From NCBI RefSeq assembly GCF_900103285.1, contig NZ_FNGS01000010.1:62001-126000 (forward strand): a DNA stretch of 64,000 bases, in the 5' to 3' direction. Origin of the DNA: Siphonobacter aquaeclarae (GTDB taxonomy: Bacteria > Bacteroidota > Bacteroidia > Cytophagales > Spirosomataceae). Positions 1 to 64,000 of this stretch are shown here, in pieces. The notes beneath the pieces were generated by a model. That model was given only the letters and a program-made list of their open reading frames with translations. It had not been told where the DNA came from and ran no database searches. The position numbers were made by a program, and so were the translations under genes. How positions within the stretch are numbered: position 1 is the stretch's first letter; each line of letters starts with the position of its first letter.

Positions 1-856
1 ACGACTTCTTCAGCTCCTCGTTATTGTCCTTCATCTTCGCCAGAATCGGGAAGGCTACCTGGAGAATAATCGGATTCAGCTTCGTAATCGGGAAGATGGC
101 GAGCTGATAGGCAATGGTATAAAAACCCAGCGCCTTGACGCCGAGGAGACCGCCCACGATGATGTTATCGGAGTTGCCCTGAATGAAGCCCAGCAGGCCG
201 TCGCCCACGTTGTAAATCCCGAAGCGTAAATGTTCTTTGATCGATCCGATGTTGAGATACAGCATCGGCCGGAAGAGCTTTCGCCCATAAAATACCTGCA
301 GGGCCGTCCGGACAATGTGCATCGCCAACTGCCCGAAAATCAGCGAAAGTTCTTCAAAACCGCTATAGGCAAGGGATACGGCGACGACCATACCTGTCGC
401 CGCTCCGATGATTTCCATGATGGCGATCGACTTAAACCGGAGCTCTTTCTGCAACAGAAACAGGTACACCTGCCCGAAGTAGATAATCACGAAATAGAGG
501 GATGCCAGCTTGATAACCCGGTCGAGTTTCGGCTCCTTGTAATAGGCCACCACCAGCGGCGAACTGAAGTAGACGATCAGGAATATCCCGAAACCCAGTA
601 GCAGACTGACGAAATACAGGCTGGAAAGTACTTTCCGGTCGGTCTCCTGCTTGTAAATAATGGAGTTCGAAAACCCGAGGTTACTGAAGATATAAAACAG
701 GTTGATAATCAGGGTACTGACGCTGATTACCCCAAAAACGGACGGATCGAGGATACGCGCGAGTATCGTGACCTGCACGAACTGAAAAACGGTGGAGATG
801 ACGGTGGAAATAGTGATCCATTTCCCGCCGTCGATGGCGTTTTGCTTGTGGCTCAT
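1..856 (-). CDS. Polysaccharide flippase of the MOP superfamily (WzxC-like), 3' end outside window
   Basis: Inner-membrane flippase expected to move lipid-linked sugar units across the membrane during capsule or exopolysaccharide assembly. Reading leftward from the ATG at 856 the product begins MSHKQNAIDGGKWITI, the usual opening of this family, then alternates hydrophobic helices with short basic loops and contains the conserved pieces RILDPSVFG and GNSDNIIVGGLLGVKALG. About 285 residues are visible; the family runs to about 480, so the C-terminal helices lie beyond the left edge. It sits 164 bp downstream of the barrel gene at 1021-2730 on the same strand, which suits a shared surface-polysaccharide role. 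Family is confident; the substrate is not known. Confidence 0.85.
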   Translation of the reverse strand, partial: MSHKQNAIDGGKWITISTVISTVFQFVQVTILARILDPSVFGVISVSTLIINLFYIFSNLGFSNSIIYKQETDRKVLSSLYFVSLLLGFGIFLIVYFSSPLVVAYYKEPKLDRVIKLASLYFVIIYFGQVYLFLLQKELRFKSIAIMEIIGAATGMVVAVSLAYSGFEELSLIFGQLAMHIVRTALQVFYGRKLFRPMLYLNIGSIKEHLRFGIYNVGDGLLGFIQGNSDNIIVGGLLGVKALGFYTIAYQLAIFPITKLNPIILQVAFPILAKMKDNNEELKKS

Positions 857-1020
857 GCAGGAATACGTTTCAGGGCAGCCGTCTGCGGGGCAGCGGACCG
901 ACCGGCGGACAGGCAGGTACAGGTACTCGGGTAAAGGACCCGTAGGTAATCACACGGCAGGGTCATTATCAAATGGCGGTTTGATCGATGCTCAGGAAGT
1001 TCCCGAAAAGTAGTGCAATG

Positions 1021-2730
1021 TCAGAAGGCCAGCAAGCGTTGCGCGGAATTAATTCGGACCGAAAACGAGGAGAATACCGTCTGCCGGTCGAACTGATCCA
1101 GCACCGAATTCTGATTCCGGACGACCTGGCGGAAGTCCAGAAATACGTTGTGGCGGATCTGATAGGTTGCGGCAAATTCCCCGTAAAGCAGGCTCGTTCC
1201 GACGCCCTGACCGATGTAATTGCCGTATTCCCGGTCCTGCGGACGGGTATTGTAGCTCAGCAACGGGTTGCCGCCGAAGTTACGTCCGGCGAAGTCGAGG
1301 CCGTAGTTAGCGCCGACAAACGTACCCGTCAGCGTCAGGCGGGGCAGGGGCTGGTACCGCACAATGCCGACGAACTCCTTGAAGTTGCCGCCGAACGGGT
1401 GGGCCATCGCCTGATTGAAGTTGACGTAGTTGGTTTTGTCTGATACGTGCTGGAAGGTATAGGGTCGGGCCAGGTTGAATTCGGCCTGAATATCGAGGTT
1501 TTCGACGCCCAGTACATCTACGTATTTGGCGCCGATCTGAGCGGCGATCTTGTTGCCCCACCAGCCGGTACCTGCCCGGAGTTTGTTGAGGTTGAATTCG
1601 TCGAGGTTCAGCTGGCCGTATACCTGAAACCGGCGGAGGAAGTTCCAGCGGAAGTCCACCCCCAGCATGGAGTTATCGGCACTGTATTTCTGTGCTTCAA
1701 TAGCCCGGTAGAAGATCACAGGGTTCATGTAGCCGAGATCAAAATATCCCTGTGATTTGTCGCGGCTATGGACGATGGCTTCAAAAACGCCGACGTTCAG
1801 GTTTTTACCAATATTGACGCCGAGGTGGTGGAGCGCCAGGAATTTCTTCGGCGGGAGATCACCGTATGCCAGGTTATTCTGGGCATTGTTGATTTCGGCA
1901 AAGAGGTTCATGTACTGAACGCGCCCGATGCGTGTCGTCAGTTTCAGAAACAGAAAGGGGCCGCTGTTGTCTGACAGAATAACGGATCGGAAACCGTTCC
2001 CGATGAAAACCTTATCATGCCCGAACTGAACATTGATTTGCTTGATCGGGTCGAAGGTCAGGTACCCGCGGGCGGTATAGAAATCCGCGCCGCTTTTGTC
2101 GGTAAACTTTCCGTCGGGCGTGCCTTTGAATACCTTCCAGGCGGCTTCACCGGGTACGGCCTGGAACTTCTCCATCCGCTCGGTAAAGTAGCCCGGCATG
2201 CGCAGCTGCGTATCCGTGAAGTAGGTATAGAAACCGATTTTCTTTCCGATGGAACCCCGTATTTCAACGCCCCGGGTATTGATGTAAGAGTACGTCGACG
2301 CATCCTTCCCGCCGCCGAGCATGCCGTAGAGAACGGGGTTGACATGCAGCTCCACGTCGTCGTTTCTCAGGCTGTACAGGTCATTTTTCTTCCCGTAGAA
2401 GTATTTCCAGAAGGGTTTTTCGCTGTCGGCCGTTTTCGGGTCCTGCGACCATTCCCAGCTGTCGTCCTTTAGGTATTGAATATTGAATTTATCGACGGGG
2501 GAGAGGTCGGCACACTGATCGCAGTTAAGACTGTCGACGAGCTGATAGACACTTTTCCGGAGATATGGCTTGACTGTGCTCTGGAAGCCGATCGCGTTTT
2601 TTCCGCTTTTGATTTCATACCGGTCGACGAGGTGGTAGTAGTCCGGGTTGAGAGGAACGTACACGCTCTGACCGAAGGAGAAGGCAGCCTGAGTCCAGAA
2701 AATAATCAGGAATAAAGTAAATCTGGGCAT
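1021..2730 (-). CDS. Outer-membrane beta-barrel protein, RemB/Wzi-like
   Basis: Secreted 569-residue protein with a signal peptide (MPRFTLFLIIFWTQAAFSFGQ) followed by long stretches of alternating beta-strand pattern ending in an aromatic residue (RLLAF), typical of an outer-membrane barrel. The C-terminal half, with NYVNFNQAMAHPFGGNFKE and RYQPLPRLTLTG, resembles the Bacteroidota proteins named RemB (gliding motility) and capsule-assembly Wzi. Wzi-type barrels anchor capsule at the cell surface, which would match the flippase gene 164 bp downstream. Whether the role is gliding or capsule anchoring cannot be told from sequence alone. A CxxC pair near residue 70 (NCDQC) may form a disulfide. 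Confidence 0.7.
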   Translation of the reverse strand: MPRFTLFLIIFWTQAAFSFGQSVYVPLNPDYYHLVDRYEIKSGKNAIGFQSTVKPYLRKSVYQLVDSLNCDQCADLSPVDKFNIQYLKDDSWEWSQDPKTADSEKPFWKYFYGKKNDLYSLRNDDVELHVNPVLYGMLGGGKDASTYSYINTRGVEIRGSIGKKIGFYTYFTDTQLRMPGYFTERMEKFQAVPGEAAWKVFKGTPDGKFTDKSGADFYTARGYLTFDPIKQINVQFGHDKVFIGNGFRSVILSDNSGPFLFLKLTTRIGRVQYMNLFAEINNAQNNLAYGDLPPKKFLALHHLGVNIGKNLNVGVFEAIVHSRDKSQGYFDLGYMNPVIFYRAIEAQKYSADNSMLGVDFRWNFLRRFQVYGQLNLDEFNLNKLRAGTGWWGNKIAAQIGAKYVDVLGVENLDIQAEFNLARPYTFQHVSDKTNYVNFNQAMAHPFGGNFKEFVGIVRYQPLPRLTLTGTFVGANYGLDFAGRNFGGNPLLSYNTRPQDREYGNYIGQGVGTSLLYGEFAATYQIRHNVFLDFRQVVRNQNSVLDQFDRQTVFSSFSVRINSAQRLLAF

Positions 2731-2772
2731 AGGGAAAGAAATAGCGCACTCCGGGTTTCGTGTTTTTATTGC

Positions 2773-2780
2773 TTACTTTG
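2773..2780 (+). promoter_or_regulatory. Possible -7 box for upp (one mismatch)
   Basis: TTACTTTG differs from the Bacteroidota -7 consensus TAnnTTTG at one base and lies 55 bp before the upp start, in the 105-bp gap between divergent genes. No clear TTTG at -33. Confidence 0.25.
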
Positions 2781-2835
2781 TACAGGTCACCGGGCCGTGC
2801 AAATTACGAAGAGATTCCGAAATAAACCTTTTTCC

Positions 2836-3480
2836 ATGTTTGTCCTCGCCGAGCAATCTTCCGTCGGAAACCATTTCATCGCTGAACTCAGAGACGTTCA
2901 GATTCAGCAGGATCCGCTTCGGTTCCGGAGAAACCTGGAGCGTCTGGGGGAGATTCTGGCATACGAAATATCGAAAACGCTGGTCTTTTCGAAGACTTCC
3001 GTCAATACTCCGCTCGGTACGTCCGAGACGTTTTTGCTGGCGCAGCAGCCGGTGCTGGCGGTGATCTTGCGCGCGAGTCTGCCGTTTCACCAGGGGTTTC
3101 TGAATTTTTTTGACCGGGCGGAAAATGCCTTTATCGGGGCATACCGCGGACCCCACGTCGAAGGAGAGGACTTTACGGTCGAACTCGAATACCTGTCGAG
3201 CCCTGATCTGACGGGCAAAACACTCATCCTGATTGATCCGATGCTGGCGACGGGCAAGTCCCTCGAACAATCCTACCGCTCTCTCCTGCGGTACGGTATT
3301 CCGGCCCGGACGCATATCGCTGCCGCGATTGCCGCTCCCGAAGGCATCCGGTACCTGCAATCAAAAATGCCGGAATGCCGGATGTGGATCGGCGCGGTCG
3401 ACGACCACCTGAACCACAATTATTACATTGTTCCGGGACTCGGAGACGCCGGCGATCTGGCCTTCGGTCCCAAGTTGTAA
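2836..3480 (+). CDS. upp: Uracil phosphoribosyltransferase
   Basis: Pyrimidine salvage enzyme converting uracil and PRPP to UMP in the cytoplasm. The 214-residue product has the PRPP-binding segment ILIDPMLATGKS (131-142) and the C-terminal uracil-binding loop IVPGLGDAGDLAFG (198-211). I chose the ATG at 2836 because the family begins a few residues before the conserved NHFIAELRD; an in-frame GTG at 2797 would add 13 unrelated residues. The next gene starts 2 bp after the stop, so the two are probably co-transcribed. Uridine kinase, the partner salvage activity, is encoded at 42959-43603. Confidence 0.95.
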   Translation: MFVLAEQSSVGNHFIAELRDVQIQQDPLRFRRNLERLGEILAYEISKTLVFSKTSVNTPLGTSETFLLAQQPVLAVILRASLPFHQGFLNFFDRAENAFIGAYRGPHVEGEDFTVELEYLSSPDLTGKTLILIDPMLATGKSLEQSYRSLLRYGIPARTHIAAAIAAPEGIRYLQSKMPECRMWIGAVDDHLNHNYYIVPGLGDAGDLAFGPKL

Positions 3481-3482
3481 CC

Positions 3483-3935
3483 ATGAATCCCGTTTCCAAA
3501 TATATTTCCGTCGCCCTGGCGTCGATGCTGAAGTTTGTGGCCGGTCCCCTTGCCGGACTAGCCCTGGAGTTGACCTGGTGGGAATCCGCCGCCTGTACCG
3601 TCGCCGGAATGATGATGAGTGTTCTGCTCTTTACCTTTCTCGGTCGGCAGATCCGCCGCTGGTGGGAGCAGTTTCGGAAAACCCGCCCCCGGCTGTTTTC
3701 GCCACGCACCCGTCGCGCCGTCCGCGTATACCGGGCCTTTGGCATTGCGGGTATTGCCTGCCTGACGCCCCTGCTTTTCACGCCTATTGGCGGGACGCTC
3801 CTGGCGGTTTCCTTCAAGGCTTCGCCGCAGCGGATTCTGTTGTGGATGATGGTGTTCGGCGTGGTATGGGGGATAGTCCTGACCCTTGCTATTTACCACG
3901 TTCCCGGCCTGCGGGGCCTATTGGGCAAAAGCTGA
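3483..3935 (+). CDS. Small integral membrane protein, possible small-multidrug-export-like
   Basis: 150-residue protein with about four hydrophobic segments: two in the first 60 residues, a basic loop (GRQIRRWWEQFRKTRPR, 57-73) and two near the end (GIAGIACLTPLLFTPIGG; RILLWMMVFGVVWGIVLTLAIY). The pattern GPLAGLALEL, a basic loop, then TPxGG resembles the small multidrug export family (PF06695), but I cannot confirm that. It begins 2 bp after upp and its last 18 bp overlap the 3' end of the opposite-strand gene at 3918. Function unknown; no catalytic motif. Confidence 0.7.
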   Translation: MNPVSKYISVALASMLKFVAGPLAGLALELTWWESAACTVAGMMMSVLLFTFLGRQIRRWWEQFRKTRPRLFSPRTRRAVRVYRAFGIAGIACLTPLLFTPIGGTLLAVSFKASPQRILLWMMVFGVVWGIVLTLAIYHVPGLRGLLGKS

Positions 3936-4418
3936 TTGCTCGATCAGCCGCATGATTTTTTCCAGCCCTTCCTGATCTTCTGCGTGAAAATCGTTTAGCT
4001 CGGCGCTGTCGACGTCGAGTACGAGAAAGACATTTCCCTCCGGATCAAAACCCGGCACGACGATTTCCGAACGGGAATCGGACGAACAGGCAATATGCCC
4101 CGGAAACGCGTCTACGTCGGGTACGAGCACCGTCTGCCGCGTCGTATAGGCATGCCCGCAAACGCCCTTGGTGAAGTCGATCCGCGTACAGGCGATTGGT
4201 CCCTGGAAAGGTCCGAGAACCAGTTGATGATCCTTTTTCACGTAAAAACCTACCCAGAAAAAGCCGAAAGCCTGCCGGAGCGCGGCAGAAACGTTCGCAA
4301 GGTTGGCGGTCAGGTCGGGCTCTCCGCCGATAAGGGCTTCTATCTGGGGAATGAGACTGTCGTATACTTCTTTCCGGCTGGCCGTTGCCGGAACGTACAG
4401 GTTTTCAGCCATGTGCAT
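3918..4418 (-). CDS. msrC: Free methionine-(R)-sulfoxide reductase (GAF domain)
   Basis: Single GAF-domain enzyme of 166 residues that reduces free methionine-R-sulfoxide. The three family cysteines are visible: Cys77 and Cys87 in CTRIDFTKGVCG, and Cys111 in HIACSSDSRSEIV. The final DFHAEDQEGLEKI helix is also typical. Start may be Met1 or Met3 (MHMAEN). The ATG lies 2 bp after the stop of the LacI regulator gene, so the pair forms one operon; coupling of a sugar-type repressor to methionine repair is unusual. The 3' end overlaps the convergent membrane-protein gene by 18 bp. Confidence 0.9.
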   Translation of the reverse strand: MHMAENLYVPATASRKEVYDSLIPQIEALIGGEPDLTANLANVSAALRQAFGFFWVGFYVKKDHQLVLGPFQGPIACTRIDFTKGVCGHAYTTRQTVLVPDVDAFPGHIACSSDSRSEIVVPGFDPEGNVFLVLDVDSAELNDFHAEDQEGLEKIMRLIEQSAFAQ

Positions 4419-4420
4419 TG

Positions 4421-5428
4421 TTATTTTTCCCGGACGAAAAGCTGGGTTTCCACCAATACTTCGTGGTACCGGGTTTCATCCGGATGGTGAATAAGGTGTA
4501 AAAGCAATTCCGCCGCTTTCTCGCCCATGGTATAGGCAAACTGCTCTACCGAAGCGACGGGCGGATTGTCGATGTAGTCCATCAGCGGAAGGTTGGCAAA
4601 GCTGGCAAAGTACACATCTTCGTTCGGGCGTATCTGCAGCTGCTTGGCCACTTCCATTGCCTGCAGGGCGACGTAGTCGTTGAAGCCAACAATAGCCTGC
4701 GGTTTTGGTTCCAGGGCCAGGAGCAGTTTCGTTTTGGTGTGGGTATCCTCGCGGCTGAGGTCGGTGGAGCGCAGGTATTGCGGCAGTACCGGCAGCCCGG
4801 CGCCGGTCATTGCCTGGATATACCCTTCCTGCCGCTCTTCGGAGACCTCCAGTTGCGGCGGGCCGTTGAGCAGGGCAATCCGCTCAAGGCCTTTTCCGGC
4901 CAGGTACTGAACCAGCTCCCGGGCGGCTTTGGTCACACTGTTCCGGACCTTGTGCGCGGGTACACTGCGCGGCACGCGGTCAAAAAACACCACCGGAATA
5001 CCGAAGTTTTCCAGCTCCCGGAAATGCAGGTAATGATGGGTTTCTGCGGAAAGAGACGCAATGACGCCATCCACACGACTGGAAAGAAAGGTATTGAGAG
5101 CGCTTTTCTCCCGGTCGAGCCGGTCGCGCGATTGGCTGATGACGACATTATACCCCGTCAGGACATCTTCAATGGCCGTCACTGCGGTCGAAAAAAACTC
5201 TTCCCCCAGAAAAGGAAGAATGACACCGATGGTATGCGTGCGTTTCTTTTTAAGGACAAGAGCTGCCGGATTGGGGCTGTACTGCAGCTTCCGGGCCAGC
5301 TCCCAGACGCGCTCCCGCGTGCGCAACCCGATACGCGGGTTGTTTTGCAACGCCCGCGAAACCGTAGAGATCGATACGCCGAGCTCCTGGGCAATCTGTT
5401 TGATAGTGACCGTCTGGTGGTGCTGCAT
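4421..5428 (-). CDS. LacI-family transcriptional regulator
   Basis: DNA-binding repressor or activator of 335 residues. The N-terminal helix-turn-helix (TIKQIAQELGVSISTVSRAL, 8-27) and hinge (QYSPNPAALVL) are followed by a periplasmic-binding-protein-like sensor domain (THTIGVILPFLGEEFFS onward) that would bind a sugar or sugar phosphate. I took the ATG at 5428 (MQHHQTVTIK), because the longer frame from 5488 adds 20 residues unlike this family. It lies 570 bp from the divergent galK-galT genes, which are candidate targets by position only. A hairpin terminator (5490-5520) sits in its upstream leader, so its transcription may be attenuated. Effector unknown. Confidence 0.9.
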   Translation of the reverse strand: MQHHQTVTIKQIAQELGVSISTVSRALQNNPRIGLRTRERVWELARKLQYSPNPAALVLKKKRTHTIGVILPFLGEEFFSTAVTAIEDVLTGYNVVISQSRDRLDREKSALNTFLSSRVDGVIASLSAETHHYLHFRELENFGIPVVFFDRVPRSVPAHKVRNSVTKAARELVQYLAGKGLERIALLNGPPQLEVSEERQEGYIQAMTGAGLPVLPQYLRSTDLSREDTHTKTKLLLALEPKPQAIVGFNDYVALQAMEVAKQLQIRPNEDVYFASFANLPLMDYIDNPPVASVEQFAYTMGEKAAELLLHLIHHPDETRYHEVLVETQLFVREK

Positions 5429-5489
5429 AGTTACAGGAAATCGCAGGGTAAAGATAACCATCCGGAACCGGCCCGGCGGATGCCGCAAA

Positions 5490-5520
5490 TAAAAAGCCTT
5501 CAGGACAGTATCCTGAAGGC
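5490..5520 (-). terminator. Rho-independent terminator-like hairpin upstream of the LacI gene
   Basis: Perfect 10-bp stem GCCTTCAGGA / TCCTGAAGGC with a 5-nt loop (5496-5520). Read on the minus strand it is followed by TTTTTATTTG. No protein gene ends just upstream on that strand, so it must end a leader or a small RNA. Confidence 0.7.
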
Positions 5521-5655
5521 TTCACCAAACCACTTGTTATTCACTACTAAACAAAAATTAAGATCAAAGGAAGAAGGCTGAACGATGTAAAAATTGGATA
5601 AAAACGTGGGATATATTGTTGGATAAATACCGCTCCTGATAGTATGTCTGTTTTT
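5491..5655 (-). ncRNA. Candidate small RNA or attenuated leader
   Basis: A minus-strand -7 box (TACATTTG, complement of 5662-5669) lies about 165 nt before the terminator at 5490-5520, with no convincing reading frame between. This predicts a short transcript ending before the LacI gene, or read-through into it. No -33 element is evident, so this is a hypothesis. The rest of the 570-bp gap (5670-5998) shows no gene, repeat or consensus promoter that I can recognise. Confidence 0.25.
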
Positions 5656-5998
5656 GTGTTACAAATGTAAATGACCACGACTCCGAGCACTTTGTGTTTT
5701 AGATGATCGGTAAAAATCACCCTGAAAACGGATGGACCATCGGGATAAACCGCCAATCTCACGAATGAAGGTTCAATTGTAAATAGCATTTTTCCGATAG
5801 GGCTTTCGGGAGAAAAACCGGACGTGCGAAGCCGGTTGCACGGCAGCGCGATTCCGGACTGTGAGGTTGCGCAATCCTTTGCAATGGCCTGCGGGTGGAA
5901 AAGACGGGTCCCCGGCCGGAAAATCCGTCTCCTCCCTGCTGGAAGATTCCGGATTACCCTGTTGATTTGAAACCGCATCGTTTTACTATTTCCTCCGC

Positions 5999-7159
5999 AT
6001 GGAACCTCTGACCCAATCGATCGTGGATCGGTACCGCACCCTCTTCGGGGCAGATCCGTCATTGATCGTCCGCTCTCCGGGCCGTATTAACCTCATCGGC
6101 GAGCATACCGATTACAACATGGGATTCGTCCTCCCGGCAGCGATCGACCGCGAAATGGTCTTTGCCATCAGCCCCCGGACCGACCGCCTCTGCCGCGCCT
6201 ATGCGTTTAATCTCGAGCGGGAAGAGACCTTTTCCCTCGATAACCTGACCCGCAGCGAAGAGCGGTGGACGTATTACCTCAAAGGCGTCATCGATCAGAT
6301 TCTTCAGTTAGGCTATGACCTGAAGGGTTGTGACGTTGTGTTCGGCGGCAATATTCCGCTCGGGGCAGGTATTTCGTCTTCTGCCGCGCTGGAAGCCGGC
6401 TTTTCGTTTGCATTGAATGAAATTTTTCAGCTCGGGATCGACCGGATGACGCTCGTTCGTCTCTGTCAGCGCGCTGAAAATCAATTCGTTGGCGTAAACT
6501 GCGGTATCATGGATATGTTCGCGTCCCTGATGGGGGCAGAAGACGCCGTGATCCGTCTCGACTGCCGCTCCCTCGATTATGAATATTTCCCCTTCCGCCA
6601 GGAAGAGCACATACTGATCCTCTGTGATACGGGTGTGAAGCACTCCCTCGGAAACTCCGAATACAATACCCGCCGGGCGGAGTGCGAGCGCGGCGTAGCC
6701 CTTTTGCAGGCATATGATGCATCTGTCAATAGTCTTCGGGATGTATCGCCTGAGCTGCTCCGGGCGCACCGCGATGAGTTCGACGAAGTGACCTACCGCC
6801 GCTGCGAATACATGGTCGAGGAAATTGCCCGGGTAGTAGCGGCCTGCGAAGACCTCAAGCGTGACGACCTGGTATCCTTCGGCAAGCATATGTACGCCAC
6901 GCACTACGGCCTCCAGCACAAATACGAAGTGAGCTGCCCGGAGCTGGATTTCCTGGTTGATCAGACCCGTAACCAGCCGGCAGTACTCGGCGCCCGCATG
7001 ATGGGCGGTGGCTTCGGTGGTTGTACCATCAACCTGGTCGAAAAAACCGCTGCCGATGCGTTTCTCGAAACCATGAAAACGGCCTATCAGGCAGCCTTTG
7101 GTATCGAGCTGGTTTGCCATAAAGTAGTGATCCGCCAGGGAACGTCCGTTGTCCGCTAA
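5999..7159 (+). CDS. galK: Galactokinase
   Basis: Phosphorylates alpha-D-galactose to galactose-1-phosphate with ATP, the first committed step of the Leloir pathway. The 386-residue GHMP kinase carries all signatures: the substrate motif GRINLIGEHTDYN (28-40), the ATP-binding loop IPLGAGISSSAAL (119-131), the catalytic aspartate in GIMDMFAS (about 172) and the C-terminal MMGGGFGGC. galT follows 12 bp downstream, so the two form an operon; galE and galM are not in the window. No consensus promoter is obvious in the long upstream gap. The divergent LacI regulator is a candidate controller by position only. Confidence 0.97.
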   Translation: MEPLTQSIVDRYRTLFGADPSLIVRSPGRINLIGEHTDYNMGFVLPAAIDREMVFAISPRTDRLCRAYAFNLEREETFSLDNLTRSEERWTYYLKGVIDQILQLGYDLKGCDVVFGGNIPLGAGISSSAALEAGFSFALNEIFQLGIDRMTLVRLCQRAENQFVGVNCGIMDMFASLMGAEDAVIRLDCRSLDYEYFPFRQEEHILILCDTGVKHSLGNSEYNTRRAECERGVALLQAYDASVNSLRDVSPELLRAHRDEFDEVTYRRCEYMVEEIARVVAACEDLKRDDLVSFGKHMYATHYGLQHKYEVSCPELDFLVDQTRNQPAVLGARMMGGGFGGCTINLVEKTAADAFLETMKTAYQAAFGIELVCHKVVIRQGTSVVR

Positions 7160-7171
7160 CCTTACTGCCTC

Positions 7172-8212
7172 ATGTTTCAATTTGATGAACATCCGCATCG
7201 CCGGTATAACCCGCTGACCGACAGCTGGGTACTGGTATCGCCTCACCGGACCAAACGGCCCTGGCAGGGGCAGGTGGAGAAAACGCCGGCAGACGACCGG
7301 CCGGCTTATGACCCGACCTGCTACCTGTGCCCGACCAATACCCGTTCCAACGGAGAGAAAAACCCGGACTACTCCGATGTTTTTGTCTTCACGAATGACT
7401 TTTCGGCGCTCCTGAGCGATACGCCGGAAGGAACCGTTTCAGACGGAGAGCTTTTTCAGGCCGTCAGCGAATCGGGATTATGTAAGGTGATTTGCTTTTC
7501 ACCGCGCCACGACCTGACGATTCCCGAAATGGAAACGTCGGATATCCGGCGCGTCGTAGATGCCTGGTGCCTGGAGTACGAAGAATTGGGGAGCCAGCCG
7601 ACGATCAACCACGTCCAGATATTCGAAAACAAAGGTTTCGTGATGGGTTGCTCCAACCCGCATCCGCACGGGCAGATCTGGGCGCAGGCAAGCGTACCCG
7701 ACGAGCCGGCGAAAAAGCAGCAAAGCCAGCGCCGGTACTTCGAAAAGCACGGGCGTACACTGTTGAGCGATTACCTGGAGAAAGAACTGGTTAAAAAGGA
7801 GCGGATTCTGTTTGAAGACGAGCATTTCGTGGCGCTCGTACCTTTCTGGTCCGTATGGCCGTTCGAAACGATGATCGTGCCCCGCCGCCCGATGGCATCT
7901 ATCCTGGAAATGACTCCTGCCGAACGCGATGGCCTCGCCGACGCCTACCGAAAACTGACGATTCTGTACGACAACCTGTTCGAAGTATCGTTTCCGTATT
8001 CTGCCGGGATTCACCAGGCGCCAACCGACGGCGCTGAACATCCCGAATGGCATTGGCACTTTGTATTTCTGCCTCCGCTGTTACGCTCTGCAACGGTGAA
8101 GAAGTTTATGGTAGGGTATGAAATGCTGGCTAATCCCCAGCGGGACATTACACCGGAACAAAGCGCGAAGATGCTCCGGAACCTGCCAGAGGTGCATTAC
8201 AAAGCGAAGTAG
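7172..8212 (+). CDS. galT: UDP-glucose--hexose-1-phosphate uridylyltransferase
   Basis: Transfers UMP from UDP-glucose to galactose-1-phosphate, giving UDP-galactose and glucose-1-phosphate. The 346-residue HIT-superfamily protein has the zinc-ligand pair CYLC (Cys50, Cys53) and the active-site motif [10 protein letters not shown], in which the second His (about 165) is the nucleophile. The C-terminal [10 protein letters not shown] segment also matches. Lengths and order with galK are standard. Two hairpins follow the stop: a 29-bp one at 8228-8296 and a conventional terminator at 8300-8348. Confidence 0.97.
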
Positions 8213-8227
8213 TACACGTTATCCCAA

Positions 8228-8296
8228 ATGTCTGTGAAGTCTGTGTCGTCTGTGAGCTAATTTTTTTCTCACAGACGACACAGACTTCACAGACAT
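8228..8296. repeat. 29-bp perfect inverted repeat built from TCTGTG units
   Basis: Arms 8228-8256 and 8268-8296 are exact reverse complements, separated by an 11-nt loop (ctaattttttt). Each arm contains three copies of TCTGTG at 9-base steps. It begins 15 nt after the galT stop and is followed directly by a second hairpin, so it is not needed as the terminator. It may be a copy of a dispersed intergenic repeat. Confidence 0.85.
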
Positions 8297-8299
8297 GAA

Positions 8300-8348
8300 A
8301 CAGCCGGGGCCGCTTCCATTATGGAGACGGCCCCGGCTGTTTTCTTCT
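8300..8348 (+). terminator. Rho-independent terminator of galKT
   Basis: Perfect 13-bp GC-rich stem (8300-8312 with 8328-8340), a 15-nt loop with a small inner pairing, then TTTCTTCT. Confidence 0.85.
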
Positions 8349-8357
8349 CTATCGGTT

Positions 8358-8849
8358 TCAGGCGACGGGCGTGAAGAATCGTTTCAGCCAGCTTTCTGCT
8401 GCGGGCAGGAGCCAGGATGTACGGTACTCTCCGACTGTTTTTACCTGAGAATTATAAATGTTTGTGTCGGGTGAAATGCGGCCGTCAAGTACAGCGGCTT
8501 TGGCTTTCAGTGCGTCGACGGCGCTGATACCGTCGGCGGTCTCGAAAAGCACGGAGCGGTCAAAAAAATCAAGGCTGTGGGCCGTACCTGCTTCGCGGAT
8601 AATCCGGGTGGAAGCATCGATAGAGCAGCCGCTGGCGGCATATGCCTGCTCGTCGACCGCCAGCAATACTACGCGGTGGGCGAGGATCTCGACGGCATTG
8701 GTGAGGGGCTGTCCGTGGGCGGCCCAATCGTCAAAGGCAGAATCGAGGCGGAGGCGGATATCGGCTTCTTCGGACGCGGTCAGCGGCCGGTTGGCCTGGT
8801 ACACCCACAGGCGGGCGTGGTCGGGCATTTGATCAAAGGCAATCCGCAT
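8358..8849 (-). CDS. Conserved Bacteroidota protein of unknown function (often labelled 'ABC transporter ATPase')
   Basis: 163-residue soluble protein beginning MRIAFDQMPDHARLWVYQAN, with a central GCSIDASTRIIRE segment. From memory, homologues in Bacteroidota carry the automatic name 'ABC transporter ATPase', but I see no Walker A, Walker B or ABC signature here, so that name looks unfounded. The gene starts 12 bp after guanylate kinase on the same strand and probably shares its transcript. No signal peptide, membrane segment or recognised catalytic motif; role unknown. Confidence 0.8.
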   Translation of the reverse strand: MRIAFDQMPDHARLWVYQANRPLTASEEADIRLRLDSAFDDWAAHGQPLTNAVEILAHRVVLLAVDEQAYAASGCSIDASTRIIREAGTAHSLDFFDRSVLFETADGISAVDALKAKAAVLDGRISPDTNIYNSQVKTVGEYRTSWLLPAAESWLKRFFTPVA

Positions 8850-8861
8850 AAGCTATTCCGG

Positions 8862-9440
8862 TCAGGGCCGGCTGTTGAGGAAATCCGACACGAGCTGGTC
8901 GGCTTCCCGGGTGGATTTATCGAGATCGTCGTTCACCAGAATAACGTCGAATTTATCCTGGAACGACATTTCAAACCGTACTTTATACAGGCGTTTCGAC
9001 AGGCTGTCTTCGGTTTCTGTCCCGCGGGCCCGGAGGCGCTGTTCGAGTACTTCCATCGAAGGTACTTTGACGAAAATAGACAGGGCACGGTCGCCGAAGT
9101 ATTCTTTCAGCTTCAGACCGCCGCGAACGTCGACATCGAAAATAATATGCCGGCCGGAGGCCCAGACGCGTTCCACTTCTGATTTGAGGGTACCATAATA
9201 GCCTCCCGGATATACCTCTTCCCATTCCACAAAAGCCTCTTCGTCAATCTTCCGCTTAAACTCGTCGATGCTGAGGAAGTAGTAATCCTTTCCGTGTTCT
9301 TCTGCCCGGCCGCGCTTGTCGCGGGTGCAGGCCGAGATCGAGAAGCCGAACCGTTCGGGATGGGCGGAGAGGAGGTGTTTGACAAGAGTGGTCTTTCCTG
9401 AGCCGGAAGGAGCACAGAAGATAATGGCTTTGCCGTTCAA
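8862..9440 (-). CDS. gmk: Guanylate kinase
   Basis: Converts GMP to GDP with ATP. The 192-residue product has the P-loop APSGSGKTT (10-18) and the GMP-binding region, with [20 protein letters not shown] (34-53), [13 protein letters not shown] (72-84) and [11 protein letters not shown]. Length is normal. It is followed after 12 bp by the small conserved gene at 8358. A possible -7 box TACTTTTG (complement of 9513-9520) lies 73 bp upstream. The yicC-type gene that often precedes gmk in other bacteria is absent here. Confidence 0.96.
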
Positions 9441-9586
9441 ACCGGATGTTTGTTTAGGTACGTTAATGAATAACCCCGGAGAAGCGGAGCTTTCCGAGGC
9501 CGTTTACTATGCCAAAAGTAGTTCAAATACGGCAAATGCGGTACAGGAACGGTTTTGATTCTCAATCCGGACAGACTGAATAATCC

Positions 9587-9883
9587 TTACTTCAGATCGG
9601 TAATTTTACTTTTGATGCAATCGACCAGACTCTGCGGTACATCTCTTTTCTCCACACGGAACTGCAATGCTTCTTTGATTGCCTTGTTCACATTGTAGCC
9701 GTTTTCACAGGGAAGACACTTGCCCAGGTTCTGGCGGACGTGTTCAATTTCGTCGGGAGTGGCTTCGCCGTCCAAAACCATCTGAATGAGTTTCATGCAA
9801 TCGGCATGATGCTCACAGTGCTCTTTCTTTACCACCTTCTCTGCCTCGGCAGACGGACTGGATTCGGGTGTCATGGAAGTCAT
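9587..9883 (-). CDS. Anti-sigma factor, ZAS-like, with altered zinc motif
   Basis: 98-residue soluble protein resembling zinc-binding anti-sigma (ZAS/RsrA-type) factors. It contains CMKLIQMVLDGEATPDEIEH (29-48) and then RQNLGKCLPCENGYN. The usual zinc motif is H-x3-C-x2-C; here Asn52 replaces the histidine before Cys56 and Cys59, while an extra HCEHHADC stretch (22-29) could supply ligands. The sigma gene lies 257 bp upstream on the same strand, which suggests a pair but a wider spacing than the usual overlap. Start could be Met1 or Met4. Confidence 0.75.
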   Translation of the reverse strand: MTSMTPESSPSAEAEKVVKKEHCEHHADCMKLIQMVLDGEATPDEIEHVRQNLGKCLPCENGYNVNKAIKEALQFRVEKRDVPQSLVDCIKSKITDLK

Positions 9884-10140
9884 GTCGCAATGTTATTGAT
9901 CGGGTGCTCTGTTAGTTTGGCCGGATACCTTATTTACCGTAGGAAATACGGAAAACTGACGCCAAAATGAAATAGGAACGCTTTTAGTTCCTGATATACA
10001 GTTTTATTGTGATAACTTTTCTGGAGACGAACAGGATAGAAAGACAAAACGCGGGAAACAACTCAGACCTGAAGGGCAGGCGCACCATAAGTGCTCGCTG
10101 TCAGAGGCATAGCATATTTTACAGCTAAAAAGTTTCCGGG

Positions 10141-10761
10141 TCAGGCAGTTTCTTCTTCTTCTTGCTCCGTTGTGTCATATCCCATCGAGGATGCATAGCC
10201 TTTCAGTTTCTCTTTCAGAAGCATCCGGGCACGGTGCAGGCGGGAGCGGACAGTACCAATGGGAATGTCCAGAATCTTGGCCATCTCCTCGTAGGTAAAG
10301 CCTTCGACGTCACACAAAATCAATACGGTACGGAAATCCACCGGCAGGGCGTTCAGGGCGTTCGTGACTTCGTCCCCGAGCAATTCCTGCACGGTTTCGG
10401 CGCGGAGGTCGGTTGTCTGGGCCGTCCCCGCCATTTCTTCCGAATCGTAATACGTTTCTACTTCCTGGTAATCGACCTTGCTGGGCTCTTTCGACTTCCT
10501 TCTGTAGTCATTGATAAAGCTATTTTTCAGGATGCGGAACAGCCAGGCCTTGGCGTTTGTTCCTTTTTCGAAAGAGTTGATAAAACGAAACGCTTTCAGA
10601 TAGGTATCCTGAACAAGGTCATTGGCGTCGTCCTCGTCTTGAGTAAGCCGAAAAGCGAAGTTGTACATCGACTGGATGTGCGGCATGAGCTCCCGGTCGA
10701 AGATGGCATACTTTTCGGCCTCAGTGTACTGCCGGACGGCAATAAATTCGTCGGCTGTCAT
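10141..10761 (-). CDS. RNA polymerase sigma-70 family factor, ECF type
   Basis: 206-residue extracytoplasmic-function sigma factor. Region 2 covers about 24-100 (NFAFRLTQDEDDANDLVQDT; FEKGTNAKAWLFRILKNSF) and region 4 about 135-190 (LPVDFRTVLILCDVEGFTYE; IPIGTVRSRLHRARMLLKEK). An acidic tail (EQEEEETA) closes it. The likely anti-sigma gene lies 257 bp downstream on the same strand, a layout like SigR-RsrA redox pairs. The spacer between them holds no convincing gene. Confidence 0.93.
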   Translation of the reverse strand: MTADEFIAVRQYTEAEKYAIFDRELMPHIQSMYNFAFRLTQDEDDANDLVQDTYLKAFRFINSFEKGTNAKAWLFRILKNSFINDYRRKSKEPSKVDYQEVETYYDSEEMAGTAQTTDLRAETVQELLGDEVTNALNALPVDFRTVLILCDVEGFTYEEMAKILDIPIGTVRSRLHRARMLLKEKLKGYASSMGYDTTEQEEEETA

Positions 10762-10984
10762 GGCTATGGTGAGTTTTATCGGCTAAAGCTAAAATATATT
10801 TTGCAAACAAAAGCCTGCCAGTCCGGATCGGCTGACAAAATGGCCGGACGGTCTGAGTCCGGAATGGCCGGTATGCCTACCGGGTTTACCCGAAAAGAGC
10901 TACCTTCGCGGCGTCAACGAACGGACGGGTCGGGCCGGGTCGCACCCCGGGTGAAAACCCCTGATCCTTAACTTCATCATCTTT

Positions 10985-12616
<1,632 letters not shown>

Positions 12617-12635
12617 CCGGCAACCAACACGGCGC

Positions 12636-12678
12636 GAGGAGGTTAAGAAGCAAGCTTTTTAACCTCCTCCGTCTTTCT
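12636..12678 (+). terminator. Terminator-like hairpin after pruA
   Basis: Perfect 11-bp stem GAGGAGGTTAA / TTAACCTCCTC (12636-12646, 12659-12669) with a 12-nt loop, followed by the weak tract CGTCTTTCT. It ends just before mazG, so partial read-through is possible. Confidence 0.6.
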
Positions 12679-12688
12679 ACTGACTCCC

Positions 12689-13525
12689 ATGCAGAAACCA
12701 ACATTCGCCTCCCAGACGGCCCGGTCGTTCGAGGAACTTCCCAGCCGCCGGAAACAACAACTGATGGCATTCGACCGCGTCCTGACCATCATGGACGAGC
12801 TGCGCGTGCATTGCCCCTGGGACCGGAAACAAACGATGGATTCCCTCCGTCACCTGACGATCGAGGAAACCTATGAACTCTCCGACGCGATCCTCAGCAA
12901 GGACCTTCCGGAGATCAAAAAAGAGTTGGGCGACGTCCTGCTTCACCTGGTCTTTTACGCGCGCATCGCCTCCGAAACCGGTGATTTCGACATTCAGGAC
13001 GTGATGCACAGCCTGTGTGAAAAGCTGGTTTCCCGCCATCCTCATATCTATGGCGATGCCGTCGCGGATACCGAAGAGCAGGTCAAGCAAAACTGGGAAC
13101 AACTGAAGATCAAGGAAGGAAACCGGTCGGTTCTCGCCGGCGTACCTTCTTCGCTGCCTGCGCTCGTAAAAGCCATGCGGGTACAGGAAAAAGCCCGCGG
13201 CGCCGGGTTCGACTGGGAAGAAAAAGAGCAGGTATGGGGCAAGGTCCGGGAGGAAATGGAGGAGTTCCAGGCTGAATTTTCGGAAGGTACAGCGGTTCAT
13301 CCTGATCAGGCAGAAGCCGAGTTCGGCGACCTGCTGTTTTCCCTGGTCAACTACGCCCGCTTCGTGGATATCAATCCGGAAACGGCGCTCGAACGGACCA
13401 ACAAGAAATTCATTACCCGCTTTGAGTATCTGGAGAAGCGCGCCCGCGAAGCAGGCCGCGAGCTGAAAGATATGACCCTGGCCGAAATGGACGTATACTG
13501 GAACGAAGCAAAGTCGCTCCGGTAA
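12689..13525 (+). CDS. mazG: Nucleoside triphosphate pyrophosphohydrolase
   Basis: Hydrolyses (d)NTPs to the monophosphate and pyrophosphate, a house-cleaning role. The 278-residue protein has two MazG-type all-alpha domains. The first carries CPWDRKQT (42-49), EETYEL (59-64) and ELGDVLLHLVF (79-89); the second carries EEMEEFQAEF and EFGDLLFSLVNYARF (about 190-225). These are the usual metal-binding ExxE/ExxD helices. The first 25 residues are poorly conserved and Met26 is an alternative start. It follows pruA by 72 bp. Confidence 0.95.
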   Translation: MQKPTFASQTARSFEELPSRRKQQLMAFDRVLTIMDELRVHCPWDRKQTMDSLRHLTIEETYELSDAILSKDLPEIKKELGDVLLHLVFYARIASETGDFDIQDVMHSLCEKLVSRHPHIYGDAVADTEEQVKQNWEQLKIKEGNRSVLAGVPSSLPALVKAMRVQEKARGAGFDWEEKEQVWGKVREEMEEFQAEFSEGTAVHPDQAEAEFGDLLFSLVNYARFVDINPETALERTNKKFITRFEYLEKRAREAGRELKDMTLAEMDVYWNEAKSLR

Positions 13526-13592
13526 TCCATTCATCCAGAGCTTGTTGCAAAATCCGGTTGAAGGCCGTTATTTGGGAGGAAGACTGATACCC

Positions 13593-14666
13593 ATGACGAC
13601 CGGCGACCGGATTTTATTCTTTTTCAGTGCCCTCGGAGCCTTCAACGGGCTGCTGCTCGGGCTGTTTCTGCTGTTTACCAACCGAAAAAAGTACCCGGCT
13701 ATCTATTTTCTGGGGGCTTTGCTGATAGGGATCAGCCTGCTGACGAGTAACTCCGTTTTTCTGTATTTCAGCGAAGGGGTTCCGAGAGGATACGTGCAGA
13801 TAGGCCTCGTCGCCTGCTGTTTTATCGGGCCGCTGCTGTATTTCTTTTTGCAATCGGCTGTCAGTCCGCTGGAAAAAGTACCCCGCATATGGCTGATCGT
13901 GCTGGCGGGCATAGCCGTCGTGATAGCGGGAATTTGCCTCGGATATCCTTTTTCCGCCCATCCGAGAAATTGGATCCGGTACGTTTCGACCGGCATACAC
14001 ATCTTCTGGGGCGGTTTTGTGATTGCCTCCGCGAGAGTTATGGCGCCGGTACTGCGGAATGTCTTTTCTCCGATAGCTCCCGGCCGGCCGGCGGATCTCT
14101 GGCTGTCTCTCATTTTCGGTGGAAATGCTCTGTTGTTTCTCTTCTATTTTTCCTCCAGAATTGATATTCATTTCTTCGCGACCTGCATGAACGGCGCGAT
14201 TTCCTTTTCGCTGATCCTGTATGTAATGGCTACGCTGTTTTTTTACCGGAAGCGAACGGAGGAAATCTTTCTTTTTCTTCCGGAAAAACCCACAGCCCGC
14301 CGGTGGGAAGATCAGGATGCCGAACGCTGGCTGCGGAAGCTTGAACAGGTCATGGCCGAGAAGGCCGTGTACCGAAATCCCGATTTGAAACTGCATGACC
14401 TTGCGCGGGAAGTATCGGTGTCGGCGCATCAGTTGTCCGCGTTGTTGAATGAACAACTCGGTAAAAATTTCACGACTTACGTAAACGAATACCGCGTAGC
14501 AGAAGCCTGCCGGCGTATGACCGAACAGCCGGGATATACCCTGGAAGCCATCGGATACGAGGCCGGATTCAACTCGAAATCCACGTTTTTCTCTGCCTTC
14601 AAAAAAATCAACGGAATGACCCCGGCTACCTATCAGCAGTCTGTCAGTCAGCCGGTTAGAGAATAG
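13593..14666 (+). CDS. Membrane-anchored AraC-family regulator
   Basis: 357-residue protein with about seven hydrophobic helices in the first 225 residues (from DRILFFFSALGAFNGLLLG to SFSLILYVMATLFFY), then a C-terminal AraC-type DNA-binding domain with two helix-turn-helix parts (HDLAREVSVSAHQLSALLN; TLEAIGYEAGFNSKSTFFSA). This is a recognisable Bacteroidota one-component sensor layout. I chose the ATG at 13593, preceded by GGGAGGA; the upstream TTG at 13542 would add 17 residues. The outer-membrane barrel gene 100 bp downstream is the natural target. Signal unknown. Confidence 0.9.
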   Translation: MTTGDRILFFFSALGAFNGLLLGLFLLFTNRKKYPAIYFLGALLIGISLLTSNSVFLYFSEGVPRGYVQIGLVACCFIGPLLYFFLQSAVSPLEKVPRIWLIVLAGIAVVIAGICLGYPFSAHPRNWIRYVSTGIHIFWGGFVIASARVMAPVLRNVFSPIAPGRPADLWLSLIFGGNALLFLFYFSSRIDIHFFATCMNGAISFSLILYVMATLFFYRKRTEEIFLFLPEKPTARRWEDQDAERWLRKLEQVMAEKAVYRNPDLKLHDLAREVSVSAHQLSALLNEQLGKNFTTYVNEYRVAEACRRMTEQPGYTLEAIGYEAGFNSKSTFFSAFKKINGMTPATYQQSVSQPVRE

Positions 14667-14765
14667 GCGCAGTACGGTTTTATAAATACGTACTCCCGGA
14701 ATCCATTCCCTGAACCCCTTATAGCAGCGCGTCGCGGACTTTTGGATCAGACCATCTGATCAGCC

Positions 14766-17141
14766 ATGCGCTACGCTTTATTGTTTTTTTGTGGAATGAT
14801 GACCCATACGGTATGGGGTCAGCAGCTTTTTTCGCTTCGCGTCCGGGTGACGGACGAACGGCAGCAGCCGATACCGGTCGACGCCCGCCTTTTTTCTCTT
14901 CCCGATTCGACAATGTTTCGCGGGGCGTCCTTTCCCGACGGTACGGTCATTCTGCCTGATATACCCGCCTTGCCGGTAGTACTGCGGCTTAGCGGGATCG
15001 GGCATGAAGATACGCTTGTAGCAGTCAGGCTCTCCCGGAATCTCGACCTGGGTACCATCCGGCTGCGGCCCCGGGCCGTTTCGCTGGGAGAGGTGCAGGT
15101 ACGGGCACGGTTGCCGCTCGTCCGCCAGGGAGCCAACGGAACTACTGAAGTACAGATAGCGGGAACGATCCTGGCAGGTAGTGCTTCTGCCACGCAGATA
15201 CTCGAACGATCACCCGGAATTACGTTTATTGACGGGCGAATCAACGTCATCGGAAAAGGAGAAGCGCTGCTGTTTCTCAACGGACAGGCCATTACCTACG
15301 AGCAGTTACTGGCTATCCCTGTGGCGCAGATACTACGGGTGGAAATCATCGCGAATCCCGGATCAAGGTATGACGCCGAAGGAAAGGCCATCGTACGGAT
15401 CGTGACGCGGTCGGTTGCTGAGCGCGGCGTATCGGGTACCATCACCCAGCAGTATACCAATACCCGCTTTGCCGGAGGCGAGAGCAACACGCTGGGCGAT
15501 CTGACCTTTCGGGCCGGAAAACTGACACTGGCCGCAAATGCGACGGTTCGGGCCGGAAACGATCGCGAGATACTGCATACAACCCGAACCCGGCCTGACC
15601 CTGCGATTTTCCTGCATTCGGATCTGACAACCGACTGGCAACGAAAGCTTCTGCCGTATGCTTCGTATGGCCTTGGCGTTCAGTATGCGCCGACGGAAAA
15701 GACCTATCTGTCGTTGGGGTACAAGGGAAATCTCGATCAGCTGGGCGGGAATCAGTTTAGCCGTAACCAACTGACCGACGCCGTATCAGAGGGCTTGTAC
15801 CGGAGCCGCCTTGAAAAGGACGAGCGACGCCTCAACCATTCCCTGACGTTTAACTACCAGCGCCAGCTGGATTCGCTCGGCTCGTCGTTTTTTCTGGGAA
15901 GTCAGCTCGCGCGCTTTGGAACGGATATCCACGACCGGATTTTGGAAAATAACCAGGTTGCGGATAGCCTTTTCACCCGAAAACTGTTAAACGATCAGCA
16001 ATACCGCATTACTATTTCGAGCACGCAGGCAGATTACACGCGTATTTTCCGGAACGGATGGAAGGTGGAAACCGGCGCGAAAATGTCCTATGCCCGGACG
16101 ATATCGGCGACGGAATTTCAGATCGCCTCCGGCGAATCAGGCTATGAGCCGGACCCGAAACTCTCCAGCCACTTTGCCTATACCGAATGGATACCAGCCG
16201 GATACGGTAGCGTTAGCGGACCGCTGGGAAACGGTTTTCAGGCGGGCGCAGGACTGCGGGGCGAATGGACAAACTATACGCTGAACACGACCGCCGGAAA
16301 CGGTCAGGAACTGAAGAAAAGCTATTTTCAGGTCTTTCCGTCGCTTTTTCTCTCCCGGAAATACTCGGAACAGGTAAGCGTCCGCTTCTCCTATACGGCC
16401 AAAATCAGCCGTCCGCGGTATCAGGCGCTCAATCCGTTTGTGATTTACCAGGACCCTTTCACAACCATTCAGGGAAACCCTGCATTACGGCCGGAGAAAG
16501 TACACGCGCTCGAAGCCGGTATCGCGGTCGGGAAGGTTGACATAAGGGCCGGCTATAATTTCACCCGGGATCCGCTGAGCGGCGCGGCCCTGCGCGGAGA
16601 TTCTCCCAACAGCTACGTCCTGAAGGGGATTAACCTGGAAAAGGACCATACGTTTTTTGTTTCGGGAACGGCGACACTTTCCCTCGGCGGCTGGAACAGC
16701 ACCAATACGCTGACCCTGACGCAAAGCCGGCATATTGACCACCAGTATGGTTTTACGTTCGTAAGACCCAGGCCGCAGGTATATGCCTATTCCAGCAACA
16801 GCTACCGTTTCGGTACGATACTGACGGTTCAGTTGCTGGCCTGGTACCTCGGTGACAGATACTATGGACTGTATCACAACCATAGTCGTGCTACTGTGAC
16901 GATAGGAGTCGAAAAAGATGTCCTGGGTTCGCTGGGGAAAATTCGTTTTACCGCCCATGACATCTTCCACCAGACCAATAACTCCGGCCGGTACAGCGTG
17001 GGAGCCACAGATATCTATTACGACAGGACCTACGCCACCTCGGGCTTCACCGCTGCTTTCAGTTATCGCTTTGGTAAAGCCCTGAAAACAAGCTACAAAA
17101 ACCGGCAAACCGCAGAAGCCGAACAAAACCGGGCTCGCTAA
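14766..17141 (+). CDS. Outer-membrane beta-barrel receptor, TonB-dependent-like
   Basis: 791-residue secreted protein: signal peptide (ending MTHTVWGQ), a short carboxypeptidase-regulatory-like beta domain (about 22-95, FSLRVRVTDERQQPIPVDAR), a plug domain (ATQILERSPGITFIDGRINV and INVIGKGEALLFLNG, about 140-165), then a long C-terminal barrel (OMP_b-brl_3 type) with NPALRPEKVHALEAG. Such receptors lack a canonical SusD partner and may carry peptides, metals or act in export. Gene order with the upstream membrane AraC regulator suggests control by it. Substrate unknown. Confidence 0.88.
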   Translation: MRYALLFFCGMMTHTVWGQQLFSLRVRVTDERQQPIPVDARLFSLPDSTMFRGASFPDGTVILPDIPALPVVLRLSGIGHEDTLVAVRLSRNLDLGTIRLRPRAVSLGEVQVRARLPLVRQGANGTTEVQIAGTILAGSASATQILERSPGITFIDGRINVIGKGEALLFLNGQAITYEQLLAIPVAQILRVEIIANPGSRYDAEGKAIVRIVTRSVAERGVSGTITQQYTNTRFAGGESNTLGDLTFRAGKLTLAANATVRAGNDREILHTTRTRPDPAIFLHSDLTTDWQRKLLPYASYGLGVQYAPTEKTYLSLGYKGNLDQLGGNQFSRNQLTDAVSEGLYRSRLEKDERRLNHSLTFNYQRQLDSLGSSFFLGSQLARFGTDIHDRILENNQVADSLFTRKLLNDQQYRITISSTQADYTRIFRNGWKVETGAKMSYARTISATEFQIASGESGYEPDPKLSSHFAYTEWIPAGYGSVSGPLGNGFQAGAGLRGEWTNYTLNTTAGNGQELKKSYFQVFPSLFLSRKYSEQVSVRFSYTAKISRPRYQALNPFVIYQDPFTTIQGNPALRPEKVHALEAGIAVGKVDIRAGYNFTRDPLSGAALRGDSPNSYVLKGINLEKDHTFFVSGTATLSLGGWNSTNTLTLTQSRHIDHQYGFTFVRPRPQVYAYSSNSYRFGTILTVQLLAWYLGDRYYGLYHNHSRATVTIGVEKDVLGSLGKIRFTAHDIFHQTNNSGRYSVGATDIYYDRTYATSGFTAAFSYRFGKALKTSYKNRQTAEAEQNRAR

Positions 17142-17205
17142 AAGGGAAAATACCCAGTAGCAGAGTAAATAGTCTTATGTTTATAAATTAAGTATAAATA
17201 CGCTA

Positions 17206-17234
17206 TTTGGGTTATTGGAAAGCAGGTAGGTTTG
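17206..17234 (+). promoter_or_regulatory. Consensus Bacteroidota promoter
   Basis: TTTG (17206-17209), 17-nt spacer, TAGGTTTG (17227-17234): an exact match to TTTG/TAnnTTTG. It lies 28 bp before the ATG of the secreted-protein gene at 17263, so that gene is probably transcribed on its own. Confidence 0.65.
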
Positions 17235-17262
17235 TGCTGTCCACCTACGAAAAACGCTTTTC

Positions 17263-18519
17263 ATGAAAACACGTTTGTTACTCTGTGCACTGGCGTACAG
17301 CTCCATTGTGCATGCCCAGCTTTTGCTGGAAGAGAATACCGATTATCCGCCGGGCGACCTCACGGCGGTCTCGAATGGGAACTGGATCGCCATCAATACC
17401 GGGCCGGAGCCGCAGTCTGCCGGCAGCGGTCTTACTTATCCGGGATATGGTTCCTCGGGTATCGGGGCAGGTATTCAATTGACGGACCGGGGCGGAAAGG
17501 AGGTATACAGGCCCTTTTCGCACGTGAACAGCGGCATTTTGTACACGGCTTTTCTGTTGTCGGTGAATACCGCTTCTCCAGGCGGCGATTACTTCTTCTC
17601 CCTCAGTAAACAGGCGCCGGTGGGTACCAATTACATGTGCCGGCTGTATGTCCGAAGTAGTGGCGGAGGGTATCAGCTTGGATTCTCAAAAAGCAGTGAA
17701 GTGCCTTCATATGGGCCGACGGTCTTGTCCTTTGGTGCGACGGTGCTGGTTGTGATGCGCTATGAGTTTGTCAGTGGCGCCAACAATGACCCTGCGGGGC
17801 TGTTTATCAACCCGGTGTCGACTGTAGAAGGCGTGCCGGATATACAGGGCGATGTCACCGCATACGACGGGAATACGCCTTACCTCGGGACGGTCGTACT
17901 GCGCCAGAACCGGACCGACGGCACTACGTTTACGCCGGATGTTATGATCGACGGCATCCGCGTCGCGCATACCTATCAGCAGGCGTTACCGGTAGAACTG
18001 GTTTCATGGCAAGCGAAGCCGGAGCGGGAAGCGGTAAATCTCACCTGGATAACGGCCTCTGAAAAGAACACCAGCCATTTTATTCCCGAACGGGCCGACG
18101 ACGCCCGGACGTTTGTCTCTCTGGGTCGCGTCGCCGCTTCCGGAGGCCCGGGGGTAAGGCAATCGTATGTTTTTGTGGATGAGAATCCGCCCAGACAAAC
18201 CGCCTATTACCGCCTGCGGATGGTAGACCAGGATGGATCGGAAGCTTTTTCGGATGTGATTTCCGTTGAAGCGGACGAGCCCTGGTCTGCCCGTCTGCTC
18301 GGTTCTCCCCAGGGAAGAGAGATCCGGTTGTCATCGAATCGGCCCTTTGCGGCGTGGGTATTCGATGAACGGGGATTGGGTATTCCGGCGACGGTCCGGC
18401 CGGAAGGGGAGGCCGCCTATCTGATCGCTCTTCCGGACAGCGAGCGAGAACGGGCCTGTATCCTTGTTCTGACCGAAGGAAGGCAGCGCCGCTCCTTCCG
18501 GATTCCGCTGCCACGGTAG
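17263..18519 (+). CDS. Secreted protein with probable degenerate T9SS C-terminal domain
   Basis: 418-residue exported protein with a signal peptide (MKTRLLLCALAYSSIVHAQ). Residues about 20-240 form a beta-rich domain, possibly lectin-like (jelly-roll), with Gly/Ser-rich loops. At about 245-330 a segment common in T9SS cargo follows: LPVELVSWQAK, LTWITASEKNTSHF, and TAYYRLRMVDQDGSEAFSD. In typical cargo a sorting domain comes next; here the last 80 residues (from WSARLLGSPQGREIRLSS) keep a beta pattern but lack the usual NPxxG start, so the domain looks degenerate. Own promoter at 17206-17234. The stop lies 4 bp from the convergent regulator gene. Confidence 0.75.
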   Translation: MKTRLLLCALAYSSIVHAQLLLEENTDYPPGDLTAVSNGNWIAINTGPEPQSAGSGLTYPGYGSSGIGAGIQLTDRGGKEVYRPFSHVNSGILYTAFLLSVNTASPGGDYFFSLSKQAPVGTNYMCRLYVRSSGGGYQLGFSKSSEVPSYGPTVLSFGATVLVVMRYEFVSGANNDPAGLFINPVSTVEGVPDIQGDVTAYDGNTPYLGTVVLRQNRTDGTTFTPDVMIDGIRVAHTYQQALPVELVSWQAKPEREAVNLTWITASEKNTSHFIPERADDARTFVSLGRVAASGGPGVRQSYVFVDENPPRQTAYYRLRMVDQDGSEAFSDVISVEADEPWSARLLGSPQGREIRLSSNRPFAAWVFDERGLGIPATVRPEGEAAYLIALPDSERERACILVLTEGRQRRSFRIPLPR

Positions 18520-18523
18520 GTAT

Positions 18524-19687
18524 CTACCTGCCGGCCAGGAAGCGGTTCCGGTACTCGAGCGGGGTACAGCCCTTGATCTGGCGGAACTGCCGGGCAATGT
18601 TCTTGCTGTCATTCATGCCGAGGTCTACTGCGATTTCGAAGACAGAGAGATCCGTGTCCAGCAGCTTCTGGGAGAACTTTTCGATCCGGAGGTTCTGAAT
18701 GTACTTGTAGATCGGGTAGCCCGTAATCTCCTGAAAGCGGATTTCAAGCGACCGCCGGGAAAGGGGTACCTGCTTGACGACCTCGTCTACCTGAAGGTTT
18801 TTGTCAATATTCTGGTGAATGTACTTCAGGGTGGAGGCAATGTACTGGTCGTGCGTAGCGTAAATGTCGGTCGACTGCCGGGTAACGATCTGCGTGGGCA
18901 TCACCAGAATATCCGAATAGGTATCTGTTTCCTTCCGGATCATGGCATCCAGCAGCCGGGCGGCCTCGTATCCTCCTTTCTCGGCATCCTGGGCGATACT
19001 CGAAAGCGGTGGATCAGACAGCTCACAGAGCATGACGTCGTTGTCGACGCCCAGTACCGCCACCTGCTCGGGAATACGGATGTAGGTATGCCGGCAGGTT
19101 TCGGTGATATGGCTGCCCAGGCGGTCGTCGCACGTCATGATAGCGATCGGCTTCGGAAGAGACAGCAACCACTGGCTGAGCGAGCTCGGTTTATAGTACC
19201 ACAGCTCGCTCGCCTGGTCTTTCTGATGTTCGAAAAAATGCACTTTGTAACCCGCTTTCCGGATGCGGGCGTCAAAGCCTTCCCCGCGCTCGCGGGACCA
19301 GACAATATTCTCAAAACCGTAGAAGGCAAAGTGTTTAAAGCCTTTCCGGAGAAAATACTCGGCGGCCATCACCCCTGTTTCGTGGTATGCTCCGGAGATA
19401 TTGGGGATACTGTCAAAACGTTCTTTGAAATCCTGAGCGATAACCGGAATACCGGCTGCGACGAGTTTGTCAATGGCCTGGTCGTTGTAAAGCTGACCAA
19501 TGATGCCGTCGGCTTCCCATTCCTGCGCCCACTTGAGGATACCGTCGATGCCCAGTGTCTCCCGGAGGAACAGCGGCATCTGGCAAAAAATCCAGGGCCC
19601 GTGTTCGCGTGAGTACTTGTTAATGCCCCGGAGCAGTCCTTTGCTGTATTCTTCCGCGAAGTCTATCAGGAGAATGATCTTGTTCAT
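18524..19687 (-). CDS. XylR-like regulator: sugar-binding domain plus AraC DNA-binding domain
   Basis: 387-residue cytoplasmic activator. Residues 1-270 form a LacI/periplasmic-binding-type sensor (MNKIILLIDFAEEYSKGLLR; RIPEQVAVLGVDNDVMLCEL), and about 280-385 an AraC domain (VDEVVKQVPLSRRSLEIRFQ; VFEIAVDLGMNDSKNIARQF). This domain pair is the XylR type. It is the last gene of the operon GH20-ROK-permease-regulator, 31 bp after the permease, so the ligand is probably an amino sugar or chitin-derived sugar rather than xylose. That assignment is inference from context. Confidence 0.9.
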   Translation of the reverse strand: MNKIILLIDFAEEYSKGLLRGINKYSREHGPWIFCQMPLFLRETLGIDGILKWAQEWEADGIIGQLYNDQAIDKLVAAGIPVIAQDFKERFDSIPNISGAYHETGVMAAEYFLRKGFKHFAFYGFENIVWSRERGEGFDARIRKAGYKVHFFEHQKDQASELWYYKPSSLSQWLLSLPKPIAIMTCDDRLGSHITETCRHTYIRIPEQVAVLGVDNDVMLCELSDPPLSSIAQDAEKGGYEAARLLDAMIRKETDTYSDILVMPTQIVTRQSTDIYATHDQYIASTLKYIHQNIDKNLQVDEVVKQVPLSRRSLEIRFQEITGYPIYKYIQNLRIEKFSQKLLDTDLSVFEIAVDLGMNDSKNIARQFRQIKGCTPLEYRNRFLAGR

Positions 19688-19718
19688 ATGCTACCCTGAA
19701 GTTCGGAATAGAAACCGA

Positions 19719-20963
19719 TCACGCAAAGAGATCTTTCAGACTTTGTACGGTGGCATTTTTAACCAGCGGACGGGCGAATACCGCCACGCACAGAATGTAT
19801 CCGAGCGTAGCCAGTAGAAACAGCATAGCAAACCGGAGTCCGGTCAGCTCCGCAATACCACCGATAATCAGGGGCACCACCGCGCCTCCCGCGATGCCTG
19901 TACACAGGATACCGGAAAACGTGCCGTGATGACTGGGCAACGAATTGAGGGCAAGCGAAAACACGATAGACCACATCACGGACGCAAAGAAGCCCGTCAA
20001 CGGGAAAGCGATCAGGGCGGCTTCCTTGCTGCCGAACAGCCCGGTCAGCAGGGAAGCTATCGCTCCGAGAACGAAGAAAATCAGCACCCGCCGGCTGTCG
20101 AAAAACTTCAGCAGCAGGAGTCCCAGAAAGCAGCCGATTGTCAGCAATCCCCAGAAGTAGGAAATAACACCGGCGCCGGTCGTAGCCGGATCGACGTCGT
20201 GATAGGTCTGTAGAAACTGGGAAGTCCAGTTGGCAATTCCCTGTTCTGTCCCGACGTATGAAAAGATGCCGAAAAAGAAGAAGATGACCGTTTTGTTTCG
20301 CAGCAGGCTGAACAGCGTTTTTCCGGTGTCAACTTTTTCGTCGTCCGTCAACTCGACCTTCGGAAACCGTACTCGCCAGATAACCAATACCATAACCAAC
20401 GCAACGACAGCGAATACCCAATAGAGAGATACCCACTTCAGGTCGGACGGTACCAGGCTGTTGAACAGGGAAATAAGTGGCGAATGATCAGCCGAGTGTA
20501 CGTGTTGGACGAGGTAACTGTAAAGCCATGGGCTTAAAAAGGAAGCACCGCCGAAGAAAAGCTGCGCCATGACCGAATTGAAGGCAAATTCTTCCTCACC
20601 TCCGGCAACCCGGAGTAAAGGGTTAATCACTACCTGCAACATCGCCATGCCAATGCCAATCAGAAAAAGGGAAAGCAACGCCACCGCGAATCCGGGGGCC
20701 AGCGCGAAAAGGAGAGCGCCCGCGAAGGCAAGGAGAAAAGCCGACAGCAAAACCGTCTTTTCCCCGAACCGTTCGACAAGTATACCCGAGGGAATCGACA
20801 TCACACCATAGGCCACAAAAAAAGCGAACGGGAGAAAACCGGCCAACCCGATACTCAACCTAAAACTCTGTACGATGTCCGGAATAATCGGACCCAGAAT
20901 ATTGGTGAGAAAGGAAATGACAAAAAAGATGAGAAAGATCAGGACGACGATCGGTTTTTTCAT
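19719..20963 (-). CDS. Sugar MFS permease, FHS (FucP/NagP-like) type
   Basis: 414-residue inner-membrane transporter with about 12 hydrophobic helices, beginning MKKPIVVLIFLIFFVISFLT. Family marks include SIPSGILVERFGEKTVL (loop 2-3) and GIGMAMLQVVINPLLRVAGG, similar to the FHS proton-coupled sugar symporters for fucose, glucose/galactose and N-acetylglucosamine. Its start overlaps the ROK kinase stop by 1 bp, so the two are translationally coupled. Together with the GH20 enzyme upstream, the most likely substrate is N-acetylglucosamine (NagP role), by context. Confidence 0.9.
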   Translation of the reverse strand: MKKPIVVLIFLIFFVISFLTNILGPIIPDIVQSFRLSIGLAGFLPFAFFVAYGVMSIPSGILVERFGEKTVLLSAFLLAFAGALLFALAPGFAVALLSLFLIGIGMAMLQVVINPLLRVAGGEEEFAFNSVMAQLFFGGASFLSPWLYSYLVQHVHSADHSPLISLFNSLVPSDLKWVSLYWVFAVVALVMVLVIWRVRFPKVELTDDEKVDTGKTLFSLLRNKTVIFFFFGIFSYVGTEQGIANWTSQFLQTYHDVDPATTGAGVISYFWGLLTIGCFLGLLLLKFFDSRRVLIFFVLGAIASLLTGLFGSKEAALIAFPLTGFFASVMWSIVFSLALNSLPSHHGTFSGILCTGIAGGAVVPLIIGGIAELTGLRFAMLFLLATLGYILCVAVFARPLVKNATVQSLKDLFA

Positions 20964-21814
20964 CAGGTAAGGCTTTGAACAGCGGACGGAACCAGGGCGG
21001 CAGCGCCAAATAACGCAATATTTTCGTTTTGGGAGTGAAGAATCTTCAGCCGGCCGATCGAAACCGGATAAGCGAATTCGGCAATCGTGCGGTGCATGGA
21101 ATCCCGGAAAAATGGAAAGGCTTTGGTGACAGACCCGCCCAGTACAATGGCCTCCGGATCATACGCATACATCACCGACATGATGGCCCGACCCATGTGC
21201 GTTCCGAACTCCTCCCATAACGCCAGGGCGCCCGGTTCGCCACGGAGCGCGGCTTCGTGGGTTTCGTAGGCAGTGGTACCGTGGACAAATTCGAAGAACT
21301 GATTGCTCGCGTAGTGTTCCAGGTTTTGATCCAGATAGGGCAGAAGACCTATTTCACCGGCCCCGCAATTGTTGCCGGTAAAAAGCTGATTGTCAATAAT
21401 CAGACCCGAACCCAGCCCGGTTCCGGCCGTCACGCCGACTACCGAACGGAAGCCCCTTGCCAGTCCGTAGCGGTGTTCGCCAAGGGTAAAGCAATTGGTA
21501 TCGTTGTTGACGAATACCGGAAGGTCAAACGCCTCTTCCAGAATGTCACGAAGGGCGACTTCTTCCCAGGATGGAATATTCGCGACATTGTATACAACGC
21601 CCTTTTCGATGTCGACTACGGAAGGTACTCCGATGCCGATTCCATTGACAGGCAGCCCGTCGACGAGCGGCCTGATAAGGTCCATAAGCTGCTGAAGGGT
21701 AGAGGAAAGGGAATCTTTCTCAAAAAGCTGGCTGCTCCGCTGGTGCATAAGGGTACCGTTCTGGACGATACCCGCCCGGATATTGGTTCCGCCTAAGTCA
21801 ACTCCGACGTTCAT
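20963..21814 (-). CDS. ROK-family sugar kinase without the zinc motif
   Basis: 283-residue kinase of the ROK family, likely phosphorylating N-acetylglucosamine or a related hexose. The ATP-binding segments are clear: VGVDLGGTNIRAG (3-15), and VVGVTAGTGLGSGLII near the middle; the catalytic Asp lies in FVNNDTNCF. The usual ROK zinc signature CxCGxxGCxE is absent; its place is taken by NNCGAGEIGLLPYLDQN, as I recall for a Bacteroidota subgroup. I chose the ATG at 21814, because the family begins directly at MNVGVDLGG; the frame extends 9 codons upstream. Coupled to the permease by a 1-bp overlap. Confidence 0.9.
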   Translation of the reverse strand: MNVGVDLGGTNIRAGIVQNGTLMHQRSSQLFEKDSLSSTLQQLMDLIRPLVDGLPVNGIGIGVPSVVDIEKGVVYNVANIPSWEEVALRDILEEAFDLPVFVNNDTNCFTLGEHRYGLARGFRSVVGVTAGTGLGSGLIIDNQLFTGNNCGAGEIGLLPYLDQNLEHYASNQFFEFVHGTTAYETHEAALRGEPGALALWEEFGTHMGRAIMSVMYAYDPEAIVLGGSVTKAFPFFRDSMHRTIAEFAYPVSIGRLKILHSQNENIALFGAAALVPSAVQSLT

Positions 21815-21910
21815 TGGTTGGTTATTTCGATGGAAATTCAAATGGCAAAGGGATCCTGGTTACCCGTTGAGACGGGTACTATGTATTGAAAAGCAAAACG
21901 AATTGAAACG

Positions 21911-24472
21911 CTAACGGGTCACCGTAACCGTACGCCCCGGCGTACCCGATGCATCAAAGCACCTGAGCCGTATCGTACCGGTTTTCGTGATCGGTTCTTT
22001 GTATATGGGAGACTGGCTGGTAGGTTCCGTGTTATCCGTCGTATACCGGATGGTCAGTCCGGGGTACTCCGCATTGGCTTTAAGGCCCTGCGGCGTAGTC
22101 AGCACGCCGGGCATAGGGACCCGGTAGTTATATCCGCCGTTAAGATGCTTGAGCCGGGGCATTTCCCGTTGAGCAAGCCCGTTGGCAAAGGCATTCCAGC
22201 CCTGTCGGATGGCTTTTTCGCGGTCGGCCGTCTGCTCGATCGTTTCCCAGTTTCGTGCCGGAGACCAGGCGCTCTCGGCGAAGGCCATCAGTTTCGGCAG
22301 CATGTAATACTCCATCATATCCCGCCCTTTGACGGTTTCACTCCAGAGTTCCGCTTCTACGCCGAGTATATTTCGGCGCGCCCCGGGTTTTAGCCGCTCC
22401 ATTTTGGAGAGGTCCAGCGGCTTGCCCATGGAATTGGTATAGGTCGTCTTGAAGTAGTCGAACGGTGCGAATGTCCAGGCGTTGCGCGGTCCGACAAATC
22501 CACCCCAGTACAGACCGGGTTCTTTCGGGTCGTTGCTGTAAGCGAGGTCGAAATAAAAGTTCGTCACGTTGCAGAGAATTACCGGATAGCCGGCGTTGGC
22601 GAGACGGTAGCCGAGATCAGGATCATAAAGATTGTTCCAGATATAAGGAACAACGCCCTGCCCGACAAAGGCCGGATTGGCCTGGTACCTGCCGTCCGGC
22701 GTCTTATTCATCGCTACTTCTTCCCAGCCGTGTACTTCGAGGTTCCGCTTGCGCAGACGTTGCTGCAGCTGCCCGAAGAAATAGCTCTGGAGGTACCGCG
22801 GCCCTTTGATTTCCGGATGCTTTCGAAGCAGGTCATCGATCATGGGAGATTTTGTCCAGACTCCGTCAGCCACTTCGTCACCGCCTGCATGGATGACGTC
22901 CATTTTCAGACCGGCCTCCTGATACATTTTGGTGATCTCGTCAACGACTTTTTCGTAAAACCGGTATACTGATTCCCGGGCGACGCACACGACGTTATCC
23001 TTGTACCCCTGAGCAGACAGGTAGACCGACTTGTCCTGAGGGTCAATCAGGCGGTATTCTTCTGCCGCATCTTTTTTGCCTTCCTTCATCAGACGCTCAT
23101 AGCGGGCTTCCATCGATTTGATCGCTGCGCGGGCGTGACCGGGGAAGTTGAGTTCGGGAATGATTTTCACATGCCGGGCCGCCGCATACTGCAGGATTTC
23201 CACAAAGTCTTTCTTCGTATAGAAGCCGCTGCCGTATTTCCCTTCCTGATGCGCAAAAGGCCCTGATCCATAGGAGGGATGCAGTACCGGCGTATGCATG
23301 CCGGCGGTGTGTTCGCGGTGCGCGCCGACTTCCGTCAGTTCGGGAAGACCATCAATTTCCAGTCTCCAGCCCTCGTCTTCTGTCGTATAAAACAACAACC
23401 GATTGATTTTGTAGAAAGCCAGCAGGTCAATCACGCGTAGTACAGACTCCTTCGTCTGGAAATTGCGGCTGACATCCAGGTGGAGACCCCGGAAGGCAAA
23501 GCGAGGAGCGTCTTCTACCTGCACAAACGGCACATCAAGGGTTGCGGCAGGCTTCGCAAAAGAGGAAACGGGCAGCAAGGAAACCAGACTCTGTGTCCCA
23601 TAGAACACTCCGGCGGGATCGCTTCCGGTGATTCGGACGCCGTTGGCATCAACCGTGAGGCGATAGGCCTCGGTTTTCGTGTTACCCACTACCCCAAGCT
23701 GCAGAAAAATCCCTTTTCCCTGACCTGCTCCGGAGGATATGGAAAACGCGGTTCCTGTGGCAGATTTCAGTCGGTCCGCAAGCAATTCAGCTTCTTTTTC
23801 AAGCCCTTTTTGCACATAAATGGTCAGTGAAGAGGAGAGTGGAAGAGAACCGCCGCCTTTTGCCAGTGACAAAGGTGCCGGGACAATAGGGGCCACCTGA
23901 TCCGCCGGCAGCAGCGTAAGGTCGTGGTTTTGCTGATAGGCCAGTTCCGGAGAGGGAATGGGAAGCTGATCGTCCTTTCCCCGAAGAATCTGCTCCTGTT
24001 TGGTAAACGGTTCGATCGTATAGTTGCTTATTTCTTCTATCCGCTCGCTTCCGTTTTCAGCATATACAATGTACAACCCCAATGGTGCGTCGGTCTCCTT
24101 GATGACGCCTTCTGTACCTTCATAGGGGATCTCGATGGTTTCGCCGGGCTTGAGTGAAAAGGAAGCGTTCGGCGTGAGCTTGTACCAGTCGCCATTGATG
24201 TGTTCTACAGTAGCCGGTCCGTCCGTTTTGCGGATCGGCCGGGGAGACATATTAAAATAGAGAGTCCACCCTTTGTTTTCGAGTGCTTTTTGCCCTTCGT
24301 TCCGGAGAACAAACTTGGCTTTGAACCCGGCCGGGACTTCCGTGAAATTGGAAATAAGCTTCCAGGATACAACCACGGGGCTACTTGCGTCAGCGGCCTT
24401 TTGGGTCGACTGACATCCCGGGAGGAAAACCAACCCCAGAAGAAGAAAGGAGAGGAGTAACGGAATGCGCAT
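21911..24472 (-). CDS. Beta-N-acetylhexosaminidase lipoprotein, GH20
   Basis: 853-residue surface or periplasmic lipoprotein (lipobox LPGC, Cys20) that releases terminal GlcNAc/GalNAc from chito-oligomers or glycans. Order: chitobiase-type carbohydrate-binding domain (about 32-160, VSWKLISNFTEVPAGFKAKF), GH20b domain (about 190-320), GH20 catalytic barrel (about 325-700), and a C-terminal chitobiase beta domain (about 770-853, TIRYTTDNTEPT). The catalytic pair is in HAGGDEV (Asp532, Glu533), with TTEDEGWRLEIDGLPEL upstream as the conserved barrel segment. First gene of the amino-sugar operon; the ROK gene starts 96 bp after its stop. Confidence 0.95.
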   Translation of the reverse strand: MRIPLLLSFLLLGLVFLPGCQSTQKAADASSPVVVSWKLISNFTEVPAGFKAKFVLRNEGQKALENKGWTLYFNMSPRPIRKTDGPATVEHINGDWYKLTPNASFSLKPGETIEIPYEGTEGVIKETDAPLGLYIVYAENGSERIEEISNYTIEPFTKQEQILRGKDDQLPIPSPELAYQQNHDLTLLPADQVAPIVPAPLSLAKGGGSLPLSSSLTIYVQKGLEKEAELLADRLKSATGTAFSISSGAGQGKGIFLQLGVVGNTKTEAYRLTVDANGVRITGSDPAGVFYGTQSLVSLLPVSSFAKPAATLDVPFVQVEDAPRFAFRGLHLDVSRNFQTKESVLRVIDLLAFYKINRLLFYTTEDEGWRLEIDGLPELTEVGAHREHTAGMHTPVLHPSYGSGPFAHQEGKYGSGFYTKKDFVEILQYAAARHVKIIPELNFPGHARAAIKSMEARYERLMKEGKKDAAEEYRLIDPQDKSVYLSAQGYKDNVVCVARESVYRFYEKVVDEITKMYQEAGLKMDVIHAGGDEVADGVWTKSPMIDDLLRKHPEIKGPRYLQSYFFGQLQQRLRKRNLEVHGWEEVAMNKTPDGRYQANPAFVGQGVVPYIWNNLYDPDLGYRLANAGYPVILCNVTNFYFDLAYSNDPKEPGLYWGGFVGPRNAWTFAPFDYFKTTYTNSMGKPLDLSKMERLKPGARRNILGVEAELWSETVKGRDMMEYYMLPKLMAFAESAWSPARNWETIEQTADREKAIRQGWNAFANGLAQREMPRLKHLNGGYNYRVPMPGVLTTPQGLKANAEYPGLTIRYTTDNTEPTSQSPIYKEPITKTGTIRLRCFDASGTPGRTVTVTR

Positions 24473-24561
24473 GAAGCGGGAGTTTAAGTAGCCCTTATAA
24501 TACGGACAGGTGTATTAAAAATACCATCGAATACAGCCTCCATACTAAAACTTTTTCGGCA

Positions 24562-25644
24562 GTGTCCCAAACCTCCAGACTGGTATCGCTCGACGCTCTG
24601 CGCGGCTTCACGATCGCAGCGATGATCGTCGTAAATTTTCCCGGCTCTGAAGCGGCCGTCTTTCCGACGTTGTCTCATTCCAGATGGAATGGCCTGACAT
24701 TCACGGATCTTGTCGCACCCTTTTTCCTGTTTTTTGTCGGTATGTCCATAGCCCTGGCCTTCTCACACAAGCGAGGGCAGCCGGGTTTGTACCGGAAGAT
24801 TCTGATCCGGTCCCTGAGGATCTATGCCGTCGGGATGCTGCTGAACCTGCTGCCGGATTTCGATTTTTCAGATGTGCGGTGGACCGGTACGCTTCACCGG
24901 ATTGCCATTGTTTTTGGTGTCTGCGCTTCTCTGTACTTAAGCAGTAACTGGAAAGTACAGGCCAGCGTGGCGGGGTTTCTCGTGGTGGAATACTGGCTTG
25001 TGATGACACTGATTCCGACGCCGGGATATGGGAAGGTTATGCTGGAGCCGGGACAGAACCTGGCCGCCTGGGTCGATTCGCTGTACCTGCCCGGGAAAAT
25101 GTGGCAGGGCACCTGGGACCCGGAAGGAATCCTGAGTACGTTCCCGTCGATTGCTACGGGTATCACGGGTATGCTGGCCGGCCAGTGGATGCTGACGCAG
25201 CGTCCTCCGGAAGAGAAAACCATCTTCCTGATGATTGCAGGGCTTGTATCAGCGAGTGCCGGCTATTTCTGGGGATTGATTTTTCCGGTAAATGAAAATC
25301 TCTGGACCAGCTCCTTTGTCCTGGTGACTTCGGGCTTTGCCTCTCTGTTGTTCGGAACCTTTTATTATATCGTGGATATCAGGGGAGATGCTGCGTGGAC
25401 ATGCCCCGGTATCATTTTCGGAAGCAATGCCATCGTTGCCTATGTGCTGGCAGATGTCTTTGCGCTGGTTTTCTACCGTTCAATAGGCGGTGGGGAACCC
25501 TTGAATGAAGCAGTAGTGGGAAGCCTGACAGCGGCCGGAATGGGAGCGAAAGGAGCGAGCCTGCTCTACGCGTTGCTGTTTGTCGGCGTGAATTTCATTC
25601 CTGTATGGTGGCTGTACCGGAAGCGGATTTTTATCCGCCTGTAA
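24562..25644 (+). CDS. NagX-like membrane acyltransferase (DUF5009 / heparan-alpha-glucosaminide N-acetyltransferase type)
   Basis: 360-residue integral membrane protein with about ten helices. It opens with SLDALRGFTIAAMIVVNFPG (8-27), the signature of the DUF1624/DUF5009 family, followed by FTDLVAPFFLFFVGMSIAL and RSLRIYAVGMLLNLLP. Relatives in chitin and amino-sugar loci are called NagX. No methionine precedes the conserved opening, so the start is the GTG at 24562. It diverges from the GH20 gene across an 89-bp gap holding a short dyad (GTATT AAA AATAC, about 24513-24525). A bidirectional terminator follows at 25647. Confidence 0.88.
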   Translation: MSQTSRLVSLDALRGFTIAAMIVVNFPGSEAAVFPTLSHSRWNGLTFTDLVAPFFLFFVGMSIALAFSHKRGQPGLYRKILIRSLRIYAVGMLLNLLPDFDFSDVRWTGTLHRIAIVFGVCASLYLSSNWKVQASVAGFLVVEYWLVMTLIPTPGYGKVMLEPGQNLAAWVDSLYLPGKMWQGTWDPEGILSTFPSIATGITGMLAGQWMLTQRPPEEKTIFLMIAGLVSASAGYFWGLIFPVNENLWTSSFVLVTSGFASLLFGTFYYIVDIRGDAAWTCPGIIFGSNAIVAYVLADVFALVFYRSIGGGEPLNEAVVGSLTAAGMGAKGASLLYALLFVGVNFIPVWWLYRKRIFIRL

Positions 25645-25646
25645 AG

Positions 25647-25675
25647 AAAAAGCCGGCGGACGCCGGCTTTTTCTT
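25647..25675. terminator. Bidirectional terminator between nagX-like gene and accD
   Basis: AAAAA-GCCGGC-GGAC-GCCGGC-TTTTT: a 6-bp GC stem (extended to 11 bp by A-T pairs) symmetric on both strands, lying between convergent genes. Confidence 0.9.
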
Positions 25676-25681
25676 TCTTGT

Positions 25682-26530
25682 TTATCCTTTCCAGATAATA
25701 TCCAGCAGGGACGCCAACCGGTCTTTGAGTTCTTTCCGGTCGACGATGAAGTCCAGAAAACCATGTTCCTGCACAAACTCGGCACTTTGAAAGCCTTTCG
25801 GCAGGTCTTTGCCGATGGTTTCGCGGATGACGCGCGGACCGGCAAACCCGATCAGGGCGCCGGGCTCCGAAATATTGAAATCGCCGAGCATCGCAAACGA
25901 CGCCGTCACACCGCCCGTAGTCGGATCCGTAAGAAGGGAAATATACGGAATACCTGCCTTGTCGAGCAGCGCAATCTTGGCCGACGTTTTCGCCATTTGC
26001 ATGAGTGAGAAACCGGCTTCCATCATCCGTGCACCGCCGGACTTGGAGATCATGAGGAACGGAATACGATGCGCAAGGGAGTAGTCCATCGCCCGGGCGA
26101 TTTTCTCGCCGACGACAGAGCCCATCGACCCACCGATAAACCCGAAATCCATACACGCCACAACGAGATCCCTGCCATTGACCTTCCCATGACCCGTCCG
26201 GACAGCATCTTTCAGCCCGGTTTTCTTTTCCGTAGCCCGAATACGGTCGGGATAAGCCTTGGTATCGGTGAAATGGAGCGGGTCACCGGACGACATTTTC
26301 GCGTCGAGCTCGGTGTAAAGCGTATCGTCGAAAAGAAGCTCGAAATACTCCTGCGAGCCGATTCTTTCGTGGTAGTTGCAGTTGGAGCAGGTATAGGCGA
26401 GCAGTTTGTGCTCGCGGGTATGCATGATTTTTCCGCAGTCAGGGCATTTGTACCAGAGCCCGTCCGGGGCTTCCCTTTTGGCTTCGGTGGGTGTTTGAAT
26501 ACCCTTGTCTTTCCGGGTGAACCAAGACAT
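25682..26530 (-). CDS. accD: Acetyl-CoA carboxylase carboxyltransferase subunit beta
   Basis: Beta subunit of the carboxyltransferase that forms malonyl-CoA for fatty-acid synthesis. The 282-residue protein has the N-terminal zinc finger CPDC...CSNC (Cys29, 32, 48, 51) and the crotonase-like core, with [35 protein letters not shown] and [16 protein letters not shown]. Length is typical. accA is not adjacent, as is common in Bacteroidota. The gene ends at the bidirectional terminator at 25647-25675. Confidence 0.96.
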
Positions 26531-27001
26531 ATAGTAGCGTTTAGACGTTTAGAATCAAGAGAATCGGAAATGAAAACCCCCGAACCAATGAATCCTAAAA
26601 CCGGATTTGGGAGGCCAAAGATAGTCCATTCCCCGTCTATGTGGGAGCCAAAGCGCTGATTTTTGGGCGGTTCGGATGCAGCTTTAATAAAGAATTCAGG
26701 AATTGTTGTACTATTCCAAAAGAAAATTGGAAGGAATGCCGGACGACTTTCTATTTTAAATCTGCGTGCCTGTCGGAACAGGAAAATTGCCTAAGTTTGC
26801 GTTTGCCGAACCGGATCGGGGAACCTGATTGAATTGATTCTGAAGGGTTTGACGCCGGGGATTTCTTCTTCATCGACCTGATTGACGTAGCGTATTCGGA
26901 CGTTTCCGGATTGGGTCAGCCGGTTTCCGGCTGTCTGATTCAGGCTCGCCATTCCATATAATACGAGTAAGAAACTTAGTCTTCACATTTCAACGATTTG
27001 T
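26531..27001. other. 471-bp intergenic region between accD and fbaA
   Basis: The two flanking genes diverge, so this gap should hold both promoters. I see no convincing small gene: a 63-codon frame at 26641-26832 has no ribosome site or recognisable sequence. A TAAGTTTG box lies at 26792-26799. The rest shows nothing I can name. Confidence 0.6.
26792..26799 (+). promoter_or_regulatory. -7 box candidate for fbaA
   Basis: TAAGTTTG matches TAnnTTTG exactly, about 200 bp before the fbaA start, which would give a long leader. No clear -33 TTTG. Confidence 0.3.
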
Positions 27002-28087
27002 ATGGCCACTGCAACTCAAATTGCTCCGGGTGTTCTCTCAGGGGATGCTGTTCAGGAGTTGTTCGAACTCGCCAAGAAACATCAGTTTGCCCTCCCTGCT
27101 GTTAACGTTGTCTCCAGCAGCACGGTCAATTCCGTTCTGGAAGCTGCCCGCGAGGTAAATTCCCCCGTTATTATCCAGTTTTCCCATGGCGGTTCTCAGT
27201 TTTACGCCGGGAAAGGCCTGAAAAATGAAAATGAGAAGGCTGCTATCGCCGGAGCAATTGCAGGCGCCAAGCACATCCATGAGCTCGCCAAGCAATACGG
27301 CGTTGCTGTGATCCTTCATACCGACCACTGCGCCAAGAAGATCCTCCCCTGGATCGATGGCGTGCTGGAAGCCGGCGAGCAATTCTTCGCCGAAACCGGT
27401 AAACCCCTCTTCTCTTCCCACATGCTCGACCTGTCGGAAGAACCCATCGAAGAAAACATCGAAATCTCTGCCAAATACCTCGAGCGCATGGCCAAAATGG
27501 GCATGACCCTCGAAATTGAACTGGGCGTGACCGGTGGCGAAGAGGACGGCGTAGACAACTCTGATGTCGATTCTTCACGCCTCTATACCCAGCCTTCCGA
27601 AGTAGCATTTGCTTACGAAGAGCTGAACAAGGTATCTCCCCGTTTCACGGTGGCAGCTGCTTTCGGAAACGTACACGGCGTGTACAAGCCGGGTAACGTG
27701 AAACTGTCTCCGGTAATCCTTCACAACTCGCAGGAATACATCCGCGAGAAGTTCGGCCTCGAAGCTGAGAAACCTGTGAACTTCGTTTTCCACGGCGGTT
27801 CAGGTTCTTCCCGCGAGGAAATCCGCGAAGCAATCGGCTATGGTGCTATCAAGATGAACATCGACACCGACCTTCAGTGGGCTTACTGGGATGGTATCCT
27901 CGGTTTCTACAAAGAAAAAGAAGGCTACCTGCAAGGCCAGATCGGTAACCCGACCGGTGAAGATTCTCCGAACAAGAAGTTCTACGATCCCCGCGTATGG
28001 CTGCGCGAAGCCGAAAAGTCTTTCGTTGCCCGTCTGAAGACGGCTTTCGAAGACCTCAACGCGGTCAACGTAAACCAATACCTGTAA
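27002..28087 (+). CDS. fbaA: Fructose-bisphosphate aldolase, class II
   Basis: Zinc-dependent aldolase that splits fructose-1,6-bisphosphate in glycolysis. The 361-residue product is of the class IIA (E. coli FbaA) type: HTDHC (106-110) supplies the catalytic Asp and the first zinc His, ELGVTGGEEDGVD and FHGGSGSSREEI carry further metal and phosphate contacts, and IKMNIDTDLQWAYW the substrate-binding NxDTDxQ motif. The codon use (many CTC, ATC, GGC) suggests high expression. A 44-bp palindromic hairpin begins 12 bp after the stop. Confidence 0.97.
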   Translation: MATATQIAPGVLSGDAVQELFELAKKHQFALPAVNVVSSSTVNSVLEAAREVNSPVIIQFSHGGSQFYAGKGLKNENEKAAIAGAIAGAKHIHELAKQYGVAVILHTDHCAKKILPWIDGVLEAGEQFFAETGKPLFSSHMLDLSEEPIEENIEISAKYLERMAKMGMTLEIELGVTGGEEDGVDNSDVDSSRLYTQPSEVAFAYEELNKVSPRFTVAAAFGNVHGVYKPGNVKLSPVILHNSQEYIREKFGLEAEKPVNFVFHGGSGSSREEIREAIGYGAIKMNIDTDLQWAYWDGILGFYKEKEGYLQGQIGNPTGEDSPNKKFYDPRVWLREAEKSFVARLKTAFEDLNAVNVNQYL

Positions 28088-28099
28088 CCGGTCTGCCGG

Positions 28100-28143
28100 T
28101 ACAAGCAAAGAAGGACGGGATATCCCGTCCTTCTTTGCTTGTA
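28100..28143. terminator. 44-bp perfect palindrome after fbaA, probable terminator
   Basis: The entire stretch 28100-28143 equals its own reverse complement: 20-bp arms (TACAAGCAAAGAAGGACGGG and its complement) around ATAT. It separates convergent genes and would form a strong hairpin on either strand, though neither side has a good U tract. Confidence 0.75.
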
Positions 28144-28171
28144 CCTCATGCCCTTTGCTCCACGTCCCCCG

Positions 28172-28873
28172 CTACTTCAGCCGGAGATAATACAAACGCT
28201 CCGTTTCCGGCAGCTTTTCGATGGCATACCGCAACATGGTACGTGGCATTTTAGTAGCGTGTTCGTTGAGAAATTCCAGTAAAGTACCTTTGTCCTGCTC
28301 ACCGACTTCGCGCAGCATCCAGCCGGAAGCCTTGTGAATAAGGTCATGTTTATGGTTGAGGACGAGTTCAGCCAAAGCCAGGGTATCGGTGTATTCTTTT
28401 CGCTTGATAAAATAGGCGGTGGCAATCAGTGCGATGCGTACGGTCCAAAGGTGTTCGGAACGGATGAAATCATAGAGCATGCTCCGGTCCTGGTCGTACA
28501 GAAATGCTCCGACAATATCCCGTGCCGAAACGTCCACCAGATCCCAGTTATTGACATAGTCTTTGTTGGCCAGGTAAGCCTCGAAAATATCCAGTCGCTT
28601 GTCAAACGGAGCCTTTTTGAACTGATCAACCCAGATAAAAAGCGCTGACGCACGGGCCTCGTGAAACGGACTTTGCAGCAACGCGATTACCTCGTCGAGC
28701 GACAACTGACGAAATTGCCTGGCGACTGCCCGTACTTCCCCGACAGCAAGGCCGAGAAAGACATCGTGCTCGCCATACTCGCCGGGACCGGTTTTGAAAT
28801 ACCGCGCAACAAAAGCGGCTTTGTCAGGGTTGGCTTTCGCCTGAAGAGCTGCGATAACAGGATGAGGGGACAT
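28172..28873 (-). CDS. DNA alkylation repair protein, AlkD-like
   Basis: 233-residue all-helical protein of the AlkD/AlkC HEAT-like family, which removes positively charged alkylated bases. Recognisable segments are HDVFLGLAVGEVRAVARQFR (36-55), NWDLVDVSARDIVGAFL, KHDLIHKASGWMLREVGEQD and MPRTMLRYAIEKLPE. The family's DNA-contacting WDLVD and KASGWMLRE motifs are present. It is monocistronic, convergent with fbaA. No signal peptide or membrane helix. Confidence 0.93.
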   Translation of the reverse strand: MSPHPVIAALQAKANPDKAAFVARYFKTGPGEYGEHDVFLGLAVGEVRAVARQFRQLSLDEVIALLQSPFHEARASALFIWVDQFKKAPFDKRLDIFEAYLANKDYVNNWDLVDVSARDIVGAFLYDQDRSMLYDFIRSEHLWTVRIALIATAYFIKRKEYTDTLALAELVLNHKHDLIHKASGWMLREVGEQDKGTLLEFLNEHATKMPRTMLRYAIEKLPETERLYYLRLK

Positions 28874-28956
28874 AGAAGGTTGACGTTTTTAGGCCCGCGG
28901 GAACTAAGCGGAGCGGATACGTGCTAGTACAGCAATGAAGCGCTGATTTTGATACA

Positions 28957-29481
28957 ATGATAACCATCGTTTCCTCTACCAATCAGAAAAATTCGAGGAG
29001 TCTCCAGGTTGCGGAATATTACCGGCAGGTATTGCAGTCGCAGGAGGCGGATTGCCGGATAGTCGACCTGGCCGACCTGCCCGTTGACTTTATCTATTCA
29101 GCGCTGTATGCCAATTTCGGCAAGCATGACGCCTTCAATGCCATCCGGGATGCGGTTGAAGGTTCGGATAAACTTGTTTTTGTTCTTCCGGAGTACAACG
29201 GCTCTTTTCCCGGTGTTCTGAAAGCCTTCCTCGACGGATTTCATTACCCCAGTAAACTATGCGGAAAAGCTGCAGCCCTGGTCGGTATTTCCGACGGAGG
29301 AAGTGGTAATCCATTAGGAATGAGTCATTTGAGTGATATTCTCAGCTTCATGGGAACTACTGTAGTCGGCATCCGCGTAAAGATTCCATTCCTCAAGAAG
29401 AATTGGGTGGACGGAGAAATTCAGGACCCGTTCATACATTCCCTGATCCGACAGCAGGCTGATATGCTGATCCGGCTATAA
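28957..29481 (+). CDS. NAD(P)H-dependent FMN reductase (flavodoxin-like)
   Basis: 174-residue flavoprotein of the NADPH-dependent FMN reductase family. The FMN phosphate loop is near the N-terminus (VSSTNQKNSRSLQVAEYY, 5-22), followed by PEYNGSFPGVLKAFLDG (about 73-89), the family's second flavin contact, and ALVGISDGGSGNPLG. Electron acceptor is unknown; relatives reduce quinones, azo dyes, chromate or flavin. It ends in a bidirectional terminator at 29484-29512. Confidence 0.9.
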   Translation: MITIVSSTNQKNSRSLQVAEYYRQVLQSQEADCRIVDLADLPVDFIYSALYANFGKHDAFNAIRDAVEGSDKLVFVLPEYNGSFPGVLKAFLDGFHYPSKLCGKAAALVGISDGGSGNPLGMSHLSDILSFMGTTVVGIRVKIPFLKKNWVDGEIQDPFIHSLIRQQADMLIRL

Positions 29482-29483
29482 AC

Positions 29484-29512
29484 AAAAAGAGCGCCAGGCG
29501 GCGCTCTTTTTG
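29484..29512. terminator. Bidirectional terminator
   Basis: AAAAA-GAGCGCC-AGGC-GGCGCTC-TTTTT: a 7-bp GC stem with symmetric A and T tracts, between the convergent FMN reductase gene and the DUF4097 gene. Confidence 0.9.
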
Positions 29513-29528
29513 GCTTTACAAAAACACA

Positions 29529-30542
29529 CTATTTCTTCTTACGCAAGTAGATATTCCCCATAGAGGTATTCAGGGAAATATTAACGCCCGGAGCGTTAAT
29601 GATACCTCTGGTCGCACGATCGTCGGCAATGTAGAAGTCATTCCCACCGACATAAACATGGTCTGATGACAGGCTCTGCGCAAAGGATTGCGCCTGGCCG
29701 CGTATCGCCTGCGCATGAAGCTGGAGAGCGGCGGCGTCATTCTGAACACCGTCCAATTTGCCCTGAATGCCGACCGTTCCCGGTTTTGTCGCTCCGGCCG
29801 CCGCGGTTGCCGGTTTTCCATACCCCGTGACTTGAACCGTAGCAAGGGCGTTCTTTTTCGTCTGATCTGCCGGAAGGGGCTTGATGTCAAAATCTGTAAA
29901 GGCATTTCCGTTGAAACAGCTCAGGGCTACCGTGGCTTTGGTATCAGCAGGCAGCGTTACGTCGATGGCCTCATGGCCGGTCGACAACGAAATCGGCTTG
30001 TCCTGATTCACCGTTGAGAACTGCGCCGTGATTTTGCCCATCGTAGAATAGGCAACGACAGGCCCCGTGATGTCTTTCAGGTTGATAGACGAAGACATGG
30101 TCCGGACTTCGATTTCGCCCTGCATGTTGCTGATGGACAGCTCGTCCTGTTCAAACGCACGACCGACGGATTTCCAGTTCAGTCCCAGCGTTTTCGGCAG
30201 TTTGATGGAGTAGGAGAGACCTTCCTGACGAATGCTGGTCGAAATCGTCATGACGTCTCCTTCGGTCTGAACCGTCAGGTTGACGCCGGAATTATCCGTC
30301 CCGCCACCACCGACCGGACGAAGGCCCTCCGCTTCTTTGGGGACGGGTTGCATGCCTTTTCCTTCGATGACGATCTCCTCACCGTCATATCCCTGAATAG
30401 AGACTTCGGCATTCTGGATGTTCATGACGACCTTCTTGCCGGGGCCGGAAAATTTAACACGATACGTTTTGGGAACCTGCTTTTCCTGGGCAGACAAAAA
30501 TCCCGGAACGGCAAGCAGGGCAAGCAAAAGGACAGCTCTCAT
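29529..30542 (-). CDS. Secreted DUF4097-type beta-repeat protein
   Basis: 337-residue exported protein: signal peptide (MRAVLLLALLAVPGFLSA), then a repetitive beta-helix-like domain in which short strands recur (ELSISNMQGEIEVRTMSSSI; GIINAPGVNISLNTSMGNIY), as in DUF4097 putative adhesins. Residues about 235-290 interrupt this with a Gly/Ala/Gln-rich stretch. It starts 6 bp after the HEAT-repeat anti-sigma gene, so it is the third gene of an ECF operon. Likely periplasmic or surface. Its function is unknown; a stress sensor or envelope component is a reasonable guess only. Confidence 0.85.
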   Translation of the reverse strand: MRAVLLLALLAVPGFLSAQEKQVPKTYRVKFSGPGKKVVMNIQNAEVSIQGYDGEEIVIEGKGMQPVPKEAEGLRPVGGGGTDNSGVNLTVQTEGDVMTISTSIRQEGLSYSIKLPKTLGLNWKSVGRAFEQDELSISNMQGEIEVRTMSSSINLKDITGPVVAYSTMGKITAQFSTVNQDKPISLSTGHEAIDVTLPADTKATVALSCFNGNAFTDFDIKPLPADQTKKNALATVQVTGYGKPATAAAGATKPGTVGIQGKLDGVQNDAAALQLHAQAIRGQAQSFAQSLSSDHVYVGGNDFYIADDRATRGIINAPGVNISLNTSMGNIYLRKKK

Positions 30543-30548
30543 GGCTTT

Positions 30549-31457
30549 TCAGATAGTTAACAGTTCAATACTTTGTTGGGCTTTCTGGCGGATAAAGGGG
30601 TCGGTAGACGGATCGTCGACGAGCGACTTCAGCCGGGGAATCGCATTTTTTTCCCGAAGGCTCACCAGCGATTCAATGACACTCAGCTGCTCCGGAATTT
30701 CAGACGCGACCTGTAGCCGGGTAAGCAGCGCTTCCCGCACGCCCTGGTTCCGGCCAAACTTCCGGAGGGTTTCGATCGTCGCCAGCCGGACGTTGATATT
30801 CTCGTCGTGCCGAAGTGTTTCCGCCAGCGTTTCCAGTAATTCCGGTTTCAGCTTGGGCAGGTGGCTGGCATATTGAAGCCCCTTGAGGCGTTCGGCTGCG
30901 GATTCCTTCCGGAGAAGGCCGAGTACGACCAGCTCCTGCGTCACCTTCAGCTCACGGCGGAGGCTGGCCAGCTCCTGACGTACATCGCCGGTGGCCGGGG
31001 CCGTTGTTTCAGGCAGCGAAGGTGTCGACGCGACTTCTTCGCGGGGAGCCGTAACCGGTGCCGGCTGGTTTGCGGGAGATTCCACCGCAATCGTGCGGAC
31101 TTCCACTTTCGGACGGATTGTCAGCCGGCCCAGCCAGAAGCTGAGGCCCACAGCTGCCAGTACCGCCGCGTATCCGAACCAGGGCATCCGTTTTCGCGGT
31201 TCGGGAACGAAGGCGACCTCGCGTCCGCGCTCCTCTTCGAGCCGCTGATTTTGCTTTTCCCGATCCAGAAGGGCATAGAAGGACGTATCCATCGCCGCAT
31301 CGGGTTCTGTTTCCCGGTCCTGAACAGCATGCCAGGTTTTGCGGAGCTCATCTGCCTCGCGCTCCAGCGGAGGGTCGGCAGCCAGCTTGCGTTCAAATGC
31401 CAGTCGCTCCGCTTCCGGTAGCCGTCCCAGCAGGTAATCAATCAGTTCATTTTCCAT
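30549..31457 (-). CDS. Membrane anti-sigma factor with C-terminal HEAT-like repeats
   Basis: 302-residue protein with an N-terminal cytoplasmic domain (MENELIDYLLGRLPEAERLA, then WHAVQDRETEPD) typical of anti-sigma factors, one transmembrane helix (about 95-111, WFGYAAVLAAVGLSFWLG), a Pro/Thr/Glu-rich linker (about 125-160) and about 140 helical residues resembling HEAT repeats (NINVRLATIETLRKFGRNQG; PEQLSVIESLVSLREKNAIP). The ATG overlaps the sigma stop (TAATG), so the two are coupled. The repeats would lie in the periplasm and could read an envelope signal. No Cys-His zinc motif. Confidence 0.85.
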   Translation of the reverse strand: MENELIDYLLGRLPEAERLAFERKLAADPPLEREADELRKTWHAVQDRETEPDAAMDTSFYALLDREKQNQRLEEERGREVAFVPEPRKRMPWFGYAAVLAAVGLSFWLGRLTIRPKVEVRTIAVESPANQPAPVTAPREEVASTPSLPETTAPATGDVRQELASLRRELKVTQELVVLGLLRKESAAERLKGLQYASHLPKLKPELLETLAETLRHDENINVRLATIETLRKFGRNQGVREALLTRLQVASEIPEQLSVIESLVSLREKNAIPRLKSLVDDPSTDPFIRQKAQQSIELLTI

Positions 31458-31969
31458 TAGGGTCGATCCAGTTGGAAATAAAGGTCTCTCAGTTTCTGCA
31501 GGCCGCGGAACGCCCGAACCTTGACATTGGCTACAGACAGGCCCAGCAGTTCGCCGATTTCTTCGTAGCTCATATTCTGAAACCGGCTGAGTACGAGTAC
31601 GTCGCGGTATCCTTCCGGCAATTGCTGCAGTGCGAAATGAAGCTGCTCGTGCCGGTCGTCGGCCGGATCGTCCGTTTCAGGCAGATCCGGAATGATGTCT
31701 GTCTGCACGCGGATGGTTTTCAGGTGATCGTGAAAAACATTCCGCGCGATCTCATGCACCCACGTCCGGAACGACGCCCCCTCCCGGAAGGTATGCCGGT
31801 AGCGCAGCAGCCGCAGAAACACCTGTTGGGTGAGATCGCGTGCTGTTTCCCGGGAGTTTTGCCGGTAGAGAAAGAAGTTTAACAGGGCTTTTTTGTAACG
31901 TTCATACAGCACGGCAGCCTTGTCAAGGTCTCCTTCCTTTACCGCCAGCATGGCCTGTTCGTCGGTCAT
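31457..31969 (-). CDS. RNA polymerase sigma-70 family factor, ECF type
   Basis: 170-residue ECF sigma factor. Region 2 includes RETARDLTQQVFLRLLRYRH and ASFRTWVHEIARNVFHDHLK (about 40-84); region 4 includes LPEGYRDVLVLSRFQNMSYE and LSVANVKVRAFRGLQKLRDL (about 117-165). First gene of an operon with the HEAT-repeat anti-sigma (1-bp overlap) and DUF4097 genes. It diverges from gldG across 161 bp, which contain a dyad at 32032-32050. Autoregulation is usual for such operons but is not shown here. Confidence 0.93.
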   Translation of the reverse strand: MTDEQAMLAVKEGDLDKAAVLYERYKKALLNFFLYRQNSRETARDLTQQVFLRLLRYRHTFREGASFRTWVHEIARNVFHDHLKTIRVQTDIIPDLPETDDPADDRHEQLHFALQQLPEGYRDVLVLSRFQNMSYEEIGELLGLSVANVKVRAFRGLQKLRDLYFQLDRP

Positions 31970-32031
31970 GAGGGCGTTTTTTAAGGTTGCGAGTAGGGTA
32001 TTTCCAGGTTTTGACCTGATTTTGAAAGAGG

Positions 32032-32050
32032 ATACCCACGTATCGGGTAT
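32032..32050. promoter_or_regulatory. Short dyad ATACCC-N7-GGGTAT between divergent genes
   Basis: Two perfect 6-bp arms 7 nt apart, 63 bp upstream of the sigma gene and 81 bp upstream of gldG. It could be an operator or part of the sigma promoter region; no direct support. Confidence 0.3.
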
Positions 32051-32130
32051 AAGTTACAGCAGGGAGACGAAAAATTTTTCTTGCCTTCCTCCGTTAGTCG
32101 CAAAGCAGGAAAAAGGGCAATTTTGTACGC

Positions 32131-33780
32131 ATGAAATACCTCCTCAGTTGTCTGGCCGGCGTCATTGCGCTGAATGTACTGGCCGGTTTTTTCTATTTCC
32201 GACTGGATTTGACCGAAGACAAGCGGTACAGCCTTTCCGAGGCTACCGAAAATCTGCTGGGCCAACTCGACGACGAGGTGTATGTCCGGGTGTATCTCGA
32301 CGGGGAGCTCAACCCCGGATTCCGGCACCTGCAGGAATCTGTCCGCGAAACCCTGGAAGAGTTTAAAACCCGTTCCGGCGGGCATTTCGATTACCGTTTC
32401 ATCGACCCGTCCGAAGGAGATACCAAACGGAAGGAAGCCCTCTACGAATCGCTGGCAGGCAAAGGCCTTATTCCGACGAATGTCGTGGAAGGCGGTGACG
32501 ATAACCGCAGCCAGAAGCTGATCTGGCCCGGTGCGGTGATGACGTACGGGAAAAAGGAAGCAGCCATTCAGCTGTTGAAAGGCAATATCAGCAAGTCGGC
32601 GCTCGAAAACCTGAACCTGTCTGCCGAAAACGTGGAGTATACGCTGGCATCCGCGCTCCGGGAACTGACGCAGAAGGAGAAGAAAAAGATCGGATTGCTG
32701 ACGACGCTCTCCAAAGGTCTCGACGCCGTCCGGATGTCAGACCTGATCGTAGCGCTGCAACGGAACTACGAGATTTTTCAGGTTAATCTTCAGACCTCCC
32801 CGAATCTGGATGGACTGGATGCGATCCTCGTCGTGAAGCCGGACCAGCCGCTGGCGGAAGACGATCAGATCAAAATCGATCAGTTTATCATACACGGCGG
32901 AAAAGGGTTGTTTTTCGTAGATGGGGCAACGACGGATTCTGTAGCCCGCGAAGGACTATTTGCGAAACCGACTGATCTGAAATTCAACGACTTGTTTTTC
33001 CGCTATGGCCTCCGGACGAATGCCGTCGTAGTGAAAGACCTGCTCTCCGCCCAGATTCCGCTGAATGTAGGGATGATGGGCGATCGACCCAATATTCAAC
33101 TGATGCCGTGGCGGTTTTACCCGCTGCTGAATACCTTCGGAAAATCGCCCATTACCCGTAATCTCGACGCGGTATACGGACGGTATATCGGCTCGCTGGA
33201 TACGGTTTCTTCGCCGGGTATCCGTAAAACGCCGCTCATTCTGACTTCTCCCTATACCCAGCTGCTCCACGCTCCGGCAGTGATTCCGTACAACGAAGCG
33301 AGCCAGAAACCCGACCCGGCCCGGTACCAGGGCGGGCAGAAAGTGGTGGCATACCTGCTGGAAGGCACGTTTACCTCCCTGTTCAAAAACCGCCTGCTTC
33401 CGGACGATCCGCGTGCGAAAGGCCTCGCAGTACAGGATAAGCCGTCTAAGATTGTCGTCGTAGCCGATGGAAATATGCCGCTCAATGAGTTCGACAGCCG
33501 CCGGCAGGTACCGCTGCCGCTGGGTTTTGACCGCTTCAGCCCCGACCGGCACGTTTACGCCAACAAGGATTTTATTCTGAATGTGGTGGATTACCTTCTG
33601 GACGACAACGGCGTGATCACGGCCCGCAACAAGGAGTTCCGCCTGCGCCCGCTCGACAAGGTAAAAATCAGCGAAAACAAGGCGTTCTGGCAGGTGTTGA
33701 ACCTGGCCGGGCCGCTGGTACTGGTCGGATTGCTGGCTGCTGTGTGGTTTGGATGGAGACGGAAGCAGTACGCCGCCTGA
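32131..33780 (+). CDS. gldG: Gliding motility ABC-transporter-associated protein GldG
   Basis: 549-residue membrane protein with an N-terminal helix (about 5-25), a large extracytoplasmic domain and a C-terminal helix (about 525-543, LNLAGPLVLVGLLAAVWFGW). Diagnostic segments are FYFRLDLTEDKRYSLSEATE near the N-terminus and TSPYTQLLHAPAVIPYNEAS. GldG works with GldA and GldF in the ABC transporter linked to gliding. gldF, which usually sits directly upstream, is not here: the upstream neighbour is a divergent sigma gene. A CAATTTTG sequence (one mismatch to the -7 box) lies a few bases before the ATG. Confidence 0.93.
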   Translation: MKYLLSCLAGVIALNVLAGFFYFRLDLTEDKRYSLSEATENLLGQLDDEVYVRVYLDGELNPGFRHLQESVRETLEEFKTRSGGHFDYRFIDPSEGDTKRKEALYESLAGKGLIPTNVVEGGDDNRSQKLIWPGAVMTYGKKEAAIQLLKGNISKSALENLNLSAENVEYTLASALRELTQKEKKKIGLLTTLSKGLDAVRMSDLIVALQRNYEIFQVNLQTSPNLDGLDAILVVKPDQPLAEDDQIKIDQFIIHGGKGLFFVDGATTDSVAREGLFAKPTDLKFNDLFFRYGLRTNAVVVKDLLSAQIPLNVGMMGDRPNIQLMPWRFYPLLNTFGKSPITRNLDAVYGRYIGSLDTVSSPGIRKTPLILTSPYTQLLHAPAVIPYNEASQKPDPARYQGGQKVVAYLLEGTFTSLFKNRLLPDDPRAKGLAVQDKPSKIVVVADGNMPLNEFDSRRQVPLPLGFDRFSPDRHVYANKDFILNVVDYLLDDNGVITARNKEFRLRPLDKVKISENKAFWQVLNLAGPLVLVGLLAAVWFGWRRKQYAA

Positions 33781-33921
33781 GCGAAAGGGAATAATCGAAA
33801 TCCGGTAATACCCATTGCGATTCACTTAGGGGAAATAGCAGATTCCTGGTCTTTTTAACTAGTATTGCAGTGTCAGCGACTCGGTTGTCCGCCAGGCTGG
33901 CACGCACTCCACCGCCAGGAT

Positions 33922-36900
33922 ATGAAGCTATTGTTTACCCGCCTTCTCGGGGTACTGTGTGCTGTTTGGTGTATTTCGATGACCAGTCAGGCGCAGATTC
34001 TTCCCGGTGTCACCCATCCCAAGCGTATACTCACACCCCGTGAGGGACTGCCGCAGTCGTTTGTTTCCGGTCTGGTACAGAGCCGGGACGGATTTGTCTG
34101 GATCGGTACCCGTAACGGTCTGGCGCGGTACGACGGTCGCCAGTTTCGCCTCTTTCAGCACCGGCTGCATGATTCTACAACACTGAGTTCCAATGTAATA
34201 GCTTCTCTGTTTCTGGATCAGCGCGACCGCGTCTGGATTCAGTATGAAAACGAGGCAATCGATGTCCTCGACCCACAGACAGAGCGCCTCGAACATATAT
34301 CCCTCCGCCCCGTCTTCCGAAAAGCTCCCCGTACGTTTATCCGGCAGGGGTTGCTGGCGGACCGCGCCGGAAATACCTGGGGTATCGAGCGGGGAAACGG
34401 CGTCTGGCGGTACGACCTGCAACGCGGCGAGGTGCAGCATTTCGACCGGAAAACAATCGGCAGCGACACGGCAAAAGGCTTTCTGGAAGACCGCGCCGGC
34501 TGTATCTGGATACTGACCCTCCGCGGATTGTATTGCCTGGAACCCGGAAAGAATACGCCGAAACACGTCGTATTGCCTGTCACGCCGATGTTCGGAACCA
34601 GCCAGACGATGAGTGCGGATGCCGTGGGAATGTTTGAGCGGACAAACGGCGAAATACTGTTCAGCGGCTGTCATCACCTGTTTTTCTTTCATCCCAAAAA
34701 GAAAACCTTCCGCAGCCTCCCGCTTCCGAAGTTTACCAACAAGGCCGTTCGCTGGTACCAGGCCGGGCGGGACGGAAAAGAGTACTTTGAACTCGACGGA
34801 AGTGTCTACCAGTACGGAGACGCGCAGGGAATTGTTCATGTCGGCGAAACATCGCTCACGCATTTCCGGGAATCCTTTGCCTTCCTCGTGGATCAGTCCG
34901 GTCTGATCTGGCTGGGAACCAACGCGGCGGGTATTCATCAGATAGACCTGACGTCACCCTTTTTCCGCTCCTTCCCGAATAACCGCTCGTTTCATGCCGA
35001 TTTGTTCCAAAAACGATTCGGGCTTTCGGTTTCGGCGCTGGCCGACTGGCCGGAGGATGACCCCGAGTTTCAGCTGACCAGCTACGTCTTCCGGACGGTT
35101 TACGACAGCCGGAAGCGGCTGTGGATGGGTATTCGTGACCGTATCGGGCGTTTTGACGAGAGGACGAACAAGCTGGCACTGTTGCCGCCGGTTCCGCATG
35201 TGCGGGAGCCGCACGATCATATGCCCGGCTTGCGTGGCCTTGCCGTTGACCCGGGAGGATCTCTCTGGGTGGTGGGAGACAATGGTTTTCTGGCTTCCTA
35301 TGATTCGGCGCGCCGCCAGTGGGTACCTTTCGTAGACCCGGGGTTTATCCGGAAGGCCATTCATCCGCTGACGATACCGGCCGATATTGAAGTAGATGAC
35401 CGACATATCTGGATTACCACTGAAGCGCATGGCTTGCTGTGTATTGACCGGAAGACGAAACAGCTTCGCCAGTTTACCCGGGAGCGGTTTCCGCAGCTAT
35501 TGCCTACCAATCAGCTGATTGGTATTGAGAAAGACCCGACCGACCCGAACCTGTTCTGGATCGGCTCCTATGAAGGATTGGTCTGCTTCAACCGCCATAC
35601 CTGCCGCAGCCGGATATTCACGCCCGAAAACGGTTTGCCGGATAATACGATTTACTCCATACTGGCCGATGACGCGGGATATTTCTGGCTGAGTACCAAC
35701 AAGGGTATCTGCCAGTTTCACCCCCGGTCGTTTCAGATCCGCGTATTCCGGACGGTAGACGGCCTGCCCGGAGACGAATTCAACCGGTTTCACCACCTCC
35801 GGCTGCCGGATGGTACGCTGGCTTTTGGCGGGACCGAAGGATGGGTTCACTTTAACCCCGTCCGCCTCCATACCGACGGATTTTCCCCGAGGGTGATGCT
35901 GACGGATGTCCGGGTGAATAACGTTTCCATCGACCGGCAGTTAAATGCCACCATTCTGAACAGCGGAAAAGACTGGGAGCTACCCTTCGATCAGAACTCC
36001 CTGACCTTTGAATTTGCAGGCCTTCAGTTCAATCAGCCACAGAAACTGCAGTACCGCTACCAGCTCGAAGGGTATGACGACGCCTGGGTATACGCCGGAA
36101 ATACGCCGTCGGCCCACTACACGAAGCTGCCGCCGGGCCGGTATGTGTTTCTCGTCAACGCCACCAATACCACGGGCCGGTGGAGCCCGCATGTCAAACG
36201 GCTGTCTATTGTCGTCCGGCCGCCTTTCTGGCGCACGTGGTGGGCATACCTGGGGTATGCCTGTGTGGCCGGCGGTCTGCTGTGGTTGTATATCCGGTAC
36301 CGTATCAACGAGGAGCGCCTCCAGCAGGCAGTGTCCCTTCGTGAAAAGGAAGCCGAACAACTACGCCGGATGGATGAAATGAAAGGCCATTTCTTTTCCA
36401 ACATCGCGCACGAATTCCGGACGCCGCTTGCCCTCATCCTCGCCCCGGCGGAGCTGCTCCGGCAAGAGCTGACCGATCCGAGGCAAACCGGTTGGGTATC
36501 GGCGATTGAGCGGAATGCGGCGCAGCTACTGGGGCTGATCGGGCAGCTCATGGACCTGGCAAAGCTGGAGTCGGGAATGATGATGACGGAAGAAGTCCGC
36601 GGCAGCCTTTCCGGGATTGTCAGCGGCGTAGTGGCGTCGTTTGAAGCAAAAAGCGCCCTGCGTCAGGTAAAGCTGCATCTCCGCGACACATTGGGCGACC
36701 GCGCGTTCTGGTTTGATCCCGACAAATGGGAGCGTATTGTCTATAACCTGGTCTCGAATGCGGTGAAGTATTGCGGCGAAGCGGGAGAAGTAACCGTTAC
36801 CCTGACGGACGATCCGGCGCCGGAAGGTACCGGCAACCGGCCGGGTGTCTGGCTGATTGTCGAAGACACAGGAGCGGGTATTGCCAAAGAACAACTTCCG

Positions 36901-37848
36901 TTGATTTTCGAACGATACTACCGGGCGCCGTCGCGCCAGCCCGGAACAGGTATCGGTCTGGCGCTCGTCCGGGAACTGGTAGAGGTACAGGAAGGGCGAA
37001 TTGAAGTCTGGAGCGAACCCGGAACCGGAACCCGTTTTTCCGTCTGGATACCCTGCCGGCCCGTCGACGATGCAACGACGGAAGCTGCCGGGCAGGAAGG
37101 AGAGCATCATATCCTGCTCGTAGAAGATAACCCGGATCTGATGGCTTTTCTCGCAGGGGCGCTGGGCGACCAATACCGCATCAGCCGGGCCATCGACGGA
37201 GCGCCCGCGCTGGCCCTGGCGCGCGTCGATCCGCCGGATATCATTATCTCAGACGTCATGATGCCGGGTATGGACGGGCTTGAACTGCTCAGGGCGCTAA
37301 AGGCGAACCTGGAAACCAGCCATATTCCGGTACTCCTCCTGACGGCGAAATCGGACCGCGAAAGCCGCCTCGAAGGGTTACTGACAGGAGCAGATGATTA
37401 CCTCACCAAGCCGTTTGTCGTCGAAGAACTGCGCCTGCGGGTCCGGAACCTGATGGACCGGCAGGAGCGGTTCCGGAGTAAGTTTCAGGAGCGGAGCCAT
37501 GCACCGCTTCCGGAGGAATCTGCGGAAGAGGACCCGTTTCTTACCCGGGTCTATGCCTTGCTGGAAGAGCAGCTCGACGATTCGTCGGTAGGAGTGGAGT
37601 CGCTGGCGGGGCAATTGGGCATTAGCCGTGTGCACCTTCACCGGAAAATAAAGGCGCTTACGGGTATGACAACGACGGACGTTATCCGGAGTTACCGGCT
37701 GAAACGGGCGGCGGAATTTCTTCGTCAGGGGCTGAACAGTTCGCAAACGGCCTACCGTGTCGGCTTCGAAACCCCCGCCTATTTCGCGCGGTGTTTCCGC
37801 GAGCGGTTCGGCATGACACCGCTGGAGTTTCAGAAGCGGGAGAAATAG
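33922..37848 (+). CDS. Hybrid two-component sensor / AraC-type regulator (HTCS)
   Basis: 1308-residue one-polypeptide phosphorelay. A signal peptide (MKLLFTRLLGVLCAVWCISM) precedes a periplasmic sensor of two seven-bladed propellers built from repeats such as GFVWIGTRNGLARYDG and DAGYFWLSTNKGICQFHP, a Y_Y_Y domain (about 680-765), a helix (about 770-790), a histidine kinase with FSNIAHEFRTPL (His about 830) and NLVSNAVKY, a receiver with ISDVMMPGMDG (Asp about 1110), and a C-terminal AraC domain. I chose ATG 33922 because it opens a signal peptide. Such regulators usually adjoin susCD glycan loci; this one does not. Confidence 0.95.
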   Translation: MKLLFTRLLGVLCAVWCISMTSQAQILPGVTHPKRILTPREGLPQSFVSGLVQSRDGFVWIGTRNGLARYDGRQFRLFQHRLHDSTTLSSNVIASLFLDQRDRVWIQYENEAIDVLDPQTERLEHISLRPVFRKAPRTFIRQGLLADRAGNTWGIERGNGVWRYDLQRGEVQHFDRKTIGSDTAKGFLEDRAGCIWILTLRGLYCLEPGKNTPKHVVLPVTPMFGTSQTMSADAVGMFERTNGEILFSGCHHLFFFHPKKKTFRSLPLPKFTNKAVRWYQAGRDGKEYFELDGSVYQYGDAQGIVHVGETSLTHFRESFAFLVDQSGLIWLGTNAAGIHQIDLTSPFFRSFPNNRSFHADLFQKRFGLSVSALADWPEDDPEFQLTSYVFRTVYDSRKRLWMGIRDRIGRFDERTNKLALLPPVPHVREPHDHMPGLRGLAVDPGGSLWVVGDNGFLASYDSARRQWVPFVDPGFIRKAIHPLTIPADIEVDDRHIWITTEAHGLLCIDRKTKQLRQFTRERFPQLLPTNQLIGIEKDPTDPNLFWIGSYEGLVCFNRHTCRSRIFTPENGLPDNTIYSILADDAGYFWLSTNKGICQFHPRSFQIRVFRTVDGLPGDEFNRFHHLRLPDGTLAFGGTEGWVHFNPVRLHTDGFSPRVMLTDVRVNNVSIDRQLNATILNSGKDWELPFDQNSLTFEFAGLQFNQPQKLQYRYQLEGYDDAWVYAGNTPSAHYTKLPPGRYVFLVNATNTTGRWSPHVKRLSIVVRPPFWRTWWAYLGYACVAGGLLWLYIRYRINEERLQQAVSLREKEAEQLRRMDEMKGHFFSNIAHEFRTPLALILAPAELLRQELTDPRQTGWVSAIERNAAQLLGLIGQLMDLAKLESGMMMTEEVRGSLSGIVSGVVASFEAKSALRQVKLHLRDTLGDRAFWFDPDKWERIVYNLVSNAVKYCGEAGEVTVTLTDDPAPEGTGNRPGVWLIVEDTGAGIAKEQLPLIFERYYRAPSRQPGTGIGLALVRELVEVQEGRIEVWSEPGTGTRFSVWIPCRPVDDATTEAAGQEGEHHILLVEDNPDLMAFLAGALGDQYRISRAIDGAPALALARVDPPDIIISDVMMPGMDGLELLRALKANLETSHIPVLLLTAKSDRESRLEGLLTGADDYLTKPFVVEELRLRVRNLMDRQERFRSKFQERSHAPLPEESAEEDPFLTRVYALLEEQLDDSSVGVESLAGQLGISRVHLHRKIKALTGMTTTDVIRSYRLKRAAEFLRQGLNSSQTAYRVGFETPAYFARCFRERFGMTPLEFQKREK

Positions 37849-37902
37849 ATGGACTTGGTATAGACAGGTTACCTTATGAACAGGAATGGTAACATCTGTG
37901 AC

Positions 37903-37932
37903 ATTGTTCGGGCCTTCAGCCTGTTACGTTTG
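37903..37932 (+). promoter_or_regulatory. Bacteroidota promoter upstream of the zinc-ribbon gene
   Basis: ATTG (37903-37906), 18-nt spacer, TACGTTTG (37925-37932). The -7 box is an exact match; the -33 box has one mismatch. It lies 64 bp before the ATG at 37997. Confidence 0.55.
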
Positions 37933-37996
37933 TATCAGTCAATCGGCGGCCGGCAGCGGCCGGCGATCGCGGAACCCGCCCTTAAACAGAGTCGTC

Positions 37997-38164
37997 ATGT
38001 TACGTTTTTCCGCTTCGTCGGTTTGTCCGCGCTGCCAGGCGACGGAAACAGAACGCCGGCCTCGCCCCTTTTTCGTCAGGTACCCGTTGTTTTTTGTGAA
38101 CGTCCGCTATTACCTATGCCTTCGTTGCCGGACAACGTTTGTTACCTGGCCACGCAAACGCTGA
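37997..38164 (+). CDS. Small zinc-ribbon protein of unknown function
   Basis: 55-residue protein with two CxxC knuckles, CPRC (10-13) and CLRC (41-44), 27 residues apart, as in a zinc ribbon. Between them is a basic and then aromatic stretch (FFVRYPLFFVNVRYY), and the C-terminus is basic (WPRKR). No signal peptide. A good promoter lies 64 bp upstream and a strong terminator at 38289-38318 downstream, so it looks like a single-gene transcript. No family name comes to mind. A long overlapping frame in another phase starting at 37876 lacks such features and is rejected. Confidence 0.55.
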   Translation: MLRFSASSVCPRCQATETERRPRPFFVRYPLFFVNVRYYLCLRCRTTFVTWPRKR

Positions 38165-38288
38165 ACACCACACCTTTATTTATATCACCTGTACAATGGT
38201 CTTTTCCCAACGGGTGTCGTCACAGGGTTGCTGAGAGGATCCCCGAGCGGCGAACGGACCGGATTTCCGAGATAAGTAGTCATAAAAA

Positions 38289-38318
38289 TGCCGGCTTTTA
38301 TGGGCCGGCAATTTTTTT
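38289..38318 (+). terminator. Rho-independent terminator
   Basis: TGCCGGC (38289-38295), 8-nt loop, GCCGGCA (38304-38310), then ATTTTTTT. It ends the transcript of the zinc-ribbon gene; with AAAAA on the left it may also serve the convergent macrodomain gene. Confidence 0.85.
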
Positions 38319-38358
38319 GCTGTTTCCCGGAAAGTACCCGGACAACCGACTCTTTCAA

Positions 38359-38865
38359 TTAAATGAGACCGGCATAGAGCGCATAGTTTTCATCGTCAAA
38401 GCAAACGAACACCACGCGGGCTATTTCACGGTTTTCCGCCAGGAAGCCACGTACCGTTCGAACAGCAATTTCCGCCGCCTTTTCTTTGGGAAACCTGTAT
38501 ATGCCGGTACTGATATTGGGAAATGCGATAGTACGTACCGAATGGTCTGCGGCCAGGAGAAGGCTATTGAGATAAGCAGAGGATAGTAAATGCTCCTCGT
38601 TGCTATGGCCATTAGTCCAAACGGGACCGACAGCATGGATAACGAATTTTGCGGGAAGCTTTCCGGCAGTAGTGATAACGGCTTCGCCGACTTTGCAGCC
38701 ACCCTGTCTGTTTCTGATTTTTCGACACTCCTCCAGTATCGCAGATCCGCCGGCTCTGTGAATCGCACCATCTACGCCACCCCCGCCAAGCAGAGAGGTG
38801 TTTGCAGCGTTGACAATAGCATCGACAGCTATTTTCGTAATATCGCCTTTCAGTACCTCAATCAT
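38359..38865 (-). CDS. Macrodomain protein, O-acetyl-ADP-ribose deacetylase type
   Basis: 168-residue single macrodomain (YmdB/MacroD-like) that binds or hydrolyses ADP-ribose derivatives. The conserved loops are present: [20 protein letters not shown] (6-25), [14 protein letters not shown] (27-40) and the phosphate loop [20 protein letters not shown] (about 114-133). The Asn-Ala-Ala-Asn and Gly-Val-Asp residues used in catalysis are intact. Single gene, possibly read with gpmI upstream if the hairpin at 38914-38950 leaks. Confidence 0.95.
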
Positions 38866-38913
38866 AATGAACCTCCATTACAAGATATGAGGCTGTAAGA
38901 TACCTTTTAATAA

Positions 38914-38950
38914 CAGAGTGCCCCGAATGCCTGGCATTCAGGGCACTCTG
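38914..38950. terminator. Hairpin downstream of gpmI
   Basis: 10-bp outer stem (CAGAGTGCCC / GGGCACTCTG), one C-A mismatch, then GAATGCC / GGCATTC. The only strong T run (38953-38960) lies on the plus-strand side, while gpmI is read leftward; on its side there is only TTATTAAAAGG. It may work as an end-protecting structure or as an inefficient terminator. Confidence 0.6.
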
Positions 38951-38971
38951 TCTATTTTTTTCGAACGACTA

Positions 38972-40498
38972 CTAAATCAAACTATTCCCCGTCATAATCT
39001 CCGGCTTCTGAATGCCCATCAGCTCCAGAATCGTCGGAGCGATGTCGCCGAGCTTGCCGTCTTTGACAGACTTGTGCTCGTCGTCGAGCAGGATGCACGG
39101 AACGAGGTTCAGGCTGTGCTGGGTATTGGGGCTGCCGTCGTCGTTGATCATGTAATCGGCATTGCCGTGGTCGGCGAGTACGATGACCGAGTAGCCGCTG
39201 TTGCGTGCCGCCGTAACGACTGCGTTCAGAGACTCATCTACCGATTCACAAGCCTTCACGACGGCTTCGAATACGCCGGTATGGCCCACCATATCGGGGT
39301 TGGCGAAGTTGAGGCAGACAAAATCGGCTTCTCCTTTTTCCAGTTCCGGTACGAGGTGATCGCGTACGTCATACACCGACATTTCGGGCTTAAGATCGTA
39401 CGTGGCGACTTTCGGAGAAGAGCAGAGAATACGGGTTTCTCCTTCAAACGGCTCATTCCGTCCGCCCGAAAAGAAGAACGTAACGTGCGGATATTTTTCG
39501 GTTTCGGCGATCCGGATCTGCTTCTTCCCGGCTTTGGAGATCACTTCTCCAAGGGTAGACGGCAGGTTGGAATCGTCGAAAATGACTTCGACATTGTGGA
39601 ACGACTTGTTGTAGTTGGTCATCGTCAGGTACTTGATGGCCAGCTTGTGCATGCCGTATTCGGGGAAATCTTCCTGCGTGAGGGCTTTTGTGATTTCCTG
39701 GGGGCGGTCGGTCCGGTAGTTGAAGCACAGAACCACATCGCCGTCCTGAATGGTGGCTACGGGCTTGTCGTTTTCGGTCAGAACGATCGGCTTGATAAAC
39801 TCGTCCGTCACGTTTTCCGCGTAGGAAGCCTTGATGGCGTCGAGCAGGCCCGCGGCCGGCGTTGCATGGCCGATACCGTTGACCATGACCTCATAGGCCA
39901 GTTTGATGCGCTCCCAGCGGTTGTCCCGGTCCATGGCGTAGTAACGGCCCGTAACCGAGGCGATCTTTCCGACGGATGTCGTCAGAAACTGCTCCAGATC
40001 GGTCAGAAAACCCAGGCCGGATTTCGGGTCGGTGTCGCGGCCGTCGGTAAAGGCATGGATGAAGACATCCTTCAGACCGTTGTCTTTCGCAACATTGCAA
40101 AGCGCCTTGAGGTGGTTGATGTGGGCGTGTACCCCGCCATCCGAAACCAGCCCGAGGAAGTGAACCGGCTTGTTGTTTTCCTTCGCAAACCGAAGGGCGT
40201 CGGCCAGTACCGGCTCGTGGCGCAGCGTATCCTTTTCGATGGCGTCGTTGAGCCGCACGAGGCTTTGCTTGACCGTCCGTCCGGCGCCGAGGTTCATGTG
40301 CCCGACTTCGGAGTTCCCGAACTGACCTTCAGGAAGCCCGACTTCGGGACCGAACGTCACGAGCGTAGAATGGGGGTACTGGGCAAAGAGCGAATCGTAA
40401 AACGGCGTGTGAGCCGCGAGGATGGCAGAGCGGTCTTCTTCACCTTTTTTGGCGATGCCCCAGCCGTCGAGAATGACTAGCAGAACTTTTTTGCTCAC
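38972..40498 (-). CDS. gpmI: 2,3-bisphosphoglycerate-independent phosphoglycerate mutase
   Basis: Interconverts 3- and 2-phosphoglycerate in glycolysis, with two metal ions and a phosphoserine intermediate. The 508-residue alkaline-phosphatase-superfamily protein has VILDGWG (8-14, metal Asp11), the active serine in GNSEVGHMNLGAGR (Ser63), HAFTDGRDTDPKSG, RYYAMDRDNRWER and the metal triad segments NFANPDMVGHTG and ADHGNAD. Enolase, the next glycolytic step, is encoded 1 kb away on the same strand. A TACCTTTG box lies 33 bp upstream (40531-40538). Confidence 0.97.
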   Translation of the reverse strand: MSKKVLLVILDGWGIAKKGEEDRSAILAAHTPFYDSLFAQYPHSTLVTFGPEVGLPEGQFGNSEVGHMNLGAGRTVKQSLVRLNDAIEKDTLRHEPVLADALRFAKENNKPVHFLGLVSDGGVHAHINHLKALCNVAKDNGLKDVFIHAFTDGRDTDPKSGLGFLTDLEQFLTTSVGKIASVTGRYYAMDRDNRWERIKLAYEVMVNGIGHATPAAGLLDAIKASYAENVTDEFIKPIVLTENDKPVATIQDGDVVLCFNYRTDRPQEITKALTQEDFPEYGMHKLAIKYLTMTNYNKSFHNVEVIFDDSNLPSTLGEVISKAGKKQIRIAETEKYPHVTFFFSGGRNEPFEGETRILCSSPKVATYDLKPEMSVYDVRDHLVPELEKGEADFVCLNFANPDMVGHTGVFEAVVKACESVDESLNAVVTAARNSGYSVIVLADHGNADYMINDDGSPNTQHSLNLVPCILLDDEHKSVKDGKLGDIAPTILELMGIQKPEIMTGNSLI

Positions 40499-40530
40499 GG
40501 TAGGAAGAGAATCAGAAATGGATGATTTGA

Positions 40531-40538
40531 CAAAGGTA
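40531..40538 (-). promoter_or_regulatory. -7 box for gpmI
   Basis: TACCTTTG on the minus strand, giving a leader of about 26 nt; a T-rich GGTTTTTC stands where -33 is expected. Confidence 0.4.
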
Positions 40539-40581
40539 CCCGTCCCGGAGGGAAAAACCGGGTTTTCGCCCTGAAAATGAA

Positions 40582-41064
40582 TCAGACGCGCTGCGATCCG
40601 ATCCAGTCAAGAAAGGCTTCGTTGCATCGCCGGACCATCTGATAGACGTCCTCGAAGGCCGAGTCGTCTTCGTAGTACGGATCGGGGACGGCGGGGACAG
40701 AACCGTCGGTTACTTCCGGATCAAATTTTCCCAGAAGAAACACCTGTCCATTCGAAATATCGCGGGAAAATTTAGCCTGAATGGTGTCAAAATTGGCGTA
40801 ATCCATCGCCACGATGTAGTTGAACTCCTCGAAATCGGCGCGGACAAGCTGACGGCAGCGGTGGGTCAGGATCAGGCCGTGGCTTTCGGCGTTGCGGCGG
40901 GTACGCCGGTCGGGAAGATCGCCGATGTGGTAATTGCTGGTACCGGCCGAATCACACGCGATGCGGTGCGACAGACCCCGTTTTTCAACCAGGTCCCGGA
41001 AGGTAGCTTCAGCGATGGGGGAGCGGCAGATATTGCCGAGGCAGACAAAAAGAACGCGGATCAC
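40582..41064 (-). CDS. Low-molecular-weight protein-tyrosine phosphatase
   Basis: 160-residue phosphatase with the CX5R loop CLGNICRS (Cys8, Arg14) directly after the first strand, and the general-acid motif VPDPYYEDD near the C-terminus. Such enzymes dephosphorylate tyrosine kinases of polysaccharide export or small phospho-metabolites; the target here is unknown. It lies 23 bp downstream of the DivIC-like gene and could be the last gene of an eno-divIC-phosphatase transcript. Confidence 0.95.
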   Translation of the reverse strand: MIRVLFVCLGNICRSPIAEATFRDLVEKRGLSHRIACDSAGTSNYHIGDLPDRRTRRNAESHGLILTHRCRQLVRADFEEFNYIVAMDYANFDTIQAKFSRDISNGQVFLLGKFDPEVTDGSVPAVPDPYYEDDSAFEDVYQMVRRCNEAFLDWIGSQRV

Positions 41065-41087
41065 AGGATGCGGGAGGTTGGAACCGT

Positions 41088-41384
41088 TTACTCAACCGGC
41101 TTTCCCTGCTCGTCGATAAGGACAAACACTTCCTCGTTCTCTTTCTTCATGAGGTACTTTTCCCGGGCAAAGGATTCGAGGGAAGAAGGAGAAGCAGAAA
41201 TGGCCTTGCGCTCGTCGTGAACCCGCACGATTTCTTTTTCCATGAAGGCTTTCTGGTCCTTCAGTTCGCTGAGCTCATTGCCCATTTCCCACTGCTTGTA
41301 CGGATTGTAGTCGCTGATGCAGACCATGCCGAACCAGACCAGAAAAGCAAGAAGCCGGAAGTTAGGGGGCCACAAACGAGACAT
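41088..41384 (-). CDS. Septum formation initiator family protein (FtsB/DivIC-like)
   Basis: 98-residue bitopic membrane protein: one N-terminal helix (LLAFLVWFGMVCIS, 11-24) and a coiled coil (about 35-62, NELSELKDQKAFMEKEIVRV), then the family segment FAREKYLMKKENEEVFVL. It would join the FtsQ-FtsL-FtsB-type complex at the division site. Its position just after enolase is the usual Bacteroidota order, which supports the assignment. A 28-bp hairpin separates it from eno. Confidence 0.88.
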   Translation of the reverse strand: MSRLWPPNFRLLAFLVWFGMVCISDYNPYKQWEMGNELSELKDQKAFMEKEIVRVHDERKAISASPSSLESFAREKYLMKKENEEVFVLIDEQGKPVE

Positions 41385-41418
41385 AGGAGAGGGAGGTTAC
41401 GGCCTTGAGAGAGTTGCT

Positions 41419-41481
41419 TTAAGTTTTAGGCTATAAGCTGTAGGCACTTCTGATGCCTACAGCTTATAGCCTAAAGCTTAA
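41419..41481. repeat. 28-bp inverted repeat between eno and divIC
   Basis: Arms 41419-41446 and 41454-41481 pair over 28 positions with a single non-Watson-Crick pair, around a 7-nt loop (cttctga). It begins 8 bp after the eno stop and has no U tract on the eno side. Likely a transcript-end hairpin. Confidence 0.85.
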
Positions 41482-41489
41482 TGCCCGAA

Positions 41490-42782
<1,293 letters not shown>

Positions 42783-42880
42783 TTAGATGACACAGTTGAG
42801 ACCTCGCGAAAACCGGAGAAACAATCTTGTCCGGAAAAACTCCGGAGCCGGATGTGTTGATCCTTGCGGAATTTCGACCG

Positions 42881-42888
42881 CAAATGTA
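42881..42888 (-). promoter_or_regulatory. -7 box candidate for eno
   Basis: TACATTTG on the minus strand, an exact TAnnTTTG match; expected leader of about 104 nt. No clear -33 box. Confidence 0.35.
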
Positions 42889-42958
42889 ACGGATTTTGAG
42901 AATGGTGACCTAGCGGAAATGCCGAAAAAGCACCAGGCTCAGCAAATAAAGAACGGGT

Positions 42959-43603
42959 CTACCTGCCTTCTTCCTGCGAAAGCTTCTGCCATTGCCGGAG
43001 ATAACAAACGAGCATGTCGAGGCCTTTTTCAAAATGCTCGTTATTCGGAATAACAATGTCGGCGTTGGCTTTGTACGGTTTGATGTACTTCTGATACGTC
43101 GGCCGGACATGGTGCTCCCAACGGTAGAGAACGTCGTTGATATCGTATCCGCGCTCATCTGCATCCCGGCGGATCCGGCGGTTCAGCTTGATTTTGTTTT
43201 TCGCGGCGATGAATACCTTCAGGTCGAGCAGGTTCGCAATTTCCTCGAAATAAAATACGAAGATTCCTTCTACAACGATGATCGGCGTCGGGTAAAACAA
43301 CAGCTCCCGCGGCACGATATCCGGGTTGTTGAAGGTGTACTCCTTCTTCCGGACGACCGTCCCTTCGCGCAGGTCATGGATATGCTGGGCGTAGAGCTTG
43401 AAATCGATCGATTCGGGTAAGTCGAAGTTGTGGACGCCGTGCTGGTCCAGCGGTACTTCGTGAAGCGGACGGTAATAATTATCCTGTGAGATGAGCGTGA
43501 TCTGATCTTCCGGAAAAGCTGCCAGAAGACTATTCAGAAACAACGTTTTGCCCGACGCACTACCACCGGTAATGCCAACAATAAAAGGTTTGGGGGACTG
43601 CAT
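42959..43603 (-). CDS. udk: Uridine kinase
   Basis: Phosphorylates uridine or cytidine in pyrimidine salvage. The 214-residue P-loop kinase has GITGGSASGKT (10-20), ISQDNYYRPL, the nucleoside-binding HNFDLPESIDFKLY and the lid segment RRIRRDADERGYDIND. Length is normal. It complements upp at 2836. A TACCTTTG box (43623-43630) lies 20 bp before the start, giving a very short leader. Confidence 0.96.
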   Translation of the reverse strand: MQSPKPFIVGITGGSASGKTLFLNSLLAAFPEDQITLISQDNYYRPLHEVPLDQHGVHNFDLPESIDFKLYAQHIHDLREGTVVRKKEYTFNNPDIVPRELLFYPTPIIVVEGIFVFYFEEIANLLDLKVFIAAKNKIKLNRRIRRDADERGYDINDVLYRWEHHVRPTYQKYIKPYKANADIVIPNNEHFEKGLDMLVCYLRQWQKLSQEEGR

Positions 43604-43622
43604 CTATTCTTGATTTCCAGCG

Positions 43623-43630
43623 CAAAGGTA
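43623..43630 (-). promoter_or_regulatory. -7 box for udk
   Basis: TACCTTTG on the minus strand, 20 bp from the ATG; no -33 TTTG at the expected distance. Confidence 0.35.
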
Positions 43631-43685
43631 CAAAAGAACCCCCGGTTCCGGCACGTTGTTTCGCATCAGAACCGGGAGAGCCGGA

Positions 43686-44990
43686 TCAATACTGGGCGTG
43701 AACGGCGGTCAGAATGCGCTCTGTTTCCCTGCGGATCTCGCTGGTCGGCCGCACAAAATTGTTGTTCATGAAGCTGAAAGCGAAGGTTTTGCCGCTCTTC
43801 GTCGTCAGGTATCCGCTCAGGTTGTACACGCCGTTGAGCGAGCCGGATTTGGCAAACACATACGGTTCTCCGTCCGGGGTCTTGAAGTAGTTGCGGATGG
43901 TGCCGGTTTTTCCGCCCACCGCGAGCAGCGGAAATACCCGCTCGCGCGGCGCCGTCTGCAGGATTTTGGTAAGGAGAACGATGATATCCCGCGGCGTGAA
44001 CAGGTTGAACCGGGAAAGGCCCGATCCGTCTACCCACGAAGCTTTGTCGGGCAGGTCGGCCAGGTGATTTTTCAGGACATAGTCGATGGCCGTACTGCTT
44101 TTCAGCGGCTGCTCCAGCCGGGAGGCAACCAGCAGCAAAATCTGCTCCGCCATAAAATTATCGGAGGGCTGAAGCATGTGTTTGTAGAGGCTGTCGGACG
44201 GAACGGAGCGCAGGCTCTGATAAGCCGGGCTGCTGAAGGTTTGTACCGTGCCGACGGATTTACCCGTCGCTTCCTGCAACAGTTTGACGGTCAGCGCCGG
44301 AGACGTACGGTAGGGAACGTCCTGCTCATATCCTCCCGCAACAGGTACTGCCGTCGCATGAAAATCATTGGTCATAAAGTCCCGCCGTACTGAAAACCGG
44401 TTGCCCGGTAAATCAGGTATCAGCTCGAAAAACCGGGGCATATAGCTAAGGCTACCGGCCTGTTTTCCCGAAAAACGAACCACATTTCCATATAGCGGTA
44501 GGGCCGAAAGCTCTGCCTGGTAGTAGTCGTTGTAATCGTCCCAGGCCCAGCCGGAGCCCCAGGCATCCTGCTCAAACCGGCCCGGCCAGTAGACGAGCGT
44601 TTCGGAACGGGATTTGAGAAAATCAATCGCGCGGCTTCCGCCATAGTTGAGGTTCAGCAGGGTAGGGTCGCCCGTTCCCCAGAAAATGAGGGAATCATTC
44701 CGGACGATATACCGGAGCGCTTCCACCGAATCACCGAGCGTTTTCAGGCCGGCGAAAAAGGTGAACAGTTTGGTATTGGATGCCGGCGTGAAGTATTTGT
44801 CTGCCTGGTATTCGTAAACCGGCTTCCCGGTACCGAGGTCGTACAAGGCAAAACCGGTATGATGCGGGCCGAGAACGGCGGATGTCCACAGGGTATCCAT
44901 CGGAGGTCCCTGGACAGAAGCGGCTTTCCGGTGAACCGTACAGGCAAAGGATCCCAGTACAAGGAAAAGATAAAGGAAGAAGTGTTTCAT
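43686..44990 (-). CDS. dacB: D-alanyl-D-alanine carboxypeptidase / endopeptidase, PBP4 (DacB) type
   Basis: Periplasmic serine peptidase of peptidoglycan remodelling, 434 residues from the ATG at 44990, where an N-terminal export signal begins (MKHFFLYLFLVLGSFACTVH). The Cys after SFA may be lipid-modified, but the box is weak. Active-site motifs of the S13 family are all visible: SNTK (Ser71-Lys74), SDN in MLQPSDNFMAEQ and KTGT in AVGGKTGTIRNYF. The frame extends nine codons further upstream, which would place residues before the signal and is unlikely. Confidence 0.93.
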   Translation of the reverse strand: MKHFFLYLFLVLGSFACTVHRKAASVQGPPMDTLWTSAVLGPHHTGFALYDLGTGKPVYEYQADKYFTPASNTKLFTFFAGLKTLGDSVEALRYIVRNDSLIFWGTGDPTLLNLNYGGSRAIDFLKSRSETLVYWPGRFEQDAWGSGWAWDDYNDYYQAELSALPLYGNVVRFSGKQAGSLSYMPRFFELIPDLPGNRFSVRRDFMTNDFHATAVPVAGGYEQDVPYRTSPALTVKLLQEATGKSVGTVQTFSSPAYQSLRSVPSDSLYKHMLQPSDNFMAEQILLLVASRLEQPLKSSTAIDYVLKNHLADLPDKASWVDGSGLSRFNLFTPRDIIVLLTKILQTAPRERVFPLLAVGGKTGTIRNYFKTPDGEPYVFAKSGSLNGVYNLSGYLTTKSGKTFAFSFMNNNFVRPTSEIRRETERILTAVHAQY

Positions 44991-45074
44991 CGGGGAAAGG
45001 GAATCTCCCCCAAACATAAAGAAAAAGCACCGGAAACAGGGGGTCTCCGGTGCTTGCTGGCAAGTATTGTTTTC

Positions 45075-47690
45075 CTACCGCACGATGATGAGGCGGCGGG
45101 TAATGACTTCTGTTTCAGTCTGGAAGCGTGCTACATACGTGCCCGGCGTCAGCGTCCGGAGATCGAGGCGATCCCGGAAAACACCCGGTTGGGAGACAGT
45201 CCGCTGGTACACGGTCTGGCCGGTCAGGTTCGTAACCGTAATATCAACCGATTTCGCCGAAGCGGGGAATTTGGCATCGATCCGGAACTCTCCGTCGGTA
45301 CTCGGGTTCGGGTTGACAGAGACAATTGCACGGGAAAGACCGGGATCCGTCGACGTTACCACCGGTACAGCCTTCTGAATATACAGGTTATCAATCGCCC
45401 AGCCCCAGCCGTGTGCATACTGGTCGGAAAAGAGGCGGAAGCGGATGAGGACGTTATCGCCGGGGCTGAAATCGCCGTAGGTCATCATATTGACCTGCCG
45501 GCGACGGAAAAGGCCTGCGTTTCCTTCGTATTTCGAATTCTGAACAGCGAATCCGTCTACCGTAATGCGTTCCAGGTTGCTGTTATAGGCACTCAGCCAC
45601 TCGCTGTTACTACGGGCGTCCCACCCGTCTTCGAAGGGAATCCAGGTTTTGCCACCGTTTTTAGAGCCTTCGACGACAACGTAGTCATAGAAATCTGAGC
45701 TGCCGAATACAGAGCCCGCTTCTCCCGGCTCTACCAGACAGACTTCGTCAAACCGAATGAACGGATCCTGATCGGATAACTTGATCGGTGTCAGAAGCGT
45801 ATAGGTGATATTAGCCTTATTTCCCTGGCTGGCCGGGCCGTCCTTATACGGGTGATCGCTGTGAATAGCTCCATCGGCAAAAGTCGCCGGTTTGTCGATC
45901 TTGAAACCGGTGCCGGTGAAGTCTTTGCCTGCGTCCGTTCCGTTGAAGTTGTTCACGTATTCGGTGACAGCCGCATTGATACCTTTTACTGTAATCGAGA
46001 AATACCCCGTTGCCGGCAGCATGGCCTGGTTCCGTGCCTTTGACCGGTCACGGGCCACAATGCGGTATTCTACTACATCTCCGCCTTTCAATGTGCCGGC
46101 CGGAAATACCAGCGCGCCAAGTGCGTAGATATTGTTGCTACGAATGCCGTTGACAACGTAGTAGCCTTGTCGTGGCATGGCTACAGACGGTTTAGCCGCT
46201 CCGTTAATGCGGTATTCGATGTAAGTAGTATCGATCCCGAAATCATAGTCGTCGAAAACGTCGGCGTCAAGATAGAGGGAATCTGTCGTCGCGAAAAGCT
46301 CCGTTTGCGGTACGTGTGTGATAGTCGGAGGCGTTTTGTCCGTGCCTACTTTAAAGGTCCAGTAGGCACGTGCGGGTGCTTCAGCCGGACTGGAAACAGT
46401 CCGGTTGGCATTGTCCGCTGCTGAAATCCAGTACCGGATGGTCCGGTCTCCGCTGGCAGCCGGAATATCCGCCGTATAGTTCTCGCCGGACTGGGTCATG
46501 GGGACGGTAGTGGCTTTCGCACGCGTCGTATCGTTGACCGTGTACGAGAGCGTCACGTTTCCTTTCAGCGTTGTATCACTTTTGACCGTAGCCCTGACCG
46601 TAATCGGCTGACCGATCAGGTCTTCGGAATCACGGAGCCGGTCGTGCAGAATAGACGTGGCTTTCCAGCCCATTTCAGAAAAGAAATTCAGGACGATCGG
46701 GCCGGGGTTCTGGTTGACTTCCCCGCGGGCGAGCGAAGGCGTCATCAACGCGTTGGCATTGCCATTCGGGTAGGTCGATTCGTCGAGGTGGGAAATACTG
46801 GAGCCTCCTGAGTAGGCGGAAGGTGCATACACCTTGGGTTTCTGATTGTTGTTGGCTGCGATGGCCAGGGCGCTATTGAAGAACAGGTTGCTGCTCGTCA
46901 TTTGCCGCAAGATATCGACGGAAGGATTGCTGAAAGCGCTGATCAACTGCTGGTTCGTTCCGTTTACTAGGTAGTGGTCGTAGACCCTGGGATAACCAAA
47001 ATTGTCACCGTCCCCCCAAATACCGAGATTGGTATTCGTTACCCCGAACGAACTGGTAAAACCGAGCCCGTGCCCCAATTCGTGCGTCACAACCGTCACA
47101 AAATCCTGTCGTCCGGCCGAGCCTTTCGTCGCGCCGTCGGTGCCGAGGTACCAGTTGACCTGTTTGTTGCTGTTAAACGAACAGGTAATGTCAAACTCGC
47201 CACCATTCAGGTTTTGGCGCGCCAGCTTTTCAGCAAGGGCAATCGGGTACGCGGTATTCGCTTTTGTGGCGCCAGAGAATCCCGTCACATATGAAGCCGG
47301 CCGTGCCCCACCGAGAATGATGGACCCGTTGTTATTTCCACCCAGATCCGTCCATTTCGCCTGTACACGAATGGGTACGGGAGAGACAATCAACGATCGC
47401 CAGATATCCACCGCATATTGAAAAGCTGCTTTCGCGCTGTCGGAAAAGCCCTCGTAATCGACAATAATATCAGAAGTGAACGCGGCAGTCCGCCCCGCCC
47501 GCGCACGCAAAAACTCAATCGGAGGGCCAATGCGCGAATCCGCCTGGCCGGTGGCATAACACACCGTTCCTTTGGCCGGCAGAAAGATCAGATCGCCTGT
47601 GGCACGGGTCAATTTCTTTTCGGGAAGCGGTTTTTGCGCAAAAACCGCACCACAACCTGCCAGCAGGAATACCAGTAGAAGTTTTTTCAT
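45075..47690 (-). CDS. Secreted zinc metalloprotease-like protein with T9SS sorting domain
   Basis: 871-residue exported protein: signal peptide (MKKLLLVFLLAGCGAVFA), a metzincin-like N-terminal domain with HELGHGLGF (about 203-211), beta-sandwich domains (about 355-560) and a domain near 640-760 with GWGWAIDNLYIQ, often seen in surface proteins. The last 80 residues are a type A T9SS sorting domain (SVNPNPSTDGEFRIDAKF; GTYVARFQTETEVITRRLII). It would be exported across the outer membrane by the type IX system. The third zinc ligand is not obvious after HELGH, so activity is likely but unproven. Confidence 0.9.
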   Translation of the reverse strand: MKKLLLVFLLAGCGAVFAQKPLPEKKLTRATGDLIFLPAKGTVCYATGQADSRIGPPIEFLRARAGRTAAFTSDIIVDYEGFSDSAKAAFQYAVDIWRSLIVSPVPIRVQAKWTDLGGNNNGSIILGGARPASYVTGFSGATKANTAYPIALAEKLARQNLNGGEFDITCSFNSNKQVNWYLGTDGATKGSAGRQDFVTVVTHELGHGLGFTSSFGVTNTNLGIWGDGDNFGYPRVYDHYLVNGTNQQLISAFSNPSVDILRQMTSSNLFFNSALAIAANNNQKPKVYAPSAYSGGSSISHLDESTYPNGNANALMTPSLARGEVNQNPGPIVLNFFSEMGWKATSILHDRLRDSEDLIGQPITVRATVKSDTTLKGNVTLSYTVNDTTRAKATTVPMTQSGENYTADIPAASGDRTIRYWISAADNANRTVSSPAEAPARAYWTFKVGTDKTPPTITHVPQTELFATTDSLYLDADVFDDYDFGIDTTYIEYRINGAAKPSVAMPRQGYYVVNGIRSNNIYALGALVFPAGTLKGGDVVEYRIVARDRSKARNQAMLPATGYFSITVKGINAAVTEYVNNFNGTDAGKDFTGTGFKIDKPATFADGAIHSDHPYKDGPASQGNKANITYTLLTPIKLSDQDPFIRFDEVCLVEPGEAGSVFGSSDFYDYVVVEGSKNGGKTWIPFEDGWDARSNSEWLSAYNSNLERITVDGFAVQNSKYEGNAGLFRRRQVNMMTYGDFSPGDNVLIRFRLFSDQYAHGWGWAIDNLYIQKAVPVVTSTDPGLSRAIVSVNPNPSTDGEFRIDAKFPASAKSVDITVTNLTGQTVYQRTVSQPGVFRDRLDLRTLTPGTYVARFQTETEVITRRLIIVR

Positions 47691-47868
47691 AAACAAGGGA
47701 TGGCTTCAACAGGTCACCGGTTTGGAGGGGATCCAAACGAAAGAATGCCTGATATGGTCTACAATTACAGCATTTGTTTCTGCTCTTCAAATACCCTCAG
47801 CCGAAAACATCTGCGTCCGTTTTCTATTTTTGGGACGAAAATGCGCCGGCCGGCGCGAAGGAGGAGGA

Positions 47869-49812
47869 ATGCACCTATCGGCGGAAGAAATTCTCAGACA
47901 TTATTGGGGACATGACCGGTTTCGGCCGTTTCAGAAAGAGATTATCGAGGCCGTGATGGCCGGTGACGACGTGCTGGCTCTCATGCCCACGGGCGGCGGG
48001 AAATCCGTGTGTTTTCAGGTACCCGCCCTCGCTATGGACGGGCTGTGCCTGGTAATCTCTCCGCTCATCGCCCTGATGAAGGATCAGGTCGAAAACCTCC
48101 GGAAAAAAGGAATTGCAGCCGAGGCCGTGTATTCCGGCATGAGCTACCGGCAGATCGACCGGACGCTCGACGCCTGCATCTACGGAGACGTAAAATTTCT
48201 TTATGTTTCTCCCGAGCGCCTCAAGACGGAACTCTTTCAGGTACGGGCGAAGCAAATGAAAATCAACCTCATAGCGGTCGACGAAGCCCACTGCGTCTCC
48301 GCCTGGGGATATGATTTCCGGCCGTCCTACCTGCAGATCGCCGAGGTACGTACCTGGCTGCCGAAAATACCCCTGCTGGCGCTTACCGCGACGGCAACAC
48401 GGGAAGTTAAGTTTGATATCGTCGACAAACTGGCGCTCAACCGGCCCCGCGTTTTCCAGCAGAGTTTCGCCCGGCCGAATCTGTCGTATTCCGTCATCGC
48501 ATCAGAAGACAAGGAAGGTCGTCTCCAGCGTATCCTGACCAACGTACCGGGCAGCTCCGTGGTGTATGTGCGCAGCCGTCGCAGAACGCAGCTCGTTGCA
48601 AGCGACCTGACGCGGAAAGGCATTCCGGCCACGTTCTACCATGCCGGTCTTTCGCCCCAGGAGCGGAATGCCCGCCAGGATGCCTGGCTGAAGGGAAAAG
48701 TACGCGTGATGGTGGCGACGAATGCCTTCGGTATGGGAATCGACAAGCCGGATGTCCGGACGGTCGTTCATATCGACCTGCCTGATACCCTCGAAGCATA
48801 CTACCAGGAAGCCGGCCGTGGCGGCCGGGATGGAGAGAAATCCTTCGCGATCGCCCTCGTAGCGCCCTCCGATCCGGCGGAACTGAAGAAACAGGTGGAG
48901 CAGCAATACCCTGACACAGATTTCATCCGCAGGGTATACCAGTGCCTGGCCAACTACTACCGCCTGGCAATAGGCGCCGGGCTGGGGAGTAGTTATGATT
49001 TTGATATTCAGGGCTTTCAGTCGACGTTCGGATTGCCGACCGTCGACACCTATCATGCGCTGCGCCTGCTCGAAGGAGAGGGATTTCTTCAGATGAGCGA
49101 GTCGTACCATAATCCGTCCAAGCTCCATTTCGCGATTGACAGCCGGCAACTGTATGATTTTCAGCTAAGAAACGAACGGTATGACGCCTTCACGAAACTG
49201 CTTCTCCGGATGTATGGCGGTGTACTGTTTACTGATTTTTGCATTATCTCCGAAGCAGCGATAGCCAAAGCCTTTCTCATTCCGGAAGCGGAAGTCCGCT
49301 CGATGCTGCAACGGTTGCAGGACCTGGATATCGTCGAATACGATCCGCAGAAAAACCAGCCGCAGCTGACCTTTCTGACCGAACGGTACGACGCTTCGGA
49401 ATTACCCCTGTCGGTGCGGGAAATCGCTGCCCGCCGTGACCGCGACCTCTCGAAAGTACAGGCCGTGATTGCCTATGCCGGAAACCGGCAGCGCTGCCGG
49501 ACCCAGTTGCTGCTGGCGTATTTCGACGAACCCTCCGACCTGGAATGCGGTATCTGCGATACCTGCGTCGCCAAGAAGAAAGGACCGGCCGAAACCCGGC
49601 CGGCAGCGTCCGCTGCTTCACCGGAACCGGACGAGAAGCAGCAGATTCTGACCTACCTCGCAAACGGAAGCACTACCATCCAGCACCTGGTCAGTCAGAT
49701 CGCGCCCCGGAACGAAAATGCCCTGCTTTTTACCATCCGGGAAATGCTCGCTGACGGCCTCATTGCCTATGATGCGCTGGGTAATCTGTCTCTTGCCGAA
49801 AAACGGCGCTAA
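47869..49812 (+). CDS. recQ: ATP-dependent DNA helicase RecQ
   Basis: 3'-5' DNA helicase of recombination and fork repair. The 647-residue product has Walker A PTGGGKS (40-46), the DEAH box VDEAHCVSAWG (137-147), ALTATATREVK, motif VI QEAGRGGRDGEK, the RecQ-C-terminal zinc cysteines (CRTQ...CGICDTC, about 544-567) and a winged-helix/HRDC-like end. I chose the ATG at 47869, which follows GAGGAGGA and leads straight into SAEEILRHYWGHDRFRPFQ; the frame stays open upstream but has no helicase sequence. Confidence 0.96.
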   Translation: MHLSAEEILRHYWGHDRFRPFQKEIIEAVMAGDDVLALMPTGGGKSVCFQVPALAMDGLCLVISPLIALMKDQVENLRKKGIAAEAVYSGMSYRQIDRTLDACIYGDVKFLYVSPERLKTELFQVRAKQMKINLIAVDEAHCVSAWGYDFRPSYLQIAEVRTWLPKIPLLALTATATREVKFDIVDKLALNRPRVFQQSFARPNLSYSVIASEDKEGRLQRILTNVPGSSVVYVRSRRRTQLVASDLTRKGIPATFYHAGLSPQERNARQDAWLKGKVRVMVATNAFGMGIDKPDVRTVVHIDLPDTLEAYYQEAGRGGRDGEKSFAIALVAPSDPAELKKQVEQQYPDTDFIRRVYQCLANYYRLAIGAGLGSSYDFDIQGFQSTFGLPTVDTYHALRLLEGEGFLQMSESYHNPSKLHFAIDSRQLYDFQLRNERYDAFTKLLLRMYGGVLFTDFCIISEAAIAKAFLIPEAEVRSMLQRLQDLDIVEYDPQKNQPQLTFLTERYDASELPLSVREIAARRDRDLSKVQAVIAYAGNRQRCRTQLLLAYFDEPSDLECGICDTCVAKKKGPAETRPAASAASPEPDEKQQILTYLANGSTTIQHLVSQIAPRNENALLFTIREMLADGLIAYDALGNLSLAEKRR

Positions 49813-49971
49813 ATCTTCTTTTTTGCCGGAAGTGTAACCTTTCTTCTCCTTTCCGGTAATCTTTTCCCGAACGCAAATGCAACGTTCGGGCAGATACTTC
49901 CATCTTTTCGCGGATGACTTGCCGTTCAAAAAAAAGTTCGCCCACTTAACACATTTTAACTAAATGTTTCG

Positions 49972-50000
49972 TTTGAAACGTTGTTCACCTGCCATCTTTG
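49972..50000 (+). promoter_or_regulatory. Bacteroidota promoter for the receptor-GLPGLI operon
   Basis: TTTG (49972-49975), 17-nt spacer, CATCTTTG (49993-50000), one mismatch in the -7 box. The spacer equals that of the promoter at 17206. The ATG is 48 bp downstream. The site is embedded in GTTTCGTTTGAAAC, a small dyad that could be an operator. Confidence 0.5.
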
Positions 50001-50048
50001 ATCCATCGAGCACGAACTAAACCTCCGTTAATACCTTCTCTTTTCACT

Positions 50049-52853
50049 ATGCGACACTTTTTACTGAGTGCCTGTCTGGTCTTACTCACGTTGCTGACCC
50101 ACGCCCAGAATCCGAACCGCGTGACCGTCAAAGGTCGGGTGGTGGATACCACGAGCGTTTCCCTTCCTTTTGCTACCGTTATGCTGCTGACGCCGAAAGA
50201 TTCGGCGCTGGTGAGCTATGCGCGTTGCGATGAAAAGGGCGCTTTCGAGATCAAGAACGTCAAGCGGGGTACCTACCTCGTCAAAACTTCCTTCATGGGG
50301 TACCTGCCGTATCAGCGGGAATTCACGCCCGGGGACGGCGCCGTGACGGATCTCGGCGAGCTGAAAATGAAGGCCATCGCCAAAGAGCTTTTCGAAGTGG
50401 TGGTCAAAACGGCCAAAGCCCCGCTCAACATCCGGGGAGACACGATTGAATACAACGCCAGCTCCTTCAAAGTACCGCCGGGATCGACGGTGGAAGACCT
50501 CCTGAAGCGCCTTCCGGGGTTCCAGGTGGATCAGGACGGCAGTATCCGCGCTCAGGGTCAGGAGGTGAAACGGGTGACGGTTGACGGCAAGAATTTCTTC
50601 GGCGGAGATCCGAAAACAGCGATTAAGAACCTGGGTGCCGAAACCATCGACAAGGTACAGGTGTACAACAGCCAGTCGGAACAATCAAAGGCGACGGGCA
50701 TCGATGACGGTAAGAAAGAAAAAACCGTTAACCTCGCGCTGAAGGACGAATACAAGAAGGGTGGATTCGGTAAAATCAAGGCCGGAGGCGGTACCGACGA
50801 GCGCGTGGACGTTCGCGGAAACTACAACCGGTTTGATGACAAGCGCCAGTTTGCCGTCGTCGGTCTGGGGAATAATATCAACCAGTCAGGCATGAGCTGG
50901 GACGATCGCCAGGACTTTTACGGAAGCTCCGCTTTCCGCTGGGACAACGTCGATTTCGGCTTTGGCGGCGGTATCGGAAGCGGTTCGGGATATGGCGGTA
51001 ACTTTTATTCCGGCGGCGGTCAGGACCGCGGTTTCAACAATTCCTATGCGGGCGGTCTCAACTATAACTTCGAGACGAAAAAGCGGAAATTCAGCTCCAA
51101 TTACTACTATTCACAACGTCGCAATTGGATGGATCAGGTGTCGAAAAGACAAAGCATTTTGTCGGATAATTCTTACGAAACGAACACCAATTCAAACGAT
51201 TATTCCAAGAACGACAACCACAGTATTCAAGTCCGCTACGAAGACAACCTCGACTCACTTAATACACTGATTTTGCTGGGTAACGGAACAATTAACAACA
51301 CCGATGGAACCTCGAAAAGTGTACAGGAAAACTTCCGGGGAACAAACGCGCTGACGAACCGGTCGACCCAGGACAACGGCAACGATACCCGGAACTATAA
51401 CTTCTCCGGTTCGGCGCTTTTCCGCCACAAATTCCGTCAGAAAGGAAAGACATTCTCGGCCAGCGCCAGCTACATCCTCAACAGCGGAAAGGGCGATGCC
51501 ACCCAGCGTTCGCTGAACGAATTCTTTGCCAGCTCGACGGGTTATGTTCCCCCGAAAAACCTTGATCTGCTGAACAGTACATCCAACAAACTGAACCAGT
51601 TCAAGGTCAACCTGTCGTTTGTTCAGCCGATCACGAAGCGGGTATCCTGGGAGAGCTTCTATAACTTCGGGGTACGGAATGACGAAGTAGACCGCGACGT
51701 GTACAACAGACTGGAAGGCAACCAGCGGAACGATACCCTGAGCCGGTATTACACGAACCAGATCATGCACAACCGCCTCGGAACCTCGTTGCGCTACAAC
51801 CACAAAGGCCTTAATATTTCGGCCGGTCTGGCGGGTATCCGGATGGACCTGGAAAGCAAGTTTGCGTCGGATCAGTCGAAAGCAGATTTCACGCGGCTCA
51901 ACCGGGACTATACCCTGTTTGTGCCGAGCGCCGGTCTGAACTTCGACCTGAAAAAGAACCGCTACCTATATGTGGAATACAGCGGAGACGTGCAGCAGCC
52001 TTCCGTACGCGACCTGCAACCGATCATTGACTACTCCAACCCGCTCGTTGTGACGCAGGGGAATCCGGACCTGAAGCCGACCGTGGCGCACAACTCGTAC
52101 GGCGGTTACAGCTACTTCAATCCGGCGTCGTTTGCGCGGTTGTTTATCAACGCCAACTATACCTACTATTCCAATCAGGTCGTGTACAACCAGACGGTGG
52201 ATTCCCTGCTGATTACACACTCGAAACCAGCCAACGTTTCAGGCGGCCAGAACGTCGGAACGTACGTCAGCTTCGGGTTCCCGCTGAAGAAAAACAAGGC
52301 GAATATCGGGTTCAATACCTCGGCCAACTTCGGTCAGAACTATACCCTCGTCAACGACATCCGGAACCGGACCAACAACAATAACTACCGGTTTGGTGTC
52401 AACCTGGACCTGACGCCGAGCGAGAATTTCACGTTCTACGGAAATGCCAACTGGGCCTACAACGACGTGAACTACTCCATCAACACGACCCAGAACCAGA
52501 AGATCTGGAACATCAACTACAACGGTCAGATGAACGTGAAGATGCCGTGGGGTTTGTATTTCAACACGACGTTTAACTATGCGATCTACAAGAACGACCG
52601 CTTTGATCTGAACCAGAATATCCCCATCCTCAACATGGCGCTGTACAAGCTGCTGGGCAAGACGAAACGTTCGGAAATCCGCTTGTCGGGCTACGATATT
52701 CTCCGCAAAAACCAGGGCATCACGCAGACGGCGACATCCAACTATTTCGTTCAGACGCAGGTACGCACCATTACCCAGTACTTCATGCTGAGCTATACCT
52801 TCAACATGCGCGGAATTACCGCCAAAATGCGGAGAGACGGCTTCTCCTTCTAA
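50049..52853 (+). CDS. Outer-membrane beta-barrel receptor, TonB-dependent-like
   Basis: 934-residue protein. A signal peptide (MRHFLLSACLVLLTLLTHAQ) is followed by a carboxypeptidase-like beta domain (VKGRVVDTTSVSLPFATVML, about 25-115), a plug domain (VEDLLKRLPGFQVDQDGSIR; VKRVTVDGKNFFGGDPKTAI) and a long barrel rich in Asn, Tyr and Gly, with NPDLKPTVAHNSYGGYSYFN. The ATG at 50049 was chosen because it opens the signal peptide. The GLPGLI gene follows after 3 bp, a recurring Bacteroidota pairing. Substrate unknown; no susD neighbour. Confidence 0.9.
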   Translation: MRHFLLSACLVLLTLLTHAQNPNRVTVKGRVVDTTSVSLPFATVMLLTPKDSALVSYARCDEKGAFEIKNVKRGTYLVKTSFMGYLPYQREFTPGDGAVTDLGELKMKAIAKELFEVVVKTAKAPLNIRGDTIEYNASSFKVPPGSTVEDLLKRLPGFQVDQDGSIRAQGQEVKRVTVDGKNFFGGDPKTAIKNLGAETIDKVQVYNSQSEQSKATGIDDGKKEKTVNLALKDEYKKGGFGKIKAGGGTDERVDVRGNYNRFDDKRQFAVVGLGNNINQSGMSWDDRQDFYGSSAFRWDNVDFGFGGGIGSGSGYGGNFYSGGGQDRGFNNSYAGGLNYNFETKKRKFSSNYYYSQRRNWMDQVSKRQSILSDNSYETNTNSNDYSKNDNHSIQVRYEDNLDSLNTLILLGNGTINNTDGTSKSVQENFRGTNALTNRSTQDNGNDTRNYNFSGSALFRHKFRQKGKTFSASASYILNSGKGDATQRSLNEFFASSTGYVPPKNLDLLNSTSNKLNQFKVNLSFVQPITKRVSWESFYNFGVRNDEVDRDVYNRLEGNQRNDTLSRYYTNQIMHNRLGTSLRYNHKGLNISAGLAGIRMDLESKFASDQSKADFTRLNRDYTLFVPSAGLNFDLKKNRYLYVEYSGDVQQPSVRDLQPIIDYSNPLVVTQGNPDLKPTVAHNSYGGYSYFNPASFARLFINANYTYYSNQVVYNQTVDSLLITHSKPANVSGGQNVGTYVSFGFPLKKNKANIGFNTSANFGQNYTLVNDIRNRTNNNNYRFGVNLDLTPSENFTFYGNANWAYNDVNYSINTTQNQKIWNINYNGQMNVKMPWGLYFNTTFNYAIYKNDRFDLNQNIPILNMALYKLLGKTKRSEIRLSGYDILRKNQGITQTATSNYFVQTQVRTITQYFMLSYTFNMRGITAKMRRDGFSF

Positions 52854-52856
52854 CGA

Positions 52857-53609
52857 ATGATGAACACGATGAAAAAAACGATCTTTCTGCTCCTGTTTTC
52901 GCTCCCTGTCTTTGCTCAGGAGCCGGAGGGAATCATCACATACGAACGCACGCAGTACTGGACCAAAATCCAGCAGCGCCTGACCTTCCTGAGCCAGGAA
53001 GAGAAAGACCGCGCCAAGATGACGTTCGGCTCGCGGGACGGGTACAAGGAAAAAATGAAGCTCGTCTTCAGCCCGACCCAGAGCGTCTACACCTACCTGA
53101 GCGATCAGGGCGAGTCGGAAGACGGCCGGTGGTCCTGGCGCCAGGATGACTATATCATTCAGCGGGATTTCGCGAAAGAAACCCTGACCGAGCTGCATGA
53201 GATGATGGGCAAGACCTACGTCGTGCAGGATTCCCTTCCTGCGCCCAAATGGAAGATTCTGAACCAGCTTAAAGACATCGCGGGCCACGTCTGCATGAAG
53301 GCTGAAACCGAAGAGCCGGTGAAAGGACAAAAGCTGACCGCCTGGTTTGCGGATGATCTGCCGGTATCGTTCGGTCCGGAGCGCTCGTTCGGTCTTCCGG
53401 GTATCATTCTGGAGCTGGATATCAACGACGGCGACGTCGTCGTTACGGCTACTAAAATCGAACTGAAAAAGCTGACCGATAAAGAGCTGGCTCTCCCGAA
53501 AATGAAAGGGAAAAAGATCACGGAAAAAGAATACAACCGCCTGATCTCCGAGCATATTCAGGACAGCATGAAGTCGCACCGGAATCCGTACTGGAGTTTG
53601 AGGTATTAA
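52857..53609 (+). CDS. GLPGLI family secreted protein
   Basis: 250-residue exported protein with a signal peptide (MKKTIFLLLFSLPVFA, after a short MMNT lead; the second Met-Lys start at 52869 is also possible). The family motif appears as SFGLPGIILELDINDG (about 177-192); the central part is a beta-rich domain with paired GHVCMKAETEEPVKGQKLTA. Members occur next to TonB-type receptors, as here (3-bp gap), and their function is unknown. The C-terminus is basic and helical. A 31-bp RNA hairpin begins 16 nt after the stop. Confidence 0.92.
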   Translation: MMNTMKKTIFLLLFSLPVFAQEPEGIITYERTQYWTKIQQRLTFLSQEEKDRAKMTFGSRDGYKEKMKLVFSPTQSVYTYLSDQGESEDGRWSWRQDDYIIQRDFAKETLTELHEMMGKTYVVQDSLPAPKWKILNQLKDIAGHVCMKAETEEPVKGQKLTAWFADDLPVSFGPERSFGLPGIILELDINDGDVVVTATKIELKKLTDKELALPKMKGKKITEKEYNRLISEHIQDSMKSHRNPYWSLRY

Positions 53610-53625
53610 AAAGCTGTAAGCCTTT

Positions 53626-53693
53626 ATGCAAAAAGCAGCGGGCGGTAAGTGGCAGGGTCTTTCCTGCTGCTTACCGTCTGCTGCTTTTTGCAT
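53626..53693 (+). terminator. 31-bp hairpin kept by G-U pairs, after the GLPGLI gene
   Basis: Arms 53626-53656 and 53663-53693 pair at all 31 positions around a 6-nt loop if G-U pairs are allowed. The four non-Watson-Crick positions are all G-U on the plus-strand RNA and would be C-A mismatches on the other strand, so the structure fits a plus-strand transcript. No U tract follows; the end is GCATATGG. Confidence 0.7.
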
Positions 53694-53737
53694 ATGGCCT
53701 GCCGTGTATGGTCACGAATCAACCGGTAAAACGTGTC

Positions 53738-53745
53738 TATATTTG
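53738..53745 (+). promoter_or_regulatory. -7 box for the VIT gene
   Basis: TATATTTG, an exact TAnnTTTG match, 60 bp before the ATG at 53806; -33 box not evident. Confidence 0.4.
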
Positions 53746-53805
53746 ACTCGGAGGTAGCGCTCACCACTATTCCGAACAGTACCCCTGAAACCTTAACTGA
53801 ATAGT

Positions 53806-54507
53806 ATGCTTACGATCAACAATTACATGGATAACCACTACATCCACCGGAGCAACTGGCTGCGGGCGGCTGTATTGGGCGCGAACGACGGAATCATTTC
53901 GATTTCAAGTCTGGCGATCGGAGTCGCTACGGCGAGTGCTGCCCGGGAGCCGGTATTGCTGGCGGTCATTGCCGGCCTGGTAGCCGGAGCATTGTCTATG
54001 GCTGCGGGCGAATATGTATCGGTAAGCTCCCAGACGGATATTGAAAAAGCGGATATCGAACGGGAGCGGCAGGAGCTTCAGGATATGCCGGAAGAGGAGC
54101 TACGGATTCTGGCTGAAATCTACGAACGCCGCGGGCTGAAAAAGGAAACCGCTCTTCAGGTCGCAACCGAGCTGACGGCTCACGATGCTCTGGGTACCCA
54201 TATCCGGGACGAACTGGGAATCAATGAAATAAGTCAGGCAAAGCCGATCCAGGCCGCATTGGCGTCGGGCGCGGCGTTTACGTTCGGGGGCGTACTTCCT
54301 CTGCTCGTTGTGCTGCTCGCTCCAATCACATACATGGAGTATGCGCTATATGCCTTTACGATTCTTTCTCTTGTGATTCTGGGAATAGTGGCGGCGAGAA
54401 CCGGCGGTTCCGGCGTGATGAAGGCCGTCGTGCGCATCGTTGTCTGGGGTACGATTGCGATGGGATTGTCTGCGTTGGTAGGATACCTTTTCGGGGTAAA
54501 CGTATAA
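53806..54507 (+). CDS. VIT/CCC1-family Fe2+/Mn2+ transporter
   Basis: 233-residue membrane protein of the VIT family, which moves ferrous iron or manganese out of the cytoplasm. It opens with HRSNWLRAAVLGANDGIISI (14-33), the family signature, then GLVAGALSMAAGEYVSVSSQ (57-76), an acidic and helical cytoplasmic metal-binding domain (about 77-145, DIEKADIERERQELQDMPEE), and three C-terminal helices. The conserved Asp-Gly and Glu-Tyr residues of the pore are present. Single gene with its own terminator. Confidence 0.94.
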   Translation: MLTINNYMDNHYIHRSNWLRAAVLGANDGIISISSLAIGVATASAAREPVLLAVIAGLVAGALSMAAGEYVSVSSQTDIEKADIERERQELQDMPEEELRILAEIYERRGLKKETALQVATELTAHDALGTHIRDELGINEISQAKPIQAALASGAAFTFGGVLPLLVVLLAPITYMEYALYAFTILSLVILGIVAARTGGSGVMKAVVRIVVWGTIAMGLSALVGYLFGVNV

Positions 54508-54512
54508 AAGTG

Positions 54513-54550
54513 AAAAGCAACGATGGATGATTCCAGTCGTTGCTTTTTCG
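54513..54550 (+). terminator. Rho-independent terminator after the VIT gene
   Basis: AAAAGCAACGA (54513-54523), 13-nt loop, TCGTTGCTTTT (54537-54547), then TTCGG. Symmetric enough to serve the convergent reductase gene too. Confidence 0.8.
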
Positions 54551-54569
54551 GATAACTGCGGGCGCCGGG

Positions 54570-55628
54570 CTACTCAATCTCAATCACCACATCCGCGCTC
54601 ATCGGGTGCGCGACACACGTCAGGACGAAGCCTGCGGCAATTTCCTGTTCGGTCAGACCGTCTTCTTCGTCCATCATCACCTTGCCTGACTTGCACCGGC
54701 CCATACAGGCGGTACACATACCGGCCTGGCAGGAATAGGGCAGGTCGATGTCGAGCTCGAGACCGGCTTCGAGGATAGTTTGGTGCGGCTTGACTTCCAC
54801 CTTGTACTCAGCGCCTTCGTAAAAGAGGGTGATGGTACGGGTTTTGAGTTTGCCGTCGTCTTCGTCTTCCACGACTTCTCCGTGTGTATCTTTTGAGGGA
54901 GCGAAGCTCTCTTTGTGAATCTGCTCTTTCGGGACGTTGAGGATGGCCAGCGCATGCTGCACTTCCTCCATCATCCCTTCCGGTCCGCAGAGGTAGAATT
55001 CTGCGGAAGTGACAGGTATGTTCAGTTCGTCCAGGATCCGGATGGCTGCCTGCTGGTTGACGCGCCCGCTGCGGCCGTCCCACGCGAGGGGCTGGCTGAG
55101 GACGTGCACTACTGTCAGGCGTCCGGCAAACTGCGCTTCCAGTTCAGCCAGCTGATCCCGGAAAATAATATTCCGTTCGTTCCGGCTGCCGTATACCAGA
55201 GTGATCCGGGTATTGGTTTCAACCGGTAATACCGATTTGATCATCGAAATCAGCGGCGTAACCCCGCTGCCTGCGCCGAACAGGACCAGCTCCCGGCTCC
55301 GGCCTGCCGCCGGTTCGCAAACGAAATGCCCCATCGGCTCCATGACTTCGATGACGTCTCCGGCTTTTACCTGATCGTTGACGTAGTTCGAAACCAGCCC
55401 GCCTGCGAGGCGCTTTACCGTCACCGCAATCGAGGCGTCCTTATTGGGCGAGCTCGACATGGAGTAGGCGCGGCGTACTTTCTTGTTCTCTACCGGCAGA
55501 ATCAGCGTCAGAAACTGCCCGGGTTTATAGGGTATGGTTGCGTGCGGCGGATGCCAGAAATGAAGAGTAACCGTATCTTCTGTTTCGCGAACGACTTCCT
55601 TGACGGTCAGGTGATAATACTTGCTCAT
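54570..55628 (-). CDS. PaaE-like ferredoxin-type oxidoreductase (FAD / NAD / 2Fe-2S)
   Basis: 352-residue electron-transfer protein. Order: FAD-binding barrel with RAYSMSSSP (53-61), NAD(P)-binding domain with FGAGSGVTPLISM (about 117-129) and FYLCGPEGMM, and a C-terminal plant-type ferredoxin domain with CQAGMCTACMGRC (about 303-315) plus a fourth Cys in VLTCVAHP. The layout is that of PaaE and related reductases. No paaABCD or other partner oxygenase gene is nearby, so the electron acceptor is unknown; Bacteroidota carry many stand-alone copies. Confidence 0.93.
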   Translation of the reverse strand: MSKYYHLTVKEVVRETEDTVTLHFWHPPHATIPYKPGQFLTLILPVENKKVRRAYSMSSSPNKDASIAVTVKRLAGGLVSNYVNDQVKAGDVIEVMEPMGHFVCEPAAGRSRELVLFGAGSGVTPLISMIKSVLPVETNTRITLVYGSRNERNIIFRDQLAELEAQFAGRLTVVHVLSQPLAWDGRSGRVNQQAAIRILDELNIPVTSAEFYLCGPEGMMEEVQHALAILNVPKEQIHKESFAPSKDTHGEVVEDEDDGKLKTRTITLFYEGAEYKVEVKPHQTILEAGLELDIDLPYSCQAGMCTACMGRCKSGKVMMDEEDGLTEQEIAAGFVLTCVAHPMSADVVIEIE

Positions 55629-55682
55629 CTATCTAGTATACCGGTCGGGAAGGCCCGGCCGGCCATTGGGAATAAAGAAATG

Positions 55683-55690
55683 CAAAGGTA
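55683..55690 (-). promoter_or_regulatory. -7 box for the PaaE-like gene
   Basis: TACCTTTG on the minus strand, 55 bp before the start; no clear -33 TTTG. Confidence 0.35.
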
Positions 55691-55715
55691 ATAGATAGGG
55701 GCTATCGGGGTTTCA

Positions 55716-55851
55716 GTTTTCGGTTTTCAGTTTATAGTTTTCGGTTGGCGCTCCGACCAACGTACCTGACTGCTTATATGATTCGCGTTGCTGCCCTGCT
55801 ACAGCTTGATTAGCTCACCCAACTGAAAACCAAAAACCGCAAACCGAAAAC
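55716..55851. repeat. Imperfect 34-bp inverted repeat of GTTTTCGG/AGTTTTC units flanking 68 bp
   Basis: Arms 55716-55749 and 55818-55851 match at 28 of 34 positions as reverse complements, and each is itself built from GGTTTTC/CAGTTT-like units. The 68-bp centre shows no gene. The right arm abuts the terminator at 55852. It resembles a dispersed intergenic element rather than a regulatory site. Confidence 0.6.
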
Positions 55852-55877
55852 AAAAAAGCCCGTCTAACCAGACGGGC
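55852..55877 (-). terminator. Rho-independent terminator of the small cationic-peptide gene
   Basis: Stem GCCCGTCT / AGACGGGC with loop AACC, followed on the minus strand by TTTTTT. Confidence 0.85.
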
Positions 55878-55887
55878 TTCTTCACCT

Positions 55888-56091
55888 CTATTTATAGCTC
55901 GGGCAGCCGCAGCCTTTGTCTTTCTTTTTGAAGAGGCCCCAGAGAAATCCTTTTTTCTTCCGGTAGCCTTTGTTGCGGCGTTTGGAGGCCGCATCCTGTA
56001 CCGAAACCTCCGTCGAAGCCGATGGCGCGGCCGATACCTGTTCGGGAAGGACCATCACGCCGAGAAGAAATACAAAGAGTAGCTTTTTCAT
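55888..56091 (-). CDS. Small secreted lysine-rich protein ending in CGCPSYK
   Basis: 67-residue protein with a signal peptide (MKKLLFVFLLGVMVLPEQVSA, 1-21), leaving a mature peptide of about 46 residues. It is very basic (SKRRNKGYRKKKG; FKKKDKG), has one short hydrophobic patch (FLWGLF) and ends CGCPSYK. I chose the ATG at 56091, since the signal peptide begins there; an upstream ATG at 56115 is less likely. A clear terminator follows. No family recognised. Envelope-attached or metal-binding roles are guesses. Confidence 0.65.
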   Translation of the reverse strand: MKKLLFVFLLGVMVLPEQVSAAPSASTEVSVQDAASKRRNKGYRKKKGFLWGLFKKKDKGCGCPSYK

Positions 56092-56146
56092 GGACGTTTG
56101 CATCGTTTCGTACATCAGTAAAACGGCCGTACCAGTCGTTTATTTT

Positions 56147-57031
56147 TTACAACAGCTTTTTTCTCAGGTATTCCGAAGCGTGGGCGAAGGCGTCGGCTGA
56201 TGCCGCTTCATCGTATTTCGGATTGCTGGGATTCGCAAAGGCGTGGACGGCATCGTACATCTTGATCGTTACTTTCTTGCCCGCAGCGGCCATGTTTTTC
56301 TCAAATTCCTGTACGGTGCTCGGCGGAATGCCTTTGTCCTGGCTGCCAAAGATACCCAGTACATCGGTGTGCAGGCTTTTCAGTTTTTCGACATCCTGTT
56401 CGGGCCGGCCGTAATACATCACACAACCTACCGCCTGGGAGCCTTCCAGCAGCGCCGATTTGAGCGACAGCATGCCCCCGAAACACCAGCCGACGGTGGC
56501 AATTTTCGCCTTCGGGCCGGCATAACCGATACCCGCTTTGATGATCGTTTCCAGTCGCTCGGGTTTGGCCTGGCTCATGTATTTGCCGGCATCTTCACTT
56601 TTCGTGGCGACGTTCCCGTCATACATATCCAGCGCCAGTACGTTCACTTTTCCGTTGAGGGCGTTATAGTATTTCTCTGCTTCCTGTTTGACGTAGTCGT
56701 TCAAACCCCACCATTCCTGAAAAACGAGGAGGTACTTGTCGGACTTTGATTTGGCTTTGATCAGGAAGGCGCCGGCCTTCTGACCATCGGCTGCATCAAG
56801 CTGGATCATTTCTCCGCCGGCCTTGCTTTCGAACGTAAAGGGCAGCGGTTCTACGTGCAGGGCCTGAAATTCTTTCGTGGAGGCCATCAGCTGCATTTCA
56901 TCGGGGCGTTCGAAAAGACCGGACGTCTTTTTCGTATCGTGGCAGGCCGCTGCCGCGTCTTCGCAGCAGCTTTGGGCGAACAGATTGGCGCTCGCGCCCA
57001 GCAGGAGGGCGGAAAGGAAGAGTTTTTTCAT
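56147..57031 (-). CDS. Secreted dienelactone hydrolase family protein
   Basis: 294-residue alpha/beta hydrolase with a signal peptide (MKKLFLSALLLGASANLFAQ) and a cysteine-rich lead (SCCEDAAAACHD, 21-32). The DLH triad is visible: Cys183 in GWCFGGM, Asp232 in FGSQDKG and His263 in DAVHAFANP; Glu106 in FQEWWGLNDY is the conserved partner of the cysteine. Export is unusual compared with the cytoplasmic catabolic enzyme, so the substrate is probably another ester or lactone. Transcribed alone or with the small peptide gene 55 bp downstream. Confidence 0.92.
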   Translation of the reverse strand: MKKLFLSALLLGASANLFAQSCCEDAAAACHDTKKTSGLFERPDEMQLMASTKEFQALHVEPLPFTFESKAGGEMIQLDAADGQKAGAFLIKAKSKSDKYLLVFQEWWGLNDYVKQEAEKYYNALNGKVNVLALDMYDGNVATKSEDAGKYMSQAKPERLETIIKAGIGYAGPKAKIATVGWCFGGMLSLKSALLEGSQAVGCVMYYGRPEQDVEKLKSLHTDVLGIFGSQDKGIPPSTVQEFEKNMAAAGKKVTIKMYDAVHAFANPSNPKYDEAASADAFAHASEYLRKKLL

Positions 57032-57080
57032 GAGGTTTTGCGGAATGGAGTCTGGCTAAAGGAATCCCGGGCCGGGATAC

Positions 57081-57112
57081 AAAGAAAAACCGGAGCGAAA
57101 ATGTTCGCTCCG
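57081..57112 (-). terminator. Rho-independent terminator after the metallophosphoesterase
   Basis: CGGAGCGAA (57091-57099), loop AATG, TTCGCTCCG (57104-57112); on the minus strand followed by GTTTTTCTTTG. Confidence 0.8.
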
Positions 57113-57134
57113 ATCGAAAGATACAAACGAAAAA

Positions 57135-58397
57135 TCAGGCTTTCTGCAGTTCGAAGACGGTAATCTCCGGCGGCATACCGACGCGCCCCGGGTATCCGAG
57201 AAATCCGTATCCGCGGTTGACGTACAACTGCTGGTCGCCTTCCTTGTACAACCCGGCCCACTGCTTGTAACGGTACTGAACCGGACTCCAGCGGAAGTAA
57301 GGCGTTTCAATGCCAAACTGCATCCCGTGCGTGTGGCCGGCAAACTGCACGTCGATGTCGCTGAACTCGGGCCGGACCTGCGCGTCCCAATGACTCGGGT
57401 CGTGGGAGAGCAGGAGCTTGACGGCTGCTTCGTCGGTACCGGCGTTGGCTTTGGCCAGGTTGCCGTATTGGGCAAAACCGCCCGTACCCCAGTTCTGAAT
57501 ACCCAGAATAGCAATCTTATCGCCGTTTTGTTCGATGAAGCGGTGCTCGTCGAGCAGCAGGTCATAGCCCATTTCCCGGTGTACACGCTTGAGATCTTCG
57601 AGGTTCTGCCGCTTGGCCTGCGGGCTCGACCAGGAAGCGTAATCGCCATAGTCGTGGTTGCCGAGGGTAGAATAGACGCCCAGCGGCGCTTTTACTTTTT
57701 CGAAAATGGCTTTATAGTCTTTCACTTCCTCGGCGCGGTCGTTGACAAGGTCGCCGGTGAAAAATACCAGATCCGGTTTCTCTGCCAGAAGAAGATCAAC
57801 ACCGCCTTTTACCGCTGTTTTATTGTAAAAACTACCCGAGTGAATATCGGAAACCTGCGCAATGCGGAGCCCCTCGAAGGAGCGCGGGAGGTTTTTCAGT
57901 TTCAGCGTGACTTTCCGGACGCGGTAATCGTGTGCGCCGGAAATGATGCCCCACGTAAACCCGACCGCCGGAATAGCCGCCGTGACGAGCGCCGCCTTCG
58001 CCAGAAATTCTGAACGGGTAATCGCATCGCCGCCGGAAGGAGTAGCGGGAGTCGCTTCGGGTTTGGAAAACAGGCGCGCCGCCCAGCGGACAAGCCGGCC
58101 GGCGTCGTCAATCAGCAACAGCGGAATCATAAAGATTTTCGAGAGGTAGCCGATCAGGATATAACTGTAGAAGAAAATCCGGAGGCCTCTGAAACGGCCC
58201 CAGAAGTCACTTCCAAGGGTCACAGACAGGACAATAGTCAGCAGCAGCATGCCCGGAACGCTCCAGTAAATCCACCGGGCAGCGCGTTGCCAGCCGGGAG
58301 AGACGGATTGCGTTGCCGTCCGGACAGCCTGAAAGCCATACCACTCAATAGCAAGAAGAACGAGTATGGTAATGGCCAGGGTGATGATTCGGTTCAT
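57135..58397 (-). CDS. Membrane-anchored metallophosphoesterase (YaeI/YkuE-like)
   Basis: 420-residue protein with about three N-terminal helices (residues 1-20, 42-62, 73-97), a linker and a further hydrophobic segment (about 131-153), then a calcineurin-type phosphoesterase domain facing the periplasm. Metal motifs are complete: SDIHSG (Asp184, His186), FTGDLVND (about 213-220), LGNHDYG (about 245-251), LLLSHDPSHW and FAGHTHGMQFG. Relatives act on lipid phosphates (UDP-diacylglucosamine hydrolase or phosphodiesterases). Substrate here is unknown. Transcribed away from the SusCD locus only by position; 286 bp separates them. Confidence 0.92.
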   Translation of the reverse strand: MNRIITLAITILVLLAIEWYGFQAVRTATQSVSPGWQRAARWIYWSVPGMLLLTIVLSVTLGSDFWGRFRGLRIFFYSYILIGYLSKIFMIPLLLIDDAGRLVRWAARLFSKPEATPATPSGGDAITRSEFLAKAALVTAAIPAVGFTWGIISGAHDYRVRKVTLKLKNLPRSFEGLRIAQVSDIHSGSFYNKTAVKGGVDLLLAEKPDLVFFTGDLVNDRAEEVKDYKAIFEKVKAPLGVYSTLGNHDYGDYASWSSPQAKRQNLEDLKRVHREMGYDLLLDEHRFIEQNGDKIAILGIQNWGTGGFAQYGNLAKANAGTDEAAVKLLLSHDPSHWDAQVRPEFSDIDVQFAGHTHGMQFGIETPYFRWSPVQYRYKQWAGLYKEGDQQLYVNRGYGFLGYPGRVGMPPEITVFELQKA

Positions 58398-58625
58398 AAG
58401 GAAGAGACGATTCTATTGCTCGAACGGAAAAACTCCCGCAAGAGCCGGATGGTTCAGCCGGTTTCCGTATTCCGGATGAATAGCCCGATTCGGAGGATGG
58501 AGCCGCGGATCGGGGGAATGAAGATACGCAAACTACGGTAGCTCAGGTATATGTTTCCCCGGACGTATCGCAGATATGCTGTTGTCGTCCCCTTCCGGGA
58601 TACCGGTCATTTTTGGGTGGGTGGC

Positions 58626-58673
58626 AACAGATAAGCCCCGCCGGAACAGTCCGTCCGGCGGGGCTTATCTGTT
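58626..58673. terminator. 20-bp perfect hairpin at the end of the SusCD locus
   Basis: Arms 58626-58645 and 58654-58673 are exact reverse complements around the 8-nt loop ACAGTCCG, 10 bp after the stop of the 58684 gene. GC-rich core (GCCCCGCCGGA); a weak CTGTTG tail rather than a U tract. Confidence 0.75.
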
Positions 58674-58683
58674 GGCGGTTTAC

Positions 58684-61041
58684 TTACTGGTACACCACCC
58701 AGGCCGTCCCCACACAATCCGTATCCGACTTCACCCGCAACCAATGCGCGTTGAAGGTATACGGGAAGGTGACGGTAACCGGCTTGCCGGCTTTGACGGC
58801 GATGCGCTTGTAGGTATGCCAGCCTGAGACATGGTCGAAATCGACTTCAAGCGTGAACGCCGCGTCTTTGTCGGATGACAGCGTAACCGTTTTCTTGTCG
58901 TACCCGGTCATCAGGTACGGCAGGGACGGCTCTCCTGCGCGGACGACCGTATTTTTCCAGACGCCGCCTTCGCCCGTCGGCTTCCCGAGCTTCCAGAGGT
59001 CGTCAATAGCTCCGAACCAGAGGCTGGTCATACCGGAACCGAAGATATGTTCGCGGTTTTCAGCCCCTTTTTTTGTTCCGGAAAGAACGAGCAGCCCCCG
59101 CCAGGTACAAAAATCCTGAATCTGTTTCCGGTGGGTAGTAATCGGCCGCATGGTAGCAAAACCGCCTTCCCGCGGGACTTCATAGATCGTTCCGTGCGCC
59201 TGAAAAAGGTATCGCTCCGATTCCACCTCGCGACGGCCCCGGGGCCAGCCAGCGGCAAAAGGCTGGTCATACGCCGCCAGCGTGCGGGGCAGGCGGAAGG
59301 TTCCGGTGGCGTCTTTCACAATCACCGACGCGTCATCCAGCTCAAAATCCTTTTTGAAAGCGCCGACAGCAGCAACTTCCTCTGCCTTGCTTCCAGCAGG
59401 CGTGAGGTAGCTCAGGTTTTCGTCTACTTCCTGATAAACAGTACCATTCAGTACTTGTAGATTGGTATTGTCTTTGGAAGGACGAATGATGGCGGCCACG
59501 GGATCCCGATCGGTCGCTTCTGCCAAACCGGCAAAAAGCGCTTTCCCGTCAGAGGCCGCATGTCCCTGCCCCTGGTAATGGAAAAAGGCCGAATAGGTAC
59601 CGGATTGACCGGCTTTCAGCCGTATCCACGTCGCTGCAAACGATGCCGGGAAAGCATACGCCAGGTATCCCTCTTTCGGTACAGAAACAGTGGCATAGTT
59701 CTCCCAGCGCCCCGTACCGGTTTTATCGACTTCCAGCGTGAACGTGACTGCTTTGCCGTTTTGATGGGTCAAATGCAGGATCTTTTTACCGAAGCCGTTG
59801 ATCAGGAACGGATCAGAGGCTTCTCCAGCCTGTACCGCGTCGTTTTGCCAGGGACCGCCCCAGCCATTGGCCGCGCCCCATTCCCGGAGCTGTTCCGGCT
59901 GCCCGAACCAGAGGTTAGATTGCGAGCGACCAGCCAGGGGATTTTCCAGGATCGATGTTTCATCGGTGGCGAGGACCAGCTGCCCGTTCCAGCTGCAAAA
60001 ATCAGGAATGTAGCGCAAGTGGTTGGAAATCGGGCGTATACCGCCGGTTTTCCCGGCGCTGAAGCCCGCCGGAAAGTCGTAAAACATCCCGTGCATGTCC
60101 ATCAGCAAGCGGTTGTTGCCGATTTCCCGGATGCGTGGCCATTCAGTATACCAACCTCCCCAGTGATCATAGGTATGCGTGGATTTCGGAAGACGGTACG
60201 TATGCCATTTACCGTGATCGAGGAGCTTGAGAATCACCGAACGGCGGTCCCAGCCGATACTCCACGCCGGGCTTTCCGGAGACGGCGCCCCGTAGATTCC
60301 GCCGGGGCCGGTGATATCCGTAAACTGTTTCCGCTCGACGATGGACCAGGCTTTTCCGTCCCATTCCGCCAGTACTCCCATTTCATCCTTGTTTTTCGGG
60401 GCAGCGCCAGCCTGCAGCAGCTTCGTGTCGATGTCGAAGACCTGGTGTTCACCATTGTTGGCTACAATCAGCCGGCCCTGTGCCGTGTATCCGCCTTTTC
60501 CGTGCCAGCCGGGTACGGGCTTGTGAAACAGCTTTTTAACGGCGAGGGAATGGACGTTGGCTTCGTAGAGCATACCCTCCATGTCATAGAAATAGACCTG
60601 GTTGGCCGGGTCGGTGAGGTGGCGTGCTGTTGCGGTAAGCCGCCCGGGCATAACGGTCTGCGGGATGGTGCGCACGACTCCTTCCTTCGAAACAAAATAC
60701 GGTCCGATGATAAGCTGGTTCGATTCGCGGTGAATCATCCGGTTGGCGGGCGTTCCGCCGACGCTCTCCGGCCGGATGGTGAGCCGGAGATTGTGATCGA
60801 TCGTATAGAGCTTGTCGGAACTGCCGCCCGGGCAATGCGGGGAGTAGGTAACCATCCAGAGTTTGCCTGCCCAGGGAACAACCGCTCCGATACCGCACTC
60901 GCCGCCGTTGCCCTTGCACGGAATACCGTCGCCGCGGTTGAATACGGCCAGGTGAGGGTATACGCCGCTGATCTGAAGGGGTTTTTGCTGCGCAAAGACG
61001 GACGAGCCGGCCAATAGGGAAATCAATAGGGCACGTTTCAT
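58684..61041 (-). CDS. Secreted protein of unknown function with an internal duplication, in a SusCD locus
   Basis: 785-residue exported protein (signal peptide MKRALLISLLAGSSVFAQ). Residues about 23-300 resemble beta-propeller-like repeats. Then two similar units follow, about 310-490 and 606-785. Shared landmarks in each unit, in order: WPR-x-RE, HG..Y..P, MRPITTH or IRPISNH, DFC[ST]W.G, SLWFG or NLWFG, GG.W.N..V.AGE, FTLEVD, FP..F.A.W.R.K. The cysteine in DFCxW is kept in both. No catalytic motif is recognisable. Starts 7 bp after susD's stop, so it belongs to the locus and probably binds or degrades its glycan. Confidence 0.85.
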   Translation of the reverse strand: MKRALLISLLAGSSVFAQQKPLQISGVYPHLAVFNRGDGIPCKGNGGECGIGAVVPWAGKLWMVTYSPHCPGGSSDKLYTIDHNLRLTIRPESVGGTPANRMIHRESNQLIIGPYFVSKEGVVRTIPQTVMPGRLTATARHLTDPANQVYFYDMEGMLYEANVHSLAVKKLFHKPVPGWHGKGGYTAQGRLIVANNGEHQVFDIDTKLLQAGAAPKNKDEMGVLAEWDGKAWSIVERKQFTDITGPGGIYGAPSPESPAWSIGWDRRSVILKLLDHGKWHTYRLPKSTHTYDHWGGWYTEWPRIREIGNNRLLMDMHGMFYDFPAGFSAGKTGGIRPISNHLRYIPDFCSWNGQLVLATDETSILENPLAGRSQSNLWFGQPEQLREWGAANGWGGPWQNDAVQAGEASDPFLINGFGKKILHLTHQNGKAVTFTLEVDKTGTGRWENYATVSVPKEGYLAYAFPASFAATWIRLKAGQSGTYSAFFHYQGQGHAASDGKALFAGLAEATDRDPVAAIIRPSKDNTNLQVLNGTVYQEVDENLSYLTPAGSKAEEVAAVGAFKKDFELDDASVIVKDATGTFRLPRTLAAYDQPFAAGWPRGRREVESERYLFQAHGTIYEVPREGGFATMRPITTHRKQIQDFCTWRGLLVLSGTKKGAENREHIFGSGMTSLWFGAIDDLWKLGKPTGEGGVWKNTVVRAGEPSLPYLMTGYDKKTVTLSSDKDAAFTLEVDFDHVSGWHTYKRIAVKAGKPVTVTFPYTFNAHWLRVKSDTDCVGTAWVVYQ

Positions 61042-61048
61042 AGCACAA

Positions 61049-62719
61049 TCAATAGCCGGAGTTTTGAGTGAGATTAGGATTGACGCGGCGTTCGTTGGCG
61101 GGAATCGGCCAGAGGTACTGCCGGTTTTTGTCGAAGTTGGTGACAGCCAGGGACTTGATATTTCCCATCAGGGCGGAGTAGTCCGGAATACCGTCCGCAT
61201 CGATGACGGGCGCGCCGGCGAACGGCCACTTCCCGCGGTCGAGTACATTCGGGTCCTGAAACCCTACGATCGGGCGGGTCAGGGCTTTTTCAGCGATTTT
61301 CCAGCGGATAAGGTCCATGTACCGAAGGCCTTCGCGGGCGAGTTCAACGCGTCGTTCGCGCCGGATTACTGTCCGGAGTGCTACCGCATCCGTGGTTTTG
61401 ACGGCCGGGTATGATCCGGTAGCCGTCACCGCGACGCCATAGGCCCGGGCCCGTACCTGATTGAGGGCGTTCAGCGCCGACGCGTCGATTTCTCCCAATT
61501 CTGTTTTCGCTTCCGCATAGGTCAGGAGTATTTCGGCGTAGCGGCAGAGGATAATGTCGTTGTCTGCCGCCAGGCGATCTGCCCAGGTCTGATCGATGCC
61601 TTTTTTCCAGATAAAACCGGTATAGCTGGCGAAGGTATTGACCGCCCGGCAGTCGAGGTTACTGACTTTCTTACCGGTTTTGTACGAAAATGTCTGAGTA
61701 GAATCAGGGTGCGGCTGATAGCTGAATCCAAGCCACGGCGTTCCAAATTCCACGATACTCATCGTCATACGCGGGTCACGGTTGGCGAAGGGCTTTTTCG
61801 GATTATAGAGCGGAGACTGATCAATGGGCAGCCCGTCGGTACACTCGTACGAATCCACGAGCGACCAGGTCGGTATCTGGGCGCCATATCCGCCCGCATT
61901 GCGCGAGATATAGTCGCGGACCGTACCGGCATCCATGAATACCGACAGTTCCTGCGAGCGGGGAATACTGATGATGAGCTCTTTACTCGTTTCTCCCGAA
62001 ACCAGAAAAAGATCGGTGTAGGAGCTATGGAGCTGATAGGCGCCGAGGTCGATGACGGCTTTCGCCGCGTCGCGGGCTTCTGCCCATTTGCCAAGATACA
62101 GGGCGGTGCGTGCCTTGAGGGCCAGCGCGGCGCCCTTCGTCAGGCGTTTCAGCTCTCCGGCGCCATAGCTGACCGGCAATTGCGCGGCGGCCCAGTCAAA
62201 TTCGGCGAATAAAAACGTTAGAATTTCCTCGCGGGAAGTACGCGTCATTTTGTACGATTCTTCCAGCGAAACAGGCGTTTTCAACAGAGGTACATCCCCG
62301 AAATGCGTAATAAGCCGGGAATACTGGTAAGCACGGATAAGCCGGGCCTCGGCCTCCAGGCGGAGCAGCACACTTTCGGCTGTATTGTTTTTCGCGCGGT
62401 CCTTGTTGGCCAGAAAGGTATTGGCGCGGGCAATGGGCTTGTAGCAGTTGACCCAGAGGGTACTGGCAATGCCGCTGCCGGCGTCCATTGTGCCGTAGGT
62501 GATTTCATTGCCGCCGACGCTGCGCTGCCAATGGTTGTCGGAATAGGCTTCGTCGTCATTTCCCCAGAAAACAAGGCGGTAGAGGTCGTTGACGGCCATC
62601 TCCAGCTCCGCCTGGTTCGAGTAGAAATTCTCCGAAGAACTCTCGGACAATGGGTTAAGATCCAGTTTGTTACAGGAGATCAGCAGCAGGGAAAGGAAAA
62701 ATAGGGAAAGGCGTTTCAT
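61049..62719 (-). CDS. SusD/RagB family nutrient-binding lipoprotein
   Basis: 556-residue surface lipoprotein with a lipobox (LLISC, Cys16) and the SusD fold: N-terminal FYSNQAELEMAVNDLYRLVF (33-52), TPR-like helices with LRLEAEARLIRAYQYSRLIT, and the C-terminal RRERRVELAREGLRYMDLIR (about 450-469) and LWPIPANERRVNPNLTQNSG closing segments. It would cap the SusC pore and bind the oligosaccharide. It starts 10 bp after susC on the same strand. Ligand unknown. Confidence 0.96.
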   Translation of the reverse strand: MKRLSLFFLSLLLISCNKLDLNPLSESSSENFYSNQAELEMAVNDLYRLVFWGNDDEAYSDNHWQRSVGGNEITYGTMDAGSGIASTLWVNCYKPIARANTFLANKDRAKNNTAESVLLRLEAEARLIRAYQYSRLITHFGDVPLLKTPVSLEESYKMTRTSREEILTFLFAEFDWAAAQLPVSYGAGELKRLTKGAALALKARTALYLGKWAEARDAAKAVIDLGAYQLHSSYTDLFLVSGETSKELIISIPRSQELSVFMDAGTVRDYISRNAGGYGAQIPTWSLVDSYECTDGLPIDQSPLYNPKKPFANRDPRMTMSIVEFGTPWLGFSYQPHPDSTQTFSYKTGKKVSNLDCRAVNTFASYTGFIWKKGIDQTWADRLAADNDIILCRYAEILLTYAEAKTELGEIDASALNALNQVRARAYGVAVTATGSYPAVKTTDAVALRTVIRRERRVELAREGLRYMDLIRWKIAEKALTRPIVGFQDPNVLDRGKWPFAGAPVIDADGIPDYSALMGNIKSLAVTNFDKNRQYLWPIPANERRVNPNLTQNSGY

Positions 62720-62729
62720 GTCCGTGCAG

Positions 62730-64000
62730 TTAGAATTTGAGGTTGATACCAGCCATCAGGGTTTTCACGACGGGATAGGTTGTCGCGTCGACTTCCGGAT
62801 CCCAGCCTTTGGGGAAGCGGTTGAGCGTAAAGAGGTCATTTCCGGCCACGTATACGCGCAATCCCTGCATGCTCAGCCGCTTCGCGACAGCCTGTGGCAG
62901 GTTGTAGCCGATGGTCAGGTTTTTCATCCGGAAATAGGCGCCGTTGATGAGCCAGAAGTCCGACATCTGGTAGTTGTTTCCGGCGGAAATCTGGGAAAGG
63001 CGCGGATAGCGCACCAGCAGGTTGCGCTCGGCGGTATTGGAGGTACTCCAGTAGTTGCCGTCGATCTCCGCCGGGGCATTGCCGAAGCTTTCACCAAAAG
63101 GCATGACCTGTGTATCGGCCAGGCGGCGGTTGATCTTACCGACTCCCTGGAAGACCAGCCCGAGGTCAAATCCCTTGTATTCCAGCCGGATATTACCACC
63201 GAATACGTAGCGGGGCAGGGAGCCGCCGAGGAGTACCTTGTCGCCCTCAGGCGTAATCTTGCCGTCGCCGTTGAGGTCGAGGTATTTGATATCGCCGGGC
63301 TTGACGTTGGCATTCAGCACGGGAGCGTTTTTGACTTCTTCCGCCGTCTGGAATAATCCGGAGCTGCGGTACCCGAACCACTCGTCAAACTCGCCGCCTT
63401 CGAGCTTGGCGTTATCGCCGCGTAATTGTGTTCCCTTCAGGCTGACGATGGTCGTCCGGGTATCCGACAGGTTGACGCCGATGGAATAGTTCAGCTTCCC
63501 GACGTGGTCTTTCCAGCCGGCCTCGAGTTCCCATCCTTTGGCTTCGACGACGCCGGCGTTCTGGCTGGGGTTTTCGTAGCCGAGGTACTTCGGAATATCA
63601 AGACTCAGGAGAATATCACGGGTACGCTTGCGGAAGTAGTCGGCGGTCAGGCTCAGGCGCTGGTGGAAGAAACTGAGGTCGAGGCCGGCGTCGATCGACT
63701 CCGTCGTTTCCCACGTAATATCTTTCACGGCATAGGTTACCTGTGCGCCGGCCGATTGCGCCGTCAGCTGATTCCCCTGGTAAAACAGAGCGTTATTATT
63801 GAATTCGATGGATGCCTGATAGGGATAATCGCCAATGCGTTCATTCCCGATCTGCCCCCATGAACCGCGGACTTTCAGGTACGAAATCGCGGGAAGGGAT
63901 TTGAGAAAAGGTTCTTCGGAAATCGTCCATCCCGCTGATACCGATGGAAATACGCCCCACCGGTAGTCTCTGTAAAAGCGGGAGGAGCCGTCGAGCCGGA
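62730..64000 (-). CDS. SusC/RagA family TonB-linked outer-membrane protein, 5' end outside window
   Basis: C-terminal 423 residues of a SusC-type TonB-dependent transporter; the frame stays open to the right edge, so the N-terminal signal, carboxypeptidase-like domain and plug are beyond it. Visible barrel segments are WTISEEPFLKSLPAISYLKV, RGSWGQIGNERIGDYPYQAS, TTESIDAGLDLSFFHQRLSL and the closing TTYPVVKTLMAGINLKF, all typical of the family. SusD follows after 10 bp. Imports an oligosaccharide through the outer membrane; substrate unknown. Confidence 0.96.
   Translation of the reverse strand, partial: RLDGSSRFYRDYRWGVFPSVSAGWTISEEPFLKSLPAISYLKVRGSWGQIGNERIGDYPYQASIEFNNNALFYQGNQLTAQSAGAQVTYAVKDITWETTESIDAGLDLSFFHQRLSLTADYFRKRTRDILLSLDIPKYLGYENPSQNAGVVEAKGWELEAGWKDHVGKLNYSIGVNLSDTRTTIVSLKGTQLRGDNAKLEGGEFDEWFGYRSSGLFQTAEEVKNAPVLNANVKPGDIKYLDLNGDGKITPEGDKVLLGGSLPRYVFGGNIRLEYKGFDLGLVFQGVGKINRRLADTQVMPFGESFGNAPAEIDGNYWSTSNTAERNLLVRYPRLSQISAGNNYQMSDFWLINGAYFRMKNLTIGYNLPQAVAKRLSMQGLRVYVAGNDLFTLNRFPKGWDPEVDATTYPVVKTLMAGINLKF

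Follow-up and report, generated by a model that had tools for sequence, protein, structure and literature searches.

A candidate carbohydrate-active enzyme family, built of a beta-propeller, a beta-sandwich and their partial duplicate, in a minimal glycan-uptake operon

Introduction

The function of a glycan operon is usually deduced from the enzyme it encodes. How, then, is an operon to be read that carries a SusC–SusD pair and, directly behind it, a gene that matches no named family? The question is raised by a locus of Siphonobacter aquaeclarae, which we analysed within a window of 64,000 nucleotides (positions 62,001 to 126,000 of contig NZ_FNGS01000010.1). The gene behind the pair encodes a protein of 785 amino acids, here called P0001. 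A preliminary description of the locus proposed a "binding protein or enzyme" and singled out one cysteine as a possible key residue.

Here we address the question through database searches, a structural model, residue conservation and gene neighbourhoods. P0001 belongs to a widespread family. This is likely a new family of carbohydrate-active enzymes of the propeller kind, though it may still fall within a CAZy class.

Results

The third gene of a SusCD operon

At the host locus a sigma factor, FecR, SusC, SusD and the target gene all lie on one strand. The features at the end of this operon are:

62730..63998, minus strand: SusC-like TonB-dependent transporter gene, running beyond the window (TIGR04056, E 6.6e-121, above cut-off; PF00593, E 7.7e-16)
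61049..62719, minus strand: SusD-like gene, 7 bp ahead of the target (PF07980, E 5.7e-49; PF14322, E 4.9e-17)
58684..61041, minus strand: target gene, an ORF for the 785 amino acids of P0001, the two-unit propeller and sandwich protein
60988..61041, minus strand: probable signal peptide, residues 1-18, without a lipoprotein cysteine (assigned by eye; lipobox pattern absent; pLDDT of residues 1-18 low)
58625..58674, no strand: perfect 21-bp inverted repeat with an 8-nucleotide loop, just 3' of the target; its arm is found nowhere else in the window

SusC and SusD stand in tandem, 10 bp apart and co-directional with the target, as in a SusCD system. Taken whole (L094:6731-10336), the SusC ORF encodes 1201 amino acids with STN, carboxypeptidase-regulatory-like and Plug domains; in the SusD translation a lipobox, LLISC, is visible. 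From the sigma factor through the target, the operon contains no named glycan-degrading enzyme, a component that SusCD loci usually include but that does not strictly define them. Downstream, the nearest co-directional gene lies 286 bp past the target and encodes a Metallophos protein. On the minus strand the inverted repeat shows no run of T; it is probably a hairpin at the operon's end.

What is P0001? The 785 residues have no Pfam match at E 10, no NCBIfam or PHROG family and no sequence match in the PDB. A profile of the family found nothing better than E 0.85 among PDB sequences, and one built from the second half reached E 0.12 at best, which is not meaningful. When 45 aligned members (P0001 and 44 others, each from a different one of the 80 loci described below) were scanned singly against Pfam at E 1, only scattered weak matches appeared. 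Among them PLipase_C_C matched four of the 45 members, with E 0.0051 at best, and F5_F8_type_C matched one, with E 0.00026; both were left unused. One long relative (L039) carries an F5/8 type C domain ahead of the family part. The earlier statement that no known catalytic family is recognisable thus stands, for Pfam and NCBIfam in the case of P0001 and for Pfam in that of the 45 members. By sequence comparison the family is without a name in Pfam, NCBIfam, PHROG and the PDB sequences, a CAZy class still being possible. We recognised no paper that describes it, a weak negative for a family that has no searchable name.

The N-terminus bears on where the protein acts. Inspected by eye, it looks like an ordinary signal peptide, MKRALLISLLAGSSVFAQ, followed by Q, with no lipoprotein cysteine, so a surface role is unlikely for P0001. 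Its place directly after SusD and the lack of any catalytic match would suit a surface glycan-binding protein, one that passes glycan to SusC/SusD without catalysis. Against this, P0001 has no lipobox and its SusD has one. By a loose pattern, a lipobox is found in 4 of 31 SusD-adjacent family genes (P0001's gene included) versus 22 of the 31 SusD genes beside them, several of these SusD genes being truncated where the locus ends. Across 96 family sequences the pattern, which inspection by eye shows to err in both directions, occurs in 15. Some relatives do appear to carry a lipobox, and for that reason subcellular location varies within the family.

A patchy family in nine phyla

One scan of genome contigs yielded 133 relatives, of which 80, spanning nine phyla, were kept: by record title 43 are from Bacteroidota, 16 from Verrucomicrobiota, 12 from Planctomycetota and nine from six further phyla. 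Because many of these are metagenome bins, isolated unexpected phylum assignments may reflect contamination. A search of 72,556 plasmid records gave a single match: Spirosoma oryzicola has, on a plasmid of 330 kb, a full-length relative of 39% identity whose annotation is hypothetical protein (NZ_CP089539.1:157339-159774).

The spread is patchy. Relatives occur in 9 of 38 near kin of the host and, phylum-wide, in 3 of 295 other genomes drawn (E 1e-20). Within the host genus 2 of 5 other genomes have copies, at 44-45% identity, and these sit on a different branch of the tree. That tree is a quick, unrooted one with several long branches flagged and two sequences (L062_3 and L090_0) excluded. 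SusD adjacency marks 31 of its 94 rows, in several clades, and well-supported branches force at least nine changes.

Four relatives are single-unit proteins of 480-483 residues that have just the first propeller and the sandwich behind it. In two single-unit genes (L089 and L091) the six-frame match contains one stop each, a TGA in one case and a TAG in the other; ORFs of 497 and 483 codons are open. An Emticicia bin (L069:9872-18563) has three consecutive family genes, for proteins of 851, 483 and 828 residues, behind a SusC–SusD pair, followed by an FAD oxidoreductase.

A duplication that straddles two folds

The preliminary description had seen two units of roughly 180 residues in P0001. 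The duplication is real. Alignment of residues 291-520 with 561-785 scores 303, whereas 300 shuffles give a mean of 33 (sd 5.2, maximum 54). As family profiles the two units match over 187 columns at 35% identity (E 7.8e-50), and by DSSP of the model described below the order of strands is nearly identical in 304-490 and 603-784. The units, as delimited by single-sequence alignment and profile comparison, are:

59575..60141, minus strand: repeat unit 1, residues 301-489
58690..59247, minus strand: repeat unit 2, residues 599-784

The landmarks that had been noted in the two units are all present in both copies of P0001; several are not family-wide. The glutamate of AGE is kept in 11 of 45 members in copy 1 and in 15 of 45 in copy 2. 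The cysteine of DFC, proposed as a key residue, is kept in only 27 and 30 of the 45, and on this ground the proposal was rejected. What the copies do share is a set of 17 positions, each conserved in at least 85% of the 45 members in both units. These include R303/R601, R305/R604, D347/D643, W378/W675, G389/G686, W398/W695, S409/S706 and W472/W767.

An AlphaFold2 model of P0001, built on the 45-sequence alignment, has a mean pLDDT of 92.3 and a pTM of 0.91. It is mostly beta, with only short helices. When residues 491-785 were modelled alone (pLDDT 95.0), the result was four blade-like groups together with another sandwich. The modelled parts are:

59872..60984, minus strand: seven-bladed beta-propeller, residues 20-390 (model and fold matches; blades counted by hand from DSSP)
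59572..59871, minus strand: beta-sandwich 1, residues 391-490 (DSSP of the model)
58978..59496, minus strand: four-blade-like region, residues 516-688 (model of 491-785 alone; hand count from DSSP)
58687..58977, minus strand: beta-sandwich 2, residues 689-785 (model of 491-785; match to XepA, 6i56)

Is the repeated unit a domain? A single domain is ruled out: in the model the unit is the last two blades of the propeller plus the beta-sandwich behind them. Because it straddles two folds in this way, the N-terminal propeller takes in the first half of unit 1. A propeller-like N-terminal region had been noted, and a propeller is indeed modelled; it extends through the first half of unit 1 to residue 390.

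The fold is less telling about function. Residues 20-390 match many generic propellers in the PDB (VIA-align; best Z 17.8, 3.5 Å, 273 residues aligned), at 6 to 14% identity among the best 50 matches, and many of these are non-enzymes. Sandwich 2 resembles the jelly roll of CBM6 2cdp (Z 7.3, 3.2 Å, 94 aligned), which is binding-module-like; were P0001 a surface glycan-binding protein, the sandwiches would be its binding modules. The jelly-roll matches of the second half also include unrelated toxin and phage domains. A function drawn from fold was accordingly set aside, the PDB matches being propellers and jelly rolls in general with no enzyme standing out; families missing from these match lists stay possible.

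Charged residues on or beside the inner strands of the propeller

In the first propeller 16 charged positions are kept in 97% or more of the 96 sequences. They are concentrated on or beside the inner strands: 10 of 67 positions in the inner-strand windows are of this kind, compared with 6 of the remaining 302 propeller positions (p 7e-5), each window comprising a blade's first strand and the preceding four residues. Because these windows were drawn by hand on the DSSP strands once the conservation was known, the p value serves as a guide only. When the conservation pattern was shifted circularly, 2 of 368 shifts scored as well as the observed one.

The ten invariant or near-invariant residues are E48, R101, H104, R134, H180, K182, E300, R303, R305 and D347. 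All ten are identical in the four single-unit relatives (4/4). They are kept without the second half, and therefore at least one function is located in the first propeller. The acids E300, D347 and E48 fall on neighbouring blades (6, 7 and 1, respectively), and the basic residues R101, H104, R134, H180 and K182 on blades 2 to 4. Such an arrangement, as read from blade order in the model, is what would be expected of a pocket for a charged sugar. That these charges are invariant or nearly so in 96 sequences also speaks against a surface glycan-binding protein.

The same residues suggest a more specific possibility, a propeller polysaccharide lyase like those of PL24, PL25 and PL42. In such an enzyme, a special case of the enzyme reading, arginine would neutralise the uronate while histidine and tyrosine act as acid and base. 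P0001 has the seven-bladed propeller in its model and the invariant R101, H104, R134, H180 and R303, and a pectate-lyase-like gene adjoins one single-unit relative. On the other side, neither BNR_4 nor any other lyase family is among the Pfam matches of the 45 members, and the E 0.85 of the family profile is the best that PDB sequences offer. A lyase of this kind is possible, if doubtful.

In the full-length proteins ten charged positions of the second half are likewise kept at 97% or more: R583, R601, R604, E605, E609, R610, E621, D680, D681 and D715. As conserved sequence positions with no role in the favoured reading, they speak against a simple one-pocket picture.

Neighbours of the family genes

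Neighbours were analysed in 79 of 80 loci (L002-L081); L093 and L025 are without a called family gene. Gene calls follow a simple longest-ORF rule and labels come from BLAST to clusters, so that both are approximate. The Pfam tally covers 87 of 186 same-strand neighbours, with the best 25 of 123 families listed; some of the other neighbours were scanned singly or via cluster representatives.

The third place after SusC and SusD, pointed out in the preliminary description, is seen at the host locus and recurs in 24 of the 43 Bacteroidota loci. The gene that follows the target in these 24 is most often an MFS transporter (10 loci), then an FAD oxidoreductase (3), a sulfatase, a second family copy or a member of a GH29 cluster (2 each); in 5 of the 24 there is no same-strand gene within 300 bp downstream. 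In the loci of the eight phyla other than Bacteroidota, BLAST found no SusC or SusD within five genes, a labelling that a divergent SusC or SusD would escape. Members in these phyla are a further point against a protein that serves SusC/SusD at the surface.

Several features of the loci deserve mention. Proteins of about 436 residues lie within five genes of the target in 20 loci (L003:3471-4871, L019:8479-9786 and 18 more), in 17 of the 20 divergent and upstream of SusC. By eye their N-terminal region is basic and their C-terminal region beta-rich, and there is a membrane helix; two representatives have no NCBIfam match and one has no Pfam match above cut-off. They are perhaps membrane-bound regulators of these operons. 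Two loci (L051:12453-20229 and L053:12473-20200) share a gene run immediately after SusC–SusD–target: FAD_oxidored, an unnamed 374-residue protein, a CstA-like transporter and an FG-GAP/UnbV_ASPIC protein. In each locus part of this run was scanned and the other members were labelled by cluster.

Do the neighbours point to glycans? Genes of GH2, GH29, GH43, GH95 and GH97 are present in the family loci, and single GH92, GH88, GH30 and GH116 genes and carbohydrate esterases are among the 87 neighbours scanned. Sulfatase genes lie within five genes of the target in 19 of 79 loci. Enrichment near the target is not significant either for sulfatases (15 of 295 near genes versus 7 of 235 far, p 0.28), for which a link by positional enrichment was set aside, or for GH43 (4 of 295 versus 2 of 235, p 0.70). 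The nearby sulfatases and the pectate-lyase-like gene are a hint of anionic glycans. PF07470 (GH88) was found in 1 of the 87 further neighbours scanned; its rarity speaks mildly against an endo-lyase that makes unsaturated uronates, and so also counts against the lyase possibility raised above.

FAD_oxidored (PF12831) reaches the most phyla of the seven neighbour clusters counted, lying within five genes of the target in 13 loci of six phyla. Its genes are close to the target: they make up 12 of the 295 genes at distance 1-2 and none of the 235 that are six or more genes away. This breadth would fit a protein that has nothing to do with glycans, such as a periplasmic scaffold, or partner, of the neighbouring FAD oxidoreductases, with SusC/SusD importing some other compound. 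Two MFS neighbours that were scanned might also be read this way; they best match aromatic-acid and sialate symporters, far below cut-off. We consider such a role very unlikely, given that sulfatases and the glycoside hydrolases and esterases listed above recur in the loci.

Discussion

What does this third gene do? On a slight balance of probability, the P0001 family is an uncharacterised, probably carbohydrate-active, candidate enzyme family in a minimal glycan-uptake operon. A putative periplasmic enzyme acting on anionic oligosaccharides is likelier than a surface binding protein, which the evidence from lipobox, phyla and charges makes an unlikely choice. The two possibilities of the preliminary description are thus narrowed, without being reduced to one. 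An enzyme is favoured because the signal peptide lacks a lipobox, because the charges of the propeller are invariant or nearly so and because the family has members in phyla in whose loci BLAST found no SusC or SusD; it is favoured also because in some operons the P0001-type protein is the only enzyme candidate. Against it stand the failure to match any catalytic family and the generic nature of the fold matches.

How might such an enzyme work? SusC and SusD would import an anionic oligosaccharide. In the periplasm P0001 would hold it in a central pocket, where the acids E300, D347 and E48 would face a basic arc suited to carboxylate or sulfate, and a glycosidic bond would be cleaved, by hydrolysis or by beta-elimination. 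The second half and the two sandwiches may give the pocket its shape, cover it or bind the chain. The MFS transporter found in 10 of 24 loci could then carry the product into the cytoplasm.

A fuller prediction is that of a new enzyme family composed of a seven-bladed propeller with a charged pocket, a sandwich and a partial duplicate, which would be the sole degrader of minimal SusCD operons and an accessory elsewhere. We give this prediction an even chance. Sole degraders would be found, for example, in Chitinophaga, Pedobacter and the host of the window. The accessory role, in other Bacteroidota and in Verrucomicrobiota and Planctomycetota, would concern glycans that carry sulfate or uronate and might be linked to an FAD oxidoreductase.

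These loci define a class of SusCD operons with no enzyme recognisable to the models searched and only a P0001-type protein in its place. If the protein is catalytic, one biochemical result would assign a function to at least 133 genes, and the substrate of loci annotated as transport alone would become accessible. The single-unit relatives, of about 480 residues, are small proteins suited to tests of the pocket.

Comparison with known systems

Two candidates for relatives were compared by description only and dropped. In the portions of text available, the words "propeller" and "fold" are absent from the account of ulvan dehydratase P29_PDnc (PMC8511951), and "propeller" is absent from that of the GH154 dehydratases (PMC12269599).

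From surface glycan-binding proteins P0001 differs in having no lipoprotein signal, by eye and by pattern. It shares the propeller fold with BT4663 (4a2l) and BT3049 (3v9f), periplasmic double propellers of hybrid two-component sensors. Propellers of such sensors are the top Foldseek matches (E 2.1e-10, TM 0.27), and 3v9f aligns with Z 17.1 (3.6 Å, 266 residues). Identity to the two is 10 to 12%, and P0001 has no sensor, kinase or other Pfam domain; the membrane helix and kinase of the hybrid sensors are lacking, to judge from the absence of Pfam matches and a model with short helices only. Sandwich 2 is like XepA (6i56; Z 10.5, 2.0 Å, 91 aligned) and YomS (Z 10.2, 4.0 Å, 98 aligned), which their titles assign to a phage-like element and a prophage, at 5 to 7% identity.

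Hydrolases of the GH43 type are five-bladed propellers with acidic residues on their inner strands, and in this last respect P0001 resembles them. It differs in having, by hand count, seven blades in the first propeller and four blade-like groups in the second half. Foldseek matches of that second half to GH43 entries are weak (3c7e, E 4.0e-4, TM 0.23), and PF04616 (GH43) is absent from P0001 at E 10 and from the 45 members at E 1.

A further comparison is with the lyases of PL24, PL25 and PL42 (the former GH145), which come from glycan-degrading bacteria and fungi. In these enzymes, which are seven-bladed propellers, catalysis relies on Arg, His and Tyr residues of the anterior face (PMC8377490, PMC8406133). 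No sequence or Pfam kinship of P0001 with them was found (BNR_4 being the Pfam family of the PL42 founder, and PL entries being assumed to be among the PDB sequences searched). Unlike them it has an extra sandwich, a partial second copy and invariant acids on blades 6, 7 and 1. Like them it has a propeller of seven blades, by hand count in the model, and it may have Arg and His near the axis: the invariant R101, H104, R134 and H180 lie near the inner strands, as placed by the DSSP windows.
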